NCBI GenBank assembly: GCA_017626325.1 | Contig: JAGAIZ010000049.1 | Location: 16,111 to 80,110, forward strand | DNA from: Lachnospiraceae bacterium | Lineage (GTDB): Bacteria; Bacillota; Clostridia; Lachnospirales; Lachnospiraceae | Reading direction: 5' to 3' | Length of the DNA: 64,000 nucleotides | In this document: positions 1 to 64,000 of the stretch, piece after piece | How the letters are laid out: every line of letters begins with the position of its first letter | Numbering within the stretch: the stretch's first letter is position 1 | Notes under the pieces: generated by a model | Databases searched by the model: none | What the model saw: only the letters and a program-made list of their open reading frames with translations | Told to the model about the DNA's origin: nothing | Program-made: the position numbers and the translations under genes

Positions 1-165
1 ATAACCATGAAAAGCAGGGTCTGATTTTACACTGTTATTAAGAGTCTTGCGGAAATCCACAAGATGGCTGTTGACTTTGTCTGCTAAAGGAAGTGCGGAT
101 TTGGTGGTTAATAATTTGATCGGTGCTACCGGCATAGAATGTTCCAATTGTTCTGTATTAGGCAT
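1..165 (-). CDS. prs: Ribose-phosphate pyrophosphokinase, N-terminal part (runs off window)
   Basis: A minus-strand reading frame opens at an ATG at 165 and stays open to the window edge (55 codons). The ATG is preceded by a strong GGGAGG site (176-171) and a good promoter further upstream. The peptide begins MPNTEQLEHSMPVAPIKLL and continues through VNSHLVDFRKTL to FHGY, which I recognise from the long Lachnospiraceae-type ribose-phosphate pyrophosphokinases that make PRPP from ribose 5-phosphate and ATP. The catalytic domain lies outside the window, so the identification rests on the N-terminus alone. The gene diverges from der. Confidence 0.6.
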   Translation of the reverse strand, partial: MPNTEQLEHSMPVAPIKLLTTKSALPLADKVNSHLVDFRKTLNNSVKSDPAFHGY

Positions 166-272
166 AATGACCTCCCGGGAGTTTGTCTGAACAGTCTCTT
201 CTGTCTGTTGCAGTTCGCATCCTATGTCAGATGCGGTCTGAACAGTAACTTCTATCTTTCTGTGTCATATAT

Positions 273-301
273 TTTATATCATTATGCTAGTGACACGTCA
301 A
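273..301 (-). promoter_or_regulatory. Sigma-A promoter for the leftward prs-like gene
   Basis: Reading the minus strand, TTGACG (301-296) is followed by a 17-base spacer and TATAAA (278-273). Transcription would start near 266 and give a leader of about 100 bases. That leader contains ACTGTTCAGAC twice, flanking a small GCATC/GATGC hairpin. The -35 region overlaps the rightward promoter. Confidence 0.7.
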
Positions 302-318
302 GGAATTTCTAGTAAAAT
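290..318 (+). promoter_or_regulatory. Probable sigma-A promoter for the der operon
   Basis: GTGACA (290-295), a 17-base spacer and TAAAAT (313-318). It overlaps the divergent promoter, so the two polymerases could not bind together. It is the only clear promoter ahead of der. Confidence 0.45.
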
Positions 319-502
319 AGAGATCACAGGGTTACTGTTCACAGCAGCCTTAAACACTTGCTGTCTGAGGCGTAAGAACATGATTGATGTGTGAGCAAAT
401 CCCGCCAAAAGGCTTTACAAGTTCTGGCGGATATTGTAAAATCAAGCGGATATAAGCTTATAAAATAAGAAATCTGCCGGACAGGAGCAGAGAAAGGCAT
501 GG
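319..502 (+). other. Leader of der with small inverted repeats
   Basis: No gene is visible here. GTTACTGTTC (331-340) is the exact inverted copy of GAACAGTAAC (240-249) across the promoter pair. A CCGCCA/TGGCGG hairpin lies near 391-420, and a perfect 12-bp palindrome TATAAGCTTATA sits at 451-462. No known riboswitch motif was recognised. Confidence 0.4.
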
Positions 503-1849
503 TTGTTGGTAATGAGCAAGAGAAAATCCAAGCCGATCGTGGCGGTGGTGGGAAGACCGAATGTAGGGAAATCGACACTGTTCAACGCGTTGGCTGGTGA
601 GAATATATCGATTGTCAAGGATACGCCGGGAATCACGAGAGACCGGATCTATGCGGACGTCAGTTGGCTTGATATGAATTTTACTTTGATTGATACGGGC
701 GGAATAGAACCGGAGAGCAAAGATATTATTCTGTCTCAGATGCGGGAACAGGCGCAGATCGCTATCGATACGGCGGATGTGATTATTTTTCTGGTAGACG
801 TAAAGCAGGGACTCGTGGATGCGGATTCTAAGGTGGCGGATATGCTGCGGCGTTCCAGGAAACCGGTTGTTCTGGCTGTGAATAAGGTGGACAGCTTCCA
901 GAAATATATGGCGGACGTCTACGAATTCTATAATCTTGGCATTGGAGAGCCTTATCCGATTTCCTCCGTCAATCGTCTGGGCTTCGGCGAGCTTCTGGAT
1001 GAGGTGAGTTCTTATTTTGATCAGGAAGCGGCGGCAGAGGAAGAGGACGACCGGATCAAGGTGGCCATCGTTGGAAAGCCGAATGTAGGGAAATCTTCTA
1101 TTATCAACAAGCTGATCGGGGAGAAACGGGTGATCGTGTCGGATATCGCGGGAACGACCAGAGACGCCATCGATACGGAGATCAGACACAATGGCAAAGA
1201 CTATGTGTTCATCGATACGGCGGGGCTGCGCAGGAAGAACAAGATTAAGGAAGAACTGGAGAAGTACATGATTATCCGCACGGTGGCGGCGGTAGAGCGC
1301 GCCGACATCGTCGTGCTGGTGATCGACGCTACGGAGGGCGTGACCGAACAGGACGCCAAGATCGCTGGAATTGCTCATGACAGAGGTAAGGCGGTGATTA
1401 TCGCCGTAAATAAGTGGGATGCGATAGAGAAGAATGATAAGACGGTGAAGGAGTTTACGCAGAAGGTAAGGCAGGTGTTGTCTTTTATGAGTTATGCGGA
1501 AATCATGTTTATCTCCGCAGTGACAGGGCAGAGACTTCCGAAGCTGTATGATATGATCGACGCGGTCAATGAGAATCATTCCATGCGTGTGGCGACAGGC
1601 GTATTGAATGAGATTATGGCAGAGGCTGTGGCGATGCAGCAGCCCCCTTCCGACAAGGGCAAAAGGCTGAGGCTGTATTATATTACGCAGGTTTCGGTGA
1701 AACCGCCGACTTTTGTAATCTTCGTCAACGACAAAGAGCTGATGCATTTTTCCTATACCAGATATTTGGAGAACCAGATCAGAGATACCTTTGGCTTCGT
1801 CGGGACACCGCTTAAGTTTATTATCAGAGAGAGAAAGGAAAACAAGTAA
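503..1849 (+). CDS. der: Ribosome biogenesis GTPase Der (EngA)
   Basis: Double-Era GTPase that acts in maturation of the 50S ribosomal subunit. Two tandem G domains are visible: the first has GRPNVGKST near the N-terminus, DTGG and NKVD; the second has GKPNVGKSS near residue 195, DTAG and NKWD. A KH-like C-terminal domain ends in FVGTPLKFIIRERK, typical of the family. Length of about 445 residues is normal. The start is uncertain: TTG at 503 is well spaced from AAAGG (493-497), but ATG at 512 gives the usual N-terminus MSKRKSKPIVAVVGRPN. It is followed at once by plsY and then gpsA, a common order in Clostridia. Confidence 0.96.
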   Translation: MLVMSKRKSKPIVAVVGRPNVGKSTLFNALAGENISIVKDTPGITRDRIYADVSWLDMNFTLIDTGGIEPESKDIILSQMREQAQIAIDTADVIIFLVDVKQGLVDADSKVADMLRRSRKPVVLAVNKVDSFQKYMADVYEFYNLGIGEPYPISSVNRLGFGELLDEVSSYFDQEAAAEEEDDRIKVAIVGKPNVGKSSIINKLIGEKRVIVSDIAGTTRDAIDTEIRHNGKDYVFIDTAGLRRKNKIKEELEKYMIIRTVAAVERADIVVLVIDATEGVTEQDAKIAGIAHDRGKAVIIAVNKWDAIEKNDKTVKEFTQKVRQVLSFMSYAEIMFISAVTGQRLPKLYDMIDAVNENHSMRVATGVLNEIMAEAVAMQQPPSDKGKRLRLYYITQVSVKPPTFVIFVNDKELMHFSYTRYLENQIRDTFGFVGTPLKFIIRERKENK

Positions 1850-1850
1850 A

Positions 1851-2501
1851 GTGGAACGGATAATTTGTCTTTTGATTGGGTATGTGTTTGGATTGTTCCA
1901 GACTGCATATATTTACGGAAGGCTGCATGGTATTGATATCAGAAATTACGGGAGCGGCAATGCAGGTACGACCAATACCATGCGCGTGCTGGGAACGAAA
2001 GCGGGGCTGCTGGTGCTTGCTGGAGATATCTTAAAGTGTATCCTTGCGATTGTTGTCACGAATCTGCTCTTCCGGAATTCTCATCCGGATATGGTCTACC
2101 TTCTGAAAATGTACGCGGCGGCGGGCGCGATTCTGGGACACAATTTCCCATTCTATCTGAAGTTTAAGGGTGGCAAGGGAATTGCGGCAACGGCCGGGCT
2201 GATTCTTGCTTTTCATCCTTATCTGATTCCGGTGGGAGTCGTACTGTTCTTCGGAGCGTTCTTCCTTACGCATTATGTATCGCTGGGGTCTCTGCTGGTG
2301 TATGCGGGATTCCTTCTGGAACTGATTCTATTGGGGCAGAACGGCGTATTCGGAATGTCACAGCCCTTATTGAATGAGATGTATGTGGTTGCAGGGTTCC
2401 TGACGGTTATGGCGTATTATAAGCACAGGGAGAATATCAGGAGATTACTGAGCGGCACGGAAAGAAAGACGTATCTGACGCATAAAAGCGAGAACAAATA
2501 G
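1851..2501 (+). CDS. plsY: Glycerol-3-phosphate acyltransferase PlsY
   Basis: Membrane enzyme that acylates glycerol 3-phosphate using acyl phosphate, the first step of phospholipid synthesis. The product is about 216 residues with several hydrophobic segments. The conserved GSGNAGTTNTMRVLG loop (about residues 34-48) and the HNFPFYLKFKGGKGIAAT loop are both intact. The start chosen is GTG at 1851, one base after the der stop; it gives the expected N-terminus and has GAGAAAGGA upstream inside der. gpsA, which makes the substrate glycerol 3-phosphate, follows 21 bases later. Confidence 0.93.
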   Translation: MERIICLLIGYVFGLFQTAYIYGRLHGIDIRNYGSGNAGTTNTMRVLGTKAGLLVLAGDILKCILAIVVTNLLFRNSHPDMVYLLKMYAAAGAILGHNFPFYLKFKGGKGIAATAGLILAFHPYLIPVGVVLFFGAFFLTHYVSLGSLLVYAGFLLELILLGQNGVFGMSQPLLNEMYVVAGFLTVMAYYKHRENIRRLLSGTERKTYLTHKSENK

Positions 2502-2522
2502 CTCTGACAATGGAGGATTATT

Positions 2523-3539
2523 ATGGCAAATATCAGTGTTATAGGGGCAGGAAGCTGGGGAACGGCGTTGGCTCTTCTGTTACATAAAAACGGACATCAG
2601 GTTACGGTATGGTCTGTCATCGAGGACGAGATCGAGATGCTTAAGAAGGAACATGAGCATAAGGATAAGCTGCCGGGCGTCAGACTGCCGGAGGAGATGG
2701 CATTTACGACCGATCTGGAAGCGGCTGTGAAGGATAAGGACGTACTTGTTCTGGCTGTGCCTTCGCCTTATACAAGGAGTACCTCTCACAATATGGCGCA
2801 ATATGTGCAGGACGGGCAGGTAATTGTCAATGTTGCAAAGGGTGTGGAAGAGAATACGCTGATGACGCTTTCACAGATCATAGAAGAGGAGATTCCGCAG
2901 GCAGAAGTAGCGGTATTATCGGGGCCGTCTCATGCGGAGGAGGTAGGGCGCGGAATGCCTACTACTATCGTTGTGGGAGCTAAGAGAAAAGCTACGGCGG
3001 AATATTTGCAGAATATTTTTATGAACGAGGTGTTCCGGGTCTATATCAGCCCGGATGTGCTGGGAATCGAATTGGGAGCGGCCTTAAAGAATGTGGTGGC
3101 TCTGGCGGCAGGTATCGCGGATGGGCTTGGATTCGGAGATAATACGAAGGCGGCCTTGATTACCAGAGGAATATCGGAAATTGCCAGACTCGGGATAGCG
3201 ATGGGCGGTAAGGCAGAAACCTTCAGCGGACTGACCGGCATCGGCGATCTGATCGTAACCTGCGCTTCCATGCATTCCCGCAACAGGCGTGCAGGGATCC
3301 TGATCGGACAGGGATATACGATGGAACAGGCGATGGCAGAAGTTAAGATGGTAGTGGAAGGCGTGTATTCCGCCAAAGCGGCTATGGGACTTGCCGGAAA
3401 ATATAATGTGCAGCTTCCGATCATCGAACAGGTCAATGCGGTGCTGTTCGAAGGACAGCCTGCGAAGCAGGCGGTAGAGAATCTGATGCTTCGTGATAAG
3501 AAGATAGAGAATCCTCTGCTGCCGTGGGAAGAGGATTAA
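2523..3539 (+). CDS. gpsA: NAD(P)H-dependent glycerol-3-phosphate dehydrogenase
   Basis: Makes sn-glycerol 3-phosphate from dihydroxyacetone phosphate for lipid synthesis. The 338 residues begin with a Rossmann motif GAGSWGTALA (residues 8-17) and include VAKGVE, LSGPSHAEEV, the substrate-binding region around ALKNVVALAAGIADGLGFGDN and GLTGIGDLIVTC. TGGAGG sits 6 bases before the ATG. It is the last gene of the der-plsY-gpsA unit and is closed by a strong hairpin. Confidence 0.96.
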   Translation: MANISVIGAGSWGTALALLLHKNGHQVTVWSVIEDEIEMLKKEHEHKDKLPGVRLPEEMAFTTDLEAAVKDKDVLVLAVPSPYTRSTSHNMAQYVQDGQVIVNVAKGVEENTLMTLSQIIEEEIPQAEVAVLSGPSHAEEVGRGMPTTIVVGAKRKATAEYLQNIFMNEVFRVYISPDVLGIELGAALKNVVALAAGIADGLGFGDNTKAALITRGISEIARLGIAMGGKAETFSGLTGIGDLIVTCASMHSRNRRAGILIGQGYTMEQAMAEVKMVVEGVYSAKAAMGLAGKYNVQLPIIEQVNAVLFEGQPAKQAVENLMLRDKKIENPLLPWEED

Positions 3540-3544
3540 GATAG

Positions 3545-3579
3545 AAAGCTTCCGCTGCCATGAGAGCAGCGGAAGCTTT
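3545..3579. terminator. Bidirectional terminator between gpsA and metF
   Basis: A 14-bp stem, AAAGCTTCCGCTGC (3545-3558) with GCAGCGGAAGCTTT (3566-3579), has a 7-base loop and T/A runs on both sides. It lies just after the gpsA stop and touches the metF stop, so it can serve both converging genes. Confidence 0.88.
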
Positions 3580-3581
3580 TA

Positions 3582-4436
3582 TCAAATCTGACTGCATATT
3601 TCCGTAGTGGTTTTTAATTTGTTCATGGAGTATATATGAATACCGTCTACCCCGTGCTCTTTCAGATCGCGTATCTGATTTACCGCGTACTCGATTCCTG
3701 CTTTGCGCATGTCCTCTTTGTCGTCCCCGTAGGCGGCGATGATGTCCGCCAGCTTCTTCGGAACGGAAGAGCCGGAGAGGGATACGGTAGTGCCGAGCTG
3801 CTTGGCTGTGGTGATCGGCATGATTCCGGCGTGAACCGGTACGCTGATACCCATAGCGCGTATCTTATCAAGAAAACGGTAGAAATAAGTATTGTCAAAG
3901 AACATCTGGGTTACAAGGGAAGCGGCGCCTGCATCGACCTTTTCCTTCAGATGCTGCAGGTCGCTTTCTAAGCTTGGCGCTTCGAAATGTTTCTCGGGGT
4001 AACAGGCTCCGGAGATCTGCAGATCGGTATGCTCTTTTAAATAACGGATCAGATCGGAAGCATAGTGGAACTGGCGGTTGTTGAACTGCTCGTCGGTCAT
4101 GGACAGAGGTCTGTCGCCGCGCAGCGCAAGGACGTGATTGACGCCGGATTCTTTCAGGGCGGCGCAGTTCTTCTCTAAATCTTCTCTGGTAAAACCGACG
4201 CATGTGATGTGCGCGATGGCGGCAATCTGAAGCTCTTTCTGAATAAAAGAAGCAATCTCGATCGTTTTGCCCGCTCTGGAACCGCCGGCGCCGTAAGTAC
4301 AACTGATAAAATCAGGATTCAATTTGCCAAGATCGCGCAGAAGAGTAAATACGTTGTCAAATTCGTCGTCTTTCTTCGGGGGAAATATCTCAAAGGAAAG
4401 ACTTGTTTTTTTCTCATTGTTTATTGTCTGGACCAT
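3582..4436 (-). CDS. metF: 5,10-methylenetetrahydrofolate reductase
   Basis: FAD enzyme that reduces 5,10-methylene-THF to 5-methyl-THF for methionine synthesis or one-carbon metabolism. The 284-residue TIM-barrel protein has the N-terminal SFEIFPPKKDDEFDNVF, the FISCTYGAGGS segment, HITCVGFTRE, NHVLALRGDRP and VTQMFFDN, all characteristic. GGAGAAAGGA lies upstream of the ATG. It stands alone and converges on gpsA. No S-box (SAM) riboswitch was seen in the short upstream gap. Confidence 0.93.
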   Translation of the reverse strand: MVQTINNEKKTSLSFEIFPPKKDDEFDNVFTLLRDLGKLNPDFISCTYGAGGSRAGKTIEIASFIQKELQIAAIAHITCVGFTREDLEKNCAALKESGVNHVLALRGDRPLSMTDEQFNNRQFHYASDLIRYLKEHTDLQISGACYPEKHFEAPSLESDLQHLKEKVDAGAASLVTQMFFDNTYFYRFLDKIRAMGISVPVHAGIMPITTAKQLGTTVSLSGSSVPKKLADIIAAYGDDKEDMRKAGIEYAVNQIRDLKEHGVDGIHIYSMNKLKTTTEICSQI

Positions 4437-4468
4437 ATCTGTATATTCCTTTCTCCAAGAATAATATC

Positions 4469-4516
4469 TTGCTTTTGCATCTGAAATATCGTAACATAAA
4501 TCTATATGATAGGCAA
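4469..4516. promoter_or_regulatory. Overlapping divergent promoter candidates, metF and MoxR operon
   Basis: Plus strand: TTGCTT (4469-4474), 17 bases, TAACAT (4492-4497). Minus strand: TTGCCT (4516-4511), 17 bases, TACGAT (4493-4488). Both are imperfect, but they are correctly spaced and face the two flanking genes. Confidence 0.4.
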
Positions 4517-4563
4517 GAAATGAAAATATTTAAAACAGATAAAGAACGGGAAGGAAATAGCGT

Positions 4564-5388
4564 ATGAACGGACAGGAAACAAGATTTAACAGTACGTCTG
4601 ATTATGTGGCGTCAGAACAATTACTTGCAAGTGTAAACGTGGCGATTGCCCTGCAGAAGCCGCTCCTGGTAAAAGGAGAACCGGGTACCGGTAAGACGAT
4701 GCTCGCGCAGGCGGTGGCGAATTCTCTGGGCAAGAAGCTGATCATCTGGAATGTAAAATCCACGACGAAGGCACAGGACGGCCTGTATATGTATGATACG
4801 ATCCAGCGGCTGTATGACGGACAGTTTGGTGAGGAAGGGGTAGAGGATATCGCCCGCTATATTAAGCTCGGCAAGCTGGGAGAGGCTTTCGAGGCAGACG
4901 AGCAGGTGATCCTGCTGATTGATGAGATCGATAAGGCGGATCTGGAATTCCCCAATGATCTGTTATGGGAGTTAGACCAGATGGAATTCTATATTCATGA
5001 GACGAAGAGGACGATTAAAGCCAAGCACAGACCGATCGTAATCATTACTTCCAATGCGGAGAAGGAGCTTCCGGACGCGTTTTTGAGAAGATGTATTTTC
5101 CATTATATTGATTTCCCGGATCAGGCGCTGATGGAGGAGATTGTGAGAACGCATTATCCTGATGTAGAGGACAAGCTGTTAAAGGACGCTATGGATGTGT
5201 TCTACTGGATTCGTTCCATGAAGGACATTCGTAAGAAGCCAAGCACTTCGGAGCTGATCGACTGGATCAACGCCCTGCAGATTGGCGGGATTTCCACGGA
5301 TAAGCTCAGGCAGGAACTGCCGTTTATCGGCGTAGTGGTTAAGAAAGATGAAGATCTGGAAACTGTGAAACACAAGACAGACTTCTAA
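4564..5388 (+). CDS. MoxR-family AAA+ ATPase
   Basis: AAA+ ATPase of 274 residues with Walker A GEPGTGKT (about residues 39-46), Walker B LLIDEIDKAD (about 119-128), a sensor asparagine in IITSNAEKELP and the FLRRC arginine motif. MoxR proteins act as chaperone-like partners of von Willebrand factor A proteins, inserting cofactors or remodelling complexes. Such a VWA protein is encoded 11 bases downstream, so the two probably form one machine. The client is not evident from the neighbours. Confidence 0.85.
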   Translation: MNGQETRFNSTSDYVASEQLLASVNVAIALQKPLLVKGEPGTGKTMLAQAVANSLGKKLIIWNVKSTTKAQDGLYMYDTIQRLYDGQFGEEGVEDIARYIKLGKLGEAFEADEQVILLIDEIDKADLEFPNDLLWELDQMEFYIHETKRTIKAKHRPIVIITSNAEKELPDAFLRRCIFHYIDFPDQALMEEIVRTHYPDVEDKLLKDAMDVFYWIRSMKDIRKKPSTSELIDWINALQIGGISTDKLRQELPFIGVVVKKDEDLETVKHKTDF

Positions 5389-5399
5389 GAGGGCTTTCT

Positions 5400-6596
5400 A
5401 TGTTCAGTAAATTTTTCTATACATTGAAGGATAAAGGGCTTGAGGTATCCTTAAGCGAGTGGCTGACACTGCAGGAGGCGCTGCAGAAAGGACTGTGCCA
5501 CAGCAGTCTGACGGAATTCTATTATGTAGCGCGCATGATTCTTGTCAAATCCGAGACGGAGTACGATAAATTCGATATGGCGTTTGACGAGGTGTTCAAG
5601 GGAATCCAGTCGGAGAATGATGTGACGAAGAATATGCTGCGCTGGCTGGATAAGCCGGAGCTGCAGGATGTCTTTGAAGAGATGCGCCATGAAATGAATC
5701 AGGAAGTAATCACGCTTGATAAGGAAGACGTGGAGAATAAGTTCAAGGACAGACTGCGTGATCAGAATGAAGAGCATAACGGCGGCAGTTACTGGATCGG
5801 CACGATGGGCAAAACCTCCTTCGGCAATATGGGCGGCAATATGGGCGGTATCCGTGTGGGCGGTACTACGGGCTACCAGTCGGCCTTTCAGGTAGTAGGC
5901 GCCAGGAAATACCGCGATTTCAGAAATGACAAGGTATTGGATAACAGGCAGTTCCAGATGGCACTGCGGAAACTCAGGCAGTTTTCAAGCAGGCTTGATA
6001 TACCGGAGACGGAGCTTAATATTAACGGTACGGTGAACGCTACCTGCAATAATGGCGGCTGTTTGCAGATTGTAATGGAGAAGCCAAGGAAGAATGCGGT
6101 GAAGCTGTTATTGCTTATGGATTCCGGCGGCACGATGATTCCTTATACGACGCTGTTAAATGAGCTGTTTCATTCTGTGCATAAATCCAATCATTATAAA
6201 GAGGTGAAGACATATTTCTTCCATAATTGTATCTATGCGAATCTGTATAATACGCCGGAATGTGAGAATGGGGATTGGATTGAGACGGAGTGGATGTTCA
6301 GGAATCTGGACAGTGATTATAAAGTGATTATCGTGGGAGACGCGGCGATGGCGCCGGAGGAGCTATATTCTGTGACAGGAAACTACAGAGGCCCGAACGG
6401 AGGATTATCAGGAATGGACTGGCTGCTTTTGATGAAGCGGCATTATAAGAAAATCGTATGGCTTAATCCTAAGATGGCGCCGGGACATGCGCCGTGGAGG
6501 GAAGCGGAGACTGCCATCAAAGAACTTTTTCCGATGTATAAGCTGACGGTTGACGGTCTCAACCAAGCTATGACAAAGCTTATGTCCAACCGGTAA
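5400..6596 (+). CDS. VWA-domain (CoxE-like) partner of the MoxR ATPase
   Basis: A 398-residue protein without a signal peptide. Residues 1-130 are helical and charged. A glycine-rich stretch near residues 137-165 contains NMGGNMGGIRVGGTTG. A C-terminal von Willebrand factor A domain has its metal site as MDSGGTM at about residue 240. That site reads DxGxT rather than the usual DxSxS. Pairing with MoxR suggests the two work together in protein or complex maturation in the cytoplasm. The substrate is unknown. Confidence 0.8.
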   Translation: MFSKFFYTLKDKGLEVSLSEWLTLQEALQKGLCHSSLTEFYYVARMILVKSETEYDKFDMAFDEVFKGIQSENDVTKNMLRWLDKPELQDVFEEMRHEMNQEVITLDKEDVENKFKDRLRDQNEEHNGGSYWIGTMGKTSFGNMGGNMGGIRVGGTTGYQSAFQVVGARKYRDFRNDKVLDNRQFQMALRKLRQFSSRLDIPETELNINGTVNATCNNGGCLQIVMEKPRKNAVKLLLLMDSGGTMIPYTTLLNELFHSVHKSNHYKEVKTYFFHNCIYANLYNTPECENGDWIETEWMFRNLDSDYKVIIVGDAAMAPEELYSVTGNYRGPNGGLSGMDWLLLMKRHYKKIVWLNPKMAPGHAPWREAETAIKELFPMYKLTVDGLNQAMTKLMSNR

Positions 6597-6642
6597 ATAA
6601 GTAATTCTTACGGATGAGCGTAAGAGAAATGAGAGGATAAAT

Positions 6643-7707
6643 ATGTATCGGGTAATGATCGTAGATGATAATATGGCAAATCTGATCATGGCCAGAAAAA
6701 CGTTGGATGATGAGTATGAAGTGATTCCGGTATCGTCAGGGATTTCCGCCCTGGAATGTCTGAACGATATGCCGGAGCTGCCGGACCTGGTGCTTTTGGA
6801 TGTGGATATGCCCAATGTGAACGGATTCCAGGTGATCTCCGAGATGAAGCATGTTCCCAAGCTCGCGGGGATTCCGATTATTTTCCTGACGGCACAGGAT
6901 GATGACGCGACGGAGCTTGAGGGCTATAATTTAGGGGCGATAGATTATATCAGGAAGCCTTATACGGCAAACCTCTTAAAGAAACGGGTGGACATACAGT
7001 TCCGGCTTCTTTCGCAGCAGCGCAAGCTGGAAGATATGAATAAATCCCTGAATTATCTTGTCCGTGATAAGAATAAGAAGAATGTGGAATTGCAGTATTC
7101 CATCGTGGATATGTTTGTGAATATTCTGGCAAAGCGAAACAGTTATGCCGGCAGCCACGCAAGACGCGTGGAGAAGTATATGGATATTCTGATCAGCGCC
7201 ATGCTGCGTTCCGGCAGATATAATCTGACGGCAGACGACGGTATTACGATTTGTTTTGCGGCCAAGATTCATGATATTGGTAAGTTATGCATTGCTGATC
7301 AGTATTTAAATGACGCGAAGAATAATAGAATGGATGAAGTGGAGCACAAGACTGTTATGTCGCATACGACGCTGGGAGCAGATATTTTATCTGAGGTGAC
7401 ACAGTTGAACGCGGGAGGGAATAATTTCATGCGTTTTGCCTATAACATGTGCCGCAGCCATCATGAGCGGTGGGATGGAAGCGGATTTCCGGAAGGACTG
7501 GCAGGCGAGAAGATTCCGATGGAAGCCAGGGCGCTGGCGATCGTGAATACCTATGATAATCTGCGGAATAACGCAGTGGAAGGCAGAGCATTGAGCCATG
7601 AGGAAGCCTGCATGAAAATCCGGCTTATGAAATATACCTGTTTTGATGGGGGAATGGTTGATCTTTTCCTGTCTGTAGAAAACGATATTAAGAACATAGC
7701 AGGTTAA
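6643..7707 (+). CDS. Receiver-HD-GYP response regulator (probable c-di-GMP phosphodiesterase)
   Basis: A receiver domain (residues 1-120, phospho-acceptor Asp 53 in LVLLDVDMPN, Lys in IRKPYT) is joined to an HD-GYP domain (about 145-350). The HD pair is in KIHDIGKL (His 210, Asp 211), and the downstream HHERWDGSGFPEGL motif has Phe in place of the Tyr of GYP. HD-GYP proteins hydrolyse cyclic di-GMP. The gene is 14 bases before the two hybrid kinase-like genes and is the likely output of that pathway. GAGAGGA lies upstream of the ATG. Confidence 0.88.
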   Translation: MYRVMIVDDNMANLIMARKTLDDEYEVIPVSSGISALECLNDMPELPDLVLLDVDMPNVNGFQVISEMKHVPKLAGIPIIFLTAQDDDATELEGYNLGAIDYIRKPYTANLLKKRVDIQFRLLSQQRKLEDMNKSLNYLVRDKNKKNVELQYSIVDMFVNILAKRNSYAGSHARRVEKYMDILISAMLRSGRYNLTADDGITICFAAKIHDIGKLCIADQYLNDAKNNRMDEVEHKTVMSHTTLGADILSEVTQLNAGGNNFMRFAYNMCRSHHERWDGSGFPEGLAGEKIPMEARALAIVNTYDNLRNNAVEGRALSHEEACMKIRLMKYTCFDGGMVDLFLSVENDIKNIAG

Positions 7708-7720
7708 TTGGAGACACATT

Positions 7721-9826
7721 ATGTTATTAAAAGAGCAATTTAATCAATTTTTTGCTACGGAGTTTTCAATTGATGTTCAAATGTTTCGCAGGGCAGTAAG
7801 TCTTGGCGCCGCAGAGTTTTTGATCATGATGCTGGTATCGATTCTGCTTCGGGAGCCTGTACCTGTGATTCTGTTGTTGCTGGCGGGAGGTTGCAGCTCT
7901 GTTCTGGCGCTTTTTATTCATGCGAAGCTTGATCAATTGAATAGCCTTACGCTCGGTTATTTATTTTTGATACATATCATATTGATTCCCGCTCTGGGGA
8001 GGTTCTGTGAAAATGCAATCTATGATTTCCCGGTTTATTTCGTAGAGGGAATCATGTTTACGGCGCTCCTTCTGAAAGGAAGGCAGGCGGTCTGTATGAT
8101 TCTGGCGGAAATGTCCATAGATTTGTTCTGCATTTACCGTATGACGAGACAGGCTGCTATGGTGATTGCCATGCAGGAGAATGGCGCGCGGTATTCTCCG
8201 GAGCTGTATGTCCGTGTGATCGCCGCCATCGGCATGACAGGAAGTGTCTGCGGTCTGCTGATTGCGCACCGCAAGAAGCTTCTGCGGGAGGAAATTCGTA
8301 AGTGCACTGAGATGGAACGTCAGGCGGAACAGGTGAATTTTGCCAAGGATATGTTCTTAGTCAATGTATCCCATGAGATCAGGACGCCGCTCAACGCGAT
8401 CCTCGGAACGGCGGAATTATTGGTTGATCTGGACGCGGACGATAAGATTAAGGAGAATGCCTTTGATATTGCCAATTCCAGCAAGGCGCTTCTGGCGATT
8501 ACCAATGACCTTATGGATTTCTCCAGAATAGATTACAGTAATATCCGGCTGGAAGAAGAGTATTATTATGTGGGAGAATTGCTGAGTGAACTGCTCAATG
8601 TATGTTCTGTCCGTTTTGCTGACTATAATATAGAATTGTTTGTCGACATATCGCCGGATATACCGGGGAAGCTGTGGGGAGACGGCGCGAAATTCAGACA
8701 GGTGTTGTATTCTCTTCTGATTGGCGCGGTTAAATCCATGGAAAGCGGAGAGGTACGCTTTAATGTCGCCTGCTGTCCGAAGGACAAGCAGAAGGTCGAG
8801 CTTCAGGTAGAATTATGCGCAAGAGGCGTCTTTCAGCATTCCTATCTGGAGAAGCTGCGGCAGGAAGACGATTATAATCTTGCTTACGGAGACCAGAGAG
8901 GCGCGTTAGTCAGACAGTTGATCGATGTGCTGGGCGGAAAGTTTGAAGCGGAGGAAAAGCTCAACGAGCGATCCTATTGTTTCAAAGCCGCACAGGGCTA
9001 TCAGGATGCGAAAGCCATCGTAGAGAAAAACAGAGAAAACGTCTGTATTTTGTTTTACGAGAACAGTATTCTGCAGGGGAATGCTTTCGCAAAGGTTTTG
9101 AAAGATATGGGTCTGCGTTTTTGCCAGGCTTCTTCCAATGAATATTTCTATGAGGAATGCGTGAAGGATTACTACAGTCACATTATGATTGCATCAGAGC
9201 GCTACGAGAGCATGAAGGACGGGCTGAAACAGATTCTGCATCCGCAGTCGGTGATTTTGGTCAGTCCGGGTATCGTTACTTATGATGACAATTTGATCAG
9301 GACGACTTTTGCCAGACCGGTTAATTGTCTTAATATAGACGCCCTGCTCGAGGGAAGAAAGAATAATTCCATCAGATATATGGGATACCGCGGCAGTTTT
9401 ATCTGCCCGGAGGCAAGAATTATGGTAGTGGATGATAATATCATCAATCTGGAGGTGGCTTCCGGCATATTGAAGAAATATGAGGCGCAGACCGTACTTG
9501 TGAGCAGCGGCAAGGAATGCCTGAATTATCTGCAGAGTGAGAGCGTAGACTTTATTTTCCTCGATTATATGATGCCGGAGATGGACGGCATTGATACGCT
9601 TAAGAATATCAGAGCCCTTCAGAAGCCGGAGCTTATGCATGTTCCGATTGTGGCGCTTACTGCAAACGCGGTCAGCGGCGCCAGAAAAATGTTTATGGAA
9701 GCCGGGTTTGACGAATATATATCCAAGCCGATAGAACTGGGTAAATTTGAGAAAGTGCTGCGGGAACATCTGGCGGAGAATAAGATGATATTTACAACAG
9801 ACAATGAGGCGGCAAATGAAAGATAG
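7721..9826 (+). CDS. Hybrid histidine-kinase-like membrane protein with degenerate ATPase domain
   Basis: 701 residues. Hydrophobic segments fill about residues 25-185. A coiled linker leads to an intact H box, NVSHEIRTPLNAILG, with His 218. The following catalytic domain is eroded: the N box reads SLLIGAVKSM without its asparagine, and no DxGxG motif can be found. A receiver-like fold without acidic residues spans about 435-560. An intact receiver follows (VVDDNIINL, Asp 615 in FLDYMMPEMDG, Lys in ISKPIE). It overlaps the next gene. It may be phosphorylated by a partner rather than by itself. Confidence 0.8.
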   Translation: MLLKEQFNQFFATEFSIDVQMFRRAVSLGAAEFLIMMLVSILLREPVPVILLLLAGGCSSVLALFIHAKLDQLNSLTLGYLFLIHIILIPALGRFCENAIYDFPVYFVEGIMFTALLLKGRQAVCMILAEMSIDLFCIYRMTRQAAMVIAMQENGARYSPELYVRVIAAIGMTGSVCGLLIAHRKKLLREEIRKCTEMERQAEQVNFAKDMFLVNVSHEIRTPLNAILGTAELLVDLDADDKIKENAFDIANSSKALLAITNDLMDFSRIDYSNIRLEEEYYYVGELLSELLNVCSVRFADYNIELFVDISPDIPGKLWGDGAKFRQVLYSLLIGAVKSMESGEVRFNVACCPKDKQKVELQVELCARGVFQHSYLEKLRQEDDYNLAYGDQRGALVRQLIDVLGGKFEAEEKLNERSYCFKAAQGYQDAKAIVEKNRENVCILFYENSILQGNAFAKVLKDMGLRFCQASSNEYFYEECVKDYYSHIMIASERYESMKDGLKQILHPQSVILVSPGIVTYDDNLIRTTFARPVNCLNIDALLEGRKNNSIRYMGYRGSFICPEARIMVVDDNIINLEVASGILKKYEAQTVLVSSGKECLNYLQSESVDFIFLDYMMPEMDGIDTLKNIRALQKPELMHVPIVALTANAVSGARKMFMEAGFDEYISKPIELGKFEKVLREHLAENKMIFTTDNEAANER

Positions 9827-12602
9827 AATCGTACAGTACATGGAGCAAAAATTAGGCGAAATGGGGTTTGAAGAATTCCTGACGAACCTCTTTTTTATCA
9901 TGGTAATCTCTGAAACGGTTATCATGATTCCGATTGCCGTTGCGGACGGAAAGAGCGGCATACTTTTGTGCCTTATGTTTCTGCTGGCAGTGGGGATGGG
10001 AATCCTTCTGTGGATTAATTTAAGATTCAAAAGATATGTTAAGACCGCGATTGCCGCCGTTATTTTTGTGTATGGGATCGTGTTTCCGTTTATACTTCTG
10101 TCGGATCATTCCTTTTATGTTGTGGGGATTCTGTGGTTTACGACCAGTATTGTGGTGATTTATACGATTTTTGGCGGTCCGGCTCTTTATATGATGCTGT
10201 TCTTTTTTATGTTTGAGTACTGTTATCTGTACAGCGGCATGCTGTTTCATGACCCGGCAATGGAGAACGTTTATTATCAGATTCCTCAGTTTATGAGTAT
10301 GGCTGTTGCCTTTGCGGGAACGATGAGCTTCTTTCTGGTTATTCTGTATGTGCAGCAGAAGTACTATCTGTATCAGAACCGCCGGATTATGATCAGCAGC
10401 CGTAAAATCGAACGTGCAGGCACTGCGAAGAGTCAGTTTCTGACGAACATGTCTTATGAGATCAGGACGCCCATGAATTCTATTATCAATATTTCAGAGA
10501 TCATGCTTAAGGAAGAAATGAATGGGGAGATCAGGACGGAAGTGAATACAATCAGAGGGGCGGCCTATGATCTGCTGGCAATTATCGACGATGTGCTTAC
10601 CTATGCCAGGATAGATTCCGGTAATATGCATCTGATTAAAGAAGCGTACAGCTTTGAGAAGCTTGCCAAAGAGATTGTGCAGACCGTTTCGGAAGAACTG
10701 CAGCAAAAGAAGCTGTTTATGGACGTGAAAATAGACCATGCTATTCCTAAATTGCTTCTGGGGGACAGTGTGGTAATACGTCAGATATTTCTGTATCTGC
10801 TGTTTATTTCCATTGAAAGCACCGACAGCGGGCGGATAGCGCTGGAAATCACCTGCGATAATGATCATGAAAATCATAAATGCGTATTCCACTGTAAAGT
10901 AGCCGATACCGGAAGAGGATTGTCAGAGATCGATATCCGGTCTTTGTTCGGCATGTATAATACATATGATTCCAGACAATCCAGCAATTTGAAGGGAATC
11001 GGATTGAAATTCTCTATCTGTAAGGAGCTCCTGTCTATGATGCAGGGCGATATCAGAGTAGAGAGCATAGAAGGAATCGGTCTGTGCACCTATTTCAGTT
11101 TTGAAAATGAAATTATCGATGAAAGCCCTATGATTTCTCTGGAGAGCGGGAGAAAGCCCAATGTGCTTATTTATGCTTCGGAAGAAATACAGATTAACAA
11201 GTGGCAGAATATTATGGAGGGATTCGGAGTAAGGCCTGCCTACAGCCGGAATTATTATGGATTTGACAGAGCCATACAGGATAAGCATTTTGATTTTATT
11301 TTTGTGCCGGATAAGGCGTATGAGAATTTGTCCAACATTATCGCGCTGTACCAGTGTGAAGAGTATACTTATGTCATGGCGGAGCACAATGCTGTTTATG
11401 GGGACTTCGGGAGATGCAGGCTGATTTACAAGCCGTTTACCTGCATCAGCGTTGCCGATGTGCTGAATCATAACTGGAAGAAGGAAGATTATAGAAAGAG
11501 CCCTACGGCTGTGGCATTTACGGCAAAGAACGCTAAGGTACTTGTGGTGGATGACAATGTGGTGAATCTGAAAGTGGCGTCCGGTATTTTCAGCAAGTAC
11601 GGTATAAATATTGCAGTAGCCACGTGCGGCAAGGACAGTCTCAGAAAGATTGAGAGCGAGCGCTACGATCTGATCCTGATGGATATGGTCATGCCGGATA
11701 TAAGCGGAAGCGATGTGCTCAAACAGATCAGGGAGAAGGAGGAGCGGTATTATAAGGAAGTGCCGATTGTGGCATTGACCGCACAAAACGGCGCGAATGT
11801 CAGGGAGCAGATGCTGGAACTGGGATTCCAGGAGTATCTTACGAAACCGATCAAACGCCGCTATCTGGAGCAGTGTCTGCTGCAGTTTCTGCCGGAAGAG
11901 CTGATCGAGAAGGTGATAGCGGAAGATAAGAAGAACGGGAAAAAGAATGATTCCGCGGTCAAAAACAGCAGCTTAAGCAAGAAGGCGGAGGGCGGCCTGA
12001 ATATCGAGAAGGGGCTGTCGAACATAGGAGGCAGCGAGGACGGCTATGCTGCTGTCCTGAATTCCTATTATGCGGAAGGACTCAAATATCTGGATACGCT
12101 TCCTAAGCTTCTTGAAACGGGTGATATTCAATTATTTACGACGAATGTACACGGTATTAAGAGTTCCAGCGCAAGCATAGGAGCCACAGAGGTATCTGTG
12201 CTTTTCAGGAAACTGGAGTATGCGGGGAAGAACGGAAGAATCGAGGAAATCAATCAGAGATTTCCTGCCAGCATGGAGAAATTTAAAGATATGCTGGAGA
12301 TTGTGAAGGAATATCTGGTTCGGATCGGCAAACTGCAAGAGACGGCGCAGGAGGAGAATCTGGAGGATAAGGAAAAGGAAGAGCTGACTATGGAGACGCT
12401 TACTGCGCTCAAGGCGGAGTTAGACCGGATGAATCTGAAAGTGACGGACTATCAAATTCCGGAGCTTGCGTCCAGAAACTTCGGCCCGCAGGCAAACGGG
12501 CAGATCAGAAAGCTGAAAGAAGCTTATGAGGCGTTTGATTTCCATCAGGTGAAAGCGATACTGAATGACATGATTGCGTCTATAGAGGAAATTAGTAGTT
12601 GA
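9816..12602 (+). CDS. Hybrid histidine-kinase-like membrane protein lacking the H-box histidine, with HPt domain
   Basis: About 928 residues: a membrane region (20-190), a dimerisation helix whose H box reads NMSYEIRTPMN (Tyr at position 214 instead of His), an ATPase-like domain with DTGRGL and KGIGLKFSI kept but no N-box asparagine, a pseudo-receiver, a receiver (VVDDNVVNL, Asp 623 in LMDMVMPD, Lys in LTKPIK) and a C-terminal HPt domain with His 779 in VHGIKSSSASIGA. The start at 9816 has GAGG nearby; an in-frame ATG at 9804 has none. It overlaps the previous gene by 11 bases, so translation is coupled. Confidence 0.8.
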   Translation: MKDRIVQYMEQKLGEMGFEEFLTNLFFIMVISETVIMIPIAVADGKSGILLCLMFLLAVGMGILLWINLRFKRYVKTAIAAVIFVYGIVFPFILLSDHSFYVVGILWFTTSIVVIYTIFGGPALYMMLFFFMFEYCYLYSGMLFHDPAMENVYYQIPQFMSMAVAFAGTMSFFLVILYVQQKYYLYQNRRIMISSRKIERAGTAKSQFLTNMSYEIRTPMNSIINISEIMLKEEMNGEIRTEVNTIRGAAYDLLAIIDDVLTYARIDSGNMHLIKEAYSFEKLAKEIVQTVSEELQQKKLFMDVKIDHAIPKLLLGDSVVIRQIFLYLLFISIESTDSGRIALEITCDNDHENHKCVFHCKVADTGRGLSEIDIRSLFGMYNTYDSRQSSNLKGIGLKFSICKELLSMMQGDIRVESIEGIGLCTYFSFENEIIDESPMISLESGRKPNVLIYASEEIQINKWQNIMEGFGVRPAYSRNYYGFDRAIQDKHFDFIFVPDKAYENLSNIIALYQCEEYTYVMAEHNAVYGDFGRCRLIYKPFTCISVADVLNHNWKKEDYRKSPTAVAFTAKNAKVLVVDDNVVNLKVASGIFSKYGINIAVATCGKDSLRKIESERYDLILMDMVMPDISGSDVLKQIREKEERYYKEVPIVALTAQNGANVREQMLELGFQEYLTKPIKRRYLEQCLLQFLPEELIEKVIAEDKKNGKKNDSAVKNSSLSKKAEGGLNIEKGLSNIGGSEDGYAAVLNSYYAEGLKYLDTLPKLLETGDIQLFTTNVHGIKSSSASIGATEVSVLFRKLEYAGKNGRIEEINQRFPASMEKFKDMLEIVKEYLVRIGKLQETAQEENLEDKEKEELTMETLTALKAELDRMNLKVTDYQIPELASRNFGPQANGQIRKLKEAYEAFDFHQVKAILNDMIASIEEISS

Positions 12603-12627
12603 CAAAAGGCGTGATTTCGTATACATT
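12599..12627 (+). promoter_or_regulatory. Sigma-A promoter of the tyrS T-box transcript
   Basis: TTGACA (12599-12604), 17 bases, TACATT (12622-12627). The -35 box overlaps the stop codon of the preceding gene. Confidence 0.75.
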
Positions 12628-12629
12628 AA

Positions 12630-12945
12630 ATTCAGTAAGTATAATACAGGCGTTGATAAGAACAAGTAGTAGATTATGAAACGTACAGAGAGCGGCCGGT
12701 TGGTGAGAGGCGCACGGGAAATTCTCTATGAATACATCTTGGAGCTTCATGACAGAATGGATATATCCTAGTAGGTTATGACGTGGCTGCACGTTACAGC
12801 AGATGAGTATCATTTTAGAATATATTTGAGATATGGATTATTTTAAGATCGTACTTAGTGAGGCGGATAATGTGAGTTATCTGTGAAATTAGGTGGTAAC
12901 ACGAGATATAACCTCGTCCTATGAAGATAGGACGGGGTTTTTTGT
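12630..12945 (+). promoter_or_regulatory. T-box riboswitch, tyrosine-specific
   Basis: The leader carries the T-box consensus AGGTGGTAACACG (12891-12903), in which UGGU can pair with the 3' end of uncharged tRNA. A terminator follows at 12912-12943. In the long stem I region a TAC tyrosine codon sits at 12733-12735 in GAATACATC, as expected for the specifier loop. The next gene is tyrS. The family stops transcription when tRNA-Tyr is charged and allows it when uncharged. Confidence 0.92.
12912..12943 (+). terminator. Regulated terminator of the tyrS T-box
   Basis: CCTCGTCCTAT pairs with ATAGGACGGGG around a GAAG loop, followed by seven Ts. Its 5' arm can instead pair with the T-box sequence to form the antiterminator. 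Confidence 0.9.
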
Positions 12946-13005
12946 TCTGAAACGTCGCAAACGCAATACGCTGTTGTTGAATCGCAGCGCGGAATGGAGG
13001 AAAAA

Positions 13006-14232
13006 ATGGGAATCTATGAAGAACTTCAGGCAAGAGGACTGCTTGCCCAACTGACGGACGCGGATGAAATCCGTGATCTGATCAATAACGGAAAGGCGAC
13101 CTTTTACATCGGTTTTGATCCTACTGCGGACAGCCTGCACGTAGGCCACTTCATGGCGTTATGTCTGATGAAGAGACTGCAGGAAGCGGGAAATAAACCG
13201 ATTGCGCTCATTGGAGGCGGTACGGCAATGATCGGGGATCCTTCCGGGAGAAGCGATATGCGTACCATGATGACGAAAGAGACGATTGAGCACAACTGTG
13301 AATGCTTTAAGAAACAGATGAGCCGTTTTATCGATTTCTCTGAGGGTAAGGCACTGATGGTGAATAACGCGGACTGGCTTTTGGGACTTAATTATGTCGA
13401 GTTCATCCGGGACATCGGCGCGTGCTTTTCCGTGAACAATATGCTTCGGGCGGAGTGCTACAAGCAGAGAATGGAGAAGGGCTTAAGCTTCCTTGAATTT
13501 AATTATATGATCATGCAGAGCTATGACTTCATGCAGTTGTATGAGAGATATGGCTGCAACATGCAGTTTGGCGGCGACGATCAGTGGAGCAATATGTTAG
13601 GAGGCACGGATCTGATTCGCCGTAAGCTGGGAAAGGACGCTTATGCGATGACCATCACCCTGCTGATGAATTCCGAGGGCAAGAAGATGGGTAAGACGCA
13701 GAAAGGAGCCGTATGGCTTGATCCGAATAAGACCACGCCGTTTGAATTCTACCAGTACTGGAGGAACGTGGATGATGCGGATGTCCTGAAATGCCTGAGA
13801 ATGCTTACCTTTTTGCCGCTTGAGCAGATTGATGAAATGGACAAGTGGCAAGGAAGCCAGTTAAATCAGGCGAAGGAGATTCTGGCTTACGAGCTTACCA
13901 ATCTGGTACATGGTGAGGAAGAGGCTGAGAAGGCAAAGGAAGCAGCCAGAGCGTTGTTTGCAGGCGGCGGAAGCTCTGAGAATATGCCGACTGCAGCGCT
14001 TGCTGACGAACAGTTTATGGATGGCAGAATCGATATATTAGGGATTCTGGTAGCTGCCGGTATGGCGTCATCCCGTTCCGAAGCGCGGCGTGCGGTAGAA
14101 CAGGGCGGCGTGTCGGTGAAGGGAGAGAAGGTTGCGGATATTAAGACCTTCTATACCAAAGAAGATATTGCGGCAGAAGAGTTTATTGTGAAAAAGGGCA
14201 AGAAAAGCTTTAAGAAAATTGTAATAGCATAA
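13006..14232 (+). CDS. tyrS: Tyrosyl-tRNA synthetase
   Basis: Class I aminoacyl-tRNA synthetase that charges tRNA-Tyr. The 408-residue product has the HVGH form of the HIGH motif (DPTADSLHVGHFMAL), the tyrosine-binding FLEFNYMIMQSYDF and QFGGDDQWSN segments, KMGKT of the KMSKS class, and a C-terminal S4 RNA-binding domain (SRSEARRAVEQGGVSVKG). ATG at 13006 is chosen over the in-frame ATG at 12994 because GGAGG (12996-13000) sits 5 bases before it. It is controlled by the T-box upstream. Confidence 0.96.
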   Translation: MGIYEELQARGLLAQLTDADEIRDLINNGKATFYIGFDPTADSLHVGHFMALCLMKRLQEAGNKPIALIGGGTAMIGDPSGRSDMRTMMTKETIEHNCECFKKQMSRFIDFSEGKALMVNNADWLLGLNYVEFIRDIGACFSVNNMLRAECYKQRMEKGLSFLEFNYMIMQSYDFMQLYERYGCNMQFGGDDQWSNMLGGTDLIRRKLGKDAYAMTITLLMNSEGKKMGKTQKGAVWLDPNKTTPFEFYQYWRNVDDADVLKCLRMLTFLPLEQIDEMDKWQGSQLNQAKEILAYELTNLVHGEEEAEKAKEAARALFAGGGSSENMPTAALADEQFMDGRIDILGILVAAGMASSRSEARRAVEQGGVSVKGEKVADIKTFYTKEDIAAEEFIVKKGKKSFKKIVIA

Positions 14233-14247
14233 GAAAAGGAGCGGATT

Positions 14248-15225
14248 ATGAGAGCAGAGGGAAGAACACTGATGTCTTACGCACCGGATATTAAGGTGCT
14301 GGATTGTACACTGCGTGACGGCGGTCTGGTAAATGATTTTTTCTTTACCGATGAATTTGTCAAAGCATTATACCACGCTAATATTCAGGCGGGCGTGGAT
14401 TATATGGAATTCGGTTATAAGGCGTCTAAAGAGATGTTTGACGTTAATAAATTCGGAAAGTGGAAATTCTGTAATGACAAGGATATCCGGGAGATTGTGG
14501 GTGATAATAAGAGCGATATGAAGATCTCTGTCATGGCGGACGTGGGCAGATGTGATTTTAAGAAGGACATTCTGAATAAGAAAGACAGCCCGATAGACCT
14601 GGTCAGAGTCGCTACGTATATCAATACCATTCCGGCGGCAATCGAGATGATAGAGGACTGTACGAAGAAGGGATATGAGACAACGGTTAATATTATGGCG
14701 ATCTCTAAATCCAATGAGGAAGATATCAATGCGGCGCTGGAATTGTTATGCCGAAGCAGCGTGGGAACCATTTATCTGGTGGACAGCTATGGTTCGCTTT
14801 ATCCTGAGCAGGTCGGCCTGCTGGCGCAGAGATATCTGGAAGTAGCTAATAAGTATGGCAAAAAAGTCGGTATCCATGCGCATAACAATCAGCAGCTTGC
14901 ATTCGCCAATACGATCGAGTCCATCATCGGAGGCGTCTGTTATCTGGATGCGACAGTCAGCGGTATGGGGAGAGGCTGCGGCAACTGCCCGAGCGAGATC
15001 CTGCTGGGATTTTTGAAGAATCCGAAATATAAGATCAATCCGCTCCTGAAGTTTATTGAGAATTATATTGTTCCGCTGCGGGAATCGGGCGTTGTATGGG
15101 GATATGATGTTCCCTATCTGCTGACGGGTATCTTGAACCAGCATCCCAAGTCCGCGATTCAGTTTGAAAAAGAGAAGAGAAAAGACTATAATGATTTCTA
15201 TATTGAGCTTTTGGATAGCTTCTAA
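14248..15225 (+). CDS. DRE-TIM aldolase-family protein (HMGL-like)
   Basis: 325 residues of the HMG-CoA lyase/4-hydroxy-2-oxovalerate aldolase superfamily. Visible hallmarks are VLDCTLRDGG near residue 18 (metal-binding Asp), DSYGSLYPEQV, the metal-ligand IHAHNNQQLA and the loop GMGRGCGNCPSE. These proteins perform metal-dependent retro-aldol or condensation chemistry on short keto acids. There is no partner acylating dehydrogenase (DmpF type) nearby, so the substrate is unknown. GGAGCGG precedes the ATG. It is 15 bases from tyrS and may be co-transcribed. Confidence 0.75.
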   Translation: MRAEGRTLMSYAPDIKVLDCTLRDGGLVNDFFFTDEFVKALYHANIQAGVDYMEFGYKASKEMFDVNKFGKWKFCNDKDIREIVGDNKSDMKISVMADVGRCDFKKDILNKKDSPIDLVRVATYINTIPAAIEMIEDCTKKGYETTVNIMAISKSNEEDINAALELLCRSSVGTIYLVDSYGSLYPEQVGLLAQRYLEVANKYGKKVGIHAHNNQQLAFANTIESIIGGVCYLDATVSGMGRGCGNCPSEILLGFLKNPKYKINPLLKFIENYIVPLRESGVVWGYDVPYLLTGILNQHPKSAIQFEKEKRKDYNDFYIELLDSF

Positions 15226-15236
15226 GAGATTTTGGT

Positions 15237-15297
15237 AAGAGATACGGATTTCTAACAGGAAGGTTCCTGATATTAGAAATCCGTATCTCTTTTTTAT
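15237..15297 (+). terminator. Terminator after the tyrS-aldolase unit
   Basis: An 18-base arm AAGAGATACGGATTTCTA (15237-15254) pairs with TAGAAATCCGTATCTCTT (15274-15291), followed by a T run. A small AGGAA/TTCCT stem lies in the loop. Confidence 0.88.
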
Positions 15298-15336
15298 TAG
15301 AGTTTAAAATTATCCTTTTTTTATTAGAGTGTAAGA

Positions 15337-16434
15337 TTATCCGTAGATCTTCTTGAGATTTTCCAGTTTTGCGCCGGCGTTTGCGAGCAGGGCGTCCAGA
15401 ACCGTGAGCGCAGCCATCGATTCCACAACCACGACTGCACGCGGTACGATAATAGGATCGTGACGTCCCTTGATAGAGATATCGATTTCCTCGCCGGCCT
15501 TGTTGACTGTCTGCTGGGGGCTGAATATGGAAGGCGTAGGTTTGATATGGGCGCGCAGTACAATCTGTGAGCCGTCGCTGATGCCGCCCAGAATGCCGCC
15601 TGCATGATTGGTTGATTTGACCACCTGCCCATCGACCATGCGGAAGGAATCATTGTTCTTAGAGCCGCGGCGTCTGGCGGCCTCTACGCCGTCTCCGATC
15701 TCTACGGCTTTGACCGCGCCGATGGACATAACGGCTTTGGCAAGATTGGCGTCTAGTTTCTCGAACACCGGATCCCCCAGACCGGCGGGAACGCCGTCAA
15801 TCACACATTCGATCACGCCGCCCACAGAGTCATATTCCTTCATGCAGTCGGCCAGATAACGTTCCGCGTGAGCGGATGCTTCGCGGTCTGGCATGCCGGT
15901 AGAGGTCTCTAAGATAGCCTGTCTGTCAAAGCGCTCCATATCGATGTCTATTGGCCCGATCGATTTCGTGTAAGCGGTCAGGGTGATGCCGAACTCGGAT
16001 AGCAGCTTGGAAGCGATCGCGCCTGAAGCCACGCGTCCGATGGTTTCCCTGCCTGAAGAACGGCCGCCGCCGCGGTAGTCTCTGAATCCGTATTTGGCGT
16101 CAAAGGTATAATCGGCATGTCCCGGCCGGTAATAGTTTGCGATTTCACTGTAATCCGCAGAGTGGTGAGAGGTGTTGCGTACCAGCATGGAAATGGGGGC
16201 GCCGGTAGTCCTTCCTTCGAAAATTCCTGAGAGAATCTCGACCTCGTCAGCCTCTTTACGGGGGGTGGCGATCTTAGTCTGTCCGGGCTTACGCCTGTCT
16301 AAGAAGACCTGTATGTCGCCGGAATCAAGAGAAAGTCCGGCGGGACAGCCGTCAACTACCACGCCCAGAGCGATGCCGTGGGATTCTCCCCATGTTGTAA
16401 CCCGAAAAATGTTTCCAAATGATGAACCAGCCAT
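15337..16434 (-). CDS. aroC: Chorismate synthase
   Basis: Last common step of aromatic amino-acid synthesis: EPSP to chorismate, with reduced FMN. The 365-residue protein starts MAGSSFGNIFRVTTWGESHG and contains RRKPGQ, the RDYRGGGRSSGRETIGRVA region, NHAGGILGGISDG and KPTPSI. The start at 16434 has GAAAGGA 7 bases upstream; a longer TTG start at 16455 would swallow that site. No other shikimate gene is adjacent. Confidence 0.96.
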   Translation of the reverse strand: MAGSSFGNIFRVTTWGESHGIALGVVVDGCPAGLSLDSGDIQVFLDRRKPGQTKIATPRKEADEVEILSGIFEGRTTGAPISMLVRNTSHHSADYSEIANYYRPGHADYTFDAKYGFRDYRGGGRSSGRETIGRVASGAIASKLLSEFGITLTAYTKSIGPIDIDMERFDRQAILETSTGMPDREASAHAERYLADCMKEYDSVGGVIECVIDGVPAGLGDPVFEKLDANLAKAVMSIGAVKAVEIGDGVEAARRRGSKNNDSFRMVDGQVVKSTNHAGGILGGISDGSQIVLRAHIKPTPSIFSPQQTVNKAGEEIDISIKGRHDPIIVPRAVVVVESMAALTVLDALLANAGAKLENLKKIYG

Positions 16435-16631
16435 TTGTCTGTTCCTTTCTTGCAATATATGAAGTGTTCAGAAAATTTTATGCAGGATAACTTGCAAAAT
16501 TAAATAACTTATGATATGTATAATTCTGATTTAATATTTAAAAGCATATGACCTGCGTTGTTAGTAGTATAGCATAATCGTTCGAAGAAATAAATATGGC
16601 AGAAAAAAACAATAGATTTACATAAAAAAGG

Positions 16632-16659
16632 TGTACAAATAAATTTTATATGTTATGAT
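16632..16659 (+). promoter_or_regulatory. Promoter candidate for the VanY-like gene
   Basis: TGTACA (16632-16637), 16 bases, TATGAT (16654-16659) in a very AT-rich gap. The rest of the 16435-16727 interval shows nothing else that I can name. Confidence 0.4.
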
Positions 16660-16727
16660 ATGAGTATTAGTTCAGATTTATATATACTATATACAGATTA
16701 CAGATGGGCTGGAGTTTGGGGATACGG

Positions 16728-17780
16728 ATGAAGAAAACATTTAAGGAGAAAATGATATCCAGATTTGCCGTTACGGCAAAGCGGCATAAGATTTTGAAAT
16801 ATCCAAGTCTGGCATTGCTTTCCGTCATTCTGGGGGGATATTATACCGGCAGGCATTTTGCCATGAACAGTAAGAGATATGCGAGTATCATTTTCGTTAT
16901 TATCTTTTTTATGAATAGCTGCAGTTTTTCTTTTGCGGTATTTGCGGAACGGACAGGGTTTACCAATGCGCAGGAGACTTATAGCGCGATTGTGGAGGAT
17001 TCGGACATATCGTTAGCGGTGGAGAAGGAAGTGAATCTGGAGGATCAGGTGCTTCTGGACGATGAGGATGTGGCCGGAGATTACCATGGGTCCGAGCATA
17101 TCGATATTGAAGGAGTGGACACTTATACATTAGATGATATTCTGGAAAATCAGGAGAATTATCAGACAGAGGACAGTATGACCTGCGATACGGAGGAAGA
17201 ATATGTGTTTGACTCCTCTGACTGGCGGCTGGTACTGATCAATAAGCAGCATCCTATTCCGAGTGATTACCAGTTCACTTTAGGTACGATCAAGGGCAGT
17301 ATGCAGTGCGATGAACGTATTATCAGTGATTTGCTTGCGATGCTGCAGGCGGCCAAGGATGACGGCGTAAACCTGGCAATCTGTTCTCCGTATCGTGACC
17401 TCAACAGACAGGAAGTGCTTTTTAATAAGAAGATTAAGATCTATATGGGGCAGGGGATGTCCTATATGGAGGCGTATAAACTGGCGTCGCAGGCCGTTAC
17501 GGTACCGGGAGCCAGCGAGCATCAGATTGGGCTTGCGCTGGATATTTTCTGCGATACCTATACTTCGCTGGATGAAGGCTTTGCGGACACAGAAGCCGGG
17601 AAATGGCTGGCGGAGCACAGTTGTGAGTATGGCTTTACGCTGCGCTATCCTTCAGGCAAGGAGTACATAACCAGTATCGAATATGAGCCGTGGCATTTCC
17701 GTTATGTAGGAAAGGAAGCAGCCGTTATCATGAAAGAAGAGGGCATCTGTCTGGAGGAATTCTGGGACAAATATCTGTAA
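16728..17780 (+). CDS. VanY-type D-alanyl-D-alanine carboxypeptidase (peptidase M15B)
   Basis: Zinc peptidase that trims D-Ala from peptidoglycan stem peptides outside the membrane. The protein has a basic N-terminus, one hydrophobic segment (about residues 55-75, IIFVIIFFMNSC), an acidic linker rich in Asp/Glu (about 80-160) and a C-terminal peptidase domain. The metal motifs are SEHQIGLALDIF (about residue 262) and EPWHFRYVG (about 319). ATG at 16728 is preferred over 16704 because it gives MKKTFKEK ahead of the membrane anchor. It is not next to vancomycin resistance genes. Confidence 0.87.
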   Translation: MKKTFKEKMISRFAVTAKRHKILKYPSLALLSVILGGYYTGRHFAMNSKRYASIIFVIIFFMNSCSFSFAVFAERTGFTNAQETYSAIVEDSDISLAVEKEVNLEDQVLLDDEDVAGDYHGSEHIDIEGVDTYTLDDILENQENYQTEDSMTCDTEEEYVFDSSDWRLVLINKQHPIPSDYQFTLGTIKGSMQCDERIISDLLAMLQAAKDDGVNLAICSPYRDLNRQEVLFNKKIKIYMGQGMSYMEAYKLASQAVTVPGASEHQIGLALDIFCDTYTSLDEGFADTEAGKWLAEHSCEYGFTLRYPSGKEYITSIEYEPWHFRYVGKEAAVIMKEEGICLEEFWDKYL

Positions 17781-17866
17781 AAGAGCAGTGCTGCCGCCGG
17801 GCGCAATGTGAGGCAGAATAATATAATTAATATAATTAAGAAAACAATGAGAACATAATTGAAGAC

Positions 17867-19009
17867 ATGAGGATTACAGATATGTATAGAATATTGAAGC
17901 GGGAAGGCAGCGCCAAACGGGCCGAATTTGAGACTGTGCATGGGACGATACAGACGCCCGTGTTTATGAACGTTGGAACGGCGGCGGCGATTAAGGGGGC
18001 CGTGTCAACAGAAGATCTGGAAGGGATCAAAACCCAGGTAGAATTATCCAATACGTATCATCTCCACGTAAGACCCGGAGATAAAATCATCAAACAGCTT
18101 GGCGGTTTACATAAATTTATGTCATGGAACAAGCCGATTCTTACGGATTCCGGCGGGTTTCAGGTGTTTTCTCTGGCAGGGCTGCGCAAGATTAAGGAAG
18201 AAGGCGTTTATTTTCATTCGCATGTAGATGGACGTAAGATCTTTATGGGGCCGGAAGAAAGTATGCAGATTCAGTCAAACCTGGCTTCTACGATCGCTAT
18301 GGCGTTCGATGAATGTCCTTCCAGCGTGGCGGATCGCAGCTATGTGGAAGCTTCCGTAGCGCGGACATCCAGATGGCTGGAACGCTGTAAGAGAGAAATG
18401 CAGAGACTGAATAGTCTGGAGGATACGATTAATAAGAATCAGCTTCTTTTTGGAATCAACCAGGGAGCGGTTTATGACGATATCCGTATCAATCATGCCA
18501 AAAGGATTTCGGAACTGGAATGCGACGGTTATGCGCTTGGCGGGCTGGCGGTAGGAGAGAGCCGTGAACAGATGTACCATGTAATAGAAGAAACGGTTCC
18601 GTATCTGCCGGGGGACAAGCCCACTTACCTTATGGGAGTCGGTACACCGGCCAATATTCTGGAAGCCGTGGAGCGGGGAGTGGACTTCTTTGATTGTGTC
18701 TATCCTACCAGAAACGGGCGGCATGGGCATCTGTATACCAATCACGGAAAAATAAATCTTTTTAACGCGCAATATGAACTGGACGAGCGTCCGATAGAAG
18801 AGGGCTGTCAGTGTCCGGCGTGCAGAAGATATTCCAGGGCTTATATCAGACACCTGCTCAAGGCGAAGGAAATGCTGGGAATGAGACTGTGTGTGCTTCA
18901 TAACCTGTATTTCTATAATACCATGATGGAAGAAATCAGGGACGCGCTGGACAGAGGCGAGTTCGCAGCCTACAAGAAACGCAAACTGGAAGGAATGCAG
19001 AATTTATAA
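17867..19009 (+). CDS. tgt: Queuine tRNA-ribosyltransferase
   Basis: Exchanges guanine 34 for the queuosine precursor preQ1 in tRNAs with GUN anticodons. The 380 residues include TPVFMNVGTAAAIKG, the DSGGFQVFSL motif with the conserved Asp, GGLAVGE, the nucleophile region DFFDCVYPTRNGRHG and the zinc cluster CQCPACRRYSRAYIRHL with a later His. A second start at 17882 (MYRILKREG) matches the usual family N-terminus and has GAGG nearby; either could be used. yajC follows about 100 bases later, an order seen in many bacteria. Confidence 0.95.
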   Translation: MRITDMYRILKREGSAKRAEFETVHGTIQTPVFMNVGTAAAIKGAVSTEDLEGIKTQVELSNTYHLHVRPGDKIIKQLGGLHKFMSWNKPILTDSGGFQVFSLAGLRKIKEEGVYFHSHVDGRKIFMGPEESMQIQSNLASTIAMAFDECPSSVADRSYVEASVARTSRWLERCKREMQRLNSLEDTINKNQLLFGINQGAVYDDIRINHAKRISELECDGYALGGLAVGESREQMYHVIEETVPYLPGDKPTYLMGVGTPANILEAVERGVDFFDCVYPTRNGRHGHLYTNHGKINLFNAQYELDERPIEEGCQCPACRRYSRAYIRHLLKAKEMLGMRLCVLHNLYFYNTMMEEIRDALDRGEFAAYKKRKLEGMQNL

Positions 19010-19114
19010 AAAATCTGTAAAAATGGGAAAAAGATATAAAAAGGCTTGTGTTTCCGGTCTGATTTGTGTATGATATGCTTTAGATTTTATGAATAAGTAA
19101 CGGAGGAAAACGAT

Positions 19115-19429
19115 ATGGGACTTTTATTAACAGCTGATCAGACGGCGGCTGCAGGCAGCGGTATTGTCATGATTCTTTATATTGTAATTATTGTGGCATT
19201 TATGTATTTCATCATGATTCGTCCGCAGAAAAAGGAGCAGAAGAGAGTGTCGGCCATGCTTGCTGAGATGGCAGTGGGCGACTGCGTACTGACAACCAGC
19301 GGATTCTATGGTGTTGTCATCGATATCACGGACGATACGATTATTGTGGAGTTTGGCAGCAATAAGAACTGCCGTATTCCGATGCAGAAATCTGCGGTAG
19401 CGCAGATCGAGAAAGCAGACGCGGAATAG
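19115..19429 (+). CDS. yajC: Preprotein translocase subunit YajC
   Basis: Small single-span membrane protein that associates with the SecDF part of the Sec translocase. The 104 residues contain one hydrophobic helix (about 16-36, IVMILYIVIIVAFMYFIMI) followed at once by the family signature RPQKKEQKR, then a soluble beta-rich tail with VLTTSGFYGVV. CGGAGGAAAACG precedes the ATG. No secD or secF is next to it. Confidence 0.93.
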   Translation: MGLLLTADQTAAAGSGIVMILYIVIIVAFMYFIMIRPQKKEQKRVSAMLAEMAVGDCVLTTSGFYGVVIDITDDTIIVEFGSNKNCRIPMQKSAVAQIEKADAE

Positions 19430-19471
19430 GATAGTTTACCGGAAGCTATGTTTATATGCTGAAAAGAAACA

Positions 19472-19503
19472 GGGAGACCTTAGATTGCGGGTCTTCCTTT
19501 TTT
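19472..19503 (+). terminator. Terminator after yajC
   Basis: GGGAGACC (19472-19479) pairs with GGTCTTCC (19490-19497), allowing one G-T pair, around a 10-base loop, then six Ts. Confidence 0.75.
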
Positions 19504-19611
19504 GTGCAATATTCATATTGTGAAAAAGGATAGAAAAGTGTTCATAACGATATGAAATTCATAAAAAAATCACAAAATTTTAACAAAACATACACAATTT
19601 ACGATTATGCA

Positions 19612-19640
19612 TTGACAGGAAATACAATATTGTGTATGAT
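19612..19640 (+). promoter_or_regulatory. Strong sigma-A promoter for the acidic lipoprotein
   Basis: TTGACA (19612-19617), 17 bases, TATGAT (19635-19640): a near-consensus promoter. Confidence 0.8.
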
Positions 19641-19696
19641 TAGCATTTGTGTAAAGGAAACACGAACTCATGAAGAGTAAAAGGGAGGAGAAAATT

Positions 19697-20311
19697 ATGA
19701 AAAGAAGAACATTAAAGGGCCTGGTTTGTGCCGCAATGCTTGCAATGACATTATCTGTAACCGCATGCGGTTCTGACGGCGCGGCAGAAGAGGCTGCAAC
19801 TGTTGAGGAAGCTGTAGACGAGACGGCGGAAGCGGAAGCTGAGGAAGTGGAAGAAGAGGAAGCGGAAGCTGAGGAAACAGCAGATGAAGCGGCAGATGAT
19901 ACCGCTGAGATCGAAGCGGAAACCGAAGAAGCTGAGGAAGCGGTTGAAGAGACTGCAGAAGAGGCTGCTGCCGGTGAAGCTGCAACACTGGAAGAGTATT
20001 ACAGTGATCCTAGTGTTAAAGCTGTTTTGGACGCAGCGTTCGAAAGTCTGGCAGAGGATGGTATGTCCGCAGCGGTTGAGATGGAAGAAAATACCATGAC
20101 AGTTGTTATTAAGTTAGAGGATGATACTTACATGACAGACGGCATCGGTGAAATGCTGCAGGACGCATTGGAACAGCAGGCGTCTTCCTTCGAAGAGCAG
20201 GCGGCTGAATTCGATGAAATCATCGGTGAGAGCGGCGCATGTACAGTAGTCATGCGCTATCTTGACCCGGAAGATAACGTGTTGGCAGAACAGTCCTACA
20301 CAGCGCAGTAA
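19697..20311 (+). CDS. Acidic lipoprotein, possibly DUF4854-type
   Basis: A 204-residue secreted lipoprotein. The signal peptide MKRRTLKGLVCAAML ends in the lipobox VTACG. Residues of about 25-95 are almost entirely Ala, Glu, Asp, Val and Thr. The C-terminal 100 residues form a small globular domain that starts TLEEYYSDPSVKAVLDAAF and resembles what I recall as DUF4854, though I cannot confirm that. GGGAGGAGAAAATT precedes the ATG at 19697; an upstream in-frame ATG (19670) has no such site. Strong promoter and terminator make it a single-gene unit. Function is unknown. Confidence 0.75.
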   Translation: MKRRTLKGLVCAAMLAMTLSVTACGSDGAAEEAATVEEAVDETAEAEAEEVEEEEAEAEETADEAADDTAEIEAETEEAEEAVEETAEEAAAGEAATLEEYYSDPSVKAVLDAAFESLAEDGMSAAVEMEENTMTVVIKLEDDTYMTDGIGEMLQDALEQQASSFEEQAAEFDEIIGESGACTVVMRYLDPEDNVLAEQSYTAQ

Positions 20312-20331
20312 ACGCAAGGATACAGGAGAAG

Positions 20332-20363
20332 AAAGCTGAATCAGAAATGGTTCGGCTTTTTTT
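20332..20363 (+). terminator. Terminator after the acidic lipoprotein
   Basis: AAGCTGAA pairs with TTCGGCTT around a short loop, followed by a run of Ts. Confidence 0.75.
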
Positions 20364-20377
20364 GTTTGGCTTTTGTA

Positions 20378-20406
20378 TTGAAATTTGTACAGGAATAGTC
20401 TATGAT
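20378..20406 (+). promoter_or_regulatory. Sigma-A promoter of the leuB-ilvDB unit
   Basis: TTGAAA (20378-20383), 17 bases, TATGAT (20401-20406). The leader to leuB is about 70 bases and shows no T-box or leucine-rich leader peptide. Confidence 0.6.
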
Positions 20407-20484
20407 AAGTAAGTGATATTTTGTGATTATGTTAACATAAGAAAGGTATGAAGATTGCAGCCGAAGTAAGAATGGAGGATAAAG

Positions 20485-21570
20485 ATGGAATTAAAAATCA
20501 CATGTATTCCGGGTGATGGGATTGGTCCGGAGATCGTGGCGGAAGCGAAGAAAATTCTGGATACCGTGGCGGAGAAATACGGACATACGATGAATTATAC
20601 AGATATATTAATGGGGGGAGCGTCTATCGATGCATACGGCGTACCGCTTACCGATGAAGCGATTGAAACAGCCAGGAATGCGGACGCGGTATTGATGGGG
20701 TCTATCGGTGGCAATACGTCGACGTCTCCGTGGTATAAGCTTCCGCCGAATTTAAGACCGGAGGCGGGACTTCTGGCAATCAGAAAGGCGCTTAATCTGT
20801 TCGCTAATCTGAGACCGGCAGTCTTATATGAAGAACTGGCGGGAGCCTGTCCGTTAAAAGAAGAAATTTCCGCGGCAGGATTTGATATGATGATTATGCG
20901 GGAATTGACCGGCGGATTGTATTTCGGTGAGCGCAGAACAGTAGAAGAGAACGGCGTCATGAAAGCAATCGACACGCTGACTTATGACGAGAATGAGATC
21001 AGAAGGATAGCGGTGAAGGGATTTGATATCGCTATGAAACGCAGAAAGAAAGTGACAAGCGTTGACAAAGCCAATGTACTGGATTCCTCCAGATTATGGC
21101 GTAAAGTGGTGGAAGAAGTGGCGAAGGATTATCCGGAGGTTACATTGGAGCATATGCTGGTAGATAACTGTGCAATGCAGCTTGTCAGGGATCCCGCTCA
21201 GTTTGATGTGATTTTGACGGAGAATATGTTCGGGGATATTCTGTCTGACGAAGCCAGTATGGTGACCGGATCTATCGGTATGCTGGCATCAGCATCGCTG
21301 AATGATTCCAAATTCGGCCTGTATGAGCCGAGCCATGGTTCCGCGCCGGATATCGCGGGACAGGATATCGCGAACCCGATTGCTACGATTCTGTCGGCAT
21401 CCATGATGCTTCGGTACAGCTTTGATCTGGATAAAGAGGCGGATGCCATCGACGCGGCAGTCAGACAGGTGCTGAAAGACGGTTACCGTACGGTGGATAT
21501 CATGTCGGAGGGCTGTACGCGGGTCGGATGCAGACAGATGGGCGATCTTTTGGCAGAGAGGATCAGATAA
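20485..21570 (+). CDS. leuB: 3-isopropylmalate dehydrogenase
   Basis: NAD-dependent oxidative decarboxylation in leucine synthesis. The 361-residue product has the N-terminal [12 protein letters not shown], the loop [14 protein letters not shown], the [13 protein letters not shown] segment and the metal-binding [26 protein letters not shown] followed by [24 protein letters not shown] lies 8 bases before the ATG. leuA, leuC and leuD are not in this window. Confidence 0.95.
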
Positions 21571-21577
21571 TACGCCT

Positions 21578-23329
21578 ATGAAACACAATAACAGATGGAA
21601 AAGGCCGGATGTGGAAACCAGCGTTTTTCTGGTATTTTTCTTTGGGATGGCATGCTATTACGGCTGGCGGCTGTTTGCGTTGACTCCATGGTACGATGAA
21701 CTGTATACGTATTACTATTTTATCAGCAGAGGACCTGTCTATGCGGCAATTCACTGGCCGCTGCCCAATAACCATGTGGGATATTCGACCTTGTCGGCGT
21801 GCTTACTGATATTCGGTAATTCGGCGGTGGCGTTAAGAGGCGTATCTTATCTGTGCAGCCTGGCCGGTTTAGTGCTGCTGTTTCGAATCGGGCGGAAGCT
21901 TTTTGCGCCGGGAAGGGCAATGCTTCCGGTGTTTTTGTATGCCGGATTGAACATTGTAAATAATCTTGCCGTCCAGGGCAGGGGATATGCTTTAGTGACG
22001 TTCTGCTATCTGACGGCCATATGGGAGCTGCTGCATATTGTAGTAGAACGCCGTGACAGCGTGAGAGATTATGTTTTGTTCGCGGTTTCGCTGGTGGCGG
22101 CGCTGTGGGCGATTCCAAGCAGCGTGTACGTGGTAGTGCCGGTCTGCCTGATCGGGGGATGGACCGCGTTGTTACAGAAAGAATACAAGTGTCTTAAGAA
22201 GCTGATTCTTACGTCTGTTATCAGCGCATTAGTCACGTTGGGCTTATACGGCGTTCTGTGGCTGGCGATTGGCTCCAATCTATTGGTCAGGACGGAGGGG
22301 AGCGCCTATTATGGTATGGGGCATGTTGCCGTTATTCTGCATGCGCCTTTTGCTTCGCTTAAGAGCGGCGTCGAGTATATGCTTGCGACGCCCTATATTC
22401 AGAGCATTCCGAGGGCAGGATTTTTGGGACAGTTTAAGGAATGGCTGCAGACGCTGTTCGGGACGCATTTCTCATATCTATCGGGCGGCAATCAGGGCGT
22501 GATTTATGCGGTTATTTTCATAGCGAGCGTTATTTTGCTGGTTTGCAGCATTGTCAGACGATTTTTTAACAGAGAATATGCTTTGTTTGGCGGAGCTTTG
22601 GCGGCGGATGATGCAGATACAGAGGCGGAAGAAGACAGCCGCCAAAGATATGACCGGTTTACGGAATGGTATCTGCTGCTGACGATTCTGCTGCTTCCGG
22701 CTTTCCTGATGATACAGTGTACCTTGCCTTATTACAGGGTATTTTCTTTTGCGGGCGTGATGACAGCGCTTCTTATCACGTGGTTAGTGCAGTCTGTGAC
22801 AGACCGGTTCTGTGCCGGAAGCAGGCTGCGTGATGGAGAAGACCGGAAACAGCCGGGAGTTAAGCGGAGCAGTCTAGTAAATTATATAAATATAACAATT
22901 GTTATTATTAGTGCGGTTTTGTGTCTTGGAGATTTCCGGATAAATTCCAATCCCTACAGTATGCGGGAGGAATTGATTCAGGATGCCTATGAGCAGGCGG
23001 AGGAATTACTGACGGATACGGAGAATCATCTGACTGTCGCGGTGACGGACTGCGACCAGGAATATCTGCTCTTATATCTCTACGGTATCAGAGAGGGTCA
23101 GGCGGACGCACAGGGTGGAAACCAGATACAGGTGGTTCGGGAAATCGAAGAGGCTGATCTGGTATTAATCGACAAATACCTGCTGGGGCAGGAATACGGT
23201 TACCGCATGGCTCCGGAGGAGTGGAAATTCTATCTGACCAGGGAAGACATTCCTGCGGCCTGTCTGGAAGACGAGATGGAGCCTGCGTATGAGAACTGGC
23301 AGTTTGTGCTGTACCGGAAGAAGGAGTGA
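21578..23329 (+). CDS. Polytopic membrane protein, glycosyltransferase-39-like
   Basis: 583 residues with about ten hydrophobic segments. The N-terminal loop TPWYDELYTYYYF carries the acidic pair expected of GT-C enzymes that transfer sugars from lipid-phosphate carriers outside the membrane. LPNNHVGYSTLSACLLIFG and the GRGYALVTF region also fit ArnT/PMT-like proteins. A hydrophilic C-terminal domain (about residues 480-583) may face outward. It starts 8 bases after leuB and precedes ilvD, so it is co-transcribed with branched-chain amino-acid genes although its role appears unrelated. The acceptor is unknown. Confidence 0.65.
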   Translation: MKHNNRWKRPDVETSVFLVFFFGMACYYGWRLFALTPWYDELYTYYYFISRGPVYAAIHWPLPNNHVGYSTLSACLLIFGNSAVALRGVSYLCSLAGLVLLFRIGRKLFAPGRAMLPVFLYAGLNIVNNLAVQGRGYALVTFCYLTAIWELLHIVVERRDSVRDYVLFAVSLVAALWAIPSSVYVVVPVCLIGGWTALLQKEYKCLKKLILTSVISALVTLGLYGVLWLAIGSNLLVRTEGSAYYGMGHVAVILHAPFASLKSGVEYMLATPYIQSIPRAGFLGQFKEWLQTLFGTHFSYLSGGNQGVIYAVIFIASVILLVCSIVRRFFNREYALFGGALAADDADTEAEEDSRQRYDRFTEWYLLLTILLLPAFLMIQCTLPYYRVFSFAGVMTALLITWLVQSVTDRFCAGSRLRDGEDRKQPGVKRSSLVNYINITIVIISAVLCLGDFRINSNPYSMREELIQDAYEQAEELLTDTENHLTVAVTDCDQEYLLLYLYGIREGQADAQGGNQIQVVREIEEADLVLIDKYLLGQEYGYRMAPEEWKFYLTREDIPAACLEDEMEPAYENWQFVLYRKKE

Positions 23330-23422
23330 AGTGACTAAGAAACCGGCGGTTAAGAAAGCGAAAAACGCAATAGTACAGGATGATAAATATGATGATAAAT
23401 ATAAGATAAAGGAGAATGAGTC

Positions 23423-25099
23423 ATGAGAAGTGATAATGTAAAGGCGGGCGTTCAGCAGGCGCCGCACAGAAGTTTGTTTAATGCGTTAGGGTTCACGGAG
23501 GAGGAGATGAAGAAGCCGATGATTGGTATTGTCAGCTCCTATAACGAGATTGTGCCCGGACATATGAATCTGGATAAGATCGTCAATGCCGTGAAGCTGG
23601 GTGTGGCGGAAGCAGGCGGCGTGCCTGTGGTATTTCCGGCGATCGCTGTGTGCGACGGCATCGCTATGGGACATATCGGAATGAAGTATTCCCTCGTGAC
23701 AAGAGATCTGATAGCTGATTCCACAGAGTGTATGGCCCTGGCGCATCAGTTCGACGGTCTCGTAATGGTGCCTAACTGTGATAAGAACGTGCCCGGCCTT
23801 CTGATGGCGGCGGCGCGCATCAATGTACCTACGGTGTTTGTATCCGGCGGTCCCATGCTGGCGGGACATGTGCACGGACAGAAGCGAAGCCTGTCCTCTA
23901 TGTTTGAGGCGGTAGGCTCTCACGCGGCAGGAACCATGACGGACGAAGAGCTGCGTGAATTCGAGGAGAAGGTATGTCCGACCTGCGGCTCCTGCTCCGG
24001 TATGTATACGGCCAACTCCATGAACTGCCTGACAGAAGCGCTTGGTATGGGACTTCGCGGCAATGGTACTATCCCTGCGGTTTACTCCGAGAGAATCAAG
24101 CTGGCCAAGCACGCCGGCATGGCAGTAATGGAGCTTCTGGAGAAGGATATCCGCCCCAGAGATATTATGACGAAGGAAGCGATCCTGAATGCGCTGACGG
24201 TGGATATGGCGCTGGGCTGCTCTACCAATTCCATGCTGCATCTTCCGGCAATTGCCCATGAGGTAGGCTTCGATTTTGATATTTCCTTTGCCAATGAAAT
24301 CAGCGAGAAGACGCCGAATCTGTGTCATCTTGCGCCGGCAGGTCCTACCTATATGGAAGATTTGAATGAGGCGGGCGGCGTGTACGCCGTGATGAAGGAG
24401 CTTGCGGACATCGGTCTTTTACATACGGACTGCATGACCGTCACAGGCGATACCATCGGCGAGAATATTAAGGATGCGGTCAATAAGAATACGGAAGTTA
24501 TCAGAACGGTAGAGAACCCCTATAGTAAGACAGGCGGCCTTGCCGTACTGAAAGGCAATCTCGCCCCTGACGGAAGCGTGGTGAAGCGTTCTGCGGTGGT
24601 AGAGGAGATGATGGTACATGAAGGCCCGGCGAGAGTCTTCGAATGTGAAGAGGATGCTATCGCGGCGATCAAGGGCGGCAGAATCGTGGCAGGCGACGTG
24701 GTAGTGATTCGTTACGAGGGACCCAAGGGCGGTCCGGGTATGAGAGAGATGCTTAATCCTACATCCGCCATCGCGGGTATGGGCTTGGGCTCCAGCGTGG
24801 CGCTGATTACGGACGGACGTTTCTCCGGGGCGTCCCGCGGCGCGTCCATCGGACACGTATCGCCGGAAGCTGCGGTTGGCGGTCCGATTGCCTTAGTGGA
24901 AGAAGGCGATATCATCAGCATTGATATTCCGAATATGAAGCTGGATGTGAAGGTGTCTGATGAGGAAATGGCGGCGCGCAGGGCGAAGTGGCAGCCAAGA
25001 GAGCCCAAGGTGACGACCGGTTATCTGGCAAGGTACCGGGAGATGGTGACAAGCGGCAACCGTGGCGCGATTCTGGAAATCCCAGGGAGCCGTTCCTAA
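23423..25099 (+). CDS. ilvD: Dihydroxy-acid dehydratase
   Basis: Fe-S enzyme that dehydrates dihydroxy acids in valine and isoleucine synthesis. The 558 residues start [23 protein letters not shown] and include the cluster cysteines in [10 protein letters not shown] and [16 protein letters not shown], plus [19 protein letters not shown] near the C-terminus. GGAGAATGAGTC precedes the ATG. It is followed 34 bases later by ilvB. Confidence 0.97.
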
Positions 25100-25133
25100 A
25101 AGATACGTAGAAGAGATACAGGAGGACTAAGAG

Positions 25134-26816
25134 ATGTTATTAACAGGTGCAGAGATCGTAGTGGAATGCTTAAAAGAGCAGGGCGTGGATACCGTGTTCG
25201 GATATCCGGGCGGAACGATTCTGAATGTATATGATGCGTTATACAAGCATAGTAATGAAATAAACCATATTCTGACTTCTCACGAGCAGGGGGCCGCCCA
25301 TGCGGCGGACGGCTATGCGAGAGCTACGGGCAGGACGGGCGTCTGTCTTGCGACCAGCGGACCGGGAGCGACCAATCTGGTAACCGGTATCGCTACCGCA
25401 TATATGGATTCCGTACCGGTGGTAGCCATTACCTGTAATGTGAATCTGCCGGCGCTCGGTAAGGATTCCTTCCAGGAGGTAGATATTGCGGGCGTGGTAA
25501 TGCCCATTACCAAGCACAGCTATATTGTGAAGGATGTCAGTATTCTGGCGGACACGCTGCGCAAAGCATTCCGGATTGCGGGAAGCGGCAGGCCGGGGCC
25601 GGTTCTGGTGGATATTACCAAGGATGTGACTGCCAATACATATGAATATGAGAAAAAGGAGCCTGCGGCACCGGAGAAGAAAGCCCGCTATACACAAGAG
25701 GATATCGAGAAAGCTGCAGAGCTGATTCAGAACGCGAAGAAGCCTTTTATCTACGTAGGAGGCGGCGCGGTGATATCCGGCGCGTATGAAGAGGTAAGAG
25801 AACTGGCGCGGAAGGTGGACTCACCGGTCTGCGATACGTTGATGGGTAAGGGCGTTTTCGACGGACATGACCCAAGATATACCGGCATGATCGGTATGCA
25901 CGGCACGAAGACCTCTAATTTCGGTGTCAGTGAATGTGATCTTCTGATTGCACTGGGCGCAAGATTCTCAGACCGTGTGGTAGGTAATCCGCAGAAATTC
26001 GCGGAGAATGCCAAGGTGCTTCATATCGATATCGACGCGGCGGAAATCAATAAGAACATCAAGACGGATGTGTCCGTTGTGGGCGATCTGAAAGAAGTGC
26101 TTGTTAAGTTAAACGACCGCTTAGAGCAGCAGAGCCACGAAGAGTGGATGGCGCATATTGCCGAAATGCAGGAGAAATACCCTTTAAGCTATGACGCTTC
26201 CGTGCTGTCCTGCCCTTATATTATGGAAGAGATCGACCGGGTGACGAAGGGAGAAGCGCTGATTACCACGGACGTGGGACAGCACCAGATGTGGGCGGCG
26301 CAGTATTATAAGTATTCCAGTCCCCGTACCTTCCTTTCTTCCGGCGGTCTGGGAACCATGGGTTACGGACTGGGCGCGTGTATCGGCGCGAAGATGGGCC
26401 AGCCTGATAAAATCTGTATTAATATTGCAGGCGACGGGTGTTTCCGTATGAATATGAATGAGCTTGCCACCGCCAGCCGTTATAATATACCGATCATTCA
26501 GGTGGTCATCAACAATCATGTGCTCGGTATGGTAAGACAGTGGCAGACCCTGTTCTATGGAGAGCGCTATTCCCAGACCGTATTGAACGATAAAGTGGAT
26601 TTCTGCAAGGTGGCTGAGGGCCTTGGCTGCGAAGCGATTCGTATTACGAAGAAAGAAGAGGTAGCGCCTGCTATCGAGAAGGCAATCGCTATGAAGAAGC
26701 CTGTGCTCTTAGACTGCATCATTCCTGAGGACGATAAGGTATTTCCGATGGTTCCGGCAGGAGCGCCGATAAGCGAAGCCTTTGACGCGGATGACCTGGC
26801 GCAGAAGAATGCATGA
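25134..26816 (+). CDS. ilvB: Acetolactate synthase large subunit
   Basis: Thiamine-diphosphate enzyme that condenses pyruvate to acetolactate. The 560-residue protein has the N-terminal activating Glu in TSHEQGAAHAADGYARATG, the FAD region, and the diphosphate motif GDGCFRMNMNELATASRYN ending in NNH. The anabolic layout is normal in length. The regulatory small subunit gene (ilvN) that often follows is absent; the next gene is an L,D-transpeptidase. AGGAGG precedes the ATG. Confidence 0.96.
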   Translation: MLLTGAEIVVECLKEQGVDTVFGYPGGTILNVYDALYKHSNEINHILTSHEQGAAHAADGYARATGRTGVCLATSGPGATNLVTGIATAYMDSVPVVAITCNVNLPALGKDSFQEVDIAGVVMPITKHSYIVKDVSILADTLRKAFRIAGSGRPGPVLVDITKDVTANTYEYEKKEPAAPEKKARYTQEDIEKAAELIQNAKKPFIYVGGGAVISGAYEEVRELARKVDSPVCDTLMGKGVFDGHDPRYTGMIGMHGTKTSNFGVSECDLLIALGARFSDRVVGNPQKFAENAKVLHIDIDAAEINKNIKTDVSVVGDLKEVLVKLNDRLEQQSHEEWMAHIAEMQEKYPLSYDASVLSCPYIMEEIDRVTKGEALITTDVGQHQMWAAQYYKYSSPRTFLSSGGLGTMGYGLGACIGAKMGQPDKICINIAGDGCFRMNMNELATASRYNIPIIQVVINNHVLGMVRQWQTLFYGERYSQTVLNDKVDFCKVAEGLGCEAIRITKKEEVAPAIEKAIAMKKPVLLDCIIPEDDKVFPMVPAGAPISEAFDADDLAQKNA

Positions 26817-26933
26817 CGCTGTTTGAGCTTTACGGAACATGAAATTTCTGTCTATGGGATGAATGGCAGGGAATATTGACAGAATAAGCTGTATGAAGGA
26901 ATGGAGATTAGTGTAAGAAGACAGGAAACGTCT

Positions 26934-28337
26934 ATGGGCAGAAAAATAGCAAAACATCTGATGATCATGTTATGTATCATCCTGGTCAGCCTGATGACAG
27001 CCTACATCGGGCTGGCTGTTTATTATCATAATGCCTTTGAGTACGGTACGTGGATTAACGGCGTCTACTGTACGGGCAAAAGCGTTGAAGAAGTGAATGA
27101 AGAACTTGTGAAAGATTTCACATACGAGGGGATTACCGTATATGATAAAGAAGGTAATTCCTGTTTCCTTTCTGCGGAGGAAATCAACTACTGTTTTGAC
27201 TTTAAGAAGGCGCTGGAAGTCTATCTCCACAGGCAGAATTCCTGGATGTGGATAGAAAGCCTGATCCGGAGTGAGAATACGGAGCTTGCGCCGGTGGTTT
27301 CCTACGATCTGCAGGCTTTTGAGAACTGCTTTTCCCGGATTTCTTTTCTCATAGAAGGGCAGGAAAAGGACGAAAACCGCAGGGTGGAGATCATCAGGAC
27401 CAATCAGGGGTATGAACTGTTGAACGAGCGGACGTCGGTCTTAAATATCGAAGAAGCCAAAGCGGCGGTTATGGCGGCGGTTGAGAATTCCGAGCCGGAG
27501 ATATCGCTTGCGGAGGCGGGCTGTTATCATGATCTGGAGCTGACAGAAGAAATGCAGGGGACGCTGGCTCTCTGGGAAAAAATCGACGCATTCCAGCGGT
27601 GCGGAATCGTCTATCAGATGGGAGAGGAACAGGTTCCGGTGGACGCTTCTGTAGTCAGCGGCTGGATCGCCACGGACGAAGCGGGCGGTTTCCTGTTAGA
27701 TGGAAATGGCGCACCGCAGCTTAAGGAAGGCGCGGTGGAGGCGTTCATAGCGGAGCTTGCGGCAGAATACGATACCGTGGGCGCAAGCCGTAAGTTCATG
27801 GCTACCAGAGGCGAAGAGGTAACGGTAGAGGGCGGCATCTACGGCAACAAGATCGATCAGCAGGCCGAAGTTACGTATCTGAAAGAGGCTTTCTTATCCG
27901 GCAGGAAGGAAGTGCATGAGCCTGTCTATACACAGAAAGCGTGGGTGCAGGGCAAGGAGGATATCGGCGATACCTATATCGAAATCGATATGGGAGAACA
28001 GATGATGTACTATTATGTGGACGGTGCGCTCCGGATAGAGACGCCCGTCGTGACCGGGAATACCTCCCGCAGAATGGGAACGCCCACAGGCGTAAATTAT
28101 GTCTATCTCAAGCAGACCAACAGAATCCTGCGGGGTGAAAACTACGCCTCCCACGTAGATTTCTGGATGCCCGTCAAGGGTAATATCGGCATTCATGACG
28201 CTTCCTGGCGCAGCAAATACGGCGGCGCTATTTACCAGACCAACGGCTCCCATGGCTGTATCAATACGCCGCGGGCGGCGATGGAACAGCTTTATCAGAT
28301 GGCGGAGGTGGGAACGCCGGTGGTGATGTTTTATTAA
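26934..28337 (+). CDS. L,D-transpeptidase with N-terminal cell-wall-binding repeats
   Basis: Membrane-anchored peptidoglycan cross-linking enzyme. One hydrophobic helix (about residues 8-30) is followed by about 270 residues resembling the PG_binding_4 repeats that occur ahead of YkuD domains (NGVYCTGKSVEEVNEEL is a typical repeat start). The C-terminal YkuD domain has TPVVTGNTSRRMGTPTG, GIHDASWR and the catalytic SHGCINTPRAAM with its Cys near residue 441. ATG at 26934 has AGGA 7 bases upstream; the in-frame ATG at 26901 extends into a region without hydrophobic character. Confidence 0.87.
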   Translation: MGRKIAKHLMIMLCIILVSLMTAYIGLAVYYHNAFEYGTWINGVYCTGKSVEEVNEELVKDFTYEGITVYDKEGNSCFLSAEEINYCFDFKKALEVYLHRQNSWMWIESLIRSENTELAPVVSYDLQAFENCFSRISFLIEGQEKDENRRVEIIRTNQGYELLNERTSVLNIEEAKAAVMAAVENSEPEISLAEAGCYHDLELTEEMQGTLALWEKIDAFQRCGIVYQMGEEQVPVDASVVSGWIATDEAGGFLLDGNGAPQLKEGAVEAFIAELAAEYDTVGASRKFMATRGEEVTVEGGIYGNKIDQQAEVTYLKEAFLSGRKEVHEPVYTQKAWVQGKEDIGDTYIEIDMGEQMMYYYVDGALRIETPVVTGNTSRRMGTPTGVNYVYLKQTNRILRGENYASHVDFWMPVKGNIGIHDASWRSKYGGAIYQTNGSHGCINTPRAAMEQLYQMAEVGTPVVMFY

Positions 28338-28363
28338 GGAATACAAAAAATTTGCCGTAGTAA

Positions 28364-28392
28364 TTGACTAAAGTGCCCGAAAAAGGTACAAT
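28364..28392 (+). promoter_or_regulatory. Sigma-A promoter of serCA
   Basis: TTGACT (28364-28369), 17 bases, TACAAT (28387-28392). Confidence 0.75.
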
Positions 28393-28436
28393 GATTGTTG
28401 GTTTATAAATTTTTATCAAAACTGGAGGAGAAGAAA

Positions 28437-29519
28437 GTGGCTAGAGTATACAATTTTTCAGCAGGTCCTGCGGTGTTACCGGAAGAGGTATTGAAGGAAG
28501 CCGCAGAAGAGATGTTAGATTATAAGGGAACAGGCATGTCTGTTATGGAGATGAGTCATCGTTCCAAGGCTTACGATACGATTATCAAAGAGGCTGAGGC
28601 GGACTTAAGAGAGCTCTTAAGCATTCCCGATAACTATAAGGTATTATTTTTGCAGGGCGGCGCAAGCCTGATTTTTGCATCCGTTCCGATGAACCTGATG
28701 AAAAATCGTAAAGCGGGATATATTCTGACCGGTCAGTGGGCGAAGAAAGCCTTCGCGGAAGCTAAGATTTATGGTGAAGCGGTCGAGCTTGCTTCCTCCG
28801 CGGATAAGACATTCTCTTACATTCCGGACTGCTCGGATCTTCCGATTACGGATGATATGGATTATGTCTATATCTGTGAGAACAATACGATTTACGGCAC
28901 GAAATATCATACGCTGCCTGATACAAAGGGTAAGGTTCTGGTTTCCGACGTATCCTCCTGTTTCTTATCAGAGCCTATGGATGTGACCAAATACGGCATG
29001 ATTTATGCCGGCGTACAGAAGAATGTGGGTCCTGCGGGTACACAGGTCGTTATTATCAGGGAAGATCTACTGACTGACGATGTGCTTCCGGGTACGCCTA
29101 CCATGATGAAGTATAAGATTCATGCGGACAATGATTCTCTATACAATACGCCGCCGTGTTACGGTATTTATATCTGCGGCAAGGTGTTCAAATGGCTGCT
29201 TAAGAACGGCGGTCTTGAGGCAATGAAGGCTACCAATGAGAAGAAAGCGAAGATTTTATATGATTTCCTGGACGAGAGCGAGCTGTTCAAGGGAACGGTC
29301 AGGAAGGAAGACCGCTCTTTGATGAATGTGCCGTTTGTGACAGGGGACGAGGAGCTGGACGCGAAGTTTATCAAAGAAGCGACTGCCGCAGGCTTCGTGA
29401 ACCTGAAAGGGCACAGAACCGTAGGCGGCATGAGAGCCAGCATTTACAATGCGATGCCGATTGAGGGCGTGGAGAAATTAGTGGCTTTCATGAGAGAGTT
29501 TGAGAAGAACAATAAATAA
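28437..29519 (+). CDS. serC: Phosphoserine aminotransferase
   Basis: PLP enzyme converting 3-phosphohydroxypyruvate to phosphoserine. The 360 residues start at GTG 28437 (VARVYNFSAGPAVLP), preceded by GGAGG. They include FLQGGASLIFASVPMNL, SDVSSCFLSEPMD and the PLP lysine 195 in YAGVQKNVGPAG, with a C-terminal GHRTVGGMRASIYNA. A longer TTG-started form would not match the family. serA follows 47 bases downstream. Confidence 0.96.
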   Translation: MARVYNFSAGPAVLPEEVLKEAAEEMLDYKGTGMSVMEMSHRSKAYDTIIKEAEADLRELLSIPDNYKVLFLQGGASLIFASVPMNLMKNRKAGYILTGQWAKKAFAEAKIYGEAVELASSADKTFSYIPDCSDLPITDDMDYVYICENNTIYGTKYHTLPDTKGKVLVSDVSSCFLSEPMDVTKYGMIYAGVQKNVGPAGTQVVIIREDLLTDDVLPGTPTMMKYKIHADNDSLYNTPPCYGIYICGKVFKWLLKNGGLEAMKATNEKKAKILYDFLDESELFKGTVRKEDRSLMNVPFVTGDEELDAKFIKEATAAGFVNLKGHRTVGGMRASIYNAMPIEGVEKLVAFMREFEKNNK

Positions 29520-29566
29520 GCTTTGCAATATAATATAGACAGACGGAAAGAAAAGAGGAAGTACAT

Positions 29567-30730
29567 ATGTTTAAGTATCATTGTTTGAATCCTATTTCGG
29601 GAGTAGGACTTGAGAATTTCAGCGAACAGTATGTGAAGACAGAGGATATCAACGAGGCGGACGGCATCCTGGTCAGAAGTGCGGCGATGCATGACATGGA
29701 GCTGCCGGAGAATCTGCTTGCTATTGCCAGAGCCGGAGCAGGCGTCAACAACATTCCGCTTGACAAATGCGCGGAGAAGGGTATCGTTGTATTCAATACG
29801 CCCGGCGCCAACGCAAACGGCGTCAAAGAGCTCGTTATTGCGGGTATGCTGCTTGCTTCCCGCGATGTGGTAGGCGGCATCGAGTGGGTGAAGGAAAATC
29901 AGTCCGATGAAAACGTGGGCAAAGCGGCTGAAAAGGCCAAGAAGAACTTCGCGGGCACAGAGATTCAGAACAAGAAGCTGGGAATTATCGGTCTTGGCGC
30001 AATCGGCGTCAAGGTTGCCAATGTGGCGAAGCACCTGGGTATGGAAGTATATGGCTATGACCCTTACGTATCGGTAGATGCTGCATGGAACTTAAGCCGT
30101 GATGTGAAGCATGTGCTGAATGTAGAGGAAATCTACGAGGAATGCGATATCATTACGATTCATGTGCCGCTGATGGATGCCACCAAGGGTATGATCAATC
30201 AGGAAGCCATCGATAAGATGAAGGACGGCGTGATTCTCTTAAACTTCGCGCGCGATCTTCTGATGGATGAAAAAGCGGTGCTTGAAGGGATCAGGTCCGG
30301 TAAAGTACGTAAATATGTGTCTGATTTCCCTAACGCTACGACAGCGGGGCAGGAGAGCTGCATCGTCATCCCTCATCTGGGCGCTTCCACCGAAGAGTCT
30401 GAGGACAACTGTGCGGTAATGGCGGTTAAGGAGATGATGGATTATCTGGAGAACGGCAATATCGTCAATAGCGTGAACTATCCGAAATGCGATATGGGTA
30501 TTTGTACCCAGGCAGGCCGTGTGGCGATTTTCCACAAGAACATTGCCAACATGATTACCAAGTTTACGGCGTGCTTCGGCGATAACGGCATCAACATCTC
30601 TGATATGATGAACAAATCCAGGGGTGAGGTCGCTTATACCATGATGGATATCGAGACACCCGCTTCCGACGACATTATTCAGAAGCTGCAGTCCATCGAC
30701 GGTGTGTTCAGAGTCCGTGTAGTGAAATAG
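29567..30730 (+). CDS. serA: D-3-phosphoglycerate dehydrogenase
   Basis: First step of serine synthesis, oxidising 3-phosphoglycerate. The 387-residue form has the substrate loop RAGAGVNNIPL, the NAD motif GLGAIGVKVAN, IHVPLMDATKGM, NFARDLLMDE (Arg-Asp where ARG is usual), the catalytic His in PHLGASTEE and a C-terminal ACT domain (about residues 315-387) that usually binds serine for feedback control. With serC it forms a short operon; no recognisable serB is present. Confidence 0.95.
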   Translation: MFKYHCLNPISGVGLENFSEQYVKTEDINEADGILVRSAAMHDMELPENLLAIARAGAGVNNIPLDKCAEKGIVVFNTPGANANGVKELVIAGMLLASRDVVGGIEWVKENQSDENVGKAAEKAKKNFAGTEIQNKKLGIIGLGAIGVKVANVAKHLGMEVYGYDPYVSVDAAWNLSRDVKHVLNVEEIYEECDIITIHVPLMDATKGMINQEAIDKMKDGVILLNFARDLLMDEKAVLEGIRSGKVRKYVSDFPNATTAGQESCIVIPHLGASTEESEDNCAVMAVKEMMDYLENGNIVNSVNYPKCDMGICTQAGRVAIFHKNIANMITKFTACFGDNGINISDMMNKSRGEVAYTMMDIETPASDDIIQKLQSIDGVFRVRVVK

Positions 30731-30802
30731 ATACGATACGGGAAAACGATAAAAATATTATGATAAAGAAATAAAAGATGACGAAAAATAAGAAAGAATA
30801 AT

Positions 30803-30856
30803 AAAAAAGTCAAGGTACTGACATGATCACGAAACTGTCAATACTTTGACTTTTTT
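30803..30856 (+). terminator. Terminator after serA
   Basis: AAAAAAGTCAAG pairs with CTTTGACTTTTTT with a slight offset, enclosing a second TGACA/TGTCA stem. The 3' side ends in six Ts. Confidence 0.8.
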
Positions 30857-30930
30857 CATGCACAGATATGATTCATGCATGAATTGATACGAAGATTTTA
30901 TACAGGGCCGGTTCAGGCCCCTGCCGCAGA

Positions 30931-31215
30931 TTAGCTGATACGGTTGGCAATAGAAGAGAAATCTGCGTCTTCGTCGTCGTTTAAGGTTGCCTGCAGATTT
31001 TTCTCCGCTTCTACGGAAGCCTCGCTGGCCAGATCCATATAGAGGATGAAGACGTCTTCTAAGGACTGCCCCGTCTCGTCCGCGATTTCCTGCATTACAG
31101 GCTTCAGTGCCTCGAGCTGGAAAGAAATTCTTGTCTTCTGCGGGTCGATATCCGCCAGGACTTCTTCCGCATAGGCGTTGATACGATCTAATATTTTTTT
31201 GTTTTCAGGTGTCAT
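30931..31215 (-). CDS. Small acidic helical protein, unknown
   Basis: 94 residues (MTPENKKILDRINAYAEEVL...), predicted almost fully helical and acidic, with no signal peptide or cysteines. AGAGGAAG precedes the ATG on the minus strand. It lies between serA and the DUF1015 gene, transcribed opposite to both. I do not recognise the family. The ORF is real in style: a good ribosome site, codon use like its neighbours, and a gap of its own. Confidence 0.6.
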   Translation of the reverse strand: MTPENKKILDRINAYAEEVLADIDPQKTRISFQLEALKPVMQEIADETGQSLEDVFILYMDLASEASVEAEKNLQATLNDDEDADFSSIANRIS

Positions 31216-31282
31216 ATTACCACTTCCTCTTTTTATAATAGAGATACGGATGTATCAATAAGGATATCATATCACTTCACGC

Positions 31283-31311
31283 TTGTACTGTATAGTTTAA
31301 AATGTTAAAAT
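31283..31311 (+). promoter_or_regulatory. Promoter candidate for the DUF1015 gene
   Basis: TTGTAC (31283-31288), 17 bases, TAAAAT (31306-31311) in an AT-rich divergent gap. Confidence 0.5.
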
Positions 31312-31345
31312 GTTTATAATAATACTTTAGAAGACGGGAGAACAT

Positions 31346-32587
31346 ATGGCAAAAATAATACCTTTTTGTGCAGTCAGACCCAGGGCAGATCTGGCTGAGC
31401 GAATTGCGGCGCTGCCCTATGACGTATACAGCAGGGAGGAAGCCTGTCAGAAGGTGCGGGATGATCAGTATTCTTTTCTGAGAATAGACAGACCGGAGAC
31501 ACAGTTTCCGGCGGATTATGATATGTATGCGCCGGAAGTCTACGCGAAAGCGCGAGAAATGCTGGATGATATGATTGGCGACGGAGCCTTTATACAGGAA
31601 GAGAACAGGGCATACTATGTATACGAGCTTATAATGGATGGCCGCTCACAGGTGGGAATATGCGCCTGTGCGTCGGTGGATGATTATGAGAACCGCGTCA
31701 TTAAGAAACACGAGAATACGAGAACAGATAAGGAAGCCGACCGTATCAGGCATGTGGATACCTGCAGTGCACAGACAGGACCGATCTTCTTGGCTTACCG
31801 CCGCCGGGAGGGAATCGAGCAGGAGGTATGTAAGGCGATGAAGAAGCCGCCTGTGTATGACTTTACGGCTGAGGACGGAATCGTGCACAGAGTGTGGGTT
31901 ATCGATGAGCCGGACAGTATAGAGAAGATCAGACGGGAATTCGAACAGGTGCAGTCGGTCTATATTGCGGACGGTCATCACAGATGCGCTTCCGCGGTCC
32001 GGGTATCGCAGATGAGAAGGGAGAAGTATCCGGATTATACGGGAGAGGAAGAATTTAATTATTTCTTATCGGTCTTATTCCCGGATGATCAGTTGATGAT
32101 TATGGACTATAACAGAGTAGTCAAATCACTGGGAGAATATTCTGAGGAAGCGTTTCTTGCGAAGGTACAGGAGATATTCGGGGTGGAACAGATGGGAAAG
32201 GAACCGTATCATCCGCAGAGCAAGGGTGAAATCGGCATGTATCTGGGCGACACCTGGTATCGTCTTACGATCAATAAGACCTGTTATACGGGGGATCCGG
32301 TAGAGGATCTTGATGTGGCTGTCCTGCAGAGGGAGTTATTAGAGCCTGTGCTCGGCATTCTGGATCCGAAGGTAGACCAGAGGATTGATTTTGTGGGAGG
32401 AATCAGAGGGCTCGAAGAACTGGTAAGACGCGTACATACGGACGCCAGGGCAGCTTTTGCCATGTATCCTACGGACATTCACGAATTGTTTGCGGTCTCG
32501 GATGCCGGCAAATTGATGCCGCCTAAATCCACCTGGTTTGAACCGAAGCTAAGAAGCGGTATCTTTATTCATAAGATTGAAAGATAA
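31346..32587 (+). CDS. DUF1015-family protein
   Basis: 413-residue cytoplasmic protein of the uncharacterised DUF1015 family. Recognised segments are the N-terminal PFCAVRP and ALPYDVYSREEA, a basic KKHENTRTDKEADRIRH stretch, and the strongly conserved YIADGHHRCASA motif near residue 210. The function is not established. The gene lies just beyond serC-serA with only the small opposite gene between. The DGHHR element resembles the nucleotide-handling motif of ParB/sulfiredoxin-fold serine kinases, which is an inference from the motif only. Confidence 0.85.
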   Translation: MAKIIPFCAVRPRADLAERIAALPYDVYSREEACQKVRDDQYSFLRIDRPETQFPADYDMYAPEVYAKAREMLDDMIGDGAFIQEENRAYYVYELIMDGRSQVGICACASVDDYENRVIKKHENTRTDKEADRIRHVDTCSAQTGPIFLAYRRREGIEQEVCKAMKKPPVYDFTAEDGIVHRVWVIDEPDSIEKIRREFEQVQSVYIADGHHRCASAVRVSQMRREKYPDYTGEEEFNYFLSVLFPDDQLMIMDYNRVVKSLGEYSEEAFLAKVQEIFGVEQMGKEPYHPQSKGEIGMYLGDTWYRLTINKTCYTGDPVEDLDVAVLQRELLEPVLGILDPKVDQRIDFVGGIRGLEELVRRVHTDARAAFAMYPTDIHELFAVSDAGKLMPPKSTWFEPKLRSGIFIHKIER

Positions 32588-32650
32588 ATGCGTCAGATTG
32601 TGAGAACGGCATGGCATTAGACAGGAAAACGGAATAAGAATGGGAGATTA

Positions 32651-35353
32651 ATGATGAACAAAAAATTATATAAGATGATGAATTGGGCGGAAATAGAAGG
32701 TATTGTTTATTCGGAATCGGATAATCCGCATGCGCTGCTGGGAGCCCATGTAAACGGCAGCTCCGTATTGGTGCAGACATTCCAGCCGGGAGCTAAGAGC
32801 GTACGCCTGCAGCTTCTGGACGGAGACAGCAGTTATAAGATGGAAATGGCGGATGAAGAGGGATATTTCGCGCTGCTTCTTCCCGGCAGGACGATTCCTG
32901 CTTATGAATATATTGTAGAAGCAGAGGACGGCAGTCTTAAGAAGTGCAGGGACGCCTATAACTTTGCACCGCAGATCACCAGACAGGATACGGAGAAATT
33001 CAATGCGGGCATTCATTATATGATCTATGAGAAGCTGGGAGCGCACCCTATGAAAATCGATGGCGTGGAGGGCGTTAATTTTGCCGTATGGGCGCCTAAC
33101 GCGCTTCGTGTCAGCGTAGTGGGAGATTTTAACGGCTGGGATGGCAGAGTGCATCAGATGCGCAGACTGTGGGATTCCGGTATTTTCGAACTTTTCATAC
33201 CGGATGTGAAGGCGGGAGACTGCTATAAATTCGAGATCAAGGTCAAAGGCGGTCTGACTTTCATGAAAGCGGATCCTTACGCCTTCGGCGCACAGCTTCG
33301 GCCGGACAGCGCATCTATCGTCAGGGATATAGACGGTTTCGAATGGGAAGACAATAAGTGGATGAAGAACCGCGCGGCTGTCCAGGCAGACAATGAACCT
33401 ATCAATATCTACGAAATGTATCTGGGTTCCTTCGCAAAACCGGAGGATGGAAGAACCTACTATAATTACAGGGAACTGGCGCCGAAGATCATTGAATATG
33501 TGAAGCGGATGGGATACACCCATATTGAACTGATGCCTGTTATGGAGCATCCGCTGGACGCTTCGTGGGGATATCAGGTGATCGGCTATTACGCGCCAAC
33601 ATCCCGTTACGGCACGGCGGAAGATTTCATGTTCTTTATGAACGAAATGCATAAGGCCGGTATCGGCGTTATTCTGGACTGGGTGCCGGCCCATTTCCCC
33701 AGAGATACCTATGGATTGTCCGCGTTTGACGGCACCTGTTTATATGAGCATCAGGATCCGAGACAGGGAAGCCATCCGCACTGGGGAACACTGATTTATA
33801 ATTATGGAAGACCTGAGGTAACCAATTACCTGATTGCCAATGCACTGTACTGGGTGGAGCAGTATCATGCGGACGGTATCCGTATAGACGCGGTGGCGTC
33901 TATGCTCTATTTGGATTACGGCAAGAGGGACGGCGAGTGGGTCGCGAATATCTATGGCGGCAATGAGAATCTGGAAGCCGTGGAGTTCCTGAAGCATCTG
34001 AATTCCATTATGAAGAAGCGCAACGCCGGCGTCTTAATGATCGCCGAGGAATCCACGGCATGGCCGAAGATTACAGGGGCGCTTGAGGATGACGGTCTGG
34101 GATTTGATTTGAAGTGGAATATGGGCTTTATGAATGATTACCTGGGATACATTCAGACCGATCCTTATTTCAGGTCGGGGCGTCACAATGAATTGACCTT
34201 CAGCATGATTTATGCCTACAGCGAGAAATTCATGCTGGTATTCTCTCATGATGAAGTGGTGCACGGTAAGGCTACGCTTCTGGGGAAAATGCCCGGTGCA
34301 AGACAGGAGCAGTTTGCCAATCTGAGGCTGACATACGCTTATCATATGACACATCCGGGCAAGAAGCTGTTCTTCATGGGACAGGATATCGGAGAATATG
34401 ATGAATTCAATGAAAACAGGTCCGTGGAATGGGAACTGCTTGAAAATGCGGATCATAAGGGCTTAAACCAGTTGGTGGCGGATATGAACCGCCTGTACAC
34501 ATCCAGACCGGCATTGTATGCAAAGGATACGTCATGGGATGGGTTTGAGTGGATCAACTGTATTACGCCTGACCGCTGTATGCTCTCTTACGTGCGTAAG
34601 ACGGACAAAGAGACGGACACGCTGGTGGTAGTGGCGAATTTTGCCAATGTGAAGCAGGATTTCCGCGTCGGTGTGCCTTTTGAGGGCAAATATCAGGAAA
34701 TCTTCAATTCCGATGCCGTATCGTATGGCGGAAAAGGAATTGTGAATGAGAAGATCTGCAATGCAATCGAGACGGAGTGGGACGGCAAGCCGTATGCGAT
34801 CGACATGGTAAGTGCGCCGCTTAGCTTATCGATCTTTTCCTATACGCCTTATACGAAGGAAGAGAAAGAAGAGATAGAACGGAAACGGGCAGAGGAGCTT
34901 CGCATGGCCAGGGAAGCTGAGGAAAGACGGCTGGCGCAGGAAGAAGCCGACCGGACGGCACAGCTTGCCGCTGAGGCAAGAGAGATGGCAAAGCAGGCTG
35001 TTAAAGAGGCAAAAGAGCTTGCAAAGCGTGCGGCGATGGAGGCTGAGGAGCGTACGAAAACGGCGGAAGCGTTAGAGAAGAAAGCACAAGAAGCGGCCAG
35101 AAATCTGCAGAGAATCACACAGGCGCAGGAAGAAGCGGCACAGCGCAGGGAAGCAGATCTGGCGGCTGCGGTATCCCGATCTGCCGGAAAGAAAGCGAAA
35201 TCCGATAAGCCTGCCGGGAAGGAGAACGACGGCAAACAGACGGCGGGCGCCAAAGCGGCCGGAAAGAAAGCAGAATCCGGGAAATCTGCCGGAAACAGAA
35301 AAACAGCGCGGAAGGCATCAGATGCCGATAAGAGCGGAGAAATTAAGAAATAG
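32651..35353 (+). CDS. glgB: 1,4-alpha-glucan branching enzyme with long C-terminal tail
   Basis: Introduces alpha-1,6 branches into glycogen. Residues 1-120 form a carbohydrate-binding N1 domain, about 125-220 a CBM48 domain (FAVWAPNALRVSVVGDFNGWD), then the GH13 barrel with nucleophile Asp in GIRIDAVASMLYLDY (about 413), Glu in LMIAEEST (about 465) and VFSHDEVVHGK. The core ends near residue 733. A further 165 residues are first a charged Ala/Glu/Lys coiled coil, then a Lys/Ala-rich tail with repeated AGKKA. That extension is unusual for GlgB. No other glg gene is adjacent. Confidence 0.93.
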   Translation: MMNKKLYKMMNWAEIEGIVYSESDNPHALLGAHVNGSSVLVQTFQPGAKSVRLQLLDGDSSYKMEMADEEGYFALLLPGRTIPAYEYIVEAEDGSLKKCRDAYNFAPQITRQDTEKFNAGIHYMIYEKLGAHPMKIDGVEGVNFAVWAPNALRVSVVGDFNGWDGRVHQMRRLWDSGIFELFIPDVKAGDCYKFEIKVKGGLTFMKADPYAFGAQLRPDSASIVRDIDGFEWEDNKWMKNRAAVQADNEPINIYEMYLGSFAKPEDGRTYYNYRELAPKIIEYVKRMGYTHIELMPVMEHPLDASWGYQVIGYYAPTSRYGTAEDFMFFMNEMHKAGIGVILDWVPAHFPRDTYGLSAFDGTCLYEHQDPRQGSHPHWGTLIYNYGRPEVTNYLIANALYWVEQYHADGIRIDAVASMLYLDYGKRDGEWVANIYGGNENLEAVEFLKHLNSIMKKRNAGVLMIAEESTAWPKITGALEDDGLGFDLKWNMGFMNDYLGYIQTDPYFRSGRHNELTFSMIYAYSEKFMLVFSHDEVVHGKATLLGKMPGARQEQFANLRLTYAYHMTHPGKKLFFMGQDIGEYDEFNENRSVEWELLENADHKGLNQLVADMNRLYTSRPALYAKDTSWDGFEWINCITPDRCMLSYVRKTDKETDTLVVVANFANVKQDFRVGVPFEGKYQEIFNSDAVSYGGKGIVNEKICNAIETEWDGKPYAIDMVSAPLSLSIFSYTPYTKEEKEEIERKRAEELRMAREAEERRLAQEEADRTAQLAAEAREMAKQAVKEAKELAKRAAMEAEERTKTAEALEKKAQEAARNLQRITQAQEEAAQRREADLAAAVSRSAGKKAKSDKPAGKENDGKQTAGAKAAGKKAESGKSAGNRKTARKASDADKSGEIKK

Positions 35354-35387
35354 CAGGAAATAACAAGAAGGAAGCGGAGTAGGGCGC

Positions 35388-36257
35388 ATGGAAGATGAAA
35401 TCATCAAAATAGAACAAATAGCCGGAGAAGAGATCGATCCGGGTCTGATTCAGTCGTATCTGAATGAACTGCCGGATAAAGCGCTTCGTTTTGGAATCAG
35501 AATTGTGCTGGCATTTTTGTTTTTTGTAATAGGGGTGCAGATCATTAAACTAATTCGTATGGTTGTGCGCAGATCTTTGAAAAGAGCCAATGCCGACACG
35601 GGGGTTATGCAGTTTCTGGACTCTTTTATCAAGGCGGCGCTGTATATTCTGTTGGTTTTTATGATTGCATCAGGTTTCGGTCTGGACGCTGCCAGCGTTG
35701 TGGCGCTGCTTGGCTCCGCAGGCGTGGCGATCGGTCTTGCCATTCAGGGCAGCCTGTCTAACTTTGCGGGCGGCGTGCTGATTCTTCTGTTGAAGCCCTT
35801 TAAGGTGGACGACTATATTATAATAGGCGACGGGGTAAATCAGGGTACTGTGAAAGAGATTCAGCTCTTCTATACAAAGCTGGCGACCGGGGATAATCAC
35901 GTGCTGATTATCCCCAACGGAACGCTGAGCAATTCCACGATTGTCAACGTCAGTATGCTGGAAGACCGCAGGCTTGACATTACAGTAGGGATCGCCTATG
36001 ACGCGGATATACGGACCGCGAAGGAGGTGCTTCTCAAGGTGTTGGAGCAGGATGAGGCGGTGATCAGGGAGAAGGACAGGCTTGTGTTTGTGAGCGAACT
36101 TGCCGACAGCAGCATTAATCTTAATCTTCGCTGCTGGTGCCGTAATGAGGATTACTGGGAAGCTAAGTGGAGAATCACGGAGAATGTCAAATACGCGCTG
36201 GACGAAGCCGGCATCCCGATCCCTTTTCCACAGATGGACGCGCATTTGAATCCGTAA
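35388..36257 (+). CDS. mscS: Small-conductance mechanosensitive channel, MscS family
   Basis: Membrane channel that opens under osmotic downshock. The 289 residues have three hydrophobic segments (about 33-55, 75-97, 100-130). The pore helix reads GSAGVAIGLAIQGSLSNFAGGVLILLLKPF, with the glycine/alanine pattern of MscS TM3. The cytoplasmic beta domain follows (DYIIIGDGVNQGTVKEI, IPNGTLSNSTIVN). It follows glgB by 34 bases and may share its transcript. Confidence 0.92.
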   Translation: MEDEIIKIEQIAGEEIDPGLIQSYLNELPDKALRFGIRIVLAFLFFVIGVQIIKLIRMVVRRSLKRANADTGVMQFLDSFIKAALYILLVFMIASGFGLDAASVVALLGSAGVAIGLAIQGSLSNFAGGVLILLLKPFKVDDYIIIGDGVNQGTVKEIQLFYTKLATGDNHVLIIPNGTLSNSTIVNVSMLEDRRLDITVGIAYDADIRTAKEVLLKVLEQDEAVIREKDRLVFVSELADSSINLNLRCWCRNEDYWEAKWRITENVKYALDEAGIPIPFPQMDAHLNP

Positions 36258-36312
36258 AAACGAATATTTTTAATAAATATCAAAAATTTTTTCATAGAAA
36301 TGAAATTCGTCC

Positions 36313-36341
36313 TTGCAAAAATGACCGGAAACCACTATAAT
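36313..36341 (+). promoter_or_regulatory. Sigma-A promoter of tRNA-Thr
   Basis: TTGCAA (36313-36318), 17 bases, perfect TATAAT (36336-36341), about 20 bases before the tRNA. Confidence 0.8.
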
Positions 36342-36362
36342 AGTCCTTGTTGCAGGGAACAT

Positions 36363-36435
36363 GCTGGAATAGCGCAGTCGGTAGCGCAACTGATTCGTAA
36401 TCAGTAGGTCGAGGGTTCGAGTCCCTTTTCCAGCT
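36363..36435 (+). tRNA. tRNA-Thr (anticodon CGT)
   Basis: The 73-base cloverleaf folds fully. The acceptor stem pairs GCTGGAA with TTCCAGC, the D arm is GCGC/GCGC, the anticodon stem ACTGA/TCAGT holds loop TTCGTAA with anticodon CGT, and the T arm has TTCGAGT. The discriminator is T. CCA is not encoded. It reads ACG threonine codons. Confidence 0.96.
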
Positions 36436-36486
36436 TCAGAGAGACCGCACATGTGTGTAGGATGCGGTTATGGGGATATCCCCGAT

Positions 36487-36530
36487 CAGGCGGTATGGTT
36501 CTATGATCAGAATCCGTACCGTCTGTTTTT
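36487..36530 (+). terminator. Terminator after tRNA-Thr
   Basis: CAGGCGGTATGG (36487-36498) pairs with CCGTACCGTCTG (36514-36525), allowing G-T pairs, followed by five Ts. Confidence 0.75.
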
Positions 36531-36595
36531 ATTTCCGCGAGTCATGAGCCGGCGCGGGGTATTTGACTTTGTTGCTATAGAAATGAGGGGAACCA

Positions 36596-36955
36596 ATGAG
36601 GTTTGCGTGTGTTTGTGGAAAAGAGCATGATAATGTAAATCTGCAGAAGGAATATAAGGCGGCGCCTGCATACGGTGAAGTCAGATTGGGTGCATCCTGC
36701 CTTTTCTACCGGTATTTTATCAAAATCAGATATGTTGATTACGGGGAAATCGTGAGGGCTTACCTGCGGGAAGAAAGCGGCGAGAGCGGTGAATTTCTGT
36801 TGAAGGAATACTATCTGATGCTGGAGATGAAAGACGGCGGCCTGCATAAGCTGCGAATGGAAAGAGATGCTAACGCCAAATCGGTGCTTGCATGTCTTGA
36901 GAAAGAGCATGAGGAGATCAGCATAGGATTTTACCGACCGAGTCAGTCAGTATAA
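36596..36955 (+). CDS. Small protein of unknown function, paralogue of the 39916 product
   Basis: 119 residues starting MRFACVCGKEHDNVN, with a CxC near the N-terminus and a mixed beta/alpha pattern. From YGEIVRAYLREESGE through LEKEHEEISIGFYRP it can be aligned to the 104-residue product at 39916-40230 (YSSITNAYMRIEEVNG through NPQIEIGYRKP), so the two are related. The strand-rich body with a C-terminal helix recalls a PH-like fold, which is a guess. GAGGGGAACC precedes the ATG. It sits just before nrdD. I do not recognise a named family. Confidence 0.6.
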   Translation: MRFACVCGKEHDNVNLQKEYKAAPAYGEVRLGASCLFYRYFIKIRYVDYGEIVRAYLREESGESGEFLLKEYYLMLEMKDGGLHKLRMERDANAKSVLACLEKEHEEISIGFYRPSQSV

Positions 36956-36981
36956 AAACTAAAAATAATAGGCACAATACC

Positions 36982-37010
36982 TTGACAGTAAAGCAAACGG
37001 TGGTACAATA
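36982..37010 (+). promoter_or_regulatory. Sigma-A promoter of nrdD
   Basis: TTGACA (36982-36987), 17 bases, TACAAT (37005-37010). The -10 region merges into ACAATATATAGTAT, loosely like one NrdR box, but no second box at the expected spacing was seen. Confidence 0.75.
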
Positions 37011-37078
37011 TATAGTATGCGCAAGCAGGAATACCATACATGATGTGGTAGATTAAAAGGATATTGGGGTGTTGTGAG

Positions 37079-39241
37079 ATGAAAATTATCAAAAGAAGCG
37101 GTGCGGAAGTAACTTTTGACTTAAAAAAGATTGTTGCGGCGATCAATAAAGCCAATAACAGCGTAAAGGAAGAAGAGAAGCTGCGGGAGGAAGAGATTGA
37201 CGAGATCGCCGGTGTCGTTGCGGATAAATGCGCGCAGATGAAGCGTTCGCCAAGCGTAGAAGAGATCCAGGATATGGTGGAGAACCAGCTCATGAAATAC
37301 AGAGCTTATAATATCTCCAGAAATTATATCACCTATCGTTACAAAAGGGCGCTTGTCAGGAAATCCAATTCTACGGATGAACAGATTTTGAGTCTGCTTG
37401 AATGCAATAACGAAGAAGTCAAGCAGGAGAATTCCAATAAAAACCCTACGGTGAACAGTGTACAAAGAGACTATATGGCGGGGGAGGTCAGTAAGGATAT
37501 TACGAAGAGATTCCTGCTGCCTCCGGATATTGTGGATGCCCATGAACAGGGAATCATCCATTTTCATGACGCGGATTATTTCGCCCAGCATATGCATAAT
37601 TGCTGCCTGGTCAATCTGGAAGATATGCTGCAGAACGGCACTGTGGTCAGCGAGACGATGATTGACACGCCCAAGAGTTTCTCGACGGCATGCAACATCG
37701 CCACACAGAGCATTGCGCAGATTGCCAGCTCCCAGTATGGCGGACAGAGTATCTCCCTGTCGCATCTGGCGCCTTTCGTACAGGTCAGCCGTGAGAAATT
37801 CCGGCGGGAAATCAGACAGGAGATGGCGGAAGCGGGCATAGAGGCGTCTGAGGAACAGATCAGCCAGATCGCGGAGAAGAGAGTCAAGGATGAGATTAAG
37901 CGCGGTGTGCAGATCATACAGTACCAGGTTATTACGCTGATGACAACGAATGGACAGGCGCCCTTTATTACGGTGTTTATGTATATTGACGAGGTGCCGG
38001 AGGGACAGCTCAGAGACGACCTGGCCATGATCATTGAAGAGATGCTCAACCAGCGTATCCTGGGCGTTAAGAATGAAAAGGGCGTCTATATCACCCCGGC
38101 GTTTCCGAAGCTTATTTATGTCTTAGAGGAAGATAATATTCATGAGGACAGCAAATACTGGTATCTCACGAAATTGGCTGCCAAATGTACCGCCAAGAGA
38201 ATGGTGCCGGATTATATATCCGAAAAAATCATGAAGAAGCTCAAAGACGGTAACTGTTATACCTGCATGGGCTGCCGCTCTTTCTTAACAGTCTACCATG
38301 ATGAGAATGACAAGCCGAAGTTCTACGGCAGATTTAATCAGGGCGTTGTGACGCTGAATCTTGTGGATGTGGCATGTTCTTCGGGCAGGGATATGGATAA
38401 ATTCTGGAAGATTATGGATGAACGTCTGGAATTGTGCAGGCGCGCGCTTATGTGCCGCCATAACAGACTGAAAGGGACGCCTTCCGATGTGGCGCCGATA
38501 CTCTGGCAGAACGGGGCGCTTGCCAGATTGAAGAAGGGCGAAAAGATCGATAAGCTGCTGTATGGCGGATATTCTACGATATCCCTCGGCTATGCCGGTT
38601 TATGTGAGTGTACAAGATATATGACGGGCAAGAGCCATACGGACCCGGAGGCGACTCCCTTTGCCCTTAAGGTGATGCGTTATCTCAATCATGCATGCCA
38701 GGAATGGAAGGAAGAAACGAATATTGATTTCAGCCTTTATGGGACGCCGTTAGAGTCCACGACCTATAAATTCGCCAAATGTCTTCAGAAACGGTTTGGA
38801 ATCATTGAGGGCGTAACGGATAAGAATTATATTACCAACAGCTATCACGTCCATGTGACGGAGGATATCAACGCCTTTGAGAAGTTGAAATTCGAATCCC
38901 AGTTCCAGGAGCTGTCGCCGGGCGGAGCCATCAGCTACGTGGAAGTGCCCAATATGGAGAACAATCTGGACGCCGTATTGTCTGTGATGCAGTATATTTA
39001 CGACAATATTATGTATGCCGAATTAAATACCAAGAGCGATTATTGTCAGGCATGTGATTACCATGGAGAGATAGAGATCGTAGAAGATCCCCATGGCAAG
39101 CTGATCTGGAGATGCCCGAACTGCGGCAATACGGATCAGAATAAAATGAACGTGGCGAGGCGCACCTGCGGTTATATCGGAACACAGTTCTGGAATCAGG
39201 GACGTACCCAGGAGATTAAGGAGCGGGTACTGCATCTATAA
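37079..39241 (+). CDS. nrdD: Anaerobic ribonucleoside-triphosphate reductase (class III)
   Basis: Oxygen-sensitive glycyl-radical enzyme that makes deoxynucleotides. About 720 residues: an N-terminal ATP-cone (about 1-95, KIIKRSGAEVTFD), a ten-stranded barrel with catalytic Cys in the CYTCMGCRSF region, a zinc site with CQACDYHG and CPNCGN, and the C-terminal radical motif RRTCGYIGTQFWNQGR with Gly near residue 698. ATG at 37079 is taken; a TTG at 37064 would add five residues. The activating enzyme nrdG follows, with two hairpins between. Confidence 0.96.
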   Translation: MKIIKRSGAEVTFDLKKIVAAINKANNSVKEEEKLREEEIDEIAGVVADKCAQMKRSPSVEEIQDMVENQLMKYRAYNISRNYITYRYKRALVRKSNSTDEQILSLLECNNEEVKQENSNKNPTVNSVQRDYMAGEVSKDITKRFLLPPDIVDAHEQGIIHFHDADYFAQHMHNCCLVNLEDMLQNGTVVSETMIDTPKSFSTACNIATQSIAQIASSQYGGQSISLSHLAPFVQVSREKFRREIRQEMAEAGIEASEEQISQIAEKRVKDEIKRGVQIIQYQVITLMTTNGQAPFITVFMYIDEVPEGQLRDDLAMIIEEMLNQRILGVKNEKGVYITPAFPKLIYVLEEDNIHEDSKYWYLTKLAAKCTAKRMVPDYISEKIMKKLKDGNCYTCMGCRSFLTVYHDENDKPKFYGRFNQGVVTLNLVDVACSSGRDMDKFWKIMDERLELCRRALMCRHNRLKGTPSDVAPILWQNGALARLKKGEKIDKLLYGGYSTISLGYAGLCECTRYMTGKSHTDPEATPFALKVMRYLNHACQEWKEETNIDFSLYGTPLESTTYKFAKCLQKRFGIIEGVTDKNYITNSYHVHVTEDINAFEKLKFESQFQELSPGGAISYVEVPNMENNLDAVLSVMQYIYDNIMYAELNTKSDYCQACDYHGEIEIVEDPHGKLIWRCPNCGNTDQNKMNVARRTCGYIGTQFWNQGRTQEIKERVLHL

Positions 39242-39243
39242 CA

Positions 39244-39303
39244 GGGAATGAAGTTTCACTAAGGCTGTAAAGTACACAGCCTTAGTGAAACTAAGTCATT
39301 CCC
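39244..39303 (+). repeat. Long hairpin between nrdD and nrdG
   Basis: GGGAATGA (39244-39251) and a 17-base arm (39252-39268) pair with 39276-39292 and TCATTCCC (39296-39303). The 17-bp part is perfect and a 3-base bulge separates it from the 8-bp base. The loop is 7 bases. No T run follows, so it is not a standard terminator. It starts 2 bases after the nrdD stop. Confidence 0.85.
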
Positions 39304-39332
39304 GGAAGAATGCCAAAAGCAGGCATTCTTCC
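39304..39332 (+). repeat. Second tandem hairpin between nrdD and nrdG
   Basis: GGAAGAATGCC pairs perfectly with GGCATTCTTCC around the 7-base loop AAAAGCA. It directly abuts the previous hairpin, again without a T run. Confidence 0.85.
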
Positions 39333-39372
39333 CGTGGGTAGCCGAGGAATATGATGAGGAAAATGACTTGCC

Positions 39373-39900
39373 ATGAACTATTCAGAAATCAAGAAATGTG
39401 ATATCGCCAATGGCCCGGGGGTGAGAGTGACGATCTTTGTCAGCGGCTGTACCCATCACTGTGAGGGCTGCTTCAATGAGATGACGTGGGATTTTCAGTA
39501 TGGAAAGCCTTTTATGGAGGAAACAATTTCTGAAATATTGCAGTATCTTGCGCCGGATTACATCACAGGGTTGACTCTTCTTGGCGGAGAGCCGCTTGAG
39601 TATGTGAACTGGCAGGGGCTTCTGCCTCTTCTTAGGGCTGTGAAAGAAAAATATCCGAAGAAAGATGTCTGGTGTTACACGGGGTATCTGTTTGATAAAG
39701 ATATTCTGGAAGATTTTTGCAGCAGATGGGAGGAAATGAAAGAGTTTTTATCCTATCTGGATGTGATCGTTGACGGCGAATTTATCTTGGAGCAGAAGGA
39801 TATCAGCCTGCGGTTTAAGGGTTCTAAGAACCAGCGTATTATCTCAGTGCAGGAATCCATGCGGACAGGGCAGATTGTTCTGTGGGATATAAACAGGTAG
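39373..39900 (+). CDS. nrdG: Anaerobic ribonucleotide reductase activating enzyme
   Basis: Radical-SAM protein that generates the glycyl radical on NrdD. The 175 residues carry the 4Fe-4S motif CTHHCEGC (near residues 27-34), TLLGGEPLEY of the SAM-binding region, and the short C-terminal region typical of NrdG. A ribosome site is weak (GAGGAAAATG lies about 15 bases upstream), so translation may depend on nrdD. Confidence 0.94.
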   Translation: MNYSEIKKCDIANGPGVRVTIFVSGCTHHCEGCFNEMTWDFQYGKPFMEETISEILQYLAPDYITGLTLLGGEPLEYVNWQGLLPLLRAVKEKYPKKDVWCYTGYLFDKDILEDFCSRWEEMKEFLSYLDVIVDGEFILEQKDISLRFKGSKNQRIISVQESMRTGQIVLWDINR

Positions 39901-39915
39901 GCAGGGAAAAGGATA

Positions 39916-40230
39916 ATGGCGACAGGAAAAGAAACACAGAAGATCAAACTGGAAGACTCGCAGTTGGTATATAAAAAGGGCTTCAAATGGCATACCGTTC
40001 CTTATAGCAGCATAACCAACGCCTACATGCGTATTGAGGAAGTGAACGGACGGCTGTGCTGTGGCGTTGCCAGCTTCGACATGCATTTTCTGATGCTGAA
40101 AACAGCGTCAGGACTGATTAAAATCGAATTAGAGTCCAAGAATATTGTGAAAGCAATGTTAGATGCACTGCACAGCCGCAATCCGCAAATTGAAATCGGC
40201 TATCGAAAGCCGGAGATAAAACAAGAATAA
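39916..40230 (+). CDS. Small PH-like protein of unknown function
   Basis: 104 residues, MATGKETQKIKLEDSQLVYKKGFKWHTVPYSSITNAYMR..., with alternating strands and one C-terminal helix; this pattern resembles bacterial PH-like domains. It is 15 bases downstream of nrdG and is related to the product at 36596-36955. No signal peptide, membrane segment or catalytic motif is visible. Function is unknown. Confidence 0.6.
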   Translation: MATGKETQKIKLEDSQLVYKKGFKWHTVPYSSITNAYMRIEEVNGRLCCGVASFDMHFLMLKTASGLIKIELESKNIVKAMLDALHSRNPQIEIGYRKPEIKQE

Positions 40231-40268
40231 AGTGATTCGATACCAGGAGAACAGAGATAGTATAACCG

Positions 40269-40306
40269 GGAGCAAGCCATTCAGACCTGCTCCTTAATAT
40301 TTTTTG
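40269..40306 (+). terminator. Probable terminator after the nrdDG unit
   Basis: GGAGCA (40269-40274) pairs with TGCTCC (40288-40293), followed by TTAATATTTTTT. It overlaps the end of the convergent permease gene. Confidence 0.55.
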
Positions 40307-41115
40307 CGGTAATAGTGTTCCGCGCTCTGAATCAGTTTGTAGAAGATCATGGCGATGCCGCACAGAATGATAATGGAGGTAATCACCATATTAAGCTGGA
40401 ACACCTGGGAACCGTAGATGATCAGATAACCGAGTCCTCTTCTCGCCGCAAGGAATTCACCGATGATAACGCCGACCAATGAGAGACCGATGTTGACCTT
40501 CATATTGCTGAGAATCAGAGGAACGGAACTGGGGAGCACTACTTTAAACAAAGCGTCTCTGCGGCTGCCGCCTAAAGTGTAGATCAGTTTGAGCGTCTCC
40601 GGATCCGCCTGACAGAAACCGGTGTAGAGGCTGATGATGGAACCGAAGATGGCGACGGAGATACCCGCCACAATAATGGTGTTCGTGCCGGTCCCAAGCC
40701 ACACGATAAGGAGCGGCGCCAGTGCGGATTTGGGAAGCGCATTGAGGATTACAAGATAAGGCTCCAGAATTTCAGACAGGCTGCTTTTGTACCAGAGAAG
40801 CGTAGCAAGAACGAGGCTTATGACGGTGACCAGAAGAAAGCTCAGGATGGTTTCAAATAAAGTGATTCCAATGTGCATAAAAATGGAATGTTCCAGAAAC
40901 ATTTCATACAGATATCGTATGATGCCGGAAGGACTGCTGAAGAAAAAAGTGTCAATCCAGCCCATTCTGGCGGACGTTTCCCATATTCCCAGAAAAAGAA
41001 TGAGCAGAATAAGCCTTGCCAGACTGATTAAGTGATGATGTCTGTAATGAGCAAGAAGAAACTGCTGCTGTCTTACGGAAACCGGCGCGGCTGTTTTAGC
41101 AAATGGACGGTTCAT
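40294..41115 (-). CDS. ABC transporter permease, TauC/SsuC-like
   Basis: 273-residue inner-membrane permease with six hydrophobic segments. The EAA-type coupling loop reads LGGSRRDALFKVVLPSSVPLILSNMKVNIGLSLVGVIIGEFLAARRGLGYLI, matching the nitrate/sulfonate/taurine import family. Its start overlaps the end of the ATPase gene by 20 bases. The substrate-binding protein is not encoded here, so the ligand cannot be named. Confidence 0.85.
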   Translation of the reverse strand: MNRPFAKTAAPVSVRQQQFLLAHYRHHHLISLARLILLILFLGIWETSARMGWIDTFFFSSPSGIIRYLYEMFLEHSIFMHIGITLFETILSFLLVTVISLVLATLLWYKSSLSEILEPYLVILNALPKSALAPLLIVWLGTGTNTIIVAGISVAIFGSIISLYTGFCQADPETLKLIYTLGGSRRDALFKVVLPSSVPLILSNMKVNIGLSLVGVIIGEFLAARRGLGYLIIYGSQVFQLNMVITSIIILCGIAMIFYKLIQSAEHYYRKKY

Positions 41116-41884
41116 CTGTCAACACCTCCCATAGATGATTGAAATAATCCTGATATTCTCTCGTACATCTGACCGCAAGAGGATTGGAACGGTCAATCGG
41201 ATAGGAAATAGGCATTTCGCATTTGATGCATGCAGGACGTCTGGACAGTACGATCACGCGGTCGGCAAGCGTGATCGCTTCTGACAGATCATGCGTGATA
41301 AGAAGCGCGGTCTTTCCTGTTTTGCGGATAATCTGGGCGATATCCGCCGATACGCTCAGGCGGGTCTGGAAATCCAGGGCGCTAAACGGTTCATCTAACA
41401 GAAGAAGCTCGGGATGAATCGCCATCGTGCGGATCAGGGCGGCGCGCTGGCGCATTCCGCCGGACAGCTCCGAAGGCTTTTTGTCCTTAAATGCGTATAA
41501 GTCGTAATCCTTCAGCAAGGTTTCGACATAAGTAATATTATCTGCCGTCAGCGCGTGATTTAATTCCAGTCCAAGAATCACATTCTGATAAATAGTACGC
41601 CATTCAAACAGGTGATCATGCTGCAGCATATATCCGATCTTCAGAATACTGTCCTGATGATACTCGGCAGAGGCAAGGCCTCTGTAATATATCGTCCCGG
41701 ACTCCGGAATAAGCAGTCCGGCGATGATAGACAGCAGAGTCGATTTGCCGCAGCCGCTGGGACCGACGATGGCAAGGAATTCTCCTTCCGACACCTGCAG
41801 GGATATGTTGGTCAGCGCAGGCGTCTCGCCTTTGAGATTGTGATATGCATAGGAGATATCCTGTAGAGATAACAATGGGTGCAT
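41096..41884 (-). CDS. ABC transporter ATP-binding protein, TauB/SsuB-like
   Basis: 262 residues with Walker A GPSGCGKST (about 42-50), the signature LSGGMRQRAA, Walker B LLLLDEPFSALD and the switch His in LLITHDLSEAI. It drives the permease encoded with it. Members of this group import sulfonates, nitrate, thiamine precursors or similar small anions; the missing binding protein leaves this open. Confidence 0.88.
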   Translation of the reverse strand: MHPLLSLQDISYAYHNLKGETPALTNISLQVSEGEFLAIVGPSGCGKSTLLSIIAGLLIPESGTIYYRGLASAEYHQDSILKIGYMLQHDHLFEWRTIYQNVILGLELNHALTADNITYVETLLKDYDLYAFKDKKPSELSGGMRQRAALIRTMAIHPELLLLDEPFSALDFQTRLSVSADIAQIIRKTGKTALLITHDLSEAITLADRVIVLSRRPACIKCEMPISYPIDRSNPLAVRCTREYQDYFNHLWEVLTDEPSIC

Positions 41885-41946
41885 AGAGCAACAACTCCTT
41901 ATGGTTATAAGATATTTTATGTTTTATGAGAAAATATGTGTTCTGA

Positions 41947-41975
41947 TTGAAAAGAAAAGTATTTTGTGATATCAT
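41947..41975 (+). promoter_or_regulatory. Sigma-A promoter of argH
   Basis: TTGAAA (41947-41952), 17 bases, TATCAT (41970-41975), 35 bases ahead of the start codon. Confidence 0.6.
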
Positions 41976-42009
41976 CAAATTCAGATTTAATAAAGTGGAG
42001 GATTATTGC

Positions 42010-43422
42010 ATGGCACAGCTATGGGGCGGCCGTTTTACGAAAGAAACGGACAAGCTTGTATATAATTTCAACGCATCCATTTCTTTTGATCAGAAATTCT
42101 TCAGGCAGGATATTGAGGGCAGCATAGCGCATGTCGTTATGCTGGCGAAGCAGGGGATTCTGACCAGGGAAGAGAAGGATGCAATCTTGAAAGGACTGAC
42201 CGGAATCAGGCAGGATGTCGAGGAAGGCAGACTTAAGATTACAGAGGAGTACGAGGACATTCACAGTTTCGTGGAAGCCAATCTGATTGAGCGGATCGGA
42301 GAGGCGGGCAAGAAGCTGCATACCGGCAGGAGCCGTAATGATCAGGTAGCGCTGGATATGAGGCTGTACACCAGACTGGAAGTGCTCCATGTGGACGAAC
42401 TGGTCAAAGAACTTCTCAGTACTTTACTGCGCATTATGGAAGAAAACGTGGAGACTTACATGCCCGGTTTTACCCATTTACAGAAAGCACAGCCTGTAAC
42501 CCTGGCGCACCATATCGGCGCTTACTTTGAGATGTTTAAGCGGGACAGATCGAGACTTAAGGATATCTACCATCGTATGAATTATTGTCCGCTTGGCGCC
42601 GGAGCCCTTGCGGGAACGACATATCCGTTAGACCGGGGCTATACAGCATCTTTGCTTGGCTTTGAGGGACCGACGTTAAACAGCATGGATTCGGTTTCTG
42701 ACAGAGATTACGTGATTGAATTTCTGTCGGCATTATCCACGATCATGATGCACTTAAGCCGTTTCTGCGAGGAAATCATCATCTGGAATTCCAATGAGTA
42801 CCGTTTTGTGGAGATTGACGATGCTTATTCCACCGGAAGCAGTATTATGCCCCAGAAGAAGAATCCCGATATTGCGGAACTGGTGCGCGGTAAGACCGGT
42901 CGGGTGTACGGAGCGCTGATGTCTATCCTGACAACGATGAAGGGCATTCCCCTTGCTTATAATAAAGATATGCAGGAGGATAAGGAGCTGACCTTTGACG
43001 CCATCGATACGGTGAAAGGATGTCTTGCTTTGTTCGAAGGCATGATCCGCACGATGAAATTCAATAAGGATGTCATGGAAAAGAGCGCCATGATGGGATT
43101 TACCAACGCCACGGACGCGGCGGATTATCTGGTGGGACGCGGCGTTCCGTTCAGGGATGCCCACGGTATTATCGGCAGACTGGTTCTGTACTGTATCGAT
43201 AAAAACTGCAGTATCGAGGACCTGTCAATTGAGGAATTAAAAGAAATCAGTCCTGTGTTCGAGGAAGATCTCTATGATGCGGTCAGCCTAAAAACCTGCG
43301 TGGAAAAGAGATTAACCATTGGCGCGCCGGGACCGGATGTGATGCGCAAGGTAATTGAGACGCAGAAAGAATATCTGGCAAGAGACTGGCAGGATGAGGA
43401 CGACATAGATATTCCCGGATAA
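42010..43422 (+). CDS. argH: Argininosuccinate lyase
   Basis: Last step of arginine synthesis. The 470-residue protein begins MAQLWGGRFTKETDKLVYNFNASI, contains HTGRSRNDQVALDMRLY, the catalytic His region GFTHLQKAQPVTLAHH and the flexible loop GSSIMPQKKNPD with catalytic Ser. ATG at 42010 has GGAGG 8 bases upstream; a longer ORF from 41947 would run through the promoter. argG is not adjacent. Confidence 0.96.
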   Translation: MAQLWGGRFTKETDKLVYNFNASISFDQKFFRQDIEGSIAHVVMLAKQGILTREEKDAILKGLTGIRQDVEEGRLKITEEYEDIHSFVEANLIERIGEAGKKLHTGRSRNDQVALDMRLYTRLEVLHVDELVKELLSTLLRIMEENVETYMPGFTHLQKAQPVTLAHHIGAYFEMFKRDRSRLKDIYHRMNYCPLGAGALAGTTYPLDRGYTASLLGFEGPTLNSMDSVSDRDYVIEFLSALSTIMMHLSRFCEEIIIWNSNEYRFVEIDDAYSTGSSIMPQKKNPDIAELVRGKTGRVYGALMSILTTMKGIPLAYNKDMQEDKELTFDAIDTVKGCLALFEGMIRTMKFNKDVMEKSAMMGFTNATDAADYLVGRGVPFRDAHGIIGRLVLYCIDKNCSIEDLSIEELKEISPVFEEDLYDAVSLKTCVEKRLTIGAPGPDVMRKVIETQKEYLARDWQDEDDIDIPG

Positions 43423-43541
43423 CGTTACTAAATGGGCGGTTGTGAAACTCATTTGAAGTCATTGAAATTGCACAATCAGAAGGATGGTGCAATGAGTTTT
43501 GCAATCACCTAAATAATAGAAAAACTATGAGGAGAGAAACA
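43423..43541 (+). other. argH-asd gap with inverted repeats
   Basis: AAACTCATT (near 43447) and AATGAGTTT (near 43493) form an outer stem around ATTGCAC/GTGCAAT. No T run follows, so termination is not obvious. No lysine riboswitch features were recognised despite the downstream asd gene. Confidence 0.4.
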
Positions 43542-44627
43542 ATGAGTGAAAAATTAAAGGTTGGTATTTTAGGCGGAACGGGTATGGTAGGACAGAGATT
43601 TATCGCTCTGTTAGAGAATCACCCATGGTTTGAGGTGACAACGATTGCGGCAAGCCCAAGATCTGCTGGCAAAACATACGAAGAAGCGGTCGGCGGCAGA
43701 TGGAAGATGGATACCCCCATGCCGGAGGCTGTTAAGAAGATAGTCGTTAAGAATGTAAATGAAGTGGAGCATGTAGCCGCAGAGGTGGATTTCGTATTCT
43801 CAGCAGTGGATATGACAAAGGAAGAAATCAGGAAAATCGAGGAAGAGTACGCGAAGACGGAGACGCCTGTAGTGTCCAACAACAGTGCGCACCGCTGGAC
43901 GCCGGATGTACCTATGGTAGTGCCGGAGATTAACCCCGAGCATTTCGATGTGATTGAGGCGCAGAAGAAGCGTCTTGGCACGACCAGAGGCTTTATCGCA
44001 GTGAAACCGAACTGCTCTATCCAGAGTTATGCGCCGGTGCTGACTGCGTGGAAGGAATTTGAGCCGTATGAAGTCGTAGCTACCACATATCAGGCGATTT
44101 CCGGCGCGGGCAAGACCTTTAAGGACTGGCCTGAAATGGTAGAGAACGTAATTCCGTATATCGGTGGAGAAGAGGAGAAGAGCGAGAAGGAGCCTCTCAG
44201 AATCTGGGGCAAAGTAGAGAACGGTGAAATTGTACCTGCCACAAGCCCTGTCATTACATGCCAGTGCGTTCGCGTGCCGGTATTAAACGGACATACAGCG
44301 GCCGTATTTGTGAAGTTTAAGAAGAAACCGACGAAGGAGCAGTTAGTTGAGAAGCTTGTGAATTTCAGGGGACTTCCCCAGGAATTAGAACTTCCCAGTG
44401 CACCGAAGCAGTTTATACAGGTGATGGAAGAGGACAACCGTCCGCAGGTTAAGTTAGATGTAGACTTCGAGAACGGCATGGGTATCAGCGTGGGACGTAT
44501 CCGTGAGGACAGCGTATACGATTGGAAATTCATCGGATTATCCCATAACACCGTGCGCGGTGCCGCAGGAGGCGCAATTTTGTGTGCCGAGACTTTGAAG
44601 GCGAAAGGATATATCACGAAGAAATAG
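43542..44627 (+). CDS. asd: Aspartate-semialdehyde dehydrogenase
   Basis: Makes aspartate semialdehyde for lysine, methionine and threonine synthesis. The 361-residue protein belongs to the longer type: NADP loop GILGGTGMVGQRF, active-site Cys 158 in KPNCSIQSYAPVL, and conserved GKTFKDWPEMVENVIPYIGGEEEKS. ATG at 43542 has GGAGAGAAAC upstream and gives MSEKLKVGILGGTG. Confidence 0.95.
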   Translation: MSEKLKVGILGGTGMVGQRFIALLENHPWFEVTTIAASPRSAGKTYEEAVGGRWKMDTPMPEAVKKIVVKNVNEVEHVAAEVDFVFSAVDMTKEEIRKIEEEYAKTETPVVSNNSAHRWTPDVPMVVPEINPEHFDVIEAQKKRLGTTRGFIAVKPNCSIQSYAPVLTAWKEFEPYEVVATTYQAISGAGKTFKDWPEMVENVIPYIGGEEEKSEKEPLRIWGKVENGEIVPATSPVITCQCVRVPVLNGHTAAVFVKFKKKPTKEQLVEKLVNFRGLPQELELPSAPKQFIQVMEEDNRPQVKLDVDFENGMGISVGRIREDSVYDWKFIGLSHNTVRGAAGGAILCAETLKAKGYITKK

Positions 44628-44666
44628 CGAGTTTGCGGGGAAGCAGAAATAATAATTGGGAATGAG

Positions 44667-44688
44667 CCGTCCGGGAGTTCCCGGACGG
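44667..44688 (+). terminator. GC-rich hairpin after asd
   Basis: CCGTCCGGG pairs with CCCGGACGG around a 4-base loop. A weak T/A context follows, so it may act as a terminator or an RNA stability element. Confidence 0.45.
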
Positions 44689-44707
44689 TATTAGGGGTAT
44701 ATTACAC

Positions 44708-46432
44708 ATGGAAGAGCTGAAATATCAGGTGGATTTATTAAATGCGATGAACCGTAAGCTAATCAGGGACGAGAAAATGCTTCGGCTGATCTGTGAGACG
44801 TCAAGCAGCGCATTTCTATATTATAACTATGAAGAAGACAGAGTACAGACGATTGCGAACTGGGATCACTTCTTTTCCTTTGCCATTACAAATATTAAGG
44901 ATTTAAAGAAATTGTATGACTGCGTGGAAGAGAAGGATATTATTCCGCTCAGGGAAGTATTCTTCATAGAGAAGCAGGGTATGAAAAGCCAGACCATAGA
45001 GGTCAAATTAAAGGAGAAGCGCATCTGTATTGAAGTAGAAGTCAATATCGTATATGATTCCATGAGTAATCCAACTGATAAAATTATTCGCTTTAAAGAC
45101 GTGACGAAGTTTAACGCCCAGAATGATGAACTGACTTATATGGCGTATTATGATCTTTTGACCGGGCTTTATAACCGTAATTATTTCGTCAGACTGCTGG
45201 GAGAATTCGTAAGACGGGCCCAGGAGGAGAAGGAGACGGTTGCCGTAATGTTTCTCGATCTGGACGATTTCCGCAGAATTAACGACGGCATGGGCATTAT
45301 TGTGGGCGATGAGCTGGTCCAGCAGGTCGGGCAGTTCTTATTTGATTTGATGAATGATAATATTCATATCGCTCATTTCAACAGCGATATTTACTGCATT
45401 GCGGTTTATAATCCCTGCGGGGCCAGAAGCGTGGAGACAATCTACCGGACGATTAAGGAACGGCTCAAGAAGCCTTTTGTATTGACGAGCGGCCAGGAGA
45501 TCTATGTTACGGCGAGCGTAGGCGTGGCCGAATACCCGGAAGCAGCGTTGACTACGTTGGATCTGATCAACTGCGCTGAAATCGTTATGTTTAAGGCCAA
45601 GAGCCTTGGCAAAGACAAAATCCAGTATTTTGACGGCGCTATTCTGGATGAATTTCTGAAAAATGTCAACATTGAAAACAAATTAAAGGAAGCTGTTTTT
45701 TCGCAGAATTTCACGATGTATTTCCAGCCGCAGTTCAAAACGGCGGACAAGGCGCTGCGCGGCGTGGAGGCATTGATACGGTGGAAGGATGATCATGGCA
45801 AGATGATCAGCCCTTCTGTTTTCATACCGATCGCCGAGAAGAACGGCGCGATCATCCCCATAGGAACGTGGGTAATCGAGGAAAGCCTGAAAGCGTATGC
45901 GGAATGGAAAAGGAAATATCATTATCCGATGATCATATCGCTTAATATCTCTGCGATTCAGTACAAGCAGCCTGATTTTATAGATAAAGTATTGCATATT
46001 CTCAAGAAATATGACGTCTCGCCCTATGAGATTGAACTGGAGATCACGGAATCTATTCTGATTGATGATTTTGATGAGATTACCGAGAAGATCGTGATGC
46101 TGAGAAATATGGGAATTAAAATATCTCTGGATGATTTTGGAACCGGATATTCTTCTTTATCTTATCTGAAAGGTCTGCCGATCGATACGCTTAAGATTGA
46201 CAAGTCCTTTATTGATACGGTAATCACAGACGAGAATACGAAAATTATTACGGAATCTATTATTTATATGGTCAAAAAGCTGGGGTTCGAAACAATCGCG
46301 GAGGGTGTTGAGACGGAAGAGCAGTTCCGTTATCTGAATGAAATTTCCTGTGATATCATTCAGGGATTTTATCTTGGAAAGCCGATGCCGTCAGAGGGAA
46401 TCGAAACATTGCTGGCAAATATGGATTTATAA
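44708..46432 (+). CDS. Degenerate GGDEF-EAL c-di-GMP phosphodiesterase
   Basis: 574 residues: an N-terminal PAS-like region (about 1-135), a GGDEF domain (about 140-310) and an EAL domain (about 325-570). The GGDEF signature is replaced by FNSDIY, so cyclase activity is unlikely. The EAL site is complete: GVEALIRWK, SLNISAIQY, ELEITES, DDFGTGYSSLSYLKGLPIDTLKIDKSF and EGVETEEQ. The protein should hydrolyse c-di-GMP to pGpG, perhaps with the dead GGDEF domain as a regulatory nucleotide sensor. No membrane segments are visible. Confidence 0.9.
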   Translation: MEELKYQVDLLNAMNRKLIRDEKMLRLICETSSSAFLYYNYEEDRVQTIANWDHFFSFAITNIKDLKKLYDCVEEKDIIPLREVFFIEKQGMKSQTIEVKLKEKRICIEVEVNIVYDSMSNPTDKIIRFKDVTKFNAQNDELTYMAYYDLLTGLYNRNYFVRLLGEFVRRAQEEKETVAVMFLDLDDFRRINDGMGIIVGDELVQQVGQFLFDLMNDNIHIAHFNSDIYCIAVYNPCGARSVETIYRTIKERLKKPFVLTSGQEIYVTASVGVAEYPEAALTTLDLINCAEIVMFKAKSLGKDKIQYFDGAILDEFLKNVNIENKLKEAVFSQNFTMYFQPQFKTADKALRGVEALIRWKDDHGKMISPSVFIPIAEKNGAIIPIGTWVIEESLKAYAEWKRKYHYPMIISLNISAIQYKQPDFIDKVLHILKKYDVSPYEIELEITESILIDDFDEITEKIVMLRNMGIKISLDDFGTGYSSLSYLKGLPIDTLKIDKSFIDTVITDENTKIITESIIYMVKKLGFETIAEGVETEEQFRYLNEISCDIIQGFYLGKPMPSEGIETLLANMDL

Positions 46433-46450
46433 AATGTTGTGGGGTAATGT

Positions 46451-47812
46451 ATGTTGCTTGGCAGAGCGGATGAACTGAATTATCTGAATAACTGTTATGA
46501 CAGGGACGGAAGTCAGATTCTGGTGATGTATGGTCAGAAGCATATCGGAAAGACCACTCTCGTGAAAGAATTCATGCGGGACAAGCCGAATCATTATTAT
46601 CTTGCGAGGGCATGTTCGGAGAGGGAGCAGGTATTTCAATGGGGGCGTCAGCTTGTTTTTGACGGATACGCAATGGAGCCTTTTCCTTCTTTTCATAATA
46701 TATTGGCCAAAATAGCTTATCGGAGCAGCGGTAAGAGCGTCATTGTAATTGATGAATTCCAGCATATCGTGAAAGCGGGCGACAGATTTATGAAGGAGCT
46801 GATCGCTTTCGTGCACAGCCAGTGGAACCGGAACGGCGTTATGATCGTTCTGTGCAGTTCTTCTGTCGGCTGGGTCGAAAACAGTATGGTTACGCGGATC
46901 GGGGAAGCCGCTTATGAGTTGTCCGGGTTTCTGAAGATCAGGGAGATGCCGTTTGAAGATATCGTGCAGCGATTCCCGAATTTCCGCATTGAAGAATGCG
47001 TGGAGGCCTATGCGATCCTGGGAGGGATCCCGGGACTATGGAATCAGTTCGACGACAGACTGACGATTCAGCAGAATATATGCCGGAATATCCTGGATGC
47101 AGACAGTTTTCTGTATGAAGAAGGAGAGCGGATACTGACGGAACAGTTGCGGGAGCCCGGCGTTTATAATACGATTATGGCATCTATAGCTGCCGGTAAT
47201 TATAAGCTGAACGATCTGTATCTGCATACGGGATTTTCCCGCGCCAAAATCAGCGTCTATTTGAAAAATCTGATCGAGCTGGAATTGGTCGAGAAGGTTT
47301 TTTCTTATGATACGGCAGGCCGGGAAAATGTGCAGAAGGGAATTTACAGGCTGAACCATCCCTTTGTGAATTTCTATTACACTTATATGTATCCGCATAT
47401 GAGCGATTTGCAGACACTTTCTGTGGGAGAATTCTATAATCGCCATGTGATGGGGAATTTCAGGAAATATGTGTCGGGATATTTTAAGCGGGTCTGCAGA
47501 CAGCACCTTGCCGGATTAAATGACAGACACAGGCTGCCGTTTGTTGTGGACTCGATCGGGGAATGGATCGGCAAAGCCGGTTCTCTGGATATTATTGCAC
47601 AGGATGAAGAAGGACATACGCTGATCGGATTATGTAATTGGGAGAAGCCGATGACATATGAAGACTACGAGAATCTGCTTGCTTACGCCAGAAAGGCGAA
47701 GATTCAGGCGGATTATATCTATATGTACACCGCGTTTCGGTTTGATGAGAAACTGAATCTGGAAGCCAAGATCAGACCGAATCTGAAATTGGTGCAGATT
47801 ACGGACCTGTAG
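46451..47812 (+). CDS. Archaeal-type ATPase with DUF234-like C-terminus
   Basis: 453 residues. An N-terminal P-loop domain has MYGQKHIGKTTLVKEF (about 25-40) and Walker B VIVIDEFQH. A winged-helix region follows (about 240-300, LYLHTGFSRAKISVYLKNLIELELVEKVF). The C-terminus, with SLDIIAQDEEGHTLIGLCNWEK, resembles the DUF234 nuclease-like domain of this ATPase group. The canonical lysine-bearing strand there seems altered. Function in bacteria is poorly known. It is 18 bases after the EAL gene and about 75 bases before topB. Confidence 0.8.
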   Translation: MLLGRADELNYLNNCYDRDGSQILVMYGQKHIGKTTLVKEFMRDKPNHYYLARACSEREQVFQWGRQLVFDGYAMEPFPSFHNILAKIAYRSSGKSVIVIDEFQHIVKAGDRFMKELIAFVHSQWNRNGVMIVLCSSSVGWVENSMVTRIGEAAYELSGFLKIREMPFEDIVQRFPNFRIEECVEAYAILGGIPGLWNQFDDRLTIQQNICRNILDADSFLYEEGERILTEQLREPGVYNTIMASIAAGNYKLNDLYLHTGFSRAKISVYLKNLIELELVEKVFSYDTAGRENVQKGIYRLNHPFVNFYYTYMYPHMSDLQTLSVGEFYNRHVMGNFRKYVSGYFKRVCRQHLAGLNDRHRLPFVVDSIGEWIGKAGSLDIIAQDEEGHTLIGLCNWEKPMTYEDYENLLAYARKAKIQADYIYMYTAFRFDEKLNLEAKIRPNLKLVQITDL

Positions 47813-47887
47813 GCTGACAGGGAAGGTCGCGGCAGCCGGTCAATGAGGCAGGAAGCGGCGGGACAGAATCAGGATTATACGGAAATT

Positions 47888-49933
47888 ATGGGAAAAAGTT
47901 TGTTTATTGCGGAAAAGCCCAGTGTCGCAAAGGAATTTGCCAAAGCTTTGAAGTATAAGATGATCAATAGAGACGGCTATATGGAATCGGATGAAGCCGT
48001 CGTGACATGGTGCGTGGGACATCTGGTAACTATGAGTTATCCGGAAGCCTATGACGAGAAATATAAGCGCTGGTCTTTAGAGACGATTCCTTTTATACCG
48101 AAGGAATTTAAATACGAAGTGATTGACAGCGTGAAGAAGCAGTTTGAAATCGTAAGCAGTCTGCTTAACAGGAAAGATGTGGATACGATCTATGTATGTA
48201 CCGACTCCGGCCGGGAAGGAGAGTACATTTACAGACTGGTGGAACAGCAGGCGCATGTGACCGGCAAAATAAGAAAAAGAGTCTGGATTGATTCACAGAC
48301 GGAGGAAGAGATCCTGCGCGGCATCAGGGAAGCGAAGGATCTGTCGGCTTATGATAATCTGTCCCATGCAGCGTATCTGAGGGCTAAGGAAGATTATCTG
48401 ATGGGAATCAATTTTTCCCGCGTGCTGACGTTAAAATACAGCAGTCCGATCAAGTCTTATCTGAAGGTTGATAAGGCGGTAGTGTCTGTCGGACGTGTGA
48501 TGACCTGTGTGCTTGGCATGGTCGTGAACAGGGAGCGGGAAATCAGAGACTTTGTTAAGATTCCCTTTTACCGGGTGATCGCCCGTCTGGACATAGAGGG
48601 GCAGAATTGTGCCTGTGAGTGGAAAGCCGTGGAAGGCTCGAAATATTATCAGTCGCCGCTGCTCTATAAGGACAACGGCTTTCTGGATGAGAAAGAAGCC
48701 GACGGGTTTATTGCTTATCTGTCAGAGGGCGCGCCGGTTCCTGTTGTTGATAAGATAGAGAAAAGAAAAGAGACGAAGAATCCGCCGTTGTTATATAATC
48801 TGGCGGAACTGCAGAACGACTGCTCCAGATTATTTAAGATCAGCCCCGATGAAACGCTGCGGATCGCGCAGGAATTGTATGAGAAGAAGCTGACGACTTA
48901 TCCGCGTACGGACGCCAGGGTGCTTTCAAGCGCTGTCGCCAAAGAAATACACAAGAATATCGGAGGTCTTAAGGGGTATGACATTGCGGCGCAATACGCA
49001 ATGGAGGTGCTTCAAAACGGCAGCTATAAAGGCATCGGGAAGACGAGATACGTCAATGACAAGCAGATTACCGATCATTATGCGATCATTCCTACGGGGC
49101 AGGGATTTGGCGCTTTAAACGGGCTTCATCCGACTTCCGCGAAGGTATATGAGATCATCGTCAGGAGATTCTTAAGCATCTTTTACCCGGCGGCAGTCTA
49201 TCAGAAGATCAGTCTGGGCGTGAAGATAAAAGGAGAGACTTTCCTGTCGAATTTCAAAGTGCTGGCGCAGCCGGGATATCTTAAGGTGGCGGCGAATTCC
49301 TTTGCGAAGAAGACCGGGAAGGATGCCGAGGAAGAGAAGGAAGCGGGAAAGGATGAGCAGGATGAGAGAAAAGAAGAACAGGAGAAAACCTGTGACCAGT
49401 CTTTCTTAGAGCTTCTTCAGAAATTAAAAAAAGGAACAGAGCTTACGTTAAGCGGCCTTGAGAAGAAGGAGGGCGAAACTTCTCCGCCGAAACGGTATAA
49501 TTCCGGTACGATCATCCTGACAATGGAGAATGCCGGACAGTTCATAGAGGACGAGGAGCTTCGCGCGCAGATCAAAGGAAGCGGGATCGGCACATCCGCG
49601 ACCAGGGCTGAGATTCTTAAGAAGCTTGTGCATATCAAATATCTGGATTTGAATAAGAAGTCTCAGATCATTACGCCTACGCTGCTTGGCGAGATGATTT
49701 ATGAGGTGGTAGCGGGATCAATCCGCCCCCTTCTGGACCCGAGACTGACGGCAAGCTGGGAGAAAGGGCTTACGCTGGTCGCAGACGGCGAGATAACGGA
49801 AGAGGAATATATGGCGAAGCTGGATGATTTCGTTACCAGAAGGACCAATGCGGTAAAGCAGACGAATAATCAGTTCGCGCTGCATCATAGATTTCAATAT
49901 GCGGCGCAGTTTTATAAGAAGCCGCAGAAATAA
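47888..49933 (+). CDS. topB: DNA topoisomerase III
   Basis: Type IA topoisomerase that decatenates and relaxes DNA. About 681 residues with a Toprim domain (LFIAEKPSVAKEFAKAL; CTDSGREGEYIYRL), the active-site Tyr 338 in KKLTTYPRTDARVLSS, and GSGIGTSATRAEILKKL. There is a highly charged Lys/Glu insertion of about 30 residues near 475-505. ATG at 47888 gives the family start MGKSLFIAEKPSVA; its ribosome site is weak. No C-terminal zinc fingers are seen. Confidence 0.93.
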   Translation: MGKSLFIAEKPSVAKEFAKALKYKMINRDGYMESDEAVVTWCVGHLVTMSYPEAYDEKYKRWSLETIPFIPKEFKYEVIDSVKKQFEIVSSLLNRKDVDTIYVCTDSGREGEYIYRLVEQQAHVTGKIRKRVWIDSQTEEEILRGIREAKDLSAYDNLSHAAYLRAKEDYLMGINFSRVLTLKYSSPIKSYLKVDKAVVSVGRVMTCVLGMVVNREREIRDFVKIPFYRVIARLDIEGQNCACEWKAVEGSKYYQSPLLYKDNGFLDEKEADGFIAYLSEGAPVPVVDKIEKRKETKNPPLLYNLAELQNDCSRLFKISPDETLRIAQELYEKKLTTYPRTDARVLSSAVAKEIHKNIGGLKGYDIAAQYAMEVLQNGSYKGIGKTRYVNDKQITDHYAIIPTGQGFGALNGLHPTSAKVYEIIVRRFLSIFYPAAVYQKISLGVKIKGETFLSNFKVLAQPGYLKVAANSFAKKTGKDAEEEKEAGKDEQDERKEEQEKTCDQSFLELLQKLKKGTELTLSGLEKKEGETSPPKRYNSGTIILTMENAGQFIEDEELRAQIKGSGIGTSATRAEILKKLVHIKYLDLNKKSQIITPTLLGEMIYEVVAGSIRPLLDPRLTASWEKGLTLVADGEITEEEYMAKLDDFVTRRTNAVKQTNNQFALHHRFQYAAQFYKKPQK

Positions 49934-49955
49934 TTTTATACCAGGAGGAAAGAAG

Positions 49956-50630
49956 ATGGCAGGGTTAAAGGATACTACGATCGAGGCGCTTTATACACTT
50001 GAAGAGACGATTGCCGCAGAGCTTTTTCAGAATGCGACATATCCCTGGGAGGTGCTGCCCGATATCAAGAATTTCATTATCGCTTTGGGGGAGAAGCTTC
50101 CTGAAGATTTATATGAGAAGCGGGGCGAGAACGTATGGGTGGCGAAGTCTGCGAAGATTTTTCCGAGCGCGTATATCAACGGACCGGCGATCATCGATGA
50201 GGAAGCGGAAATCAGACACTGCGCTTTCATACGCGGCAGCGCGATTGTCGGCAAAGGCGCGGTAGTAGGCAATTCCACAGAACTTAAGAATGTGATCCTG
50301 TTCAATAAAGTACAGGTTCCCCATTATAATTATGTGGGCGACAGTATTCTGGGATACAAGGCGCATATGGGAGCAGGCTCCATTACTTCCAATGTAAAGA
50401 GCGACAAGACGCTGGTTATAGTCAGAGCAGGCGAAGAACAGTATGAGACGGGGCTTAAGAAATTCGGCGCGATGCTGGGAGATCATGTGGAGGTCGGGTG
50501 TAATTCCGTGTTAAATCCCGGCACTGTGATCGGCAGGTATTCCAATGTATATCCTACCTCCATGGTAAGAGGATTTATCCCGGCGGAAAGTATTTACAAA
50601 AAAAAGGGTGAAATTGCAGAAAAGTATTAG
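49956..50630 (+). CDS. Left-handed beta-helix (hexapeptide-repeat) acyltransferase-like protein
   Basis: 224 residues. Repeated hexapeptides (AKIFPSAYINGPAIIDEEAEI, GSAIVGKGAVVGN, GAMLGDHVEVGCNSVLNPGTVIG) form a left-handed helix like the acyltransferase half of GlmU. There is no nucleotidyltransferase domain. The GDSILGYKAHMGAGSITSNVK segment matches the conserved active region of sugar-nucleotide acetyltransferases. AGGAGGAAAGAAG precedes the ATG. It follows topB by 22 bases. The acceptor is unknown. Confidence 0.8.
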   Translation: MAGLKDTTIEALYTLEETIAAELFQNATYPWEVLPDIKNFIIALGEKLPEDLYEKRGENVWVAKSAKIFPSAYINGPAIIDEEAEIRHCAFIRGSAIVGKGAVVGNSTELKNVILFNKVQVPHYNYVGDSILGYKAHMGAGSITSNVKSDKTLVIVRAGEEQYETGLKKFGAMLGDHVEVGCNSVLNPGTVIGRYSNVYPTSMVRGFIPAESIYKKKGEIAEKY

Positions 50631-50680
50631 ACAGAATCGGGGTACTTATGAGAAAATAGGAATAGAAAAACATTGGGGAT

Positions 50681-52888
50681 ATGCAGATGAGTATGGAATT
50701 GAATATGGAATCCTTTGGTTCCATGATTGACAATATAATAGCTGGTATTTGCTTCTTTGAATATGAGAACGGGCAGTTGACTCCCATATTTACCAATGAA
50801 GGGTTATTCCGTATGCTCGGATATTCAAGGACACAGGGAATCCGGTATCTGAAGAAGATTGAAATGAGTATCATACCGGAGGATTTGCCGAGATTCCGAC
50901 AGGCAATTGCGGACGTCTTAAAGGACGACGGCGCGGTGGATGTGGAATTCCGTACGGTAACGGGCAGCGGCGGACTGCGGTGGCTGTACGCGAGGGGCAA
51001 TCTGTATGCCAGAGAGGGCGGCAAATACATTATTGTAACGATCATCCAGGATATTTCCGAGCGGAAGAACGCGGAGGAAGAACTGCGTCAGCAGGCGGAG
51101 AGACTGCACATTCTGTCTGCGGCGGAAGGCGGGAAGATTATCGATTACAATGCCAAGACAGACGTTATGGTCATCAAATCGTCCGGCGATTACGGCATTG
51201 CGGATGAAAGAATCCAGAATAAATATCTGGAGAAGTTTGACGACGCTTCTATCCATAAGGAGGATGTCGCCTATTATAAGTCTGTTATGGAGGGATTGTT
51301 AAAATCTCCGAAGCATGACACCATTGAATTCAGGATCAAATGGTTTGATGAAGAGTATACCTGGTATCAGGCGAACCTGACATCTCTTCTGGGCGCGGAA
51401 GGATATGTGACGAGAATCGTCGGCCGTATGCTCAATATCCATGAGAAGAAACTAAAGGAACTGGAACTGCTGCTCAGGGCGGAGAAGGACGGACTTACCG
51501 GGCTGTATAATCAGAGCGCGACGATGCAGTTGATTCAGAACGCGATACGCGAGAGCGCTCCCGGGTCCTTAAATGCGCTGATGATCATTGATCTGGATAA
51601 TTTCAAGGAAGTCAATGATCTTACGGGACATTCCCAGGGCGATAAGATGCTGGTGGAAACAGCCAATGTCCTGAGCGATATTTTTAAAGGCGGGGATATC
51701 GTGGGACGTATCGGCGGCGACGAATATATGGTTTTTATGAAAAACCTGAATTCCATTTTCGATGCGGACCGTATGGCAGGTCAGATTGTGAAGGATGTAA
51801 ATTATACCTTTGAATTTGAAGAGCAGACGATACCCGTAACCTGCAGCGTGGGCGTTGCCATATTTCCGTATCACGGAAACAGCTATGAAGAGCTTTTTGA
51901 CAAAGCGGACAGGGCATTGTATACGGCCAAGGCAAACGGCAAATGCGGATACCGGATCTATGACGCCGCTACCACGATGGTATATCACGCTAACAGAAAG
52001 AATGCGGAATATAGCCCCGAAAAGGGAATGGACAGGAATCCCCAGATCGAGGATATGGTAATGCAGATTCTGTTTGAAGACAAAGATATGGAGTCTGCGC
52101 TTAGATCAACGCTTGAGCTTATGACGGCCAAATATCATTTCCATCGCAGTTATATCTGTGGCAATGAGGCGCTTCCGGTTTCCCGAACGGTACAGTTCGC
52201 TCTGCCGGGATACGAAATCGGCAAAGAGACAAAAGAGCAGTACGAATTAAAAAGAGTCGTCAGTGAGATATTATACGAGTCTTTCCATAAGGCGTCGGTC
52301 ATTCATGATTATGACCTGACGGCGGAAGAGATGCGTGATTACTTCAGAGCGAAGGGCATTAAGAGTATGCTCTATTATCCGATTACTTCCAAAGGTGAGT
52401 TTCAGGGCGCTATCGTATTTGAGAATCACGAAGACGTGCAGCTTGAATTCCGGGAGAGCCAGATGGAAGAGATCAGCTCGCTGTTCCGGATTCTGGAGGC
52501 GCATATTCTGCAGATCGGCCTGATGGACCGTCTGGAGGATTTTGTGACGCAGATTGCCGTATTCGATAATCTGGACAGTTTTGTATATATTGTTAATCCC
52601 GATACGTATGAACTCAGCTTCATCAATAAGAAGGTGCTGATGAATACGCCGGAGGTCAAGATCGGCGACGTCTGTTACAAGGCGCTGCAGAACAGAGATA
52701 CGCCATGCGAGGACTGCATCCTGAAGAAGCTGAATAAGGAGGATGCTCATTGCCGGTGTACGGAGGAACGTTTCAATTATTCCCTGCGTTCCTGGAACAG
52801 AGCCAGTGCAAGCTGGCTGGAATGTAAGGAGCAGAACGGGCTGGCGCTTATTAACTGCATCGATATTTCAGAATATTTTATAGGGTAG
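50681..52888 (+). CDS. Multi-PAS diguanylate cyclase with Cys-rich C-terminal sensor
   Basis: 735 residues. Two PAS domains (about 10-130 and 145-260) lead to an intact GGDEF domain (about 265-430; site RIGGDEYMVF, cofactor Asp in MIIDLDNFKEVND). A GAF-like region follows (about 455-615). The C-terminal PAS-like domain carries Cys residues in DVCYKALQNRDTPCEDCILKKL and CRC. It should make c-di-GMP under control of these sensors. The start is uncertain between 50681, 50687 and 50693; GGGG lies 3-8 bases ahead. Closed by a strong terminator. Confidence 0.88.
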   Translation: MQMSMELNMESFGSMIDNIIAGICFFEYENGQLTPIFTNEGLFRMLGYSRTQGIRYLKKIEMSIIPEDLPRFRQAIADVLKDDGAVDVEFRTVTGSGGLRWLYARGNLYAREGGKYIIVTIIQDISERKNAEEELRQQAERLHILSAAEGGKIIDYNAKTDVMVIKSSGDYGIADERIQNKYLEKFDDASIHKEDVAYYKSVMEGLLKSPKHDTIEFRIKWFDEEYTWYQANLTSLLGAEGYVTRIVGRMLNIHEKKLKELELLLRAEKDGLTGLYNQSATMQLIQNAIRESAPGSLNALMIIDLDNFKEVNDLTGHSQGDKMLVETANVLSDIFKGGDIVGRIGGDEYMVFMKNLNSIFDADRMAGQIVKDVNYTFEFEEQTIPVTCSVGVAIFPYHGNSYEELFDKADRALYTAKANGKCGYRIYDAATTMVYHANRKNAEYSPEKGMDRNPQIEDMVMQILFEDKDMESALRSTLELMTAKYHFHRSYICGNEALPVSRTVQFALPGYEIGKETKEQYELKRVVSEILYESFHKASVIHDYDLTAEEMRDYFRAKGIKSMLYYPITSKGEFQGAIVFENHEDVQLEFRESQMEEISSLFRILEAHILQIGLMDRLEDFVTQIAVFDNLDSFVYIVNPDTYELSFINKKVLMNTPEVKIGDVCYKALQNRDTPCEDCILKKLNKEDAHCRCTEERFNYSLRSWNRASASWLECKEQNGLALINCIDISEYFIG

Positions 52889-52931
52889 GGAATAACCATA
52901 GAACAGTAACATAAAATACATATATTTACCA

Positions 52932-52967
52932 AAAATGGCAGATTAAAGTTGACTAATCTGCCATTTT
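52932..52967 (+). terminator. Terminator after the diguanylate cyclase
   Basis: AAAATGGCAGATTA (52932-52945) pairs perfectly with TAATCTGCCATTTT (52954-52967) around an 8-base loop. Confidence 0.85.
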
Positions 52968-52977
52968 CGTGTATATT
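52949..52977 (+). promoter_or_regulatory. Promoter of the ABC importer, embedded in the preceding terminator
   Basis: TTGACT (52949-52954), 17 bases, TATATT (52972-52977). The -35 box lies in the loop of the terminator hairpin. Confidence 0.6.
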
Positions 52978-52995
52978 TGCATAGATAGCAGTACA

Positions 52996-53011
52996 CTTTA
53001 ACACGTTAAAG
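52996..53011 (+). promoter_or_regulatory. Palindromic operator candidate
   Basis: CTTTAAC-AC-GTTAAAG, a perfect 7-bp inverted repeat with a 2-base centre. It is just downstream of the expected transcription start, where a repressor could block initiation. The regulator is unknown. Confidence 0.5.
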
Positions 53012-53042
53012 CGTATGAGTATTTTTTCAGGAGGAGATTATT

Positions 53043-54143
53043 ATGAAGAAGAAAGCATTGGCATTGCTTATGACAACAGCTATGACTGCTGCCATGCTTG
53101 CAGGCTGCGGCTCTGACGACAGCGCGCAGGCGCCCGCAGAGAGCGGCACAGAGGAGACCTCTGAGACCACAGAGGCGGAAGAATCTGCAGATGAGGAAAG
53201 CACAGAAGAGGCGGCTTCCGAGGAGACAGCTTCCGAGGAGACAGAGGCTCCTGCGGCGGATCAGGTATACAATATCGGTATCTGCCAGTTATTAGAGCAT
53301 CCCGCGCTGGATGAGGCCACCAGAGGTTTTGAGGAGGCTCTGACAGAGCTTCTTGGAGAGGGCAACGTAAACTTCGATTTCCAGAACGCACAGGGCGAGC
53401 AGACCAACTGCGCAACCATCTGTACCCAGTTCGTAACAAACGACGTGGATTTGATTCTTGCTAATGCGACGGCTCCTTTACAGGCAGCCGCAGCGGCAAC
53501 TAACAGCATTCCGATTCTCGGAACTTCCATTACGGACTATGCGACGGCGCTTGACATTGCAGACTGGACAGGCGCAACCGGCACAAACATTTCCGGTACA
53601 TCCGATCTGGCTCCGTTAGAAGAGCAGGAGAACATGCTCGTAGAGCTTTTCCCTGATGTGAAGAAGGTGGGTATTCTGTACTGTTCCGCAGAGGCTAACT
53701 CCGTATACCAGGCACAGGTATTCGAGCAGTATCTGGAAGAGGACGGTATCGAGTATGAAGAGTATACCGCTGCTGATTCCAATGAGATTCAGTCAGTTGT
53801 AACGAACGCATGCGAGTCCTGCGACGTGCTTTACATTCCGACAGACAACACGATGGCTGCAAATACAGAGACTGTTAATAACGTAGCGCTTCCGGCAGGC
53901 GTTCCGATTATCGCAGGCGAAGAAGGTATCTGCGGCGGCTGCGGCGTGGCTACGCTTTCTATCAGCTACTATGACATCGGCTATACAGCAGGCGAGATGG
54001 CATATGACATTCTCGTAAACGGTGCGGATATTACGACGATGGACGTTAAGTTCGCTCCCCAGGTTACCAAGGAGTACAACGCGTCTATCTGCGAGACTCT
54101 GGGCGTTACCATTCCGGATGATTATGTAGCAATCGAGCAGTAA
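53043..54143 (+). CDS. ABC transporter substrate-binding lipoprotein
   Basis: 366 residues. Signal peptide with lipobox LAGCGS, then an acidic Glu/Ser/Thr/Ala linker (about 25-75) and a periplasmic-binding-type domain from YNIGICQLLEHPALDEATRGF. The domain matches the ABC_sub_bind (PF04392) type that in other Firmicutes is predicted to bind aromatic amino acids; the ligand here is not proven. AGGAGG precedes the ATG. Permease and ATPase genes follow. Confidence 0.87.
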   Translation: MKKKALALLMTTAMTAAMLAGCGSDDSAQAPAESGTEETSETTEAEESADEESTEEAASEETASEETEAPAADQVYNIGICQLLEHPALDEATRGFEEALTELLGEGNVNFDFQNAQGEQTNCATICTQFVTNDVDLILANATAPLQAAAAATNSIPILGTSITDYATALDIADWTGATGTNISGTSDLAPLEEQENMLVELFPDVKKVGILYCSAEANSVYQAQVFEQYLEEDGIEYEEYTAADSNEIQSVVTNACESCDVLYIPTDNTMAANTETVNNVALPAGVPIIAGEEGICGGCGVATLSISYYDIGYTAGEMAYDILVNGADITTMDVKFAPQVTKEYNASICETLGVTIPDDYVAIEQ

Positions 54144-54205
54144 GAAGAATTGTAAAGGCATCTTGCATATTTTATCAGAAATGATACAATAGATGCTGTG
54201 AAGCG

Positions 54206-54235
54206 TATGGGGATGACAACTCTGCCATCCCCATA
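54206..54235 (+). other. Hairpin between binding-protein and permease genes
   Basis: TATGGGGATG pairs perfectly with CATCCCCATA around a 10-base loop, followed by TCTGTTTCTTTC. It may be a partial terminator that lowers permease and ATPase expression. TTGCAT (54163-54168) and TACAAT (54185-54190), 16 bases apart, could also be an internal promoter. Confidence 0.55.
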
Positions 54236-54276
54236 TCTGTTTCTTTCAAAAGAGGAGAGAGGAGCATGGTTTTAAA

Positions 54277-55221
54277 ATGATTTTACTATCTTTGAATCCC
54301 ATGTCACTGTTTCGGGCGATACCGGGAGCGTGTGCACAGGGGCTGGTTTGGGGCGTTATGGCGCTTGGCGTGTATATTACATTCCGTCTGTTGGATTTCG
54401 CAGATCTGACGGTGGACGGTTCTCTGGCCACAGGCGGCGCAACGGCGGTTATGCTGATTCGAGCGGGAGTCAATCCCTGGGTTGCGCTTATCGCGGCGTT
54501 CGGAGTCGGTATGCTGGCAGGCATGGCGACGGGGTTGTTACATACGGCGCTGGGGATTCCGGGTATTCTGTCCAGTATCCTGACGCAGATATCGCTATAT
54601 TCCATTAATTTGAATATTATGGGTAAATCCAATCAGGCAATCAATGTAGATCAGTATGCGCTGGTGGTTTCCCTTCGTTATATATCGGGCGACGCGCTGA
54701 TGAAATTCAAGTTTTACGGCGGCGTTATCTTAGGCTGTATCCTTCTGGTCTGCCTTCTGTATTTCTATTTCGGAACAGAACAGGGGCAGGCAATCCGCGC
54801 CACAGGCTGTAATCAGCATATGGCCAAGGCTCAGGGCATCAATACCAATTTCCATACGGTGTTGGCGCTGATGATTTCCAACGGCCTCGTGGGTTTATGC
54901 GGCGGGCTGTATGCGCAGTACCAGGGCTCGGCGGACGTCAATATGGGCCGCGGCGCTATCGTGATCGGCCTGGCGGCGGTTATTATCGGCGAGGTGTTAT
55001 TCGGCAAACTGTGTGTCGGCAGGAAGATGTCTTTTGCCTATACGATGCTTGCTGTGATAGCAGGAGCGGTTATCTACTATATTGTTATCGCTTTCGTATT
55101 ATGGCTGGGGGTGCCTTCCGAGGATATGAAGCTGTTCTCCGCGATCGTCGTGGCAGTCTTCCTCTCCATCCCGTATCTGAAGGACAAGTACGGCAAGAAA
55201 GGTAAGAAAGGGGTGGCTTAG
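54277..55221 (+). CDS. ABC transporter permease for the PF04392-type importer
   Basis: 314-residue membrane protein with about eight hydrophobic segments. FRLLDFADLTVDGSLATGGATAVMLI is typical of the branched-chain-like permeases paired with ABC_sub_bind proteins. The chosen ATG (54277) is about 13 bases from GAGGAG; MSLFRAIPG at 54301 is an alternative. The next gene starts 2 bases after its stop, so translation is coupled. Confidence 0.87.
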   Translation: MILLSLNPMSLFRAIPGACAQGLVWGVMALGVYITFRLLDFADLTVDGSLATGGATAVMLIRAGVNPWVALIAAFGVGMLAGMATGLLHTALGIPGILSSILTQISLYSINLNIMGKSNQAINVDQYALVVSLRYISGDALMKFKFYGGVILGCILLVCLLYFYFGTEQGQAIRATGCNQHMAKAQGINTNFHTVLALMISNGLVGLCGGLYAQYQGSADVNMGRGAIVIGLAAVIIGEVLFGKLCVGRKMSFAYTMLAVIAGAVIYYIVIAFVLWLGVPSEDMKLFSAIVVAVFLSIPYLKDKYGKKGKKGVA

Positions 55222-55223
55222 GA

Positions 55224-56027
55224 ATGGCATACGCATTAGAGATAAGAGACGTTCATAAAACCTTTAACAAAGGAACTATCAACGAGAAGGTGGCTCTGAA
55301 CGGTGTTAATCTGCAGTTGAATGAGGGAGATTTCGTGACCATTATCGGCGGCAACGGCGCAGGTAAATCAACTACCCTGAACGCGGTGGCGGGCGTATGG
55401 CCTATAGATTATGGCTCTATCATTATCGGCGGCAGCGATGTGACGACGCTTCCCGAGCATAAGAGAGCGAAATTCCTGGGCAGGGTATTCCAGGATCCCA
55501 TGACCGGCACGGCGGTGACTATGTCCATCGACGAGAATATGGCGCTGGCTGCAAGACGCGGCAGGAGACGTACTTTGAAGTGGGGCGTAACCAAGGCGGA
55601 AAAAGAGTTGTACAGAGAGAAGCTACGTCAGTTAGATCTGGGTCTGGAAGACAGATTGACCTCTAAGGTAGGACTGCTCTCCGGCGGACAGCGTCAGGCA
55701 GTCACGCTGCTGATGGCGGCCTTACAGAAGCCTGAGCTTCTGCTCTTAGATGAGCACACGGCGGCGCTGGATCCCAAGACTGCGGCCAAGGTGCTGGAGT
55801 TGTCCGACAAGATTATCGCAGAGAATCATCTGACAGCGATGATGGTAACGCACAATATGAAAGATGCAATCGCCCATGGCAACCGTCTGATTATGATGCA
55901 CGAGGGCAGAATCATCTACGATGTGGCGGGCGAGGAGAAGAAGAAGCTTCACGTATCCGACCTGCTTGCGAAGTTCGAAGAGGCAAGCGGCGGTGAGTTC
56001 GCCAATGACAGGATGATGCTCGGATGA
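55224..56027 (+). CDS. ABC transporter ATP-binding protein
   Basis: 267 residues with Walker A GGNGAGKST (about 42-50), signature LLSGGQRQAV, Walker B LLLLDEHTAALD (His replaces the usual Pro after Glu, as is common in this subgroup) and switch His in MMVTHNMKDAI. It powers the adjacent permease. The operon order is binding protein, permease, ATPase. Confidence 0.9.
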   Translation: MAYALEIRDVHKTFNKGTINEKVALNGVNLQLNEGDFVTIIGGNGAGKSTTLNAVAGVWPIDYGSIIIGGSDVTTLPEHKRAKFLGRVFQDPMTGTAVTMSIDENMALAARRGRRRTLKWGVTKAEKELYREKLRQLDLGLEDRLTSKVGLLSGGQRQAVTLLMAALQKPELLLLDEHTAALDPKTAAKVLELSDKIIAENHLTAMMVTHNMKDAIAHGNRLIMMHEGRIIYDVAGEEKKKLHVSDLLAKFEEASGGEFANDRMMLG

Positions 56028-56150
56028 CGGTTTCGTGTGTACGCGGCGTATGTTTATAATACCGGAGAGCGGCTTATATGGCTTTTCAGGCACAGGAAAC
56101 AGACGAAAGACAGGCGTTTCCCGGCAGGGAAACGGTGATAAAACGATATA

Positions 56151-56190
56151 AAAATCCAGTCATAAAATGCAAAATATGACTGGATTTTTT
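56151..56190 (+). terminator. Terminator after the ABC importer
   Basis: AAAATCCAGTCATA (56151-56164) pairs with TATGACTGGATTTT (56175-56188), with Ts continuing. Confidence 0.87.
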
Positions 56191-56283
56191 ATGTATAATA
56201 TGAGACAATAAGACCAGCGGTTATGACAGGCGTATACAAGTCTGTTATGAAATAATTTATACATAATCGAAAGGAGTTATCAC

Positions 56284-56976
56284 ATGATTTATTCAAAAGA
56301 AGTTGAAGAAATGTGTACAGTGGCACAGGGCGTTCACCATGGCTGTGCTCCTATCCCAGAGGAAGCAAAATGGGTTCAGGCGAAAGAAGTAAAAGATATT
56401 TCCGGTTTAACACACGGTGTAGGCTGGTGTGCGCCTCAGCAGGGTGCATGTAAGCTGACTCTGAATGTAAAAGAGGGTATCATCCAGGAAGCGCTTGTTG
56501 AGACAATCGGCTGCTCCGGTATGACACACTCCGCAGCTATGGCATCCGAGATCCTGCCGGGTCTGACAGTTATGGAAGCTCTTAACACAGACCTTGTATG
56601 CGACGCAATCAACACTGCAATGAGAGAGTTATTCTTACAGATCGTATACGGACGTACACAGTCCGCGTTCTCCGAGGAAGGTCTTCCGGTTGGCGCTGGT
56701 CTTGAGGACCTTGGCAAAGGCTTAAGAAGCCAGGTTGGTACTATGTACGGTACATTGAAGAAAGGTCCCCGTTACCTTGAGATGGCTGAAGGTTATGTAA
56801 CAGGTATCGCACTTGATGCAAATGATGAAATCATCGGTTACAAGTTCGTAAGCCTTGGCAAGATGACAGACTTCATTAAGAAGGGCGATGACCCGAACAC
56901 AGCATATGAGAAAGCATGCGGACAGTATGGCCGTGTTGATGATGCTGTTAAGATTATCGACCCCAGATGCGAATAA
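56284..56976 (+). CDS. Iron-sulfur cluster assembly scaffold-like protein (IscU/NifU type)
   Basis: 230 residues with a NifU-N-like pattern: GWCAPQQGACKLTLNVKEGIIQEALVETIGCSGMTHSAAMASEIL carries two conserved Cys, and a third candidate is in TDLVCDAINTAMRELFLQIVYGRTQ. The C-terminal part is longer than in IscU. It is encoded 65 bases ahead of the GGGtGRT protein, its regular partner in Clostridia. Codon choice is strongly biased, suggesting high expression. AAAGGAG precedes the ATG. The cluster recipient is unknown. Confidence 0.82.
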   Translation: MIYSKEVEEMCTVAQGVHHGCAPIPEEAKWVQAKEVKDISGLTHGVGWCAPQQGACKLTLNVKEGIIQEALVETIGCSGMTHSAAMASEILPGLTVMEALNTDLVCDAINTAMRELFLQIVYGRTQSAFSEEGLPVGAGLEDLGKGLRSQVGTMYGTLKKGPRYLEMAEGYVTGIALDANDEIIGYKFVSLGKMTDFIKKGDDPNTAYEKACGQYGRVDDAVKIIDPRCE

Positions 56977-57041
56977 TAGTAAAATATCATTCGCCAGGAA
57001 GTCTGCTTGGCGCGAATAATAAACAGGAGGAATAAGATAAG

Positions 57042-58052
57042 ATGGCTTTATTTGAATCATATGAAAGAAGAATTGACAAAATCAATTCTGTATTAAATAG
57101 TTACGGCATTTCTTCTATCGAAGAAGCTGAGAAAATTACAAAAGATGCTGGCTTAGATGTTTATGAGCAGGTGAAAAAAATCCAGCCTATCTGTTTCGAG
57201 AACGCTTGCTGGGCTTATACTGTCGGCGCTGCAATCGCTATCAAGAAGGGCTGCAAGAAGGCTGCTGACGCTGCGGCTGCAATCGGTGAGGGACTGCAGG
57301 CATTCTGTATTCCCGGTTCCGTTGCCGATACCCGTAAAGTAGGTCTTGGCCATGGCAACTTAGGCAAGATGCTCTTAGAGGAAGAGACAGACTGCTTCGC
57401 ATTCTTGGCAGGCCATGAGTCCTTCGCAGCGGCAGAGGGCGCTATCGGTATCGCAGAGAAGGCTAACAAGGTTCGTCAGAAACCTCTTCGCGTTATCTTA
57501 AATGGTCTTGGCAAAGACGCTGCAAAGATTATCTCCAGAATCAACGGCTTTACTTTCGTTGAGACAGAGTATGATCCTTATACAAACGAAGTAAAAGAAA
57601 TCGAGAGAATCGCTTACTCTGACGGCCTTCGTTCCAAGGTAAACTGCTATGGCGCGAACTCCGTTCCTGAAGGCGTTGCTATCATGTGGAAAGAGAATGT
57701 AGACGTATCCATCACAGGTAACTCTACCAACCCGACAAGATTCCAGCATCCGGTAGCAGGTACATACAAGAAGGAGAGAACAGAAGCTGGTAAGAAATAC
57801 TTCTCCGTAGCTTCCGGCGGCGGTACAGGACGTACGCTTCATCCTGATAACATGGCTGCAGGTCCTGCTTCCTACGGTTTCACAGATACTTTAGGACGTA
57901 TGCATTCCGACGCGCAGTTCGCTGGTTCTTCTTCCGTTCCTGCACACGTTGAAATGATGGGTCTGATCGGTATGGGTAACAACCCGATGGTAGGTGCGAC
58001 TGTTGCCGTTGCTGTTTCGATTGAGGAAGCTGCTAAGGCTGGTAAGTTCTAA
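57042..58052 (+). CDS. GGGtGRT protein
   Basis: 336 residues of a family named after its motif, here VASGGGTGRTLHPDNMAAG near residue 265. Other marks are EAEKITKDAG, GEGLQAFCIPGSVADTRKVGLGHGNLGKMLL and a glycine-rich C-terminus (MGLIGMGNNPMVGATVAVAVSIEEA). There is no membrane segment. It is paired with the scaffold-like gene upstream and shares its biased codon use. The biochemical function is not established. CAGGAGGAATAAG precedes the ATG. Confidence 0.85.
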   Translation: MALFESYERRIDKINSVLNSYGISSIEEAEKITKDAGLDVYEQVKKIQPICFENACWAYTVGAAIAIKKGCKKAADAAAAIGEGLQAFCIPGSVADTRKVGLGHGNLGKMLLEEETDCFAFLAGHESFAAAEGAIGIAEKANKVRQKPLRVILNGLGKDAAKIISRINGFTFVETEYDPYTNEVKEIERIAYSDGLRSKVNCYGANSVPEGVAIMWKENVDVSITGNSTNPTRFQHPVAGTYKKERTEAGKKYFSVASGGGTGRTLHPDNMAAGPASYGFTDTLGRMHSDAQFAGSSSVPAHVEMMGLIGMGNNPMVGATVAVAVSIEEAAKAGKF

Positions 58053-58095
58053 AAGGCCAACAGTTTAGACTGAATAATAGAAATTCAAAGAAATG

Positions 58096-58180
58096 CCGTA
58101 AACTCAAATGTTTACGGTTAGAGGGAAGTAATTTCAGATTAGGCGGTATAGCCCCGATTACAAGGGCTGTACCGTCTTTT
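58096..58180 (+). terminator. Two hairpins after the GGGtGRT gene
   Basis: CCGTAAAC/GTTTACGG (58096-58117), then GGCGGTATAGCCC (58142-58154) with GGGCTGTACCGTC (58164-58176) and four Ts. The second is a good plus-strand terminator and lies beside the likely edge of the mobile element. Confidence 0.65.
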
Positions 58181-58187
58181 CGAGTTT

Positions 58188-59825
58188 CTATGCGCCTTGC
58201 CGTTTCGGTTGCGTGGCAGAAAGGAAATTGATTTCCCCTACAAAGTTGAAAACAATATCCACTTTCTGAATCCGTTTCCCGTCCACCTTTTCCGGCGCAT
58301 GGACTATGATTTTTTTGATAAATTCATTGACGATTGCGGGGGTAAGTTCCTTTATCCCCACATACTTTCGGATAATCGCAGAAAAGCTGTCAAAATCGCT
58401 CTTGTTCTGTTCATAAGTATCGACTTCCTGCTGGTCTGCCTTGACCTTTTCTTCCAGTTCCTGCTGTTCCGCTTCATACTCTGCGGACAGTTTCAAAAAT
58501 CTGTCGTGGCTGATTGTGCCGCTGATGTCGTCCTCATAAATCCGCTTGAAGATACGGTCAAGTTCCGCTATCCGTTTCCTCGCCTGTCCGACTTCCCGCT
58601 TCCTGCGCTTCATTTCCTTTTCTGTTTCAACGGAGCGTTGTTGATACATCATTTCCTTAAATGCTATGATGTCATCAAAGAAAAGGGCGGTCACATCAAA
58701 TATCCTGCTCCATACTATCTGTTTCAATACTTCTTCGCGGATAAAGTGCGCCGTACAGTTTCCCGTATTGCTCTTGTATTTCGCACAACGGTAATGGTCT
58801 TGTGAGCCGTTAAAACTTTTGCAAGTGGCGAAATGTAATTTACTCCCACAGTCGGCACAGTATACCAAGCCGGAGAATAGTCCCTGCCGCTCTGCTTTTG
58901 TGGGGCGGCGTTTGTTCGCCCTTAGTTCCTGTACCCGTTCAAATACAGCGTCCTCAACAATGGCTTCATGGGTATTAAAGAAAATCGCCTGCTGTTCCTT
59001 TGTGGTTGGAATCCGCTTTTTCAGCTTGTGGGATTTAGAATAGCTTTTGAAGTTCACCGTATGCCCGCAGTAGTCCATACGCTCCAAAATGCCGACAATG
59101 GTACTGTCTCTCCAATCATAAGGATTTTCAGGAAAGGCTTTCCCCTTTTTCTTTGCATAGTAGGCTTTGGCAGTCAGCACATTATCTTCTTTGAGGATTT
59201 TTGCTATCTGCATAGGGCCTTTTCCACCGATACATAAATCAAAAATCCGTTTCACCACAGCGGCGGCTTCTTCGTCCACAATCCATTGCTTTTTGTCCGT
59301 AGGGCTTACTATGTAGCCGTAAGGCGGCTTTGCCAGATGTTCCCCCGCCTGTCCCTGCGCCCGTTTGATTGCCCGTACCTTTTTGCTTGTGTCTTTGGCG
59401 TAAAAATCGTTAAATAAATTGCGGAACGGGGTAAAATCGTTATCCCCCTTTGCGCTGTCTACTCCGTCATTGATTGCGATATATCTAACGTCACGTTCTA
59501 CGAAAAAGATTTCCGTATAGTAGCCGACTTTCAGATAATCGCGCCCTAACCTTGACATATCCTTGACAATGACCGTCGCCACATTTCCGGCTTCAATCTC
59601 CGCAATCATTTTGTTAAAATTCGGTCTGTCAAACGTCACACCAGATACACCGTCGTCAATGAAGAAAACGGGATTGGAAAAGCCATTATCCGCCGCATAT
59701 TTGGAGAGGACTGCTTTCTGGTTCACAATGCTGTTGCTGTCGCCCTCTAACGCATCTTCCTGCGAAAGACGGGCGTATAATGCCGTTATCTGTCCGGGCT
59801 TATATGTATTCGTATTTGCTGTCAT
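58188..59825 (-). CDS. Large serine site-specific recombinase (TnpX/TndX type)
   Basis: 545-residue recombinase. An N-terminal resolvase domain (ALYARLSQEDALEGDSNSIVNQ, catalytic Ser likely in RLS; later VKDMSRLGRDYLKVG) is followed by a recombinase domain (AKPPYGYIVSP), a zinc ribbon (YCADCGSKLHF with CAKY and C partners) and a coiled C-terminal DUF4368-like region. It should excise and insert the element. The ATG at 59825 has AGGAGG 9 bases upstream; the longer ORF from 59858 runs through that site. Confidence 0.93.
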   Translation of the reverse strand: MTANTNTYKPGQITALYARLSQEDALEGDSNSIVNQKAVLSKYAADNGFSNPVFFIDDGVSGVTFDRPNFNKMIAEIEAGNVATVIVKDMSRLGRDYLKVGYYTEIFFVERDVRYIAINDGVDSAKGDNDFTPFRNLFNDFYAKDTSKKVRAIKRAQGQAGEHLAKPPYGYIVSPTDKKQWIVDEEAAAVVKRIFDLCIGGKGPMQIAKILKEDNVLTAKAYYAKKKGKAFPENPYDWRDSTIVGILERMDYCGHTVNFKSYSKSHKLKKRIPTTKEQQAIFFNTHEAIVEDAVFERVQELRANKRRPTKAERQGLFSGLVYCADCGSKLHFATCKSFNGSQDHYRCAKYKSNTGNCTAHFIREEVLKQIVWSRIFDVTALFFDDIIAFKEMMYQQRSVETEKEMKRRKREVGQARKRIAELDRIFKRIYEDDISGTISHDRFLKLSAEYEAEQQELEEKVKADQQEVDTYEQNKSDFDSFSAIIRKYVGIKELTPAIVNEFIKKIIVHAPEKVDGKRIQKVDIVFNFVGEINFLSATQPKRQGA

Positions 59826-59887
59826 GTGTTCATTCCTCCTGTAATGAACGCCCGACAAACAGAAGTGCTAATCTTATTATAGCGTAC

Positions 59888-60088
59888 TTATCCCTGTTTG
59901 TCATTGGGTGTTTTGACGGTTTCTGCTTTTATGAGCCGTATCATCTTGTCGCGGAGCCGTTCCGATCCGCCGCAGGAGGTAGACACTTCATAGTAAGTGC
60001 CGCCGATTTTGTAGCAGACGTTTTCTTCTGTTGGCTTTCTCTTTTGCGGTACAAATTCGCTGTCCTTGATTTCCGGTTCCCATTCCAT
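59888..60088 (-). CDS. TnpW-like small transposon protein
   Basis: 66 residues, MEWEPEIKDSEFVPQKRKPTEENVCYKIGGTYYEVST..., ending in DKMIRLIKAETVKTPN. The layout of a short charged N-terminus, a YKIGGTYYEV strand pair and an MIRLIK helix matches what I recall of TnpW proteins from Tn4451-type elements. The gene is directly upstream of the recombinase on the same strand. GGAAGGGAAAAGA precedes the ATG. Role unknown. Confidence 0.6.
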   Translation of the reverse strand: MEWEPEIKDSEFVPQKRKPTEENVCYKIGGTYYEVSTSCGGSERLRDKMIRLIKAETVKTPNDKQG

Positions 60089-60142
60089 TCTTTTCCCTTC
60101 CTTTCCGTATTTACTAAATTGAGAAGTTTCGGAGCAAGCATA

Positions 60143-60198
60143 GGAAAAGGGTACCCTTTTCCGTAAATCTGCCTATCCGCGCCTACGGCTTGTCCGGC
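60143..60198. repeat. 20-bp perfect palindrome and adjacent hairpin
   Basis: GGAAAAGGGTACCCTTTTCC (60143-60162) is a perfect palindrome. AAATCTGCC (starting 60165) pairs with GGCAGATTT about 20 bases later. The interval 60089-60413 has no gene; this cluster may be an operator or transfer origin of the element. Confidence 0.6.
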
Positions 60199-60413
60199 AG
60201 ATTTCGCTTGTTGGGAAGTATCCCAAACCCTCTTGAAAACCCTCTCACTACCTACAACACCGCACAGGGCAGTTTTGACGGAAATTTGAGAGAAATTCTT
60301 TCAAAAAGTTTTCCTTACTCCTAAATACGGAGAAGTTTTGAAAATGCCAAATAGACGGGAGATTATCGTGTGATTATCGGAAATTTTTTTAATAATTTTT
60401 CAGGGCAAAGGGA

Positions 60414-60442
60414 TTGATTTCACCATTGCTTTGTGCTATCAT
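60414..60442 (+). promoter_or_regulatory. Promoter of the MATE leader transcript
   Basis: TTGATT (60414-60419), 17 bases, TATCAT (60437-60442). Transcription would begin near 60449. Confidence 0.65.
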
Positions 60443-60451
60443 ACTACCAAC

Positions 60452-60512
60452 GGTTTGAAACGCACCCGTACACAAAGGCTATTTGTGTACGGGATTTTTT
60501 TATGTTCAAACC
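60452..60512 (+). promoter_or_regulatory. Attenuator ahead of the MATE gene
   Basis: A terminator hairpin CCCGTACACAAA/TTTGTGTACGGG (60465-60493) is followed by ATTTTTTTA. Outside it, GGTTTGAA (60452-60459) can pair with TTCAAACC (60505-60512), which spans the leader-peptide start region. It lies within 20 bases of the expected transcript start. Confidence 0.75.
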
Positions 60513-60588
60513 AGACACGATTAAAAGGCGTTTGGGGCTGCCACCCTTTCAGATTTTGACGGCAGTTCCAAACGCCTTTCTTGCTTAG
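60502..60588 (+). CDS. Leader peptide of the MATE efflux gene
   Basis: A 28-codon ORF begins at ATG 60502, right after the attenuator T run, and reads MFKPDTIKRRLGLPPFQI then ends LTAVPNAFLA. Its TAG (60586-60588) overlaps the AGGAGG of the MATE gene. Most of it (60524-60542 with 60561-60579) folds into a 19-bp stem next to that ribosome site. Ribosome position on this peptide could control the pump. It lacks a strong ribosome site of its own, so expression is inferred. Confidence 0.55.
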   Translation: MFKPDTIKRRLGLPPFQILTAVPNAFLA

Positions 60589-60596
60589 GAGGAACA

Positions 60597-61919
60597 ATGG
60601 ATATGAATAACAGAAAAAGTGTGTTCCAAGATTTTATGAAATATGTTTCGCTGAATATCTTAGGGCAAATGGCGTACTCCTGTTATACCTTAGCAGATAC
60701 CTTTTTTGTGTCCGCCAGTCTGGGGGCAGACGGCTTGACCGCCCTTAACCTTGCGTTTCCCATATTCTGCCTATTGAACGGAACAGGGCTTATGGTTGGC
60801 ATGGGCGGCGGAACGAGATATTCGATTGCAAAAAGCCGTGGTGAAACCGAGAACGCCAATCGGATTTTTACAAACGCTGTTTATATGGTTGCCTGTTTTG
60901 CAATCTCATTTGTTTTATTGGGATTATTCTTGTCAGGCGCACTTGTAAAAGCATTAGGGGCGGACAGTACGGTATTCCCTATGACAAACACCTATCTCAA
61001 AGTCATGCTGTTGTTTGCCCCGGCTTTTTTGACAAATAATCTTCTCCAATGCTTTGTGAGAAATGACGGGAAACCGTCGCTTTCGATGACTGCAATGATT
61101 AGCGGGAGCCTGTCAAATGTCGTTCTTGACTATTTGTTTATTTTTCCGTTTGGCATGGGGATATTCGGAGCCATCCTTGCCACAGGTTTAGCTCCTGTTA
61201 TCAGCATTGCCGTTTTATCGCCCTATTTTATCAGAAAGAAAAACGGGTTCCATTTCTTGAAATCTGCACCAGATATAAGAAAAGCATTGGGAGTCATAGC
61301 AAGCGGTATACCGCCGTTTGTGACGGAACTTTCTTCGGGTATTGTAATGTTCCTGTTCAACTTCATTATTCTTCGGTTAGAGGGGAATACCGGCGTGGCG
61401 GCGTTTGGAGTGATTACAGTGATTTCACTGGTAGTAATCGCTATTTATACGGGACTGTCACAGGGAATACAGCCAATCATCAGCGTTAATCATGGAACAG
61501 GAAACAGGGAGGGAGTAAAGACCATAGTAAGGTACGCTTTTATTACGGTATTCCTTTTGTCGAGTGTGATTTATACGGTTATATTCTTTGGTGCTTCACA
61601 GATTGCCTTTATTTTTAACAGTGAAAGAAATGAAATGCTTCAGACGCTTGCAATCAACGGACTTAAATTGTATTTCCTTGCCTGTCCGTTTATTGGATTT
61701 AATATTGTGACAGCCATTTATTTTACTTCGACGGAGCGTCCCCGCCCTGCACAGGTTATCTCTTTTTTGAGGGGGCTGTTCGTGCTTGTGCCAGTAGCTT
61801 TCCTGTTTTCTGCAATTTTGAAAATGACAGGGGTATGGCTTGCCTATCCAATATCGGAATGTATTGTTGCAATGGTTGGAGCGGGTTTTTATATCTTAAA
61901 CAAAAAAAGTAATCTTTGA
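60597..61919 (+). CDS. MATE-family multidrug efflux transporter
   Basis: 440 residues with 12 hydrophobic segments in two homologous halves. GQMAYSCYTLADTFFVSASLGADGLTALNLAFPI at the N-terminus and ITVISLVVIAIYTGLSQGIQPIISVNHGTGN in the second half are typical MATE features. It exports cationic drugs or metabolites using an ion gradient. ATG at 60597 is 4 bases after AGGAGG; ATG at 60603 would be better spaced and is equally possible. Structured leader and leader peptide suggest inducible expression. Confidence 0.9.
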   Translation: MDMNNRKSVFQDFMKYVSLNILGQMAYSCYTLADTFFVSASLGADGLTALNLAFPIFCLLNGTGLMVGMGGGTRYSIAKSRGETENANRIFTNAVYMVACFAISFVLLGLFLSGALVKALGADSTVFPMTNTYLKVMLLFAPAFLTNNLLQCFVRNDGKPSLSMTAMISGSLSNVVLDYLFIFPFGMGIFGAILATGLAPVISIAVLSPYFIRKKNGFHFLKSAPDIRKALGVIASGIPPFVTELSSGIVMFLFNFIILRLEGNTGVAAFGVITVISLVVIAIYTGLSQGIQPIISVNHGTGNREGVKTIVRYAFITVFLLSSVIYTVIFFGASQIAFIFNSERNEMLQTLAINGLKLYFLACPFIGFNIVTAIYFTSTERPRPAQVISFLRGLFVLVPVAFLFSAILKMTGVWLAYPISECIVAMVGAGFYILNKKSNL

Positions 61920-61943
61920 ATTGTAAATAAGCTGATACACAAA

Positions 61944-61977
61944 ACCGCCGCTTCGGACGATTTTGCAAAACGGCGGT
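61944..61977 (+). terminator. Hairpin after the MATE gene
   Basis: ACCGCCG (61944-61950) pairs with CGGCGGT (61971-61977); a further GCCGCCG copy nearby could pair alternatively. No strong T run. Confidence 0.45.
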
Positions 61978-62076
61978 CTGAAATATAACCAAGCCGCCGT
62001 TTGAAAAATGGAAAAGCGGAGGGTGTATTAAAGTTACCCATTTTTAAGGATATGGCGGTATCGGGGAGGTACTGCT

Positions 62077-62187
62077 ATGTCCGTTTTTTATCTCATGGGT
62101 AGTGCGTGCTACGGTGAAGCATTAAAAAAATTCTGTCTTGTGAAGCGGGATTTTCTGCCTATGAGTATGAACACACATATCATTTAG
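62077..62187 (+). CDS. Small ORF with good ribosome site, unknown
   Basis: 36 codons starting MSVFYLMGSACYGEALKK and ending in MNTHII, with two Cys. GGGGAGG lies 8 bases before the ATG, better than many annotated genes here. It lies between the MATE and sigma-like genes of the element. No family recognised; it may be a regulatory leader or a small protein. Confidence 0.5.
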   Translation: MSVFYLMGSACYGEALKKFCLVKRDFLPMSMNTHII

Positions 62188-62211
62188 TATGTCTTAATAA
62201 CTCATATTACC

Positions 62212-62280
62212 CAAATGCCTGTACTGCTTCATGCTGTATGGGCATTTGTTGTAATAGCCCCCTACTGGGAAGAAAGGGGG
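62212..62280 (+). promoter_or_regulatory. Hairpins in front of the sigma-like gene
   Basis: CAAATGCC/GGCATTTG (62212-62248) is followed by CCCCCT (62258-62263) pairing with AGGGGG (62275-62280). The latter arm is the ribosome site of the next gene, so the hairpin could hide it. Confidence 0.5.
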
Positions 62281-62289
62281 TGAGAGAAA

Positions 62290-62748
62290 ATGAGATATTC
62301 TGAACAGTTCATGGAACATATTGAATATGCTTTCAATGCGTTCTGCAAGATTGTATTGCGGCATGAAGCAATCAACGCATGGCGGGATTTGAAGCGGAAA
62401 GAGGAACGGGAAATATCCCTTGACTATCTGATGTCGGAAAGGTATTTTGAACCGTCTGCTATGGACAGCTACTTTGAAAAACAGGACAAGCCGACGGTAT
62501 TTCTTGTGTTTGGTAAAGAAGTGATAGTTGACAATGAACGATTGGCAACAGCATTATCAAGATTGCCGCAGTTAAGACGGGAAGTATTGTTGCTTTATTA
62601 TTTCGTTGGCTATCGTGATGAAGCAATCGGCAGACTATATGGGCGTTGCAGGAGTTCGATAAACCGCAGAAGAAATGTTGCACTGAAACAGTTACGGAAA
62701 GAATGGGAGAGATTGAAACATGAGGAACAAAAAGCTGATACCTTTTGA
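62290..62748 (+). CDS. Sigma-70-like factor of the mobile element (Tn916 Orf7 type)
   Basis: 152 residues. An N-terminal helical part resembles sigma region 2 (YAFNAFCKIVLRHEAINAWRDL). The C-terminal helix-turn-helix looks like region 4 (LSRLPQLRREVLLLYYFVGYRDEAIGRLYGRCRSSINRRRNVALKQLRKEW). Such proteins control element genes in Tn916-like systems. It overlaps the next gene by 29 bases, so both are translated together. Confidence 0.82.
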   Translation: MRYSEQFMEHIEYAFNAFCKIVLRHEAINAWRDLKRKEEREISLDYLMSERYFEPSAMDSYFEKQDKPTVFLVFGKEVIVDNERLATALSRLPQLRREVLLLYYFVGYRDEAIGRLYGRCRSSINRRRNVALKQLRKEWERLKHEEQKADTF

Positions 62749-62923
62749 GGTAATCGAAAAAGCCGTTGCCGGAGAGCCGGAAGCGGTAGACACCGTGTTG
62801 CGGCATTATACCGCGCACATCAAATATCTGTCTATGTATAAAGGGCATATCAATGACGATACACAGGACAGATTAAAGGCTAAACTGGTTGAAGCTATAT
62901 TAAAATTCCGCTTTGACAGGTAA
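62720..62923 (+). CDS. Orf8-like helix-turn-helix protein
   Basis: 67 residues, MRNKKLIPFEVIEKAVAGEPEAVDTVLRHY..., similar to the small HTH_16-type Orf8 of Tn916-like elements, ending in KLVEAILKFRFDR. The start codon lies inside the sigma-like gene. It is the last convincing gene before the window ends. Confidence 0.8.
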   Translation: MRNKKLIPFEVIEKAVAGEPEAVDTVLRHYTAHIKYLSMYKGHINDDTQDRLKAKLVEAILKFRFDR

Positions 62924-62938
62924 CAGGTAGCAAAGACA

Positions 62939-62990
62939 GGAAAAGCTGTCAAGGGTAAACTTCGCGCTACGCGCCCTTGACAGCTTTTCC
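62939..62990. repeat. 17-bp perfect inverted repeat
   Basis: GGAAAAGCTGTCAAGGG (62939-62955) pairs exactly with CCCTTGACAGCTTTTCC (62974-62990). The 18-base loop contains CGCG-CTA-CGCG type self-complementarity. It follows the Orf8-like gene. It has no T run; a terminator or transfer-origin role is possible. Confidence 0.75.
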
Positions 62991-63013
62991 CGCCTTTGCT
63001 TGTGGGCAGTCAA

Positions 63014-63045
63014 GAGGGCGAAATCAGAAAACTGCTTTCGCCCTC
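63014..63045. repeat. 10-bp inverted repeat
   Basis: GAGGGCGAAA (63014-63023) with TTTCGCCCTC (63036-63045), perfect, 12-base loop. Confidence 0.7.
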
Positions 63046-63061
63046 AATTTATTATGTGTTT

Positions 63062-63173
63062 GTTACGCAGTAGAGGTCATTTTGCCCTTGATTTATGCGG
63101 CTTTGTTGCGTTTGGAATGGAGAGATAAGGGTTTTATATGTCTGCCTTCAAAAACGGCGTTCTATTGCGTAAC
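63062..63173. repeat. 112-bp MITE-like element, copy 1
   Basis: Bounded by GTTACGCAGTAGA and TCTATTGCGTAAC, which are inverted copies of each other with one mismatch. It shares length, ends and the internal TTGATTTATGCGG with copy 2. No flanking target duplication was clear. Confidence 0.75.
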
Positions 63174-63357
63174 ATGGAAAAGGTATTTCTTTGTACTGTC
63201 GTTTCCATTCCATTTTTCTATTCCCGCAGCTTTGCCGCTGTATCTTGTTTCAAAGGAGAGGGGTTAGGGAAAGGATAGGAAAGGAATAGGTATTTGATTA
63301 AATCTGTATTTGGTTTTTCTTTAGTTAGTTATATCTTTATTTTATTGCGTTGGATTT

Positions 63358-63417
63358 TCCGATGTCGGATAACCCGATGTCGGAAAATCCAATATCGGAT
63401 AATCCAACACCGGGAGT
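63358..63417. repeat. Four phased 15-bp iterons
   Basis: Units start at 63358, 63373, 63388 and 63403: TCCGATGTCGGATAA, CCCGATGTCGGAAAA, TCCAATATCGGATAA and TCCAACACCGGGAGT. The first two hold the small palindrome CCGATGTCGG. The last is diverged. Fixed 15-base spacing suggests a protein-binding array such as an origin or control site. Confidence 0.8.
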
Positions 63418-63484
63418 TATTACGGTGTTCAAAATCCGTCTAATCCAACCGCTTTATAAAACTACTGCTTTTGCGGGTAGGTAT

Positions 63485-63596
63485 GTTACGCAATAGAGGG
63501 TAAAAAGTCTTTGATTTATGCGGATTTCAGAGCATAAAAAACACTTAGACGATATTTTATATTCCAACCCTCAAAAATGGTGTTCTACTGCGTAAC
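63485..63596. repeat. 112-bp MITE-like element, copy 2
   Basis: Bounded by GTTACGCAATAGA and TCTACTGCGTAAC, in the same orientation and exactly the same length as copy 1. Ends and TTGATTTATGCGG are kept while the middle is diverged. Confidence 0.75.
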
Positions 63597-63600
63597 AAAA

Positions 63601-63642
63601 AGCAGAGAACCGACCACTAATGAAAGTGATATGTTCTCTGCT
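63601..63642. repeat. 10-bp perfect inverted repeat
   Basis: AGCAGAGAAC (63601-63610) pairs with GTTCTCTGCT (63633-63642). It directly follows the second 112-bp copy. Confidence 0.7.
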
Positions 63643-63780
63643 CTTGCTTGCACCCTGTTTGTCAGCGTTGATGATAAGTTGTTTTGAATACTTCCTTATC
63701 AACGTAAAACCAATGGTTTGCGGCATTTTTACTATATCCCATAATTACTTAAAACACTGTTGTTTGTATTAAACATTTTG

Positions 63781-63809
63781 TTGACTAAAACTGAAAAATT
63801 GCATATACT
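63781..63809 (+). promoter_or_regulatory. Sigma-A promoter of a possible small RNA
   Basis: TTGACT (63781-63786), 17 bases, TATACT (63804-63809). No ORF of useful size follows before the terminator. Confidence 0.7.
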
Positions 63810-63815
63810 ATAAGT

Positions 63816-63947
63816 GAGCAAAGAGATTTGCTTAGCGCGAATGACGCTTAGAATATTATTCACGTGTAAGTTTGTTCTCCGCGGATGACGGGAATGAAAA
63901 TTAGAATATCATCCACTTGTAAAAGCCACTGTAAAAGGTGGCTTTTA
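63816..63947 (+). ncRNA. Candidate small RNA, about 130 bases
   Basis: A promoter and a terminator enclose a stretch with no good ORF. It contains two related segments: GCGAATGACGCTTAGAATAT (63837 onward) and GCGGATGACG...TTAGAATATCATCCACTTGTAA (63881 onward). Each can fold locally, for example GGATGA with TCATCC. No known RNA family was recognised. Confidence 0.5.
63921..63946 (+). terminator. Terminator of the candidate small RNA
   Basis: AAAAGCCAC (63921-63929) pairs with GTGGCTTTT (63938-63946). Confidence 0.75.
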
Positions 63948-63953
63948 GTTTAG

Positions 63954-64000
63954 GTGCGCCTTGCGGCGCACGTCGCTAACGGGTGAAAGTCCCCAATCCG
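63954..64000 (+). mobile_element. 5' end of a probable group II intron (truncated by window)
   Basis: GTGCGCC at 63954 matches the GUGYG start of bacterial group II introns. Next come a CGGCGCACGTCGCTAACG segment and GGGTGAAAGTCCC, which is typical of domain I just inside the 5' end. It sits a few bases after a terminator hairpin, the preferred target of class C introns. The rest, including any reverse transcriptase, is outside the window. Confidence 0.65.

Follow-up and report, generated by a model that had tools for sequence, protein, structure and literature searches.

Two adjacent hybrid histidine kinase-like proteins in a Lachnospiraceae genome, here called HK1 and HK2, are best read as protomers of one heteromeric complex. 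Ancestrally, the CA domain of HK1 would have used ATP to phosphorylate the H-box histidine of HK2; in the present lineage this step would have been dismantled, and the remaining complex now likely serves as a nucleotide-tuned phosphotransfer and phosphatase node. We give this reading a probability of roughly 0.6. Formation of the heteromer, the direction of transfer and present-day activity are what we infer from observed motif states, synteny, correlated loss and per-domain constraint. The genes lie in a stretch of 64,000 nucleotides (the window) from a metagenome-type assembly (G000, contig C32), in which a metF-like gene on the opposite strand is followed by genes for a MoxR-like ATPase, a VWA protein, a receiver-HD-GYP protein, HK1 and HK2, and then by a T-box leader and a tyrosyl-tRNA synthetase-like gene; the neighbours were labelled by eye. 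The features concerned are as follows.

4564..5388, + strand: MoxR-like AAA+ ATPase (labelled by eye; Pfam AAA)
5400..6596, + strand: VWA protein, CoxE-like (the CoxE match is below the Pfam cut-off)
6643..7707, + strand: receiver/HD-GYP response regulator (Pfam, alignments)
7721..9826, + strand: HK1, 701 aa; membrane sensor, HisKA, CA domain, pseudo-receiver, receiver
8363..8395, + strand: HK1 H-box NVSHEIRTPLN, residues 215-225 (His218) (alignments)
8672..8998, + strand: what is left of the HK1 CA domain (residues 318-426), without Asn, DxGxG or GxGxG; no HATPase_c match
9413..9775, + strand: HK1 receiver, phospho-Asp615 (Pfam, alignment)
9816..12602, + strand: HK2, 928 aa; membrane sensor, HisKA, CA domain, pseudo-receiver, receiver, HPt, C-terminal region
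10446..10478, + strand: HK2 H-box NMSYEIRTPMN (Tyr214) (alignments)
10761..11102, + strand: HK2 CA domain, with Asn replaced by Ile331, DTGRG, and lid YDSRQSSNLKGIGLKFSIC
11538..11873, + strand: HK2 receiver, motif LMDMVMP, phospho-Asp623 (Pfam, alignment)
12057..12302, + strand: HK2 HPt domain, VHGIKSSS (His779) (Pfam, alignment)

The best start for HK2 is the ATG at 9816, which a GAGG precedes by 6 nt, so that HK2 overlaps the end of HK1 (stop at 9826) by 11 bases. Because of that GAGG, the position 9804 given in the open reading frame list, which would extend the overlap to 23 bases, is a less likely start. HK1 keeps its H-box histidine, as do all 80 HK1 sequences that cover the position, and it retains an HExxT motif, with Glu at H+1 and Thr at H+4. 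Its N-box equivalent aligns as SLLIGAVKSM, with Gly in place of Asn, and neither DxGxG nor GxGxG was found in the alignments; the N, G1 and G2 boxes are all lost. A Pfam scan of HK1 matched HisKA and Response_reg and returned no HATPase_c at E values up to 1. In HK2, by alignment, the H-box histidine is a tyrosine, the N-box is YLLFISIEST, with Asn replaced by Ile, and the G boxes read ADTGRGL and KGIGLKFSI, so that DxGxG is present and the first Gly of G2 is missing. Pfam matched HisKA, HATPase_c (48.8 bits), Response_reg and Hpt in HK2, and no PAS domain at E up to 1. Of the marks of a canonical hybrid histidine kinase, HK1 therefore has the H-box histidine (His218) and lacks all three boxes, and HK2 lacks the histidine (Tyr214), the N-box Asn and the first G2 Gly. 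An earlier, sequence-only reading of this locus had described the same 11-base overlap downstream of the receiver-HD-GYP gene, a histidine in HK1 beside a lost N-box Asn and DxGxG, a tyrosine in HK2 beside retained DTGRGL and KGIGLKFSI and a lost N-box Asn, and an intact HK2 receiver and HPt histidine; each of these descriptions was borne out.

These losses exceed chance in this genome. Among the best-scoring 30 of its 34 HisKA loci, the H-box histidine is present in 29, HK2 being the sole exception; the N-box Asn is present in 28, the exceptions being the adjacent HK1 and HK2; and 28 carry both residues. The same alignment shows deviations at G1 or G2 in some other loci (for example L344, L345, L346 and L351), so deviations in the G boxes alone are not unique to HK1 and HK2.

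Within the genus, an HK2 orthologue (E up to 1e-150) occurs in 24 of 77 genomes, and HK1 adjoins it in every one. The gene order around the pair is identical in these relatives as far as their contigs extend; the relatives with names are Lachnospiraceae metagenome-assembled genomes, one of which carries only a Clostridiales label. The N, G1 and G2 boxes of HK1 are absent from all 24, and its H-box histidine is present in all 23 for which it can be read, G027 being truncated by the end of its contig. The corresponding residue of HK2 is Tyr in 20 genomes, His in two, Gln in one and Asp in one, the N-box Asn is Ile or Val in all 24, and DTGxG and the lid YDS(R/K)QSSNLKGxGLKF are retained. Three residues beyond the lost Asn, all 24 carry an Asp or Glu, a candidate Mg2+ ligand. 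The pair in this genus carries its histidine on HK1, its DTGxG and lid on HK2, and an N-box Asn on neither. Because the pattern recurs in the 24 genus genomes with the pair, misalignment or a frameshift as the source of the lost motifs is ruled out.

The two CA domains have fared differently: mean identity in the genus is 71% for that of HK2 versus 45% for that of HK1. Between close pairs of genus members (ten for HK1 and nine for HK2, with cells of undefined dS dropped), dN/dS is 0.01-0.10 for the HK1 DHp, 0.08-0.36 for the HK1 CA domain (residues 276-426), 0.05-0.11 for the HK2 CA domain (residues 271-436) and 0.01-0.09 for the HK2 receiver, with several dS values above 1 and thus near saturation. 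The HK1 CA domain is the relaxed part, and the HK2 CA domain is constrained about as strongly as the HK2 receiver; it appears too constrained to be idle. Further, the receiver aspartates of HK1 and HK2, the HPt histidine and the receiver aspartate of the regulator are invariant in genus alignments of 20 HD-GYP, 20 HK1 and 18 HK2 sequences; in total, five phospho-sites are invariant there. Judged by its motifs, the window's lineage has no canonical autokinase left in the pair while the downstream phospho-sites are invariant.

These values bear on whether the whole system is simply losing function, with the matching losses a product of relaxed selection. Damage of the kind this would predict does occur at individual loci: the HK1 of G151 is broken into pieces, that of G546 is split over two reading frames (its motifs are canonical), and three g87 genomes (G166, G515 and G516) lack the receiver Asp of HK2 while retaining the histidine and receiver Asp of HK1. 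However, the genus shows purifying selection on the DHp, receivers, HPt and HK2 CA domain, with dN/dS well below 1, together with invariant phospho-sites and conserved synteny. The dN/dS values therefore imply that neither gene is a pseudogene, and we regard general decay as very improbable.

We then considered the pair beyond the genus. Profile searches covering 397 family genomes, relatives of G354 and G478, and the genera of G306 and G192 showed that six more genera (those of G354, G319, G306, G478, G151 and G192) also have the two orthologues side by side. HK1 and HK2 are adjacent at every locus counted in all genera, and so constitute a co-inherited gene pair; five of the seven genera have the MoxR-like ATPase gene nearby upstream of it, and the VWA gene has the same distribution. 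Of the 57 pairs outside the window's genus, 49 have a canonical HK1 (for example NLLNNAVKYT, DTGIGI and EGTGLGL), among them those of G354 and G478, and HATPase_c scores 82-92 bits in the three such proteins scanned. Canonical motifs in close relatives had been named in advance as evidence that would count against the sequence-only reading; none were found in the genus for HK1 or for the HK2 N-box, the HK2 histidine appeared there in two of 24, and in the other genera HK1 proved to be mostly canonical.

Every HK2 read lacks the first G2 Gly in its lid, including those of species with a canonical HK1, which makes it probable that the HK2 of the common ancestor already departed from a standard kinase. 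The N-box Asn of HK2 is missing in 34 of the 49 pairs with an intact HK1 CA domain, and since it is degenerate in many genomes with a canonical HK1 too, the HK2 CA domain is not simply the preserved other half of a divided enzyme. Nor is there a consistent sign that it improves where the HK1 CA domain is lost, the N-box Asn being present in six of 32 pairs with a decayed HK1 CA versus 15 of 49 with an intact one. The H-box residues that replace histidine in HK2 across the pairs include Y, Q, D, N, M, F, L and G.

These observations frame an alternative that we consider doubtful, a split kinase in the direction originally proposed, in which the HK2 CA domain, despite lacking its Asn, binds ATP and phosphorylates the HK1 histidine in a heterodimer, thereby feeding the relay. 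The strong constraint on the HK2 CA domain in the genus, the retention there of DTGxG and the lid, and the invariance of the HK1 histidine would all be expected of such an enzyme, and the g87 genomes come close to a textbook case: the HK1 CA domain is dead in G166 and G515 and its G2 is missing in G516, the N-box Asn and DxGxG are present and the histidine is gone in all three HK2 proteins, and HK1 and HK2 are complementary for His, Asn and DxGxG in G166 and G515. Yet the absence of the first G2 Gly from every HK2 read and the failure of the Asn to become more frequent where the HK1 CA domain is lost count against it, and HK2 as the remaining kinase is disfavoured because the N-box Asn is gone from every genus member with the pair. 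A nucleotide site on HK2 acting on an acceptor in HK1 may operate in the window's lineage, but would there be hampered by the missing Asn.

Evidence on which protein phosphorylated which comes from the correlated loss of motifs. We scored an HK1 CA domain as intact only when the N-box Asn, DxGxG and GxGxG were all present. Among 81 pairs, every one of the 49 whose HK1 CA domain is intact retains the HK2 histidine, and 28 of the 32 whose HK1 CA domain is decayed lack it; the four exceptions, in which the HK2 histidine accompanies a decayed HK1, are G047, G030, G534 and G151, the last having the broken HK1. In the subset outside the genus the figures are 49 of 49 present and six of eight absent. 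Under stricter scoring, in which decay requires the loss of all three boxes, the HK2 histidine is absent from 25 of 28 decayed pairs versus three of the remaining 53.

CA decay falls into three clades, comprising the window's genus with G319, three of the four g87 genomes, and three of the 33 g227 genomes. On a midpoint-rooted tree of 80 tips (G151 was omitted, over half of its HK1 being missing), a Dollo count gives six losses of the HK2 histidine, all within these three clades, which make up 37% of the tree length (0.37^6 = 0.003); such event counts depend on the midpoint rooting. A Pagel-type dependent model is favoured over the independent one (LR 24.9, p = 5e-5), a p-value that needs caution because the effective sample is three decay events. 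The single-protein trees agree (LR 25.9 for HK1 only and 25.0 for HK2 only), and under the dependent model the rate of HK2 histidine loss sits at its lower bound while the HK1 CA domain is intact.

The pairs were found by similarity to the family at strict E cut-offs, and the sample is accordingly one from which more diverged pairs are missing. Two other adjacent hybrid-kinase pairs, L271 (G140) and L272 (G401), and two single kinases, L273 (G177) and L192 (G257), were omitted from the 81 as distant relatives. All six of these proteins are canonical at H, N, G1 and G2, and adding L271 and L272 would therefore not contradict the pattern. The fragment of the broken G151 HK1 that carries the receiver was omitted too, as was G588, because the end of a contig truncates its HK1, and a length filter removed the 272-aa second piece of the G546 HK1.

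The order of loss appears to be recoverable from intermediate states. Because the intermediates G319, G516, G533 and G534 have lost G2 and kept Asn (three of them also keeping DxGxG), and because the HK2 histidine persists beside a decayed HK1, it seems that the HK1 lid went first, the rest of the HK1 CA domain next and the HK2 histidine last. Two members of the window's genus have an HK2 histidine beside a fully decayed HK1, either kept or regained.

Histidine kinases are usually treated as homodimers. On that view a dead HK1 CA domain should leave HK1's own histidine free to vary; instead, that histidine is present in all 31 CA-decayed HK1 proteins with data, and it is the neighbour's histidine that is lost. 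The partner of the HK1 CA domain therefore appears to be the histidine of HK2. Because of these correlated losses, the simplest explanation is a heteromer in which the HK1 CA domain acted on the HK2 histidine.

A further alternative dispenses with cross-catalysis between the two proteins altogether. HK2 would be a pseudokinase in the manner of DivL, either sensing a phosphorylated regulator or serving as a scaffold for HK1; HK1 would be a phosphotransferase or phosphatase resembling Spo0B or ChpT, and another, canonical kinase would supply the input. In Spo0B and ChpT a DHp histidine goes with a CA-like domain that makes no use of ATP; HK1 differs in being a complete membrane-bound hybrid protein that carries a receiver of its own. 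The tyrosine at the HK2 H-box is the residue found in DivL, HK1 retains the H+1 acid and H+4 Thr, and the 28 loci with both His and N-box Asn, among the best 30 of 34, could provide phosphate. By itself, however, this account leaves unexplained why the HK2 histidine accompanies a canonical HK1 in all 49 such pairs and is lost only after CA decay, and the residue is not fixed as Tyr. We judge it unlikely.

The favoured reading is a heteromer whose ATP-using step was dismantled. Ancestrally, the HK1 CA domain would have bound ATP and phosphorylated the HK2 H-box histidine across the heteromer, with the HK1 histidine in use as well, and phosphoryl groups would then have travelled by way of the receivers and the HPt domain of HK2 to the adjoining receiver protein. 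In the window's lineage, decay of the HK1 CA domain would have come first, ending the half-reaction from HK1-bound ATP to the HK2 histidine and making that histidine dispensable. What would remain is the HK1 histidine with its phosphatase-type HExxT, whose H+1 Glu and H+4 Thr could allow both phosphotransfer and dephosphorylation; a strongly constrained remnant of the HK2 nucleotide pocket; and an intact relay, namely the HK1 Asp, the HK2 Asp, the HK2 HPt histidine and the regulator Asp. The present complex would most likely be a nucleotide-tuned phosphotransfer and phosphatase node, charged by another kinase or, weakly, by the non-canonical HK2 CA domain acting on the HK1 histidine. Because the N-box Asn is described as part of phosphoryl transfer, pairing with the H+1 acid, we place most weight on a nucleotide-tuned complex that is charged elsewhere. 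The heteromeric relay first suggested from the window thus gains from the correlated loss across genera and from the FasB/FasC precedent, but the ancestral direction suggested here, with ATP on HK1 and the acceptor on HK2, is opposite to the one then proposed. The phosphatase or scaffold system offered alongside it is also a candidate, given the HExxT motif of HK1.

The neighbour that would carry the output of the pair differs between genera. The adjoining regulator contains HDIGK and HHERWDGSGFP, the latter departing from the signature HHExxDGxGYP by Phe for Tyr, and the alignment keeps HD and HHERWDGxG(Y/F)P. In the window Asn takes the place of the metal-ligand Asp corresponding to D305 of PmGH, so that this ligand is lacking, and the alignment shows Asn there in 18 of 20 sequences; in PmGH, D305A is described as lowering activity markedly without abolishing it. 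Of the 24 genus members, 23 have the HD-GYP gene next to the pair, and the remaining one, G027, is truncated by the end of its contig; the gene likewise adjoins the pair in G354, in G319 and at all 33 g227 loci read. By contrast, no HD-GYP gene lies beside the pair at any of the four g87 loci or at the broken G151 pair, and 16 of 18 g113 loci have a free-standing receiver of about 130-190 aa in its place, while the remaining two are truncated; the one such receiver scanned matched only Response_reg in Pfam. Because HD-GYP is missing or replaced in g87 and g113, dedication of the pair to c-di-GMP is unsupported as a general rule, and an HD-GYP (c-di-GMP) output is neither a fixed part nor the defining function of the pair. 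The proposal that the relay feeds c-di-GMP breakdown is accordingly weak as a generalization, the Asp to Asn change adding to the g113 and g87 evidence; for this genome, c-di-GMP control by the locus is plausible because 19 GGDEF matches and one PilZ match were found in it.

A broader proposition is possible, and we advance it tentatively: that this heteromeric pair has repeatedly dismantled one cross-protomer reaction in an apparently ordered way, the ATP site first and the partner's histidine afterwards, leaving in the window's lineage a five-site phosphorelay with no canonical ATP step, which would be either a kinase-less phosphatase and phosphotransfer complex or one with an Asn-less ATP site. 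The correlated losses amount to an evolutionary experiment on which protein phosphorylates which, with intact, intermediate and decayed states all represented. They also suggest a sequence-only route to heteromeric kinase pairs, and offer an example of a phosphorelay that is apparently preserved despite the loss of the step at which it used ATP itself. To our knowledge, tested heteromeric kinase pairs such as FasB/FasC are few. Searches of the open-access literature for co-degenerating or heterodimeric kinase pairs returned one unrelated paper and no match by those phrases, a wording that also misses FasB/FasC.

Among tested systems, FasB/FasC of group A Streptococcus comes closest to HK1 and HK2. 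The two proteins form a heterodimer by two-hybrid assay, the kinase domain of FasC is dispensable and FasC is a proposed pseudokinase, and the FasB kinase domain is proposed to phosphorylate FasC His246 within the heterodimer (PMC12675982). The likeness lies in two sensor-kinase-like membrane proteins encoded in one operon with one regulator (PMC12675982). As described there, however, FasB and FasC have a TM-DHp-HATPase arrangement without receivers or HPt, whereas HK1 and HK2 are both hybrid kinases, and the Fas output is a ComE-like transcription factor (PMC12675982); in addition, the catalytic state of HK1 and HK2 differs by lineage.

CheA3/CheA4 of Rhodobacter sphaeroides likewise places phospho-acceptor and ATP-binding functions on two proteins, as a characterised split kinase of which neither half is reported to autophosphorylate alone, and a further likeness is that its main phosphatase is the free acceptor protein (PMC3591291). 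It differs in being of the chemotaxis CheA type, with whole domains missing (PMC3591291) where HK1 and HK2 keep their domains and lose motifs.

DivL of Caulobacter, described as lacking kinase and phosphatase activity yet binding DivK~P, shares with HK2 a Tyr for the H-box His, which HK2 has in the window and in 20 of 24 genus members, and acts with another hybrid kinase, CckA; the same source names ChpT as a phosphotransferase (PMC4211667). PAS domains and a DHp-CA module are described for DivL (PMC4211667), whereas HK2 has no PAS match and carries a receiver and HPt. The H-box residue of HK2 also varies by lineage and its N-box Asn is lost, a comparison that leaves the DivL N-box aside.

Finally, the chloroplast sensor kinase CSK resembles HK2 in its replaced H-box histidine (Tyr or Gln in green algae and Glu in higher plants) and altered nucleotide boxes, and its CA domain, with altered G1 and G2, still binds ATP (PMC5054060). 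CSK differs in being a single protein for which the portions of that source drawn on here describe no such partner, and in having its alterations at G1/G2 with no N-box loss reported in them (PMC5054060). Of these systems, FasB/FasC, CheA3/CheA4 and CSK serve as precedents for the favoured reading of HK1 and HK2.

The genes and features in and around the overlapping hybrid histidine kinase genes HK1 and HK2 in the window are as follows.

4564-6596, MoxR-like ATPase and VWA protein genes
6643-7707, HD-GYP protein gene
12363-12599, conserved C-terminal region of HK2, after HPt (residues 850-928)
12644-12924, T-box leader (Rfam RF00230) that precedes a tyrosyl-tRNA synthetase-like gene
45143-45616 (contig C32:61253-61726), GGDEF domain in a large downstream ORF
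51482-51943 (C32:67592-68053), GGDEF domain in a large downstream ORF

The T-box leader is ordinary. HK2 residues 850-928 gave no Pfam match above the cut-off; members of the window's genus share 68% mean identity over them, and those of the genus g227 share 40%.

Kinase pairs in other Lachnospiraceae genera vary in both their motifs and their neighbours. In three g87 genomes (G166, G515 and G516; loci L190, L269 and L270), HK2 has lost the H-box histidine, carries Asn in place of the receiver Asp, and retains the N-box Asn, DxGxG and the HPt histidine. At the g113 pairs (L191, L306-L322), a stand-alone receiver replaces the HD-GYP protein in the neighbour position, and the majority of HK2 proteins stop short of HPt. 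HK1 of genome G151 (L189) is interrupted by stop codons; its HK2 frame is open, with a degraded H-box (EMTHTSRTL) and an early end. This species may be in the course of losing the system. Two further adjacent hybrid-kinase pairs, L271 (G140) and L272 (G401), have canonical boxes in both members, and the latter adjoins an HD-GYP-type gene; both pairs may be more remote examples of the HK1/HK2 arrangement.

A MoxR-like ATPase and a VWA protein adjoin the kinase pair in five of the seven genera. They are not beside it in four of the g227 loci read (G548, G527, G531 and G530), nor were their genes found in the stretches read around the g113 pairs (L191, L306-L322).

Among 20 HD-GYP sequences (the window protein and its orthologues), the position of the metal-ligand Asp D305 in the reference protein PmGH is Asn in 18 and Asp in two relatives, from G013 and G001. 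The usual VWA metal-site motif is DxSxS; the VWA protein differs from it, its site reading DSGGT.
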